Positions 1 through 28,513 of a stretch of DNA of 28,513 nt are shown here, piece after piece. This DNA comes from a virus. The stretch is taken from the IMG/VR virus record IMGVR_UViG_3300010885_062288, positions 1-28,513 of that record; one strand, written 5' to 3'. Each line of letters begins with the position of its first letter. Position 1 is the first letter of the stretch. The position numbers and the translations under genes are program-made. The notes under the pieces were generated by a model that had not been told where the DNA came from, ran no database searches, and saw nothing but the letters and a program-made list of their open reading frames with translations.

Positions 1-592
1 AAGTAGATGCATTATAAGAGGTTACTGTAGAAATAACAATGTTTTGACCATCTGTATCATTTGCAAGAGCAAAAGCTAAACCAGTAGCTGACGCAGCCAT
101 AGAATATGTTACAGAAGAAGGGGCTGATGTATATGAAGTATACGGGGTTACTACATTGAGGGAGGTTGGATCAGACCAATCAAAATCTCCTTGCACAATC
201 TTTGCATACTGAGTTTCTGATAGTGGCATATATGTGGGTGCTCCAATTTGCCAGCCATCTGCAGCACTAATTGCCGGATAAAACAAACCACTATAAGAAT
301 TAGCGTAAGCTGATCCGTTATCGCTTCCATAAGGAAGACGAATTGCATTTAATACAGAGGGAGAATTTAAAACTTCTCTACAAGAATAATAAAAATAGCG
401 TTCAGCAGCAGTTGTTGGTACACCGTAAATTTGTTCAAGTTCGCTTACTGTACTAATCATTAAAGGTTCCGAAACCGGTCCTTGAGGAGCAAATCCAGGA
501 ACAAATACCTGAGTTCCTGCAGTGGTTTGAAGTCTAAGAGAAAGGTCCTTTTCCGTAATTTGAACCCCAGGAGAGTTATTATTTCTTGCCAT
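1..592 (-). CDS. gp18: Contractile tail sheath protein, N-terminal part (runs off left edge)
   Basis: This is the tail sheath subunit, which forms the outer contractile cylinder of a myovirus tail. Only the first 197 codons lie in the window; the reading frame is still open at base 1. The protein begins MARNNNSPGVQITEKDLS, and the SPG-x-x-x-x-E start is typical of T4 gp18-family sheaths. It is followed by a GTQVFVPGFAPQGPVSEP segment and a YGVPTTAAERYFYY segment, both of which match the usual N-terminal sheath layout. It lies downstream of the large terminase and a tail-tube-like gene, close to the T4 order 17-18-19. The start codon is preceded by GATAAATA and no Shine-Dalgarno sequence. The C-terminal, interlocking part of the sheath cannot be judged here. 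Confidence 0.88.
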   Translation of the reverse strand, partial: MARNNNSPGVQITEKDLSLRLQTTAGTQVFVPGFAPQGPVSEPLMISTVSELEQIYGVPTTAAERYFYYSCREVLNSPSVLNAIRLPYGSDNGSAYANSYSGLFYPAISAADGWQIGAPTYMPLSETQYAKIVQGDFDWSDPTSLNVVTPYTSYTSAPSSVTYSMAASATGLAFALANDTDGQNIVISTVTSYNAST

Positions 593-598
593 ATAGTT

Positions 599-606
599 TA
601 TTTATC
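599..606 (-). promoter_or_regulatory. Late-promoter-like octamer before the tail sheath gene
   Basis: The minus strand reads GATAAATA, one base from the T4 late promoter core TATAAATA, and ends only six bases before the sheath ATG. If it is used as a late promoter, transcription would start at or almost at the start codon. This rests on similarity only. Confidence 0.4.
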
Positions 607-645
607 TATTTTGGCGTTATTTTTTTTGTACAGCTTTACTACAAA

Positions 646-1230
646 TTATAATTTTAGTATTTCCATCTGACTAAAATGAAAATCTTCAGAAGCTTCTATT
701 AAAGTACCGTCTTTATAAGAGTAACTTATGCCTCCTAATTTTGATATGAATGCTTTACTGTATTTAAATTGCAAAGATGGTTCATTGTACTCGTTTAATG
801 CAAGAACGCTAAATGTAGTTTGGTATTCAAACTGATCTCCTATTAACAATCTATCTCTATTGTTTATAGTGGGAGTTCCTCCATAATAATCATTTACAGC
901 TAGATTCATTGAATCTAACCATTTCCATAACATATAATAATTTTTATAGTCATTGTCTACTATAAAACTTATAGATAAAGGAGGATAACTTGGTCTGGCG
1001 TAAGTAGAAAGATGTAAATTTTGGCCAGCATATCTAACATCTATTTCTGGCACAGATATATCCGGAACAACTGTTCCGTGAATGCTTATTTGCAAAGGAG
1101 TAATGGATACTAAAGGATCAAAATTCTTTCTTAGCACATGAGGCAATTCAAGCACCATAATAAATTTATCTTTAGAAGATCTGTTTAAAGGAGATTGAAG
1201 TTGAGGATTTGAGCAGTCAGCGTCAGTCAT
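646..1230 (-). CDS. Tail-tube-like structural protein (gp19/gp54 type)
   Basis: This 194-residue protein probably belongs to the tail tube or baseplate tube-initiator superfamily. The middle part reads PLVSITPLQISIHGTVVPDI, then IDVRYAGQNLHLS, then LSISFIVDNDYKNYYMLWKW. This is the usual order in tube proteins: a beta-rich core, a basic or polar strand, and the 'L-x-I-x-F-x-V-D-x-D-x-x-N' segment leading into a helix. The length is a little above T4 gp19 (163 residues). The stop codon of the terminase gene ends one base before its ATG, so the two genes are translationally close. T4 has the sheath directly after the terminase, so the position between them is unusual. It could be the main tube protein moved forward, or a baseplate tube-like protein with the main tube gene lying beyond the sheath. 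Confidence 0.6.
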   Translation of the reverse strand: MTDADCSNPQLQSPLNRSSKDKFIMVLELPHVLRKNFDPLVSITPLQISIHGTVVPDISVPEIDVRYAGQNLHLSTYARPSYPPLSISFIVDNDYKNYYMLWKWLDSMNLAVNDYYGGTPTINNRDRLLIGDQFEYQTTFSVLALNEYNEPSLQFKYSKAFISKLGGISYSYKDGTLIEASEDFHFSQMEILKL

Positions 1231-1231
1231 A

Positions 1232-3214
1232 TTAAAGAAAGTTGTATCCCATTGCCAGTAGTTCGTCTAAGTCTGCCTCATACTTATCTGCTAGATCTAG
1301 GTCTTTGTTAGTGATTCCCAAGGAAGGATATACAGGATCATTATCAGGATTAGGAATTCTTGGAACAATTGTTGCAAACTTAGTCAGTTCTTTAAGTTCA
1401 TAGAATTCGTCTAACTTTTCCCAAAATCCGTTATTTTTAATTAGCATTGGTTTATGTTGCATATCAAAATCTACAATTTCAAAATATTGCTGACATAATT
1501 CACTTTCTAAAACAAACAAGGCCCATACCAGAGCCATAATTCTATCATCAAAGAAATTATCACTTTTCTTTCTATAAGTGCCATTAGGGAATCTCACAAA
1601 TGTTTCAAATTCTGAAATAGTTGAAGGATCATTAATATGAACATGCTGAAGATGATTCACCCAATAGCGCATGTTTTGTATACCATCAAAACGAATATTT
1701 GTATGAGAAAGCACTCCCATATTTCTTGTTTTGTTGTATTTGTCTTGTTCTGAAATTTTTGCATAACAAACAATTTTTTCGTATTTGTAATTGTGATGTA
1801 AAGCATCAATAACCTGAGCTCCACAATTATTTCTTTCAATTAATATTGGAGAGAGTCCCCAGGACTGACCTATAATTGAAAGTTTATTTGCAAAATGATA
1901 CGGTTCAATTTTAGAAGAGGCAAATATAGCAACTTGTTTAATGTTCTGTAAATCCGTTACGTCTAATATTTGAGCAACAGAGGCAGCTCTACCAATACCT
2001 TCTCCAACATCCACCCCAACAACATACAAACAGTTTGGGTCAGGATATTCAAACACAATATATTCTCCGTCATCTGCTGTCCATATTGGATTCTTTTTTT
2101 GAGACTTAAACCGTTCTATAACAGATGCTCCTACTGCACTAGCTGCATCATCTAAAAAAGCATTACCGTACTCTTGTTGAAATTTTTCTTCTGAACCTAA
2201 AAGTTCAATTTGAGTTTTCTTCCAATCTTCATCTCTTTCTGGAATGTCCCACCAATCAATTCGTTCAGATTTCCATTGTTTTAATTCTCCACTTTCTGCA
2301 CCAGAGTATATTTCATAAAATCTGTTTCCAGTACCGTTTGGAGTACTTACTAACAATATTTTAGATTTTTTACCAGAAGAAACTGTAGGAATAACAGACG
2401 ACCAAAACTCTGACAAAATATGCGGTTCTATAAATGCTGTCTCATCAATTGCTAATACTGACAGACTTGTTCCTCTAATTGATGTAGCTGTAGTTGTTGA
2501 TACAATAATACTGGAATCATTACCAAGAGTCATTCCTGTTTTACCATAATCTTTTACTCCGGGCTTAATGTAATTTGGAAGTTGTTCGTATGCCATGCGA
2601 ACTCTTTTAAATATGCTGATTGCTGTTGATTCTTTATTTGCTACAATTGCTGCTGATTGATCTTCATTAAAACAAACCATCCATAGAGCAAATATTGTAA
2701 GAAGAGTACTTTTTCCTGCTTGTCTACAGCTAAGCAAACACACAAACCTGTTGTTTACTAATGATGTAAGTATTCTCCTCTGAGCTTCGTACAATTTGAT
2801 TTTTTCCTTACCTCTATCAAGAGCTACAATGTAGAAGAAATTTTCTGCAAAATATATAATATCTTCTTTACATTTTCTGAGTTCGTTGACCATGTCAGCT
2901 GTAAACTCATATTGAGCTCCAGCAACAGGAACGTGCTTAGATCCTCTATAATAGTAGGAAACATTAATTGGTTCCTGATTAATAATCTTGTCTGTATTGG
3001 TATTGTACCCAATATCAGTAAGTTTAGACTCGTCTAGTAAAGAATTAAGAACATCTTCTTCGTTGGCTGTATAAAGAAAAGGAGAAAGTTTAGCGGGCCT
3101 TAATTCTTTTTTAGGCTTTTTTGCTCCTTTGGGCCTGCCTCGTTTTGGTTTATTTTTAGAACCCTTTGGACGACCTTTGTTTAATTTGATGTCTTCTGAA
3201 TTATGTTCTGACAT
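1232..3214 (-). CDS. gp17: Terminase large subunit (packaging ATPase and nuclease)
   Basis: This is the motor that pumps phage DNA into the prohead and cuts it. All key sites are visible in the 660 residues. The Walker A-like motif CRQAGKST is at 163-170, the Walker B motif VLAIDE with catalytic Glu258 is at 253-258, and the coupling motif LLVSTPNG is near 287-294. The RNase H-like nuclease acids are Asp402 (VGVDVGEG), Glu460 (ILIERNN) and Asp557 (FFDDRIM). It is about 50 residues longer than T4 gp17 (610). Part of the extra length is a very basic N-terminus (residues 13-40) with two GRPKG repeats that look like AT-hooks. The gene follows a likely small-terminase gene by 8 bases. The start is preceded by the TTAATTAC-N4-ATG motif and not by a Shine-Dalgarno sequence. 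Confidence 0.96.
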   Translation of the reverse strand: MSEHNSEDIKLNKGRPKGSKNKPKRGRPKGAKKPKKELRPAKLSPFLYTANEEDVLNSLLDESKLTDIGYNTNTDKIINQEPINVSYYYRGSKHVPVAGAQYEFTADMVNELRKCKEDIIYFAENFFYIVALDRGKEKIKLYEAQRRILTSLVNNRFVCLLSCRQAGKSTLLTIFALWMVCFNEDQSAAIVANKESTAISIFKRVRMAYEQLPNYIKPGVKDYGKTGMTLGNDSSIIVSTTTATSIRGTSLSVLAIDETAFIEPHILSEFWSSVIPTVSSGKKSKILLVSTPNGTGNRFYEIYSGAESGELKQWKSERIDWWDIPERDEDWKKTQIELLGSEEKFQQEYGNAFLDDAASAVGASVIERFKSQKKNPIWTADDGEYIVFEYPDPNCLYVVGVDVGEGIGRAASVAQILDVTDLQNIKQVAIFASSKIEPYHFANKLSIIGQSWGLSPILIERNNCGAQVIDALHHNYKYEKIVCYAKISEQDKYNKTRNMGVLSHTNIRFDGIQNMRYWVNHLQHVHINDPSTISEFETFVRFPNGTYRKKSDNFFDDRIMALVWALFVLESELCQQYFEIVDFDMQHKPMLIKNNGFWEKLDEFYELKELTKFATIVPRIPNPDNDPVYPSLGITNKDLDLADKYEADLDELLAMGYNFL

Positions 3215-3218
3215 TAAC

Positions 3219-3226
3219 GTAATTAA
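3219..3226 (-). promoter_or_regulatory. Start-proximal motif TTAATTAC before the large terminase gene
   Basis: The minus strand reads TTAATTAC-GTTA-ATG. It has the same shape and spacing as the sites before the genes at 3558, 3912 and 17202, and resembles the T4 late promoter core. It overlaps the stop codon of the preceding gene. Its role as promoter or translation signal is inferred. Confidence 0.4.
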
Positions 3227-3558
3227 GAGCGATCGCTAGCTACGTTTAAAAACGTAGACCTCAGCAAATCAACAAGAGCTGCCTCGTCTTTAGGAGTTGG
3301 CATATTAAATACAACTACTTGCTCGTTTTGTAAGGAATATCCAATTAAAGCAAAACAACTCAAATATTCTTCTGCCATTAAAGACAAGTGAGATATTTCC
3401 TTTATCTTTAATTTTTTGTCAGCAATTATTTCATCTTTATACCGCAGTAAAGCTTGAGCAAACAATCTATCAATATTTATTTGTTCAGCTTTTGGTAACT
3501 TTGTTTCAGAGGCTGAAAGAGATTCATTATCAGTAGTTTTCTTTTTGGGCCTTGCCAT
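3223..3558 (-). CDS. Small protein upstream of TerL; candidate small terminase
   Basis: This is a 111-residue protein that I do not recognise by sequence. It starts MARPKKKTTDNES, a basic N-terminus with an AT-hook-like RPKKK. A predicted helical stretch follows (about 30-75, rich in Leu, Ile, Lys and Glu), and then a less charged C-terminal part containing FNMPTPKDEAAL. It sits directly before the large terminase with an 8-base gap, which is where T4 gene 16 lies. It is shorter than T4 gp16 (164). The small-terminase call therefore rests on position, helical character and a basic N-terminus, not on a visible family motif. It could instead be an unrelated small protein. Confidence 0.5.
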   Translation of the reverse strand: MARPKKKTTDNESLSASETKLPKAEQINIDRLFAQALLRYKDEIIADKKLKIKEISHLSLMAEEYLSCFALIGYSLQNEQVVVFNMPTPKDEAALVDLLRSTFLNVASDRS

Positions 3559-3562
3559 AAAA

Positions 3563-3570
3563 GTAATTAA
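3563..3570 (-). promoter_or_regulatory. Start-proximal motif TTAATTAC before the 111-residue gene
   Basis: The minus strand reads TTAATTAC-TTTT-ATG, with exactly four bases between the motif and the start codon. It lies in the short gap between the genes at 3574-3912 and 3223-3558, so the match is not forced by coding sequence. Confidence 0.42.
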
Positions 3571-3573
3571 CTC

Positions 3574-3912
3574 TTAATTATTGTTTGTCAAAGTATCTTC
3601 TCTTAAAGAAGGTTTGTTTCCAACAATATTGTATTTTACTAAATGCTCAATAAGAATTTCAAAAGAAGAGGTTTTAAGTTTTAATCTTCCAGGAATAAAT
3701 TGATTACCATCGTATAATTCAAAAAAAGTCTCTCCTATGTATGGATCATTAATATAGCACGTACAAAATACAGAGGAACCTCCAGGATCAATCATAATTG
3801 TCCACGATCTCGGATCGGTTTCTCCATATTCAGCAAAAACTTTATTTGCCATATAACCACAATCTCGAAGCCGTTTTAACGTATATCCTAGAGTTGTTAT
3901 TTTGTTAGACAT
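3574..3912 (-). CDS. Conserved-looking hypothetical protein of T4-like phages
   Basis: The 112-residue product has a compact composition with clear segments: TLGYTLKRLRDCGYMANKVF, then DPRSWTIMIDPGGSSVFCTC, and near the C-terminus LKLKTSSFEILIEHLVKY. The arrangement suggests a small alpha/beta fold. From memory it resembles short uncharacterised proteins encoded near structural genes in marine T4-like phages, but no function is known to me and no catalytic motif is visible. It lies between the clamp gene (18 bases upstream) and the candidate small terminase (15 bases downstream). The start is supported by the CTAAATAC-TTTT-ATG motif. It is probably part of the packaging and late gene run. Confidence 0.75.
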   Translation of the reverse strand: MSNKITTLGYTLKRLRDCGYMANKVFAEYGETDPRSWTIMIDPGGSSVFCTCYINDPYIGETFFELYDGNQFIPGRLKLKTSSFEILIEHLVKYNIVGNKPSLREDTLTNNN

Positions 3913-3916
3913 AAAA

Positions 3917-3924
3917 GTATTTAG
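3917..3924 (-). promoter_or_regulatory. Start-proximal motif CTAAATAC before the 112-residue gene
   Basis: The minus strand reads CTAAATAC-TTTT-ATG. This is the copy closest to the T4 late promoter core (TAAATA shared) and has the same four-base spacing to the start codon as the other sites. Confidence 0.45.
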
Positions 3925-3930
3925 CTTTTG

Positions 3931-4662
3931 TTACTTGACAAGTCCAGAAACAATATAACTTAAATTAGGAGTAGAAAATTTGAACACTTTTAATTGATGA
4001 TTTATACTAATTAAAATTTCATCAGTACTAAAAGAAAACAAAAGAATGTTTTGAATATTGATTGGAAATTTATCTGCTAACACTCTTCCTTGAAATTCTT
4101 TACAAATTTCTGTTACAATCTCGTTCGTATTAGTTTTTTGTTCATCTCCTAATTTTGCTAGGATTTTGCTTCCTTCTGATACAAAGTAAATTTTTTCTGC
4201 ATCTGGTACAATTGAATTAAATTTAATAATTTCTGATAATTTTTGTTTAGTCATCACAAATGTAGTATCAAAAGTTAATTGATTTAATTTTTCTTCACTA
4301 ATAGATTTTTTATTTACAATGTAACTTTCATCAAGCAAATGATATTTGAATGAAAAAGATTTGTCTTTGTATTTAATTACATTTGAATCAATATTCAGAG
4401 TAATTTGTTCTTGATCAATTCCAGAAAATAATCTTAAAAAAGTTTTACAATCTGGAATAACACACCGGAACGGTTCTGTTACAATGCAAGAAATATTTCC
4501 AAGAAGAATTACTGAATTGTCAGACGAATTTACAATAGTCTTAGCAGCCCATCCTGATTTATAATCAGATGGCTGAAAATCTAAAAGAAGATTATCTGAA
4601 AGTTTAGATACTGGACCAAGAAGATTATTAACAAATTCGTTTTTATTAAGTGTTAGATTCAT
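3931..4662 (-). CDS. gp45: DNA polymerase sliding clamp
   Basis: This 243-residue protein is probably the processivity clamp, a ring that holds the polymerase on DNA and, in T4, also activates late transcription with gp55 and gp33. The length fits gp45 (228). The pattern of two similar halves is visible. Domain one ends with a strand-rich FSFKYHLLDESYIV. Domain two begins FVMTKQKLSEIIKF, followed by EKIYFVSEGSKILAKLGDE and a polar loop KTNTNEI, which matches the 'helix, strand, strand with charged loop' layout of clamp domains. There is no catalytic site, as expected. Its start overlaps the end of the preceding frameshifted gene by 17 bases. A C-terminal clamp-binding-like tail exists on the polymerase encoded in this window. 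Clamp loader genes 44 and 62 are not present here. Confidence 0.72.
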   Translation of the reverse strand: MNLTLNKNEFVNNLLGPVSKLSDNLLLDFQPSDYKSGWAAKTIVNSSDNSVILLGNISCIVTEPFRCVIPDCKTFLRLFSGIDQEQITLNIDSNVIKYKDKSFSFKYHLLDESYIVNKKSISEEKLNQLTFDTTFVMTKQKLSEIIKFNSIVPDAEKIYFVSEGSKILAKLGDEQKTNTNEIVTEICKEFQGRVLADKFPINIQNILLFSFSTDEILISINHQLKVFKFSTPNLSYIVSGLVK

Positions 4663-5187
4663 TTAATAGCACAACTTTACTGGTTTTTAATTTACGTTTA
4701 ATTGTCTTCTTTTTGGGCTTAATGTCAACTTTATCAACAGCGTTTGCTATTCTTTCGAGGCTATTGGCAATTTTTTCCCACACAAACTGAGAAGAATTGC
4801 CAATATGATCTCTTGATGGAATACTGCCCCCTTCAAGGATTACCTTATTTGGTTGTAATTCTTGAGGAAGAGAGGCAGTATGTTGATTGTCAGGTAATGG
4901 GTGACTAGCTTCAGCTTCTCGCTGTAAAGCTTAATTAATCGTTGTTCTTCAATTTTTTGATTAGAGCGATGTTGAGTATTTCCAACCAAAAAGCTTTTTG
5001 GATCCATGTTAACAATATTTGGAGTCTGGCCGGAATCTGTTTGAGCACTATTCTGAACTTTTAATAGCTCAGATCCAAATATTTGAGCAATGCTAGCTGC
5101 TGCTAAGTTATCTTCGGTAAACATATTACGAATTAAGTTGAGGGATTTTTTAAGTGTTTCAACAATAGTTTTAACCATTAGAAACAT
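4646..5187 (-). pseudogene. Unknown gene split by an apparent -1 frameshift at 4926-4928
   Basis: Two reading frames join into one plausible protein of about 180 residues. The first runs from ATG 5187 (or ATG 5178) and contains MDPKSFLVGNTQH and then KIEEQRLIKL. Read straight on, this frame stops at 4840. In the other frame an open stretch with no usable start begins right there with LQREAEASHPLPDNQHTASL. It continues through GGSIPSRDHIGNSSQFVWEK and a lysine-rich stretch, and ends at the TAA at 4646-4648, inside the start of the clamp gene. Adding one T to the TTT run (AAA at 4926-4928 on the given strand) restores a single frame. This may be a sequencing or assembly error, a true mutation, or recoding, though no classic slippery heptamer is present. 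I do not recognise the family. The Pro/Gln-rich middle suggests a flexible linker protein. Confidence 0.6.
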
Positions 5188-5195
5188 ATTCTAAA

Positions 5196-5843
5196 TTAGG
5201 AACTAAATCTACTTTGATCAATTAAGTTAAAGAACTCTTGGCGCGTTCCAATTTCATTTGTATAAAAATATCCCGACATCTGACTAGTCTTCATAATGCT
5301 GTCATGTCTAATTCCTCGGCACTTTACACAATTGTGTTGACTTTCAATCACCACAGCAGTTCCTCTGTTGCCTACACACAACCTATTAATATGGTCGTGA
5401 ATCTGTTTTGTCAAACTTTCTTGAATGTTAGGACGACGGGAATAAAAATCTACAATACGATTGAGCTTACTCAATCCAATAACCATATCAGTAGTTTGTT
5501 TACCGGGGATATATGCCACGTGACACATACCGTGAAATTGTAAATTGTGATGAGCACACATGCTATATACTGGAATACGGGTTTGACAAATTAAACCAGT
5601 ATATCCCTCGTCGTTAGGAAATGCCGTAACTTCTGGTTCAGCACTAATTGATCCAGAAATTAGATCGTTCACCCAAGCTTTAGCTACTCTGCGAGGAGTA
5701 TTTGCTGAATGAGGATCGGCTGCCCAATCAAACCCCAAGGAGGTCAGAAATTTTCCATAATACTCAGCAGCTTGCTCAATCATTTGAGCTTTTTCTTCTG
5801 CTGTGCGTGCAATGTTACCGTTAGCTTTTTTAAGTAATTCCAT
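5196..5843 (-). CDS. folE: GTP cyclohydrolase I
   Basis: The enzyme converts GTP to dihydroneopterin triphosphate, the first step of folate synthesis and of the 7-deazaguanine (preQ0) pathway. The type I signature is complete: SMCAHH with zinc ligands Cys and His, then GLSKLNRIVDFYSRRPN and then HNCVKCRGIRH with the third zinc Cys. The ATG at 5843 is preferred over an in-frame TTG at 5858, giving 215 residues, close to bacterial FolE (about 220). It lies directly after gp32 and before the frameshifted gene. Phages use such genes either to raise folate for nucleotide synthesis or to make modified guanine. No queC, queD, queE or dpdA-like gene is in this window, so the purpose is open. Confidence 0.95.
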   Translation of the reverse strand: MELLKKANGNIARTAEEKAQMIEQAAEYYGKFLTSLGFDWAADPHSANTPRRVAKAWVNDLISGSISAEPEVTAFPNDEGYTGLICQTRIPVYSMCAHHNLQFHGMCHVAYIPGKQTTDMVIGLSKLNRIVDFYSRRPNIQESLTKQIHDHINRLCVGNRGTAVVIESQHNCVKCRGIRHDSIMKTSQMSGYFYTNEIGTRQEFFNLIDQSRFSS

Positions 5844-5872
5844 ATTTAGGTAATTCAATTATAATCTAAATC

Positions 5873-6778
5873 TTAGAGGTCAGCAAGAAGTTTCTTCAAA
5901 GCTTCGTCTGTAGATTCATCTGTCTCTTCATTAAGATCAGATACAGAAGGTTTGTTGACAGATTTTGTTGGGGTATCTGAGGTAAATGACTGAAATTGTT
6001 TCGTAGTTGGTTCCTCTTCATCCTCTTCTACAACGGAACCAGTAGTTAAATTGAAGAAATGTTCGTCAAGAAGTCTTTGCATTTCAGCTGAGGTAGTTTG
6101 TTTATTTACGGCCTTGAGATCATGCAGGGATTCATAAATTTTTTGAAGATCAACTTCATCAAGATCTAGCGCAGATGTCCCAAGAAACTTTGAAGAAGCA
6201 TAAGTGACCATTTTGCTTGCAGCTCGTCCCTTTTCAGTACGATTTTCACATTTAATACGGAGAGTACTTCCTCCTAGAACGTCAAATACTCTTTCAACTC
6301 CAAACTCTTTTGAGTCATCTCCTTCAAGAGCTGATTCTATAATCTTAGCAAGCTCCCGACCGTAGCGGAGAATTTTGACCTTACCCTCATTTTCAGGATT
6401 AGTTGGATCGGAAATAACATATACATTTACAAGCCAACCTTCCTTACGAGAAAGGACCTTTGCAGATTCCTTTTCGGAGTCTGTACCGTTCCGGTAAGTT
6501 TTGAGGTAATAAGCGTCAATTGGACATGTGTCTCCAAACGTAGTTGGGCACATCGCAGTTACGTACTTGCCAGTCGCATTAGAGTTCCAACCGTGAGTGT
6601 AGTGATGGAAGATTGTCTCCTTTGGAGAATTGGGATTAGGGACAAGACGGACCTGGTAAGTATTACCAGTAGTAAATTTTAGAATTTCTTTATATAGACC
6701 GTTACCTCCTACTTCATTTTTACCAGAGGAAAGGGACTGTTTGATTGCTTCGAACATGGATTTTGTATTGATACTCAT
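5873..6778 (-). CDS. gp32: Single-stranded DNA-binding protein
   Basis: This protein coats single-stranded DNA during replication and recombination and organises the polymerase, helicase and UvsX/UvsY. At 301 residues it equals T4 gp32 in length. The N-terminal basic region (about 1-20) would drive cooperative binding. The OB core contains TGNTYQVRLVPNP, FHHYTHGW and CPTTFGDTCPIDAYYLK. The C-terminal tail is acidic (EEDEEE, later NEETDESTDE) and ends LKKLLADL, like the protein-interaction tail of gp32. In T4 the zinc is held by one His and three Cys. Here only Cys77 and Cys85 are seen, and the place of the third Cys holds Asp88 (PID in place of PVC), so the zinc site may be altered. A TATAAT-like box lies 11 bases before the ATG. 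Confidence 0.92.
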   Translation of the reverse strand: MSINTKSMFEAIKQSLSSGKNEVGGNGLYKEILKFTTGNTYQVRLVPNPNSPKETIFHHYTHGWNSNATGKYVTAMCPTTFGDTCPIDAYYLKTYRNGTDSEKESAKVLSRKEGWLVNVYVISDPTNPENEGKVKILRYGRELAKIIESALEGDDSKEFGVERVFDVLGGSTLRIKCENRTEKGRAASKMVTYASSKFLGTSALDLDEVDLQKIYESLHDLKAVNKQTTSAEMQRLLDEHFFNLTTGSVVEEDEEEPTTKQFQSFTSDTPTKSVNKPSVSDLNEETDESTDEALKKLLADL

Positions 6779-6788
6779 AGATTTGTTA

Positions 6789-7472
6789 TTATAGGTTCTT
6801 TTTGGTGGACATCAACTGCTTTTCAACAAAATTTGAAAGAACAGGTACTGCTTTTTGAATGTATGGTTTTAATTGAGAAGATTTGTTGTACATAAAATGT
6901 AGGCTTTGAAATTGCTCTACAAACTCACTCACGAAGAATTTTTGTACATCTTCTGCCAAACTCTTAACAGAAGAAAAAATATTGGTAAATTCCATTACGC
7001 TATACACATTAATTTTATTTTGTTTGTAATGTTGCATCCAAGTAAAAAGATCAGATGAACGATGATATGGATATTGATGAAAATATAAATTATTTTCTAT
7101 ACAAAAATTTGCAATAAATTTCAATGATTCCTTTACTTGATCAATCTGACTATCCGGATCTTGAAGAAATATTTGTTTCTTATACAAAGTATAAGATTTA
7201 ATAGCTCTCATAGTTGAGAAGTAATCTAATCCAAAATATTCTACATCTGGATATAGTTTGTATGGAGCTTTAAAAAAAACATCTGGATTAATTTCCGGAT
7301 GTTTTATAAAGAGCACAGAAATTTTTTTTAAGAATTTGTGTTTGTCTGTATTTAAAATATTACTAAAATCTCTTCTTAACTTAAACGGTTTATTTTTTTC
7401 GCTTCTGGATACCGCTAGGTGTTTGTTGAATAAATGCTTTTCCAGATCCGTAATTTGGTTTAAGTTTTCCAT
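6789..7472 (-). CDS. Unknown helical protein upstream of gp32; positional candidate for helicase loader gp59
   Basis: This is a 227-residue basic protein rich in Phe, Tyr and Lys. Recognisable blocks are KPFKLRRDF (about 28-36), FFKAPYKLYPDVEYFGLDYF and KSYTLYKKQ. T4 has the helicase loader gene 59 (217 residues) directly before gene 32, and the length, basic helical character and place agree. No residue-level motif proves the match. Its start overlaps the preceding gene by 83 bases, which is much more than elsewhere in this genome. The overlap contains a run of seven A (T run at 7393-7399) where a one-base change would fuse the two genes. The first 26 residues of this reading may therefore not be real. 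Confidence 0.6.
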   Translation of the reverse strand: MENLNQITDLEKHLFNKHLAVSRSEKNKPFKLRRDFSNILNTDKHKFLKKISVLFIKHPEINPDVFFKAPYKLYPDVEYFGLDYFSTMRAIKSYTLYKKQIFLQDPDSQIDQVKESLKFIANFCIENNLYFHQYPYHRSSDLFTWMQHYKQNKINVYSVMEFTNIFSSVKSLAEDVQKFFVSEFVEQFQSLHFMYNKSSQLKPYIQKAVPVLSNFVEKQLMSTKKNL

Positions 7473-7770
7473 TCAATTTTCTTACTACTGACTTTGTAAT
7501 TTTTGATTTTACTAGACTTGGATTTAAATACAACAGAGACATTAAGGCTTCTTTAAAAGAATTAGAAGATGTAATTTCTGTAAAAAATTCCTGATAATGA
7601 GAATTTTCTAGAAGCAAAGAAAACAGCGCAGTTGTGTTAATTTTCTTATTCTCTACCATTGATATAAAAGATCCAGCTTTTAATACCCCTTCAATAAATT
7701 CTTTTGAATGAATTTGATTAAAAGGAGCTGCATTAGAGTTTTCTAAATCCATGAATGTATCTTGGGCCAT
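7390..7770 (-). CDS. Unknown small protein before the gp59-like gene
   Basis: The product is 126 residues. It begins MAQDTFMDLENSNAAPF, has a helical middle (SKEFIEGVLKAGSFISMVEN, FKEALMSLLYLNP) and ends in a basic tail GIQKRKK. T4 has the late-transcription co-activator gene 33 in this place, but I see neither its sequence features nor the hydrophobic clamp-binding C-terminus, so that identity is not supported. The last codons are CGA AAA AAA TAA. Removing one A would let the frame continue into KNKPFKLRRDF of the next gene and make one protein of about 323 residues. The ATG is preceded by CTAATTAAAATAA, similar to start-proximal motifs elsewhere. It follows the DHH gene by 16 bases. Confidence 0.6.
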   Translation of the reverse strand: MAQDTFMDLENSNAAPFNQIHSKEFIEGVLKAGSFISMVENKKINTTALFSLLLENSHYQEFFTEITSSNSFKEALMSLLYLNPSLVKSKITKSVVRKLNGKLKPNYGSGKAFIQQTPSGIQKRKK

Positions 7771-7786
7771 TTATTTTAATTAGGGT

Positions 7787-8665
7787 TTATTCTGAAGGTT
7801 TCAACATCTTTGTGAATTCTATAAACTCCTCAGTCAAGTTACCACCAGCAGCTGCTTCGTGCCCTCCTCCTCCTGCAATACGTTGAACAAATTTAGACAC
7901 ATCAATATCAGTGACATTTGAATTTCTTCTTACAGCTATACGTTTTTGGTTTAAAAGAACAGCAATAGCAACATCACAAGTAGTTAAGAGCCAATCACAA
8001 CATTCTTGAACAAATTTGTCACAAAATACCGCTCCAACTTTAACGTCTTTTTTTCCTTCAAATTCAATTTTACCTATAAATGGGTTCAGTCCATTAATAT
8101 ATTCAGCTCTATGCTTCTTATAAAGAGTAATTGTATTTTGTTTAAATTTATCAAATGGAACAAAACCATTATAATAATCTTCTACAAAAGAATTAAATTT
8201 ATCTGTCATTGAATGATAGACAATATTCAACTGTTCAGAAAGAGGAGTAGCTTTTGTTGCAGAATCCCAATCATCTGCTAATGCAATGAGAGTTTTTTGA
8301 GCTGCAGTAATGCTTTTGTTTGTAGCTTTAAAAAAAGTGTCATAAATTAGCTTAGCGCAACTTGTTTCATTATAAATTCTTGTAACAGCGTTTTTAAAAG
8401 AGTACAAATTAGTCTTATGGTGATCTAAAATAATAGTATTTTTGTTATCAATTTTTTCTCCAATCTTAGATACATCCAGATCTAAAAAGTAAATCTTATC
8501 CCAAGTTTTGCCAGAAGAAATAACCTTGTCGTAATCTTGCTCTAGCTTCATTGGGGTTGTAACTAGATTTGGAATTTTTTTGCCATATACCCAGCATAAC
8601 ACAAGATAGCTTACAATACCATCCAAATCTCCGTGATGTACGCAAAATATATTTTGATTATTCAT
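7787..8665 (-). CDS. DHH/DHHA1-family phosphoesterase
   Basis: This 292-residue enzyme belongs to the DHH superfamily, which contains RecJ-like exonucleases, oligoribonucleases (NrnA) and cyclic dinucleotide phosphodiesterases. The manganese-binding motifs are present in order: HHGDLDG (10-16), FLDLDV (60-65), LDHHKT (80-85) and LADDWD (129-134). The substrate-binding DHHA1 segment GGGGHEAAAGG is at 265-275. The short length is closer to NrnA-type enzymes than to full RecJ. It overlaps the end of the gp41 gene by 8 bases, so it is probably made together with the replicative helicase. Likely roles are trimming 5' ends or removing RNA primers or short oligonucleotides during replication. Signal-nucleotide degradation is an alternative. 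The exact substrate cannot be read from the sequence. Confidence 0.9.
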   Translation of the reverse strand: MNNQNIFCVHHGDLDGIVSYLVLCWVYGKKIPNLVTTPMKLEQDYDKVISSGKTWDKIYFLDLDVSKIGEKIDNKNTIILDHHKTNLYSFKNAVTRIYNETSCAKLIYDTFFKATNKSITAAQKTLIALADDWDSATKATPLSEQLNIVYHSMTDKFNSFVEDYYNGFVPFDKFKQNTITLYKKHRAEYINGLNPFIGKIEFEGKKDVKVGAVFCDKFVQECCDWLLTTCDVAIAVLLNQKRIAVRRNSNVTDIDVSKFVQRIAGGGGHEAAAGGNLTEEFIEFTKMLKPSE

Positions 8666-10010
8666 CTATTAAATTATTTAGGGTTCGTTCAGCACTTTGT
8701 ATACTGTCTTCAACTGAATCGGAAGCAAAATAATCAGAATTAGTTTCTTTTAATGTTAACGTATTATAGTTGCACTTAAATGCCGCTGAACCAAAATTAG
8801 GACCAAACCGATTTTTTTGAAATCCCATATTAATGACTCCTAATTCTCTGTCCTCTTCTTCTTGCCAAAGCGAACAAATCACATCACACGTTGCAGCTAA
8901 ACCTATGGATTCTGAGATACCTTCCATGCCCGGAGATGCAGTATTAAAACTGCCTCGATTTAATTGAGTTGCCGATACAATTGGAATATCATACTTAAAT
9001 GCAAGTCCTCGTAGATGTTCACATATCTCTTTTACTGATTCATATGAATTCAGATTCTTAGCAATAGGATGAATTAAATTAACGTAATCAATAACTACAA
9101 TGTCTGGAACAAACCCTTTATGTCTAAGCTTTGTAATATAAGAATCAATGTGTCTTACTGTTATAGACTTTGGAGGAAATTCTTTAACAATTAAATTTCC
9201 TTGTATTTGATTTTTAATATGAGCTACTTGCTCTTTAAGTTCTTGAGTATATGTCTTGAGTTCTCCGTGAGGAATTTGAGTCAATTGAGAACTAATTCTC
9301 TTTGAGTACATAAACTCCGACATTTCTAATGAAATAAGAAGCACGTTTTTGTTTGCAAGAAGCATATTTGTTGCAATGTTACCAAGTACAATTGATTTTC
9401 CGACATTTACTTGACCTGCAAATACAACAAGCGTCTTTGGAAACAGCCCTCCTTCTGTCTTATCATCAAAGAATTTCCATCCTGTTGGAATTGGATTATA
9501 TGTAGTTGTTAGGTCTTTAACGTGTTTATCAATATCTTCAAAATACCAATGACCTAAATTTTCTCTTAAAGAAATATTATAAGCTTTTTCGAAATCTGCT
9601 AAGACTTCTTCGATTTTAACTGATTGGTTTGAAAAATTTTCTGCTACGCTAAGAATTGTTTTGTATACATATCGTTCTTTTAAAAACTTTTCAGTATTTT
9701 CAATAAGTTCATCCTTATTGAAGGGCCCTTCAATTTGAGCTAATTTTGGTTTAATTTCTGACAAAGCTTTTTTATCCTCTTCAGAAATAAGACGAGCTTT
9801 GAGTTCCGAAAGAGTTGGTACACAACCTCGTTCGTTAAAGAATTCGTTAAGACGTCCCATCACTTTTCCAATGCTTTTATCATTGAAAAATGAGACGTCA
9901 ATATGTCCAATAATAGAACTTAAATATTCTTGATCAGTAAGAGCATTAAACAATAAAATATTTTCAAAGAAATCTAGATCAAGCTTAGTCAAAAGTTTGG
10001 GTTTACTCAT
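8658..10010 (-). CDS. gp41: Replicative DNA helicase, DnaB family
   Basis: This is a ring helicase that unwinds the fork 5' to 3'. The 450-residue protein is close to T4 gp41 (475). A helical N-terminal domain (about 1-150) precedes the RecA-like motor. Walker A is GQVNVGKS at 199-206, the catalytic glutamate segment is LLISLEM at 224-230, Walker B is DIVVIDY at 303-309 and the sensor segment SATQLNR is at 346-352. The start overlaps the uvsX stop as TAATG, so the two are translationally coupled. No intein is present, although gp41 helicases are known split-intein targets. The gene for the partner primase (gp61) is not next to it; a DHH phosphoesterase follows. Confidence 0.94.
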   Translation of the reverse strand: MSKPKLLTKLDLDFFENILLFNALTDQEYLSSIIGHIDVSFFNDKSIGKVMGRLNEFFNERGCVPTLSELKARLISEEDKKALSEIKPKLAQIEGPFNKDELIENTEKFLKERYVYKTILSVAENFSNQSVKIEEVLADFEKAYNISLRENLGHWYFEDIDKHVKDLTTTYNPIPTGWKFFDDKTEGGLFPKTLVVFAGQVNVGKSIVLGNIATNMLLANKNVLLISLEMSEFMYSKRISSQLTQIPHGELKTYTQELKEQVAHIKNQIQGNLIVKEFPPKSITVRHIDSYITKLRHKGFVPDIVVIDYVNLIHPIAKNLNSYESVKEICEHLRGLAFKYDIPIVSATQLNRGSFNTASPGMEGISESIGLAATCDVICSLWQEEEDRELGVINMGFQKNRFGPNFGSAAFKCNYNTLTLKETNSDYFASDSVEDSIQSAERTLNNLIDE

Positions 10011-11089
10011 TATTCGGATTCATCTTCCTTCAAATCTTCATTAGAATCGACTGCCCCATAACGAAGTTCTTCTGAAAGTTTTTGTTCAAGAAGAGGACAA
10101 ACTTTATCCCAAAAAATTGGATCTTTTTCGATATTTTTTCTGTATCCCACACTCTCTCCATTGAACTGATAGGTCTTACCAGCCTGCTCAATTACTCCAA
10201 GAGCTAGAGCAAGATCAAACAATCCCGTATTAACATCTAGTCCGGTCTTGAAGTTGAGATACAATTCAGTCTTCAAGAACGGAGGAACAACACGGTTCTT
10301 AACTGTCATAGCACTCATTGTTACTCCAGACACATTATTTGAAATTGCAATGTTGTCTTCGTCAGGATTCTCAGACGCCTTTTCATTGCGAGTAGAAAGC
10401 TGAACAAGAACAGAAGCAAGATAAATTGGACCTTTACCTCCTGCCTGGTTTTTAATTAGACTCGGAAACATTTCCATTCCTTCATAAATGTGATTTGAAA
10501 ATAGAATAGGAACTCCTGCTTTTGCAGCTTTATAAGTGATAGAGCGCATCATGCTCTTGGTAGCTTTAGCTCTCTGACCAACATCTGCAGCATCTTTACC
10601 TTTACGGGCATCTTCAATTTCTTTAGAAGAAGCAAGATTACCAAGAGAATCAATTGAGATAATAAATTTCAATTTAGGATCATTAGCTGCAATAACAGCA
10701 TCCAAAAAAGTACTAATTTGATTGCGACATTCCTCAATAGTTTCTACGGGATAATATTTTGTTTTTTTAAGATCCATTCCAACATTTCGAGCGCTGTCTT
10801 TATCTACCGCAACTTCTGAATCCCAAATAACAGCAATGTACCCTTTCTTTTGAGCATTAGCTAGCACCTTGTTAATAATAAGGGTTTTTCCAGCACCAGA
10901 AGGACCAGCAAATCCTGTAATGCGACCACAAGGAATTCCCTTGTATAAGGAACCGGAAATAATGGCGTTTAATGCTTTAGATCCAGTATCAATCCAATCG
11001 GATGGAGTGGAAATGCAGCTATCGTCAAGCATACCTCCATCAGGATTCATTTTATCTACGTCACCAAAAATGTTTTTAAGTTCTTTCAT
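10010..11089 (-). CDS. uvsX: RecA-like recombinase
   Basis: UvsX forms filaments on single-stranded DNA and performs strand invasion for recombination-dependent replication. Of 359 residues (T4: 391), Walker A is GPSGAGKT at 62-69, and the Walker B strand KFIISIDSLG is at 141-150. The DNA-binding loop region NQAGGKGPIYLAS and the acidic C-terminus (EDLKEDESE) are also visible. Its partners UvsY and UvsW are encoded at the right end of the window and gp32 further left. The gene is the first after an intrinsic terminator, so it should have its own promoter; TATAAAA lies 19 bases before the ATG. No Shine-Dalgarno sequence is seen. Confidence 0.95.
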   Translation of the reverse strand: MKELKNIFGDVDKMNPDGGMLDDSCISTPSDWIDTGSKALNAIISGSLYKGIPCGRITGFAGPSGAGKTLIINKVLANAQKKGYIAVIWDSEVAVDKDSARNVGMDLKKTKYYPVETIEECRNQISTFLDAVIAANDPKLKFIISIDSLGNLASSKEIEDARKGKDAADVGQRAKATKSMMRSITYKAAKAGVPILFSNHIYEGMEMFPSLIKNQAGGKGPIYLASVLVQLSTRNEKASENPDEDNIAISNNVSGVTMSAMTVKNRVVPPFLKTELYLNFKTGLDVNTGLFDLALALGVIEQAGKTYQFNGESVGYRKNIEKDPIFWDKVCPLLEQKLSEELRYGAVDSNEDLKEDESE

Positions 11090-11108
11090 ATCAAGATTTA
11101 TTGTCTTC

Positions 11109-11115
11109 TTTTATA
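11109..11115 (-). promoter_or_regulatory. Possible promoter box for uvsX
   Basis: TATAAAA on the minus strand lies between the terminator and the uvsX start codon, 19 bases before the ATG. The preceding terminator makes a new promoter here likely, but the box itself is a weak match in AT-rich DNA. Confidence 0.3.
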
Positions 11116-11128
11116 TGAGAAAATCAAC

Positions 11129-11157
11129 AAAAAAAGGGAGCCTTTTGAGCTCCCTTT
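11129..11157 (-). terminator. Rho-independent terminator between the 117-residue gene and uvsX
   Basis: On the minus strand AAAGGGAGC (11157-11149) pairs perfectly with GCTCCCTTT (11141-11133) around a seven-base loop TCAAAAG. The stem is followed by a run of seven T. This is a textbook intrinsic terminator for transcription coming from the polymerase region. A second, imperfect palindrome (11160-11182, AACGCG...CGTGTT) lies just before it. The terminator divides the minus-strand genes into at least two transcription units. Confidence 0.9.
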
Positions 11158-11193
11158 CAAACGCGTTAAATTTAAACGTGTTAAGTTGACAAA

Positions 11194-11547
11194 TTATTCT
11201 TCATCAAATAGTTTTACTACTTTGGGTTCTGCAGCTGGAGGAGTAGTTTGAAACATTTGTTCATACTGAGCAACAAATTGCGGAGCAAGCTGAATTGTTT
11301 CAGAAACAGTAATATTTGCTGTTTTAAAATTCCAAACCGTTGCTTGATCTTTATCCAGTTGAAATTCCTTAAAAAATAAAGGAAGAATTTGAAGCTGAAG
11401 TTGATTAGTTTGAGGGTTAGCTTGAATATGAACTAGTGCAGGATTTTCAATCGTGACTGTAGTATCATCTTGTTTAAGAGTCTTTCCAATAATGGTTCGA
11501 CCAATATTGTCTAGAAATACTGTTAGTGGGTTTGTTGTGTTACTCAT
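11194..11547 (-). CDS. Conserved-looking hypothetical protein upstream of uvsX
   Basis: The protein has 117 residues and a beta-rich look: NPLTVFLDNIGRTIIGK, TVTIENPALVHIQANPQT, QLQLQILPLFFKEF, then TVWNFKTANITVS. It ends in a Pro/Ala linker and an acidic tail (KLFDEE). From memory, very similar small proteins sit beside uvsX in marine T4-like phages, with no assigned function. The 'enzymatically empty' strand pattern could suit an oligomeric Sm-like or regulatory protein, but that is only a guess. It is the last gene before the intrinsic terminator, 27 bases after the 78-residue gene. Confidence 0.75.
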   Translation of the reverse strand: MSNTTNPLTVFLDNIGRTIIGKTLKQDDTTVTIENPALVHIQANPQTNQLQLQILPLFFKEFQLDKDQATVWNFKTANITVSETIQLAPQFVAQYEQMFQTTPPAAEPKVVKLFDEE

Positions 11548-11574
11548 TCCTATATAGTTTACTAAAATACAAAC

Positions 11575-11811
11575 TTAGATCAACAGATCATTTAAATAAA
11601 GCAGTGTTTTTCTTCCACTGCTAGTAAGTAAGATCCTTTCATCAGCAGCGACAAATACGAGATCATAAATTTCAAGCATGAATAGAAAATCTTTCAACAT
11701 TTGAGTGCGAGAAAAATCTTCAACATACCAGTCGTTGTCAGCAATACTGTCCAAAGTTGAATGCAATTCTTTAGTTGTTAAAGACTCAAATAATTTTTCA
11801 GAGTAATGCAT
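11575..11811 (-). CDS. Small unknown protein after the polymerase C-terminal gene
   Basis: I chose ATG 11811, giving 78 residues (starting MHYSEKLFESLTTKELHSTL). It follows the polymerase stop as TAA-T-ATG, the usual tight spacing here. A longer reading to 11892 would lie within the polymerase gene and looks like non-coding shadow sequence. The protein is helical at first and ends with ERILLTSSGRKTLLYLNDLL, which recalls the strand-turn-helix end of small winged-helix proteins. No family is recognised. It could be a DNA-binding accessory or regulator of the polymerase gene, without firm evidence. Confidence 0.65.
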   Translation of the reverse strand: MHYSEKLFESLTTKELHSTLDSIADNDWYVEDFSRTQMLKDFLFMLEIYDLVFVAADERILLTSSGRKTLLYLNDLLI

Positions 11812-11812
11812 A

Positions 11813-12784
11813 TTAAGATAAACCAAACATTTCAAATAAATCAGTTTGCACATCTTTTCCAATTTCAGGAAGAGACCAACCAATAGCTTCATACAAACGC
11901 TCCGTTGGTTGAGTTACTAGCTTAGAAAACATCTTATCCCAGTCAATTTTAATTCCAAATTCTTCTGGAAGCGTTGAAACATAGCTAATTGCATCTAGTC
12001 CATATTTGTTTTTAGCACAGTATAACTTTTTGACTTTTTGTGCAGATTGGATTGCTTCATATTTGTCGTCAATTTTGTGTTCCTTAATAAGAATATTGTA
12101 TGCAATAGCTCCTTTAACATGGGAAGGAGTTCCTTTTTTATACTTGTATAAAGAAGCTCCTTCTGCGTACTTTTCTAAGTTATTAATAGAGGTTCTGGAA
12201 GCAATCTCGTTTGGATCAAGCTTTTGAAACTGATCATAGCTAGTTCTATATACTTCATTTGATTGTTTAAAATCTTGAGTGAGTAAAGAAGTTTTAATAA
12301 TGTTTTCGATAAACTTTTTAACCTTTTTGGGAGTAGTAGAGCGAACAAGTTCAATTCCTGTATATTTAAATTTATCTACAGCTACTCCTTCTTCGTCTAA
12401 CACATGAAGAATATATCGCTTCTTTTGAAGGAATATTCCTACGTCAGAAATAATTTCTCGTTTAAAAACAAAACGAGGATCAATTGAAAACAATTCTTTA
12501 CGAGCCCACTTTAATATTTCTATATTAACATGCTCATCTAGTTTATTTACAATTGAATGTACTTCCTCAGTAATCTTATTGTCAATAGTTAAAGGAATAT
12601 TTAGTTTATGCAATATAGGATTGATGCTGATGTAAACAGAATTGTGCACCAATATATCATTAGCAAAAAACGTATGCTCTGTATCATCAGACATTTCAAT
12701 GTCGTATACATATTCGTCTTGAAATTCCCCAATATGTTCTACAGAGGTAATGTCAGCTACTTCATAGTCAAATAAGTTATTCAT
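11813..12784 (-). CDS. gp43: DNA polymerase family B, C-terminal half, with C-intein
   Basis: This is the second half of the fractured replicative polymerase (323 residues). Residues 1-48 are a C-intein with block F (EYVYDIEMSDDTEHTFFAND) and block G (ILVHN). The terminal His47-Asn48 is followed by Ser49 as the splice nucleophile. From Ser49 the C-extein begins SVYISI, exactly what should follow YGDTD in motif C. It contains the primer-binding KKRY at 121-124, the thumb domain, and a C-terminal QTDLFEMFGLS. That last segment matches the clamp-binding tail of T4 gp43 (SLDFLFG). On its own this half lacks the exonuclease and most of the palm and should be inactive until trans-spliced. The start overlaps the homing endonuclease stop by 8 bases. 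T4 gp43 has 898 residues; the spliced product here would have 851. Confidence 0.94.
   Translation of the reverse strand: MNNLFDYEVADITSVEHIGEFQDEYVYDIEMSDDTEHTFFANDILVHNSVYISINPILHKLNIPLTIDNKITEEVHSIVNKLDEHVNIEILKWARKELFSIDPRFVFKREIISDVGIFLQKKRYILHVLDEEGVAVDKFKYTGIELVRSTTPKKVKKFIENIIKTSLLTQDFKQSNEVYRTSYDQFQKLDPNEIASRTSINNLEKYAEGASLYKYKKGTPSHVKGAIAYNILIKEHKIDDKYEAIQSAQKVKKLYCAKNKYGLDAISYVSTLPEEFGIKIDWDKMFSKLVTQPTERLYEAIGWSLPEIGKDVQTDLFEMFGLS
12641..12784 (-). other. C-terminal half of a split intein (48 residues)
   Basis: The fragment opens the C-terminal polymerase gene at its own ATG. It shows HINT block F and block G with penultimate His and terminal Asn, then Ser +1 (VHN/S). It carries no endonuclease domain. 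The partner N-fragment lies at 13855-14214. Confidence 0.92.
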
Positions 12785-13799
12785 TTAAAAAATCTAAACA
12801 CTGTTGAATTACCTTCTCTTTATCTTTCTTGTATTCACTTTCCCAGATTAATAAGACTTTACAACCATGAACATTTTGCAAAATATTGTTTTTTTGCAAC
12901 GTGTATAAATAAAGGTCTCCAGCAGTGGCGTTTGCTTGTTTGATAAAATATTCAGGCACATAAATGTTAGGATTTCCGTGCCAGTAATCTCCAGCAAATT
13001 CTATGATTTTTTTTGAGGAAGCACAATAAAAATCCACAAATAATGTTTTGTATCCTTTTTTTGCAAAGAAGTATTCGTGATTTTTAGAGTCAAAGAATAT
13101 AGTACTATGCATTGTTTCAGGTAGATTGTTTAAAATTTCATTGAACAGATTATTTGCTAAAATAGACTGCCTTCTATACTGAGATTGTTTTTCACACAAC
13201 CTTTCCCATTTTTCTTTTCCTAAAATTTCTCCATGTCTTGCAATGAACGTATCAATGCTATTACCTTTTTTTGAACATACTTCTTTAAACTTTTGTGCAC
13301 CTTCTACTGAACCATATTTCTCAATAAAATAGTCTTCTGTGACACCAGCATAACTTTGACGTTTACGGTATTCATTCCATTTCTTAGTTCCCTCTTCTAC
13401 TCCGTGTCTTTTAACAAAATTTTGTTTTGTTGATGCTCTTTTGTTATTGTATTCATCAAATTTTTCTTTAGTCCATCCATATCTTTGTTGTTTATATTCA
13501 AAACTGTTACTAAAGGCTTGTTTTTGTTTATATTGTTCCCATCTAATATTTCCTTCTTTCTCTCCGTATTTTTTGATCATATTAGCTAAAGTTGCTTTTC
13601 TGAGATCTCTAACATTAAAACATGAAAGATCAGTTTTTGTTAAACTATATTTAGCAACGTATTGGTCAAGATTCATTCCATGTGATCGTTTGAGGTGAGT
13701 ATGGGTGATTTGAGGATGCTTTGTATTACATTCATGACATACCACAAACGTGTTGGGATCTAATTCATTTACTTTTGTTTTAGTATTTTTGTTTTGCAT
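12777..13799 (-). CDS. Free-standing Vsr-like homing endonuclease inside the fractured polymerase
   Basis: This 340-residue protein has three parts. Residues 21-41 form a ROS/MucR-like zinc finger: Cys21, Cys24, His35 and His40, with THLKRSHGMNLDQYVAKY as in such fingers. Residues 74-206 hold four spaced copies of a 22-residue unit with the core K/R-Y/H-G-x-x-x-G-x-x-K/R-W/F (starts 74, 128, 158, 185), probably helical DNA-reading modules. The C-terminal nuclease resembles very-short-patch-repair enzymes: LFVDFYC (Asp256), KIIEFAGDYWHGNP (Glu267, His274) and LLIWESEYKKD (Glu320). This family is known from fractured phage genes with split inteins, where it sits between the two halves. It likely cuts intact polymerase genes so that the whole arrangement spreads. 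It overlaps the downstream half by 8 bases, so all three genes may be co-transcribed. Confidence 0.88.
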   Translation of the reverse strand: MQNKNTKTKVNELDPNTFVVCHECNTKHPQITHTHLKRSHGMNLDQYVAKYSLTKTDLSCFNVRDLRKATLANMIKKYGEKEGNIRWEQYKQKQAFSNSFEYKQQRYGWTKEKFDEYNNKRASTKQNFVKRHGVEEGTKKWNEYRKRQSYAGVTEDYFIEKYGSVEGAQKFKEVCSKKGNSIDTFIARHGEILGKEKWERLCEKQSQYRRQSILANNLFNEILNNLPETMHSTIFFDSKNHEYFFAKKGYKTLFVDFYCASSKKIIEFAGDYWHGNPNIYVPEYFIKQANATAGDLYLYTLQKNNILQNVHGCKVLLIWESEYKKDKEKVIQQCLDFLNE

Positions 13800-13851
13800 A
13801 ACATTATTACTTATGCTGACACTGCTTATTTTTTTGTGTCTTCATACACTG
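13800..13851 (-). other. Short gap between polymerase N-half and the endonuclease
   Basis: The 52 bases contain a partial inverted repeat (GACAC ... GCAGTGTC around an A-rich loop) and AGTAATAA four bases before the endonuclease ATG, a weak relative of the start-proximal motif. A nine-codon reading MTVYEDTKK that overlaps the polymerase stop also fits here but is probably chance. Confidence 0.4.
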
Positions 13852-15942
13852 TCATTTTAAAACAATCATTTTATCTGTATCAATATCGATATCAGCCGGA
13901 GCAATTCTTATTAATTTACCATCTCTCAATACCATGCATCCGTGATCCTCCGTCATAATCACTTCTTTTCCTCCAGCAACAATCTTATATTTCTTTTTAG
14001 AAACTTTGTGCCGTATTATGTTTTTAATGTTTCCCCAACCGGCTGTTTTTTTGTCTGAATAAAACGTGGGGACTTTTATGTGCTTGTTTTCTACATCTAC
14101 TATTTCATGTCCTTTGAATGTGTAGAATCTTTTAGAGTCCTTAAAGTTTTCATATAGAGTCTCAATTGGTAGCGATCCTAAATTAGTTTGAATGATTGTG
14201 TCTCCAACTATTGAATCCGTATCCCCATATTTGGTAATGGACTCGTTAATGTCGTGCACGTCTCTTACATAGTCGTCTAAAATAGTTCCACCAGCTCTTG
14301 CAACGCTTTGGCCAGTCATTGTAATAGACATGGCGTTATCAATGTCCATTAAAGAAGAATGTTTGTTTGCAAATGTACCATAAATGGAATTGAGTAGAAT
14401 TTTTAAAGTATATTGCAGAGTATCAAAATAAGTGAGTTTTAAAAAACTTTCTCTATCTTTTTTCTCAGATTTTTTGAGTTTTGTTAATTGATTCTTTGCT
14501 TCTACACGTTCTTTATAAATTTCATCAATAAGATTTGGAATTACTCCTTTTGATTTTTGGGAATATAGAACACCGGCTTGAGACAAAGACACTTTCTCAG
14601 TAGTCAAAAACTTTACAAATTTATCAGCAGACAATTTGTGAATTTTGCCATTCATTAGTCTCAAAGAAACTTCTTCTCCTGCTTTATAATCTCCCTCGAC
14701 TACTTTGCCGAGTTTAGTTTCTGGTGAAATATTGAGAGTAATAATTGTATTTGGATACAACGAGTTTACGTCAAAACTCACAATTGCTTTTTGAATTCCC
14801 TTTTCAGGATCTCGAACTAATCCTCCTTCATAAGACTCTCGATCCATTTTATTAGGAAACGTCGGAATAATATAACCTTGTTTTGAAGCTTGAATGGCTA
14901 CTGCTCCAGTTACAATAGAAACTTTACCAAGAGCTGCTTCGAAGTTTGTACAACCTTTATAAGAAAGCATTCGAGCAATTTCAAGAAACTTGAGTTTCTC
15001 TTCAAGTTTAACCAGAAGATGAACGTCTTGAATATTATAATCAACAAACAGTTTCCAGTCCGTGTGAGCTAGTTCTCCTAGACTAACTGCGTTGTAAGCA
15101 ATCTTACCTTCGCCAAGCTCAAGCTCTGAAATATAATTGAGACTAAACGATTCCTTTTCCCCAGGAGAAAAAGTTTTATACAGATCCATATAGTCAATTA
15201 AAGAAATTCCATTAATTGACCAAATAGTTGTCTCCTTTCCCATATCCGTAAAAACTTTACGGGATCTAACCACACTTACAGGAGAAAGCTGATTAATGAA
15301 GTCATCTCCAAACAACCTCATGAATCGGTTAATAATATAAGGAAAATCAAACCCACTACTGTTCCAACCGGAAGCAATGTCTGGATAATCAGACTTCCAG
15401 AAATCTACAAATTGTAGAACCAAATCCTGTTCATCTTTGCATCGATGGTATATGCAATTTGGAATAGTTGGAGTGTATTGTTCCCGCAATCCCCACGTGT
15501 GAGTAGCTTTTGTTAGCGTGTCATAAATTGTAATGAGATTGATTGGTACTGCAGCTTTTTCTGGAACAGGAAAATGTCCTGGATCACAGGTCGTATCTAC
15601 TTCAATATCTAGCAAGAATATTTTAAGAGGAAACTGAGAAAACTCAGGATTTCCATTTTGATCCTTGAACATATCAATTAAAAATTGTTGTTCTGGACTA
15701 AGATTGTGAAACAATCGATTATTAGAAGTTCCTGTTACAAACTTTCTCCGTTCAATACTATTTTTAAACGTTTTTTTAAGTAAAGATGTTTTAAAAATAG
15801 ATGTAGCGTCAGCAGCATCCTCCTTTTCGAGATATAAGTATGGTCTGAAATTAATTTCAGTGTCTATTCTGTCTCCATCTGCAGACCATGTGCGCAAAAA
15901 TATGGATTCATTGAACGGATTATATGTGGCAGCACGATACAT
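13852..15942 (-). CDS. gp43: DNA polymerase family B, N-terminal half, with N-intein
   Basis: This is the first half of the replicative polymerase (696 residues). Residues 1-576 are polymerase. Exo I is LDIEVD with Asp112 and Glu114 (same numbering as T4), Exo II is GWNSSGFDFP (192-201) and Exo III is YNIQD (302-306). Motif A is DVNSLYPN (391-398), motif B KILLNSIYG (514-522), and motif C stops after YGDTD (572-576). Residue 577 is Ser1 of an N-intein that runs to the stop codon. Proofreading residues are intact, so the spliced enzyme should be a full T4-type polymerase-exonuclease. Without splicing the protein has an interrupted active site, because the second catalytic Asp lies right at the junction. 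It follows a glycosyltransferase gene by 15 bases; AAGGA lies about 11 bases before the ATG, one of the few purine-rich leaders seen here. Confidence 0.95.
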   Translation of the reverse strand: MYRAATYNPFNESIFLRTWSADGDRIDTEINFRPYLYLEKEDAADATSIFKTSLLKKTFKNSIERRKFVTGTSNNRLFHNLSPEQQFLIDMFKDQNGNPEFSQFPLKIFLLDIEVDTTCDPGHFPVPEKAAVPINLITIYDTLTKATHTWGLREQYTPTIPNCIYHRCKDEQDLVLQFVDFWKSDYPDIASGWNSSGFDFPYIINRFMRLFGDDFINQLSPVSVVRSRKVFTDMGKETTIWSINGISLIDYMDLYKTFSPGEKESFSLNYISELELGEGKIAYNAVSLGELAHTDWKLFVDYNIQDVHLLVKLEEKLKFLEIARMLSYKGCTNFEAALGKVSIVTGAVAIQASKQGYIIPTFPNKMDRESYEGGLVRDPEKGIQKAIVSFDVNSLYPNTIITLNISPETKLGKVVEGDYKAGEEVSLRLMNGKIHKLSADKFVKFLTTEKVSLSQAGVLYSQKSKGVIPNLIDEIYKERVEAKNQLTKLKKSEKKDRESFLKLTYFDTLQYTLKILLNSIYGTFANKHSSLMDIDNAMSITMTGQSVARAGGTILDDYVRDVHDINESITKYGDTDSIVGDTIIQTNLGSLPIETLYENFKDSKRFYTFKGHEIVDVENKHIKVPTFYSDKKTAGWGNIKNIIRHKVSKKKYKIVAGGKEVIMTEDHGCMVLRDGKLIRIAPADIDIDTDKMIVLK
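13855..14214 (-). other. N-terminal half of a split intein (120 residues)
   Basis: The fragment begins with Ser directly after the polymerase motif YGDTD. Block A is SIVGDTIIQTNLGSLPIE and block B is VIMTEDHGCMV with the conserved Thr664-x-x-His667 (polymerase numbering). There is no endonuclease domain. It is somewhat longer than well-known phage split N-inteins. It should pair with the C-fragment at 12641-12784. Confidence 0.93.
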
Positions 15943-15957
15943 TGCCTATATATTCCT

Positions 15958-17202
15958 TTATGTTTTTGGACAAATCAAGCTAAATATTTGATCTTTAGAA
16001 CCAAACGGAGTGAAGTATATTTCGTAGTGCTTCATTAGATTGTGTTCGTGATCTAACCAAAACTTTTCAGCATGAGCTCGAGCTTTTTTACATTGCTCTG
16101 CATAAGTGCTTTGATTTTTGAGAGTTGTTTTCAAACAATCAATAAATTCATCTCCAGTTTTATATTTTAAGAAAGCATCTTTGTATGTAACCATATCTGG
16201 GCAAGCACAAGGCATTCCAATTGCTCCAGCTTCAATTAATTTGATATTGCTCTTACAACGATTAAAATTGTTATCTTGTAGAGCAGCAAACGTCATTTGA
16301 GCTCCAGAGTTTGCCATAGTTTCTGCAAAATCTGGCAACTGAACCCATGGAAAGAATTTTATATGCCCACTTTCAATATAAGGTTTTAATGGCAAAGGAT
16401 GAGAACCATAAAAATGCCATTCAAACTCTGTGCGTGTTTTAATAATATGATTTACTACTGCTGCAAAATCATCTTGTTGGTTAACTTTGTTTAATACATC
16501 AACATGAGTACCAGAAGCAAATATAGCAATGACTGGTTTCTTTTTATTCTTTTCGTATTTTTTAATCAAGTCTCCAAGATTGTAATAGCGATCAAACCAC
16601 CATTTCATTAAATAATTTGGAACTACGGTAACGTTTTTATTACCTGACTTTTCAATCATGTAGTCTTTAAAATAATCACACGTAACCACAATTTCGTCCA
16701 TAGTGGATAAAATTTCTTTAATAGAATTTTGAATTTCGTTTGATGTAAATGCTCCTCTGTTACGATTGTACATAGGAATGTCTTCCGCAAAGATAACATC
16801 GTCTACTTCATAAATTAACTTAGTCTTAGTCTGTTTAGATAATTCTTTTAATCCCTTAACAAATTCTTTTTGTTGAGGAGTGGCCTGCCGTTGAAATTTA
16901 ATTGCTTGAACTGTTCCATAAAATCTAGGATCTAAGATCATTGCAGTAGATTCTACAACTACCGCTTTTTGATATAAATTTAATAAAAAGTTTGGAGCCA
17001 TACAGCGATAGTAGCCACAACCTCCATAATCAGCAAGATAATTTAAAGCTCGCTTTAATCCTTCTCCTGGCACTGCTGGAGGAGGTACAGCTGGAGACGA
17101 AGAAGTTTGTTGTTGGGCATATTGTGGAGACGGGACACCAATTGGCATACCTAAAGGAGCTCCTGGAAGATTTTTGATACCAATCTGAACGGATGTTGTC
17201 AT
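15958..17202 (-). CDS. Glycosyltransferase, GT-B fold (GT4-like)
   Basis: The 414-residue protein has a flexible Pro/Ala/Gln-rich N-terminus (about 12-46) and then a GT-B-like enzyme. The first domain contains LADYGGCGYYRCMAP (56-70), a glycine-rich acceptor-side loop, and LIYEVDDVIF (129-138). The second has IFASGTH, WHFYGSHPLP and the sugar-nucleotide binding stretch SNIKLIEAGAIGMPCACPD (318-336), where Glu324 matches the first Glu of the GT4 E-x7-E motif. The donor and acceptor are unknown. It lies directly upstream of the polymerase N-half and after another glycosyltransferase, so it extends the sugar-transfer block beyond gp46. The start is supported by the CTAATTAC-N4-ATG motif. Confidence 0.82.
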   Translation of the reverse strand: MTTSVQIGIKNLPGAPLGMPIGVPSPQYAQQQTSSSPAVPPPAVPGEGLKRALNYLADYGGCGYYRCMAPNFLLNLYQKAVVVESTAMILDPRFYGTVQAIKFQRQATPQQKEFVKGLKELSKQTKTKLIYEVDDVIFAEDIPMYNRNRGAFTSNEIQNSIKEILSTMDEIVVTCDYFKDYMIEKSGNKNVTVVPNYLMKWWFDRYYNLGDLIKKYEKNKKKPVIAIFASGTHVDVLNKVNQQDDFAAVVNHIIKTRTEFEWHFYGSHPLPLKPYIESGHIKFFPWVQLPDFAETMANSGAQMTFAALQDNNFNRCKSNIKLIEAGAIGMPCACPDMVTYKDAFLKYKTGDEFIDCLKTTLKNQSTYAEQCKKARAHAEKFWLDHEHNLMKHYEIYFTPFGSKDQIFSLICPKT

Positions 17203-17206
17203 GCTT

Positions 17207-17214
17207 GTAATTAG
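17207..17214 (-). promoter_or_regulatory. Start-proximal motif CTAATTAC before a glycosyltransferase gene
   Basis: The minus strand reads CTAATTAC-AAGC-ATG in an intergenic gap. It shares the motif and the four-base spacing with three sites near the terminase genes, 13 kb away. Confidence 0.4.
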
Positions 17215-17232
17215 AAGAATCTTTATTAAAGT

Positions 17233-18210
17233 CTAGTTGAGGAATAATTTTTCAAACTCTTCTTCTGTAGAAAAACTTGGATTTGGAGGATTTAAATTGT
17301 TTAAAGTGTGTTTTTGAGCAGCTCTATGTTTGAAAGATATTCCTGCATATTTTTCGTAATCCGTTAGAGTCCTAACTGGACCAAATCCGTATTCTTTAAA
17401 ATCAATTTCTTCTGTAATACCATCCATTTTGAATAAAATTCTGTTTCGTTTGTGACAATTGTCGTTTTTAATCCACCATTGCTTATCGTCATCCCATTGT
17501 TTAATTCTGTTGTTTCTTGTATATTCGTGCCAAGCAACTACTTTATTAGGATGAAACAAGTCATATCCCCATGTAAAAGATCTTACTGCTAAAGAAATTT
17601 CTTCTCCATGAAAGTAATATTCGGGATCATAGGGAACTTCTTTACAAAATTGGCCAGAAGTAAAACAAAAATGCGCAGAAAAGAAACGAGCTGGAATAGG
17701 TTCAGCTAATTCTTTAGGATCCGTAACATAAGCGGGCATAAAAAATACTGCTCCTTCAGGAATAAATTTATCAAAATTCATTTTCCATGGATTTTTAACT
17801 CTTTCTGCAGGATCGTTTTGAGGATTATAACTAGGAATATAACTAGTTATTAGAGGTTTTTTGTGACCTTTTAATTGAAGAGATTTGTACATTTCTATTA
17901 ATGTAATATCCCAATCTTTAGCAAATCTGTGATGACTATCTAACATCAATGTAAATTCTTCTCCATCATATTTTTGTTGAATCAAACTGCGAGCCCAACA
18001 CGCTCCTTTGCTTTCATTAAAAGGAATGTCTATAATTTTGAATGCAGGATTGTTCAAATATTTTGTTAATGTTTCTTCTGGTCCGTGTTGCCAAGCAACA
18101 CAAAAAATTAAATTTTCTGAATGAGATGCATTATTAATACAACTATCCAACGTTGGAATTAATTCTGGATCTCTATAAGAGGCTATTTGTACAAATATTT
18201 TGTCTTTCAT
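17233..18210 (-). CDS. GlcNAc-transferase-like glycosyltransferase (GT60/Skp1-type)
   Basis: The 325-residue product opens with IFVQIASYRDPELIPTLDSC, the hallmark of the family that includes the UDP-GlcNAc:polypeptide transferase of Dictyostelium Skp1 and many phage and bacterial relatives. The metal and sugar-nucleotide site is LDSHHRFAKDWD (90-101), a DxH variant of DxD. Further family features are ARFFSAHFCFTSG, YFHGEEISLAVRSFTWGYD and VVAWHEYTR. The probable activity is transfer of GlcNAc or a similar sugar to a protein or glycan; the acceptor is unknown. One base separates its start from the gp46 stop, so it is translationally linked to that recombination gene. Confidence 0.86.
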   Translation of the reverse strand: MKDKIFVQIASYRDPELIPTLDSCINNASHSENLIFCVAWQHGPEETLTKYLNNPAFKIIDIPFNESKGACWARSLIQQKYDGEEFTLMLDSHHRFAKDWDITLIEMYKSLQLKGHKKPLITSYIPSYNPQNDPAERVKNPWKMNFDKFIPEGAVFFMPAYVTDPKELAEPIPARFFSAHFCFTSGQFCKEVPYDPEYYFHGEEISLAVRSFTWGYDLFHPNKVVAWHEYTRNNRIKQWDDDKQWWIKNDNCHKRNRILFKMDGITEEIDFKEYGFGPVRTLTDYEKYAGISFKHRAAQKHTLNNLNPPNPSFSTEEEFEKLFLN

Positions 18211-18211
18211 A

Positions 18212-20008
18212 TCAGGAATTGCTAATAGTGGATATGCCGTTTCTTTTTATTATATGAATAGTATGTTCTGCTTTAGTTGTCACTTCCGGACCTCTATGTG
18301 TAATAATATAGCAAGATTCATTGTTTTCAGTAAATCTTTCGCGGAGCACTTTAAGAGTCAAAGATACCCCTTTGTCGTCTAATGAGGAGTCCAGCAATTC
18401 ATCATAGAATACTGTGCTAAAATTTATATCACCCTGCAACCGACGGATATCAGCAAAAGCAAAAAGGCAAGCCAGGTCAATTCGCTTGCGTTCTCCACCA
18501 GAAAAATTAAAATACGATTTTGGTTGGGCGTTTTCATCTATAATTTCTTCATCAAAAAACTCATTAAATTGACATAAACAATTAGCTTCTAATTTTTTAA
18601 GATAATAAGCAATTCTGGAGTTAAGAATTGTTAAAATTTTCTTAACAATAAACGATTTAATACCTTCTTCTGAAATGACAAATTTAACTGTCTCTAATAT
18701 ATTAAGCTCGTTGTTAAGTTTATCTACATCAGCTTTAGAATCTTCTACAAACGTTTTTAGGGTAGATATTTTACCTTTAAGCTCATTGTTTTGTTCAGTA
18801 TTAACAACAAACATATCTTCCTCAACTTCTTTAAGATTTTTTTCTAAATGGTCAATACTAACTTGATATGTTTTGTTATTTCCAATATCCTCTTTAACAG
18901 CAAGAGTATTAACTAGAATTGTGTCTAGTTGTTCTTTTAGTTTTTTAAATTTGTCATTGATCTTATCAAGCACATTTGCATATTGGAGTTCTTCTTCGAT
19001 AAATTTAGCAATTTTGCTGTTATGTTCTTGTATAGATCTAGAAGCATGCTCTACGTGCTCTTCAGAATAATCTCTTTTGCATGTGGGGCATTTATCTTTT
19101 GTGTTTTGTAATTGAGTTAATTGTTTTGTTTCGAAAACAATATCCGATTTTAATTGATTAATTTTGCTCTTTACTTGATCTTCTTTTTTTCTGAGCTCAG
19201 GATATTGGGATTCAATTTTTTGTTGTTCTTCTTTTAGTTCCTCTAAAGTAACTTTAGGTTCTACAATTTTATTTGCAAGAATTTTAATATCTCTGATTAA
19301 ATTGCCTTGCTTTTCTCGAAGCTTGTTTATTTTTTCTTGTTTTAGATTCTCATAGTTGTCAAATTGGGATTGATTAAATTCAAGTTCCGTTTGAGCTCTT
19401 TCAAATAAAACGTATTTAGTTTCATAATCTTTTTTGACTGAAGAATAGTTATCTCTTGCTCTTAATACCATTTCAGTAAAAATTTCCAACCCAAGAACGC
19501 TTTCAATAAATTTGCGTTTGTCTGTTTTAGGCAGAGCCATAAACGGCAATGCTGTATTTACGGACATAATTACAGAATTTTGAAACACCGTAGCAGGAGT
19601 ATGAATAATTTCTTGAATTAATGCGTTTGTCTTAGCTAAAGTCGATCTAGTAATATCTTGATCATTTTTTAGAAGCGTGCATTTAGACGGATTCAACATC
19701 CGAATAATTTTATAAGAATCTGTAGTATTATTTGATGTTAGATCAAACTCCAAAGATACTTCACACCGTTTTTTTGTTATGCTATTTTGAATATGATCTT
19801 TAGAAATTTCTCTAAGAGTTGTTCCATATAAGGAATAATAGAGTAACTCTAGAGTGCTTGACTTTCCAGACCCATTTTTAGAATCTTCTTTATCTAAATT
19901 TGTTCCTATAATAGCATTTACTCCGGGACGCAGATCTACGCGAACTGGAGTATCTCCAAATGATAAAAAGTTTTTGCCTTCTAAGGCTTTAAATGTAACA
20001 AAGCGCAT
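18212..20008 (-). CDS. gp46: Recombination nuclease subunit, Rad50/SbcC-like ATPase
   Basis: With gp47 this protein forms the Mre11-Rad50-like complex that resects DNA ends for recombination and host DNA breakdown. The 598 residues (T4: 560) show an N-terminal ATPase half with GSGKSS (46-51). Two long coiled-coil arms follow (about 190-300 and 315-440), separated by a zinc hook CPTC at 307-310. The C-terminal half has the ABC signature SGGERKR (503-509) and Walker B VFYDELLD (533-540). In T4 the genes 46 and 47 are neighbours; here a glycosyltransferase-methyltransferase island of about 4.8 kb separates them. Confidence 0.94.
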   Translation of the reverse strand: MRFVTFKALEGKNFLSFGDTPVRVDLRPGVNAIIGTNLDKEDSKNGSGKSSTLELLYYSLYGTTLREISKDHIQNSITKKRCEVSLEFDLTSNNTTDSYKIIRMLNPSKCTLLKNDQDITRSTLAKTNALIQEIIHTPATVFQNSVIMSVNTALPFMALPKTDKRKFIESVLGLEIFTEMVLRARDNYSSVKKDYETKYVLFERAQTELEFNQSQFDNYENLKQEKINKLREKQGNLIRDIKILANKIVEPKVTLEELKEEQQKIESQYPELRKKEDQVKSKINQLKSDIVFETKQLTQLQNTKDKCPTCKRDYSEEHVEHASRSIQEHNSKIAKFIEEELQYANVLDKINDKFKKLKEQLDTILVNTLAVKEDIGNNKTYQVSIDHLEKNLKEVEEDMFVVNTEQNNELKGKISTLKTFVEDSKADVDKLNNELNILETVKFVISEEGIKSFIVKKILTILNSRIAYYLKKLEANCLCQFNEFFDEEIIDENAQPKSYFNFSGGERKRIDLACLFAFADIRRLQGDINFSTVFYDELLDSSLDDKGVSLTLKVLRERFTENNESCYIITHRGPEVTTKAEHTIHIIKRNGISTISNS

Positions 20009-20051
20009 TTAAGCCTGACTATATACTACAACAGAAATTCATCAACTAGTT

Positions 20052-20630
20052 TTAAGCAAATGTGCTCAGAAATTTATCCACACTAATTACATTCATTAAG
20101 TTAGTTTTGTGTTTTTCGTAGTAGTAATACGTTTTAGCAACATTTAACGGAACCGCATCATATACGGTTTGAAGTAGGGGCTCTGTTTTAATGACTCCAC
20201 ATCCACAGTCAGTATCTACTACACAAATATTTAATTCAGGGTTATTATAACGAAGATCTATTATAGATCTATACGTAGTTCCGTTCCAACATACTTGAAT
20301 GAATTCTTCACAATGAGGGAGACAATCATGTACAACAATAGAGCCTCCTTTATTAAGGATTTTAATAGAATTTAAAATGTCTTTAGTAGATTGTTCTTCA
20401 AGGTGAAGACCATCTACAAACACGATGTCAAAAGTTTTTGTATTTTGAGCAAAAAAATCATCAGAGGTCATTTCGTGAGTAAGTCCATCATAACATTTTT
20501 GAGGATCTACACATTCTTTATAGTCTATTACAATTTGTTTAAAGCAATCTCCAAATTGAGTTCCAATCTCAAGATATGTCTTATAATTGTGTGTTTTAAT
20601 GAGATGATTAATAATGTCAAAGCGTTTCAT
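20052..20630 (-). CDS. Class I SAM-dependent methyltransferase (family 24 type)
   Basis: This 192-residue enzyme has the Rossmann layout of the small methyltransferase-24 group. YLEIGTQFGD (19-28) is motif I for SAM binding. VFVDGLHLEEQSTKDILNSI (70-89) and KGGSIVVHDCLP (94-105) form the VDG-H and HD stretch typical of sugar or glycan O-methyltransferases. It overlaps the preceding glycosyltransferase by 14 bases and sits at the end of the sugar-transfer block, so methylation of a transferred sugar is a reasonable role. The substrate is not visible from the sequence. It is unlike DNA methyltransferases (no NPPY, DPPY or PCQ motif). Confidence 0.82.
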   Translation of the reverse strand: MKRFDIINHLIKTHNYKTYLEIGTQFGDCFKQIVIDYKECVDPQKCYDGLTHEMTSDDFFAQNTKTFDIVFVDGLHLEEQSTKDILNSIKILNKGGSIVVHDCLPHCEEFIQVCWNGTTYRSIIDLRYNNPELNICVVDTDCGCGVIKTEPLLQTVYDAVPLNVAKTYYYYEKHKTNLMNVISVDKFLSTFA

Positions 20631-21480
20631 AGGAAATAATTGTGTTTATAAAATAATTAGCAAGAGCTTTTGTTGTGTTGTTATTTAGGACATGTTCTTC
20701 TACTTTATCAATTAAATCTGTATATACTTTTTCTGCAGAAGTTTTGCCAATTTGTTCTAGAACAGATATACAAAGTTGTTTTGGAAAAGATTGCATGGTA
20801 AGCTCTGGGCATTTTTCTAAATTTAAAAAATACGGAAGACACCCATTTGCTAAAATTTCGTAATGTCTCATGCAATCCCAGCCAGCTTTTTTTAAAGTTG
20901 TTCCAAACCGAGCTTCGCTATAATCTTTATAATAATCTAGTTCATTATTGTAAATGTATGTACTTTTATCTAAAGGAGTAATGTGTGCAAAATTTTTAGT
21001 TTTATTTTTATTAAAATTTACCTTTGTTGTAGGTATAGCAAAAGAAATAGGAAACATTCTATTATATTTGGAAATTAATTCTCTTTTAAAATAAAGAATT
21101 CCCAAATTAAATGAAGGATGAATATTAATTTCATCCTCTCCATCAACAGCAATTACTTTATTTGGAGAATAATATTTTAAAATTTCATTAATATAGTCAT
21201 TGCATCGCCAAATTGATCCGTATACAATTAAATTAAAGTATTTGTTTTTTATTTTTGATGTAATATCTGTTCTGTCTACATCTAAATCAGGCAACACGCG
21301 TGTTACCGACATTCCCATTCCGTAGAGTTTTTTAGCAGCCTGTTCATCATACGTAACGTAGTTGTGAGATTGTTTATTGTAATCCACTACATCTGCTCCA
21401 AACAATTCTTTAAGTCCAATAAGCAAACAATCATTTTGATAATCTACGTGATCTCCTTTAGTAATATATAAAATTTTCAT
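20617..21480 (-). CDS. Putative glycosyltransferase-like protein (GT-B type C-terminal motif)
   Basis: The 287-residue protein begins MKILYITKGDHVDYQNDCLL, like the first strand of a GT-B domain. Its best-conserved-looking part, FGTTLKKAGWDCMRHYEI followed by LANGCLPYF (192-218), resembles the donor-binding segment of CgeB-like or other GT-B enzymes, where a Glu and a small-residue turn bind the nucleotide sugar. A full family assignment is not possible by eye. It is flanked by a GT4-type enzyme and a methyltransferase, which supports a role in glycan assembly. Its AT-rich leader (about 84 bases) is the longest gap in the island and could hold a promoter. Confidence 0.62.
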   Translation of the reverse strand: MKILYITKGDHVDYQNDCLLIGLKELFGADVVDYNKQSHNYVTYDEQAAKKLYGMGMSVTRVLPDLDVDRTDITSKIKNKYFNLIVYGSIWRCNDYINEILKYYSPNKVIAVDGEDEINIHPSFNLGILYFKRELISKYNRMFPISFAIPTTKVNFNKNKTKNFAHITPLDKSTYIYNNELDYYKDYSEARFGTTLKKAGWDCMRHYEILANGCLPYFLNLEKCPELTMQSFPKQLCISVLEQIGKTSAEKVYTDLIDKVEEHVLNNNTTKALANYFINTIISYETL

Positions 21481-21564
21481 AATAATTTTAAAATTTTTTT
21501 AATTCTATGTTATGCGGTGTGTTTAGCTGATGTAATAGAAGTTGGACTTAAAATTGCTGCATTT

Positions 21565-22509
21565 TTACGATAAGAAAATTTTATTAAAACGTTCCATAAC
21601 AATTTCCGGAGTATATTCTTGTACTAAACTTTTATATGTTCCAGCTTCTTGTTTGGTTAATTTAAGGTCTTTTAATAATTCTAGTAAACTATTAAAATCG
21701 TTGTACCAAAATCCTTTATCTTTCATCATAGATATATGATTTTGATCTAAGCCGTCCTTCCAACTAATGACTGGTTTATCGTGAAACAAAAATTCACTGA
21801 TTGCTAATCCAAAACTTTCCCCGTGACTTCTAGCATGAATCATATAATCACATGTATTAATAAAATTAGATTTATGCTGTAGATTGTATGTCCCTTCTAC
21901 AAAAATAATATTTGAATGAGAAGGACCAAACTGTCTAGTATTCATAAACAAAAATATTAAATCTGGTCTAACTTCCAATGCTTTATATATTGCTTTATGA
22001 ACAAACGGCAAATCAAATTCATTGAATCCTCCATGTCTTCCTATTACAATTGAATCTGAAGAAATGTTTAATTTGTCTCTAAAGTGTTTGGTTGGAGATG
22101 GCATATTAACAATGTGCGGAACATATGCTCCAGCCATGTTTAGTTTACTAGCTAACCATTCCGAAATGTAGCAATACACGTCTCCGTGTACGTCTTTATG
22201 CTGAAAGACAACGTGTATTAAATTTCTAATACCAGGAACAAGTTTGCCATCTCTATCTCCAGCTTTTGGATAGTATATATGGGTTATGTTTTTTTCTTTT
22301 ATAAAGGAAAAACAATCTTCAAATTTATTGTATAGAAAAACTTCAAACCTATCCTTAAATTTTTGAAGTGTTTCTAAATTATTGTTTCCATCAGAAATAA
22401 TGTATGACTTATTGCCCAAGATTGTCTCGTTGTATACGGCATAATCATAAAGAGCGACTTCTGTTCCTCTTATGCCTAATTGATTTGAATGAAATGCTAT
22501 ATTTTTCAT
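21565..22509 (-). CDS. Glycosyltransferase, GT4-like
   Basis: The 314-residue GT-B protein begins MKNIAFHSNQLGIRGTEVAL; the GTE turn corresponds to the glycine-rich loop that contacts the acceptor. In the second domain, IVIGRHGGFNEFDLPF (155-170) opens the donor-binding half, and ARSHGESFGLAISEF (226-240) carries the E-x7-E pair (Glu231, Glu239) that defines retaining GT4 enzymes. The sugar and acceptor are unknown. It overlaps the preceding GT2 gene by 4 bases (ATGA type), so the genes are likely made as one unit. Confidence 0.87.
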   Translation of the reverse strand: MKNIAFHSNQLGIRGTEVALYDYAVYNETILGNKSYIISDGNNNLETLQKFKDRFEVFLYNKFEDCFSFIKEKNITHIYYPKAGDRDGKLVPGIRNLIHVVFQHKDVHGDVYCYISEWLASKLNMAGAYVPHIVNMPSPTKHFRDKLNISSDSIVIGRHGGFNEFDLPFVHKAIYKALEVRPDLIFLFMNTRQFGPSHSNIIFVEGTYNLQHKSNFINTCDYMIHARSHGESFGLAISEFLFHDKPVISWKDGLDQNHISMMKDKGFWYNDFNSLLELLKDLKLTKQEAGTYKSLVQEYTPEIVMERFNKIFLS

Positions 22510-23255
22510 TTGTATTCTTTAAATTTTCTATATCCTCCAGATTTAAAAGGCTCTTTGTTCCATTTATTTAGTAACAAATCTCCTTGTTCATTCATATTTT
22601 TAGAAGTGTATTTTAACCGCTCTTCAGCATAAGCATTAGATTGGCCAGATTGATGAGCTATACAAGCTCCTGTATGAACTCCGTGATTAAATCCACATCT
22701 TTCTAAAGACATAATATAATCATTATCCTGATAAAAGAAGTAAAAAGTTTCATCTAAATAACCTATAGTGTTAAATATAGATCTTCTGCATGCAAATGAA
22801 CACCCAAACATGTGAAGAGAAACTTCGCTGCCATAATAAAGTTTGTTTTCAGAAGGAAGATACAATTTGCTATGCCTGTGCCAGTTTCTATCAACAGGGG
22901 AAATAGAGTGTACATTCAAATTAGAATTAAATTCATTAAGAATTGTTTGTAAGCAATTAGGTTCAACAATTAAATCATTATTTGGTCCAAATACAAATTC
23001 TGCTTCACATTTAGCTAAAGCAATATTATAAAATTTGTTATAATTAAATTGCTTATTGGGTTTAATAACCTCCACTTTAGGTTGATCATAACAGCCCTCA
23101 AAATCTGAATTAGTTTCAACTACAAAAATTTTATTAATAATATCATCAGCCGTATTAATATAAGAATTAATGCAATTTTTTGTTACATTGAATGTTTTAT
23201 TATCAACAACTAAAGATAAAACAATGATATCAAATTTGTTATTTAAATTGGTCAT
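22506..23255 (-). CDS. Glycosyltransferase family 2 protein
   Basis: This is a 249-residue GT-A enzyme. FDIIVLSLVV (8-17) is the first strand. FVFGPNNDLIVEP (88-98) holds Asn92-Asn93-Asp94 in place of the DxD metal motif. YLDETFYFFYQDNDYIMSLE (166-185) is the acceptor and catalytic-base region typical of rhamnosyltransferase-like GT2 proteins (usual form 'FDE-F-ED-D'). A Gln-Asp replaces the common Glu-Asp, so the catalytic base may be Asp177 or Asp179. It overlaps its upstream neighbour by 17 bases. Confidence 0.85.
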   Translation of the reverse strand: MTNLNNKFDIIVLSLVVDNKTFNVTKNCINSYINTADDIINKIFVVETNSDFEGCYDQPKVEVIKPNKQFNYNKFYNIALAKCEAEFVFGPNNDLIVEPNCLQTILNEFNSNLNVHSISPVDRNWHRHSKLYLPSENKLYYGSEVSLHMFGCSFACRRSIFNTIGYLDETFYFFYQDNDYIMSLERCGFNHGVHTGACIAHQSGQSNAYAEERLKYTSKNMNEQGDLLLNKWNKEPFKSGGYRKFKEYK

Positions 23256-24015
23256 ACAAAAACGTCTCTAATGGTTTGATTACATCATATTGATGGAGAA
23301 CATAAGGTTCTCTGTTATTAATTGTTACTTTGTCCTTATCTAAAGTCACTACAGAATTTTCAAAATGAGCTAAATTAGCTATTTCTAAATTGTTCAATAT
23401 ATTATATCTAATTTTATCAAAATATATTACTTTGTTTAAGGAAGCTTGATCAATATTTTGATAATTGCCAATTCGGGAAATAATTTGTGTCATATCGGCA
23501 CACATTTCTTTAAGTAACGCCGTAGCTCCAGCTAGTTCTCCTAAAATACTTCCGCCATTTAGTATTTCGTATTTTTTTAACAAATTATATACATCAGAAT
23601 TATAACATAAATTAATCCAAGTAGTATTAGTTCGACAGTTAGATATTAAAAAATTTTCACTAGTTACATACGGTTTTGAATCTATTATTAATTTAAATAG
23701 ATTTTTTTGAAAACAAAGATCTGTAAAGTCACACAAATACACTTTTGAACTTTTACAATAATGTTTACAATACAAATAAAAGAAAATAACCTTTAAAGTA
23801 TAAGGAGAAATTGTAACATCTACGTTGAATTGTTTAGCTATTTCATCAGATTCAATAATATTGACATCATTTGTTTTTAAAAAGTCTATTAATTCTGGAC
23901 TCAAATTTGAGCTGATAATTGTTAGTTTATCACAAAATCTCCTAGCACTTTTTACAAAAACCTTAATACCACTGTTTAATTTATATCCTTTTCCAAAAGT
24001 AATAATTTCGTTCAT
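23239..24015 (-). CDS. Putative GT-A glycosyltransferase with a DxTD motif
   Basis: The 258-residue protein has VYLCDFTDLCFQKNLF (92-107), in which Asp96-x-Thr-Asp99 takes the place of the DxD metal-binding motif. The pattern 'V-x-x-x-D-x-x-D-x-x-F-Q' is common in GT8-like and related nucleotide-sugar transferases. Further on, NGGSILGE and NYQNIDQASLNKV fit the GxxxG and DQ-x-x-x-N features of such enzymes. The start ATG overlaps the upstream GT2 stop by 4 bases. The sugar is unknown. It could also be a related non-catalytic domain, but the DxTD and DQ features favour an active enzyme. Confidence 0.7.
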   Translation of the reverse strand: MNEIITFGKGYKLNSGIKVFVKSARRFCDKLTIISSNLSPELIDFLKTNDVNIIESDEIAKQFNVDVTISPYTLKVIFFYLYCKHYCKSSKVYLCDFTDLCFQKNLFKLIIDSKPYVTSENFLISNCRTNTTWINLCYNSDVYNLLKKYEILNGGSILGELAGATALLKEMCADMTQIISRIGNYQNIDQASLNKVIYFDKIRYNILNNLEIANLAHFENSVVTLDKDKVTINNREPYVLHQYDVIKPLETFLYDQFK

Positions 24016-24866
24016 TTTCTTTTCTTTCTTAATTCTTTAAGGATTTGTACTACTTGATCTTCTGTATGAAGAGGGGGTTGGTTTGGATAATAACCATGTT
24101 TTTTCTTGTAAATTTCTCTACCAACAGCTACCTTTTTCATCCACTCCGTCTTGTCTTTAGCAATAGAAGAATTTTCAATTGCTCCTGGAGCTTCTTCAAT
24201 TAGTTCGTGACTATTTGCTAAATCAGCAAACCACCAAAAAGGAGGATGGTATCCAGCTTTAATAATATAATTTGTGCTAGACACGTGCTCCCAACAATTG
24301 TCAAAATCCTCGCACATATAACCTAAACCTTGTTCTAGCAACGTTTTTGTAAAAAAAGAAAACATTGCTACCGTGTGCTCATACAGAGCAATCTTGCACG
24401 TTTTATAATCTACAATTAATTTTGGATTTGGTTCTGATTTTTCGTCCAGCAAATGTCTGTTGTGTAAATCAAAATTTTTAATAGTTTGTTTGCGATTAAA
24501 AGGAGATCCTGGACCATAGTTAAAATGATGAATTCCACTGACCTTATAAGCTTCTACGTATTTCTGAAAAATTGACTCATCTTTAATAACCATATCATCT
24601 TCAATAATAAAAATATAATCACAATTTTGATTAAGAAGATGCTTCATTGCTCTATTTTTAGATTTAGCTACTCCCTGATTAGTTTCATTTTGAAGCCATA
24701 TACCAAAAGATAAAGAAAATTCTTCAATAGGTTTTCCGTCGTTTACTACAACCAATTCGTTAATAACATCTCTGCAGGGATCTAAACTTTTTAAGAGGCC
24801 CTGTAAATAAGGAAGTCTTTCATGCGTAACAATACCAACGCCTATTTTTTCTTGCTTTTTACTCAT
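24012..24866 (-). CDS. Glycosyltransferase family 2 protein
   Basis: This is a 284-residue GT-A enzyme. IGVGIVTHERLPYLQGLLKS opens the fold, ELVVVNDG (37-44) binds the nucleotide, and NQGVAKSKNRAMKHLL (63-78) is the conserved 'N-x-G-x-x-x-x-x-N-x-A' helix. IFIIEDDMVI (85-94) carries Glu89-Asp90-Asp91 as the DxD-type metal site. It ends in a basic tail (KELRKKRK). It overlaps the gp47 stop by 8 bases and is the first gene of the glycan block, so it is co-expressed with the recombination genes unless an internal promoter is used. The acceptor is unknown. Confidence 0.88.
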   Translation of the reverse strand: MSKKQEKIGVGIVTHERLPYLQGLLKSLDPCRDVINELVVVNDGKPIEEFSLSFGIWLQNETNQGVAKSKNRAMKHLLNQNCDYIFIIEDDMVIKDESIFQKYVEAYKVSGIHHFNYGPGSPFNRKQTIKNFDLHNRHLLDEKSEPNPKLIVDYKTCKIALYEHTVAMFSFFTKTLLEQGLGYMCEDFDNCWEHVSSTNYIIKAGYHPPFWWFADLANSHELIEEAPGAIENSSIAKDKTEWMKKVAVGREIYKKKHGYYPNQPPLHTEDQVVQILKELRKKRK

Positions 24867-25923
24867 ATGATGTTTGACATAGCTTATACAATTCTAAACA
24901 TTTGTCAAGTACTTCCTTTTTTGTAGCTCGGGTTTCTACGTGTTCTACAAATTCTTGAAATGCTGTCTCAATATCAATTGATAATTTTTTAACATCGTTA
25001 GTACTAGTCTGAGCAGCATCTAATATATTAAATTCAGTTCTACACTGCAAAGGATTATATTGAGTCAATTTAGACACAAGTAAGTCGAGAGTCAGAGCAT
25101 CCAATTTAGTATCAACATATATACTAATAATATTGTCTTTGATAATTGCTGGAAGATCTTTGTATTGTTTCTGAATAAGTTCAGAAATTTTCAAGCGATA
25201 GTGTTTAGGAGTGACGGTGTTTTCAACAAACTTGATGTTATTTAAATTATCTAAATCTATAATAGATACTCCTTTTAATTGACCTCGGTCTCCAAAGTCC
25301 ATTTCGTAAGGAGCTCCAGTATATAATATATATTTGTTATCATACATTCTGCAATCTCTAGTATGAAAATGTCCAGTAACAATTGCATCAGCTTTTTCTA
25401 ATAAAGAAGAAGGAGACTCTCCATGTTCGCAAATTCTGTTTGCTGTCATTTTAAAATTAATAATGTCAAAATGCCCTACTAACATATCAACTTTTTTTAA
25501 CTCCTTCACGTTAGTTTTCCATGGACAAAATGTTATTAACTTTTCTCCAGCTTTAATAGTAGTTGGAGTCGTGTAAACAAATATATTATCTCGCGCAAGA
25601 ATTTCTACGGAATTTACTTCAACAGTAGAAGATAAAAAAGCATCATGATTGCCTGGAAGTATATGAATTTGATAATCTTTAAGAATGTCAAAAAATCTTT
25701 TAGCCGCATGAAGTGTATTGACTCCTATTTCGTGTCTGTCATGAAATACATCACCAGCAAAAAAGATAGTATCTAATTTGTTATCTATCATTACAGAGTT
25801 AATCCACGATGCAACATCAATACAAATGTTGTGCCACGTTTGGGAATTTTGATGAACTCCCAAATGTAAATCAGAAAAAAATAATACTTTATTGTTTTTA
25901 GGATTAATCTGCAATTGAATCAT
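24859..25923 (-). CDS. gp47: Recombination endonuclease subunit, Mre11/SbcD-like
   Basis: This is the metal-dependent nuclease partner of gp46. The motifs of calcineurin-like phosphoesterases are in order: FFSDLHLG (15-22), FFAGDVFHDR (54-63), PGNHDAF (90-96), LVGHFD (148-153) and VTGHFHTR (182-189). I prefer ATG 25923 (354 residues; begins MIQLQINPKNNKVLFF) over a TTG at 25953 or ATG 25938, because it is close to the length of T4 gp47 (339) and to the first beta strand. With this start it overlaps the gp55 gene by 20 bases. Downstream come glycosyltransferases and not gene 46, which is unusual. Confidence 0.94.
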   Translation of the reverse strand: MIQLQINPKNNKVLFFSDLHLGVHQNSQTWHNICIDVASWINSVMIDNKLDTIFFAGDVFHDRHEIGVNTLHAAKRFFDILKDYQIHILPGNHDAFLSSTVEVNSVEILARDNIFVYTTPTTIKAGEKLITFCPWKTNVKELKKVDMLVGHFDIINFKMTANRICEHGESPSSLLEKADAIVTGHFHTRDCRMYDNKYILYTGAPYEMDFGDRGQLKGVSIIDLDNLNNIKFVENTVTPKHYRLKISELIQKQYKDLPAIIKDNIISIYVDTKLDALTLDLLVSKLTQYNPLQCRTEFNILDAAQTSTNDVKKLSIDIETAFQEFVEHVETRATKKEVLDKCLELYKLCQTSYE

Positions 25924-26395
25924 GTTGATTAGAATCATCGTTTGAATAACCAATTATATTTTTTCTTGCAGGAATATAACCACTACATACATTGTCTTCG
26001 TATATCTCTTGTTGATATCGCTTTAGTGTATCAAAATCTTTTTTTGATTTTTTAATACAATTTTGAAAAGCATGATAAGCCACTTTTGTAAAATATGAAA
26101 ATGGATTGTAACCTTCTCCACATTTAAACCTCTTTCTCCTCAGAGCAGTCATCATTTTAACAATAGCATCTCCTTGCATTTCAGTCTTAAAGCTGTATGA
26201 ATAAAAATTTCTAGCAAGACCCAGGCGCACAGCAATCATTTGTATCATTTCAGCTAACTTGTCCGATATAGTATCTGTATTTGAGGCGTAATATTCAATT
26301 ATTAGAGTCTCCATTTCAATTGGATCAATATACACGTCTTTTAACTCTTCTTTGGTTCTTGTAACTCTTTTTTGAGGATTTGGACTCTCAGTCAT
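25904..26395 (-). CDS. gp55: Late-gene sigma factor, gp55-like
   Basis: This small sigma factor directs host RNA polymerase to late promoters (TATAAATA in T4) and works with the clamp. The 163-residue protein (T4: 185) keeps the region 2-like helices. KTEMQGDAIVKMMTAL (70-85) matches the '-D-C-V-x-K-M-' core helix, and YNPFSYFTKVAYHAFQNCIK (96-115) matches the NPFSYFT-YHAF signature of gp55. A polar tail replaces the rest. The presence of gp55 and a clamp gene in the same window agrees with the late-promoter-like motifs seen before several start codons. It lies between uvsW and gp47. Confidence 0.92.
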   Translation of the reverse strand: MTESPNPQKRVTRTKEELKDVYIDPIEMETLIIEYYASNTDTISDKLAEMIQMIAVRLGLARNFYSYSFKTEMQGDAIVKMMTALRRKRFKCGEGYNPFSYFTKVAYHAFQNCIKKSKKDFDTLKRYQQEIYEDNVCSGYIPARKNIIGYSNDDSNQHDSIAD

Positions 26396-26421
26396 ATGTT
26401 GTTCATTATATTTGTATTAGT

Positions 26422-27864
26422 TTATTTTTCAACAAGCTTTGTTGTAGATAGTGGTATATTTTCAGATTGATATAATTTTTTTCTTTCCTCGTAATGTTTG
26501 TATCCGTAAGTTAAACACACATCTGCAATGTCAAATATAGTTGCAATCTCTTTTGTATGATGTAAACGTAAACTTCTCCCAATTGATTGGATGATCTTAA
26601 TACGGGCTTTTCCAATAGAAGCAAAAACGATATTATGAAGATTCTTAATAGAAATACCAGTCGAAAAAATATTTGATATTGCAATGCATACAACGTTTGT
26701 AGATTCTTCCATAATTTCTTTCATTTTTTCTCGTTCTTCAACTTCAACAGAACCTTGAATAAAATAAACTTGTTTGTCCGTATAAGATTTAAAATATTGC
26801 AAGAGATACTCTCCGTGAACAATGCGATCAACTAGTACCAAAGTGTTAGTTTTTAATTTATTGACTATTTTAGCCATAACGGAATTTCTATACTCGTTAG
26901 TATGAAGCCATTCAGTCTCTTCGGTGTATCCCGCAGTAGGTTCGGCCATAGAGGGTCTGGTAAACTCCGGAATATTTTTATATTCTATTTCGAGTCCAAC
27001 CACCTTAACATTAGAAATAAATTTGTCTTGTCTTAAATCTATAGAAAGTTTTTCATAAATTACTGGTCCAAAAATTCTATTAATAGACCATTTATCAAAA
27101 TTGTTCTCAGGTAAAGAGCCAGTAAACCCAAATTTATGTTTAGCTTTTAATCCTTTAACAAGCTTAGCTATTTTATCTGCGGTTGAAATTTTGTGGACTT
27201 CGTCGCATACAACTACATTAAATTTATCAAGTACAGAAATATTTTGAGTTTTAGAAAGCAAAATTTGATTATTTGCAATTACAATTGAGGTAGATTGATA
27301 TTCATGACTTCCCGTCCATCTCGAAATGAGATTAGATTCAATTCCATATTCTATAAAATCTTTATACGTCTGCTCTACGAGTTGAATGTTTGGTACTAAA
27401 ATTAGCACGTTATACTTTTTCTGCAAAACTACAGTGGAAGCAATTAAAGCAATAGTAAGAGTTTTGCCAGCTGAAGTGGGTAGAACAATTACTCCATAGC
27501 CGTTAAGAAGAGCTTTTGTAGCAGAATCTAATTGATAATCCCTAGGTGTAAGACTCAGCTGCTCGGGTTCAATAGCTATACGACCAGGAAATAACCTATC
27601 ATTTAGTTCCTTATTAATTTTAATCTGTAAAGAAGGAAAGTTGAAAAGAATATTATCACATATAACTTTAAAAAAAGGAGCGTCAAAATGTCCTTTGTTT
27701 GTAATAGCATATTTTCGAACGGGCATGTTAGATCTACCTGTTCGACGCCGCATAAAAACAAGAGCTTTATCTTCAACAGAAAACAGCTCTCTAATCTGAT
27801 TTAAATATTCAGAAACAATTTGTGGTTTTCTTGCCACAGTATCATAAACAAACTCAACAATCAT
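26422..27864 (-). CDS. uvsW: ATP-dependent helicase, superfamily 2 (UvsW)
   Basis: UvsW unwinds R-loops and branched DNA and switches replication from origin use to recombination. The 480 residues (T4: 503) show the SF2 motifs: Q-like PRDYQLDSA (107-115), Walker A PTSAGKT (129-135), motif Ia VPNIQLVEQT, DEVH (221-224), GFTGSL (246-251), motif V STGISI (401-406) and motif VI QSIGRSLR (426-433). The N-terminal ~100 residues form the small DNA-binding domain. Its start shares a base with the uvsY stop (TAATG), so the two are translationally coupled. Confidence 0.93.
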   Translation of the reverse strand: MIVEFVYDTVARKPQIVSEYLNQIRELFSVEDKALVFMRRRTGRSNMPVRKYAITNKGHFDAPFFKVICDNILFNFPSLQIKINKELNDRLFPGRIAIEPEQLSLTPRDYQLDSATKALLNGYGVIVLPTSAGKTLTIALIASTVVLQKKYNVLILVPNIQLVEQTYKDFIEYGIESNLISRWTGSHEYQSTSIVIANNQILLSKTQNISVLDKFNVVVCDEVHKISTADKIAKLVKGLKAKHKFGFTGSLPENNFDKWSINRIFGPVIYEKLSIDLRQDKFISNVKVVGLEIEYKNIPEFTRPSMAEPTAGYTEETEWLHTNEYRNSVMAKIVNKLKTNTLVLVDRIVHGEYLLQYFKSYTDKQVYFIQGSVEVEEREKMKEIMEESTNVVCIAISNIFSTGISIKNLHNIVFASIGKARIKIIQSIGRSLRLHHTKEIATIFDIADVCLTYGYKHYEERKKLYQSENIPLSTTKLVEK

Positions 27865-28277
27865 TAGGTAGTTTCTAAAGTTATAATTTTAGTAAGATTA
27901 TTCATACCATATTGGGTATCTCTTAAATTGGCTTCCACTTTAGAAAGGTATTCAACAAGAAGTTCGTTGTTGGTAATTTCCTCCTCTATTTTTTGCATTA
28001 TTTCGTGCTGAGAAATTGAATCAGCAATTGTTTTTGGACTTAATCCAATTGGAGATTCATGTTCAAGTTTAACTCTTAGAGCCTTATTTGCTTTTTCTTT
28101 TGTTTTTTTAAGTTTATTAATTTGCTGTTTATGAAACATAAGCCGTCCCACCCAATAATGACGAACGGAAGGTAAAGACATTTGAGCATCTTTCATATTA
28201 AGTTCATCAATTTTAAGAAACTCTTCTATCTTTTGATGATACTCTTGAAATAGATCTATAGAAGTCTTTTCACTCAT
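27864..28277 (-). CDS. uvsY: Recombination mediator UvsY
   Basis: This 137-residue protein has exactly the length of T4 UvsY, which loads UvsX on gp32-coated DNA. It is highly charged and helical throughout. VRHYWVGRLMFHKQQINKLK (38-57) is followed by a basic stretch (KTKEKANKALRVKLEHES), then SPKTIADSISQHEIMQKIEE and a C-terminal helical segment ending NNLTKIITLE. The fold is mainly judged from length, helical layout and its place directly before uvsW, as in many T4-like phages, so the call is good but not certain. It is the first recognised minus-strand gene from the right. No Shine-Dalgarno sequence is seen before its ATG. Confidence 0.82.
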   Translation of the reverse strand: MSEKTSIDLFQEYHQKIEEFLKIDELNMKDAQMSLPSVRHYWVGRLMFHKQQINKLKKTKEKANKALRVKLEHESPIGLSPKTIADSISQHEIMQKIEEEITNNELLVEYLSKVEANLRDTQYGMNNLTKIITLETT

Positions 28278-28462
28278 TGTTTAAACATAATACTCTATAA
28301 AAGAAAAAGATCTACTCAAAATTTCCCCTTTATAAGCTCTTTAAAGTACTTCCGGAAATTCAGATCGAAGGAGGGAGGTCCCCCATTATTGGGAAAACCT
28401 CCGATCTTTGATATTCCGTATAAAACGAGTCTCAGTCGGGTTAACAAGCTTCAAAAAATCCT
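28278..28462. other. Intergenic region right of uvsY with a strong hairpin
   Basis: This is the only larger non-coding stretch of the window. It is GC-richer than the rest in places. It holds the hairpin at 28363-28406, a palindrome TTCCGGAA (about 28351-28358), and TATAAAA on the plus strand at 28419-28425. On the minus strand TATAGA and TATTAT occur shortly before uvsY, but no clear -35 box at usual spacing was found. It may serve divergent transcription. Confidence 0.5.
28363..28406 (-). ncRNA. Stable hairpin, possible structured RNA or leader element
   Basis: On the minus strand GATCG pairs with CGATC as an outer stem, and GGAGGT with ACCTCC as an inner stem. The inner stem is extended by CCC with GGG plus T-G pairs around an AATAAT loop, with one bulge and an internal loop on the 3' side. 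The G-T pairs exist only in the minus-strand RNA, which suggests that this strand is transcribed. No U-run follows, so it is not a standard terminator. Whether it is an independent RNA or part of the uvsY leader is unknown. Confidence 0.4.
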
Positions 28463-28513
28463 ATGATTAATATGCCCCCTCGGTTGTCCTATAAGGGCTG
28501 GCTTGAGCGGTCC
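28463..28513 (+). CDS. Possible start of a divergent plus-strand gene (runs off right edge)
   Basis: An open frame begins with ATG 28463 (MINMPPRLSYKGWLERS) or ATG 28472 (MPPRLSYKGWLERS) and stays open to the last base. The codons are GC-richer than the surrounding DNA, and a TATAAAA box lies about 38 bases before the first ATG. Seventeen codons are too few to identify a product or to exclude chance. If real, this is the only plus-strand gene in the window. Confidence 0.3.
   Translation, partial: MINMPPRLSYKGWLERS

Follow-up and report, generated by a model that had tools for sequence, protein, structure and literature searches.

How would a phage make a complete replicative DNA polymerase from a gene that is broken inside motif C, and how did such a break arise? 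The window, that is, the whole 28,513-nucleotide stretch analysed here, is a 28.5-kb fragment of a phage genome (the remaining genome, where a second polymerase might lie, is outside the data), and it encodes a family B polymerase in two pieces with a nuclease gene between them. As the best explanation of the locus as a whole, with a probability of about 0.88, we propose a fractured gp43-type gene of an uncultured T4-like phage that carries a split intein of Aes123 PolB1 type as a mobile element, involving trans-splicing, homing and later fusion.

A polymerase gene fractured at motif C

Transcribed from the minus strand, the locus reads in the order N-half with IntN, nuclease, IntC with C-half, and it is laid out as follows.

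13852-15942 (-): polymerase N-half ORF, N-extein plus IntN, 696 aa (ORF list, Pfam, PHROG)
14215-15942 (-): N-extein, family B (T4 gp43-like) polymerase residues 1-576, with the exonuclease domain and the palm up to motif C YGDTD (PF03104 and PF00136, phrog_262)
14215-14259 (-): N-side part of a putative co-conversion tract, codons 562-576
13855-14214 (-): IntN, 120 aa, with Ser1, block X His69 and block B T88-E-D-H91; stop codon at 13852-13854
13800-13851 (-): 52-base gap from the N-half stop to the nuclease start
12777-13799 (-): gene for a Vsr-like putative homing-type endonuclease, 340 aa
12777-12784 (-): 8-base overlap ATGAATAA, nuclease stop inside the C-half start
11813-12784 (-): polymerase C-half ORF, IntC plus C-extein, 323 aa (ORF list, Pfam, PHROG)
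12641-12784 (-): IntC, 48 aa, with block F VYDIEM...HTFFAN and block G DILVHN (His47-Asn48); TIGR01443 above cut-off
12575-12640 (-): C-side part of the putative co-conversion tract, codons 577-598
11816-12640 (-): C-extein, polymerase residues 577-851, from Ser+1 VYISI (phrog_262, phrog_1918); stop codon at 11813-11815

IntN starts at Ser577, immediately after YGDTD, and contains block A (SIVGDTII) and block B (MTEDHGCMV), while IntC, of sequence VYDIEMSDDTEHTFFANDILVHN, ends in VHN and is followed by SVYISI. Joining the exteins gives an enzyme of 576 + 275 = 851 amino acids with an unbroken motif C (YGDTDSVYISI). The initial annotation had given the span of the locus, key residues and lengths of its parts, the uninterrupted YGDTD/SVYISI motif and the length of the joined enzyme, and all of these were borne out when we re-checked them. 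The overlap between the nuclease and the C-half suggests that the two genes may be translationally coupled.

Profile searches identify the host gene. Pfam PF03104 (exonuclease) and PF00136 (DNA_pol_B) match the N-half above their cut-offs, and phrog_262 (DNA polymerase) spans both halves end to end (over 11-579 and 49-320), with an E-value of 4.5e-139 for the N-extein. The joined product combines exonuclease and polymerase domains with a complete motif C, as in T4 gp43-type family B polymerases. Its neighbours form a T4-like module of clamp, gp32-like SSB, gp41-like helicase, UvsX and gp46/47-like nuclease, together with a late sigma factor, UvsW-like helicase, UvsY, terminase and tail tube. 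Searches of the window against Rfam and for tRNAs returned no match, and no nucleotide similarity of the window to named phages was found.

This arrangement of the polymerase is already known, and the window adds a diverged example to it. Aeromonas phages carry the same gene order, annotated in GenBank (Aes123, Aes508 and AS-gz); in the complete Aes508 genome, the fractured polymerase is the only polymerase found. As in the window, the host gene in the Aeromonas phages (Aes123, Aes508, Aes509, Aes516 and AS-gz) is gp43, the interrupted codon is YxDTD/S, and an endonuclease gene, annotated there as VSR-type, separates the N-half and its IntN from IntC and the C-half; the Aes123-type inteins share the IntN length of 120 aa and the Ser1/Asn/Ser+1 residues. 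The window's intein is homologous to these, split at the endonuclease position and inserted at the same codon, as expected of an Aes123 PolB1-type split intein. It differs from them in having only 34% IntN identity (26–30% for the polymerase), one non-catalytic Cys in IntN, and an IntC of 48 rather than 39 aa. Aeromonas gp43, unlike that of the window, carries a further break (gp43A/B), and some of these phages have a GIY-YIG endonuclease or a group I intron. The Aes123 PolB1 intein, whose crystal structure is 9HTH, trans-splices in vitro and is under engineering (PMC11923092, PMC13014065).

Other phages offer looser parallels. Pseudomonas jumbo phage MIJ3 has a split PolB with a split intein and an endonuclease gene between the two ORFs, and its intein reportedly resembles one in Salicola phage SCTP-2, a contiguous mini-intein (PMC6892783). 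We liken MIJ3 to the window by its published description; it belongs to a different phage group, and its nuclease is called HNH. The PolB split inteins CP21, LCGC14 and GOM-OPS-1, with IntN of 115–120 aa, were added in 2025, and one of them was shown to splice efficiently (PMC12707363). These inteins, from the T4-like Campylobacter phage CP21 and from marine sediment metagenomes, lie in PolB as does the window's; their sequences differ from it, and LCGC14 and GOM are likened by description. Dassa et al. reportedly described in 2009 fractured genes (gp41, NrdA, NrdJ, IMPDH and others) whose gap contains a free-standing gene for a Vsr-like homing endonuclease. The window shares with these the split intein and the endonuclease gene in the gap, and differs in host gene and intein allele; like a fractured gene, its polymerase is divided over two ORFs, each bearing one intein half, with the endonuclease gene between them.

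In Nanoarchaeum equitans, too, a split intein sits in PolB motif C. Its insertion point, however, which Mimivirus and archaeal pol-c inteins share, is YGD/TDS (Thr+1); that of the window, YGDTD/S with Ser+1, lies two codons downstream, which sets the window apart from the pol-c allele. The Mimivirus pol-c intein, unlike the window's, carries an in-frame LAGLIDADG domain, and N. equitans is not known to have a nuclease gene between its polymerase halves. Of the parallels drawn by the initial annotation, that with fractured genes as a known type stands; Nanoarchaeum is not the closest parallel, and the Aeromonas phages, which carry the exact arrangement, had been missed.

The nuclease gene and signs of homing

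The nuclease consists of a Ros/MucR-like zinc finger at the N-terminus, tandem helical modules (KYGxxEGxxxWxxY) in the middle and a conserved nuclease domain (IEFxGDYWHxNP) at the C-terminus. Its first description as Vsr-like has weaker support than the fractured polymerase and the split intein. Homologues in Aeromonas phages, which occupy the same gap, are annotated as VSR endonucleases in GenBank; our own matches are not significant by themselves, as Vsr and related nucleases are among the top profile matches with weak scores (E 0.76–0.94, about 0.9 for Vsr), and a Foldseek match to Vsr (probability 0.91) has an E-value of 0.22, below significance. MTES_1575 was matched in 6 of 21 relatives.

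In the proposed homing reaction, the nuclease would cut intein-free alleles near the insertion site, and repair would copy the whole IntN-nuclease-IntC cassette together with a short flank. Scanning viral contigs with the N-half as query gave 48 relatives, and the window's exact codon is empty in 30 of 43 usable polymerases. These empty-site relatives are uninterrupted at exactly the motif C codon that is broken in the window (YGDTD/S). The three polymerases nearest to the window are all of this kind (N-extein identities of 87, 86 and 85%), whereas the N-extein of the intein-bearing L009 is only 79% identical, and the extein tree requires at least five switches between the empty and the occupied state.

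Upon comparing the window along the whole gene, in sliding windows of 20 codons, with the contiguous-intein relative L010 and with the nearest empty relatives, we found that the 9 of 416 sliding windows that most favour L010 all span the junction (codons 562–598). With this tract removed, the window groups with the empty genes (support 85/72), and in a tree of the tract alone it groups with L010 (support 92), both of moderate strength. The putative tract around the junction is what flank co-conversion during homing would be expected to leave, again with moderate support. Together, the patchy presence of the intein and the co-conversion-like tract are indirect signs of homing.

Could the split intein be real and splicing, and the nuclease a passenger, an ordinary free-standing enzyme that does not mobilise the cassette? 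The cleavage role is a putative one, and in relatives the same gap is occupied by other nuclease families and even by a TnpB-like gene. Nevertheless, this nuclease family recurs in the gap in dozens of lineages, and both the patchy distribution and the co-conversion-like tract point to homing, making a passenger unlikely.

A split intein predicted to splice in trans

The fused IntN and IntC match the crystallised Aes123 PolB1 intein (9HTH) with E = 5.5e-19 and PolB16 with E = 3e-7. NCBIfam intein_Cterm (TIGR01443) passes its cut-off in the C-half; intein_Nterm in the N-half falls below it (19.2 vs 24.5 bits), as does the window's score for Pfam Intein_splicing. Invariant residues are S1, H69, T88, D90 and H91 across 12 IntN sequences, and D28, H47 and N48, likewise Ser+1, across 9 IntC sequences. 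Among these, S1, T88/D90/H91, H47, N48 and S+1 are the residues of a class 1 intein with a Ser nucleophile. His69 is also invariant in the alignment including Aes123 and in contiguous relatives, and it matches the histidine of block X that cysteine-independent inteins are described as using (PMC13014065); a role for this histidine is also given by PMC10189870. The nucleophiles are Ser, and a single non-catalytic cysteine, Cys93 of IntN (HGCMV), places the intein outside the strict cysteine-less definition. The fold of the contiguous relative L010, predicted from 13 aligned natural contiguous inteins, is a HINT domain (pLDDT 94) whose best PDB match is 9HTH (TM 0.87, E 1.5e-14). In line with the initial annotation's proposal of a fractured polymerase with a split intein, both the intein search and the HINT model lead to the same crystallised intein, and every catalytic position of the intein is conserved within the family.

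In the predicted reaction, IntC, which is acidic, would associate with the basic half of IntN, and Ser1, Asn48 and Ser+1 would drive protein trans-splicing to yield the 851-aa polymerase. The last 60 residues of IntN carry a net charge of +4 and IntC one of -13, a pattern said to underlie split-intein capture (PMC11923092). Charge segregation was also considered as a trait of split inteins only and was rejected: contiguous inteins show the same pattern (P 0.3–0.7), so it cannot separate the two states. We infer that trans-splicing and nuclease cleavage both take place in this phage; the mechanism as first noted is very likely, and what is confirmed is the observation itself.

It is also conceivable, though very unlikely, that the two polypeptides form a working two-subunit polymerase without splicing, the intein halves being inert tails. 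T4-like phages do contain split enzymes that are active unspliced, and one reported to work in this way is the endonuclease-split NrdA of phage Aeh1. For the polymerase itself, intein-free gp43A/gp43B splits have been described (PMC2988022), and a second break near residue 493 is present in relatives. Against such inert tails, the catalytic intein residues are invariant across lineages with only 40–50% extein identity, the unspliced tails would lie inside motif C, and in contiguous relatives a single chain contains this same intein, so that the motif can be restored by splicing only.

That the locus is instead the decaying, non-functional polymerase of a defective phage is extremely improbable: decayed nucleases do exist in relatives (L044 and L047), but here each of the two halves and the nuclease has a full-length open frame, the catalytic motifs are conserved and the gene is embedded in a full T4-like replication module. 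Finally, an assembly chimera of unrelated reads, a worry raised at the outset, is ruled out, for although an exact-match scan of viral contigs for the window's own junctions found no second assembly, at least seven independent contigs (L009, L017, L037, L038, L039, L041 and L042), with polymerases about 45–80% identical, share the three-gene order and reading-frame layout, named phage genomes show the same order, and empty-site relatives are uninterrupted at the codon of the break.

Split, decayed and contiguous relatives

It is the series of its relatives, more than the single window locus, that is of interest. Relatives were gathered by scans with the intein and nuclease alignments, and 80 of the 131 IntC relatives found were kept. 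The distinct IntC matches, 137 in number, lie nearly all in PolB motif C, where they use two sites, YGDTD/S and, two codons upstream, YGD/TDS (the latter in L003, L057 and others); a scan of cellular genomes gave five matches only, mostly in metagenome-assembled genomes. Among the 137, 85 are split with a nuclease, 10 are split with a nuclease fragment, 13 are split without a nuclease of the window-type family, 24 are contiguous and 5 are without a paired IntN. The nuclease occupies the gap in 85 of 108 split inteins and in none of the 24 contiguous ones, and independent pairs link it with the split state about six to seven times in one direction and never in the opposite one. This natural series over about 130 phage loci, from empty, to split with nuclease, to split with a decayed nuclease or none, to contiguous, is new here.

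Split inteins are usually assumed to derive from contiguous ones. On the intein tree, contiguous inteins are scattered tips; supported branches require no fewer than 8 changes, and the best tree has 18. A one-way split-to-contiguous Markov model reaches an lnL of -55.2, the same as the two-way model, compared with -65.1 to -67.8 for contiguous-to-split-only models; without the loci found only via the nuclease, the values are -42.6 and -51.1, leaving split-to-contiguous ahead by about 8–13 log units. These results favour, without proving, repeated fusion after nuclease loss, in which the nuclease gene would decay, the polymerase gene would at first remain split, and loss of the remnant by deletion would then fuse the halves into a contiguous mini-intein. 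The direction is not proven because the resolution of the tree is poor (25 of 126 branches starred), a two-way model that starts from a contiguous root has almost as good a fit and is not rejected, and linkers and DNA scars are indecisive. A Met retained at the fusion point was tried as proof of direction and set aside, being suggestive in L010 only, with most linkers lacking a clear relic start; DNA alignments of contiguous/split pairs, too diverged in sequence, showed no clean deletion scar.

Taking these observations together, we lean towards a reading in which the usual origin has been reversed repeatedly. The split cassette with its nuclease would be the mobile form, and nuclease decay followed by remnant deletion would give rise to contiguous mini-inteins that look ancestral and yet are descendants; some phages, among them L130, L154 and L210, carry two such inteins in tandem in one motif C, with Thr-Asp between them.

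With the window, the phage PolB split inteins, now under development as protein-ligation tools, gain a further, deeply diverged member, and the window's relatives supply dozens of new natural IntN/IntC pairs. Because they form a natural series at one codon of an essential gene (empty, split with nuclease, decayed and contiguous), the origin and fate of split inteins become directly testable. The series includes matched pairs of close relatives in which one intein is split and the other contiguous, namely L119/L121 and L010/window.

Paired inteins in motif C

The polymerases of three related viral contigs (L130, L154 and L210) carry two inteins in motif C, one at YGD/TD and the other at TD/S, and the Thr-Asp dipeptide is the sole spacer between them. 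Each pair combines inteins that are contiguous (within one chain) or split (halves on two ORFs) as follows:
L130, 4666-7173: contiguous plus contiguous
L154, 3219-6960: contiguous plus split
L210, 5390-8368: split with nuclease, plus contiguous
In both L130 and L154, we found two intein_Nterm stretches.

Further breaks and scattered polymerase parts

An extra polymerase break that lacks an intein lies near window residue 493-524 in the contig L047, in two Aeromonas phages (L001/L002) and in Vibrio phage henriette 12B8 (L006), which are separate lineages; gp43A/gp43B is comparable to this arrangement. In contigs L099 (140.7 kb) and L132 (249.2 kb), the N-terminal polymerase part is sited apart from the intein-bearing part, indicating that certain polymerases are scattered besides being split.

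Contents of the split-polymerase gap and surroundings

In three related loci, the usual 340-residue nuclease in the gap between the split polymerase ORFs is replaced by a Vsr/MTES_1575-like endonuclease of ~575 residues:
L109, 4281-6005
L148, 4259-5980
L144, 2701-4443
The gap of L117 holds a TnpB-like gene (OrfB_IS605, Cas12f1-like TNB; 4268-5479) that adjoins a truncated nuclease. Desulfovibrio phage 7757 (L004; 3935-8473) has a split PolB with the nuclease present, and both halves display block-B-like segments, the one in the C-half reading VTEDHG.

The contig IMGVR_UViG_3300009151_008366 (L023) is 99.8% identical to the window across polymerase residues 1-437 and stops within the N-extein, before reaching the junction. 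Several glycosyltransferase-like genes (window 15958-18210 and 21565-24866) lie among the T4-like replication module genes.
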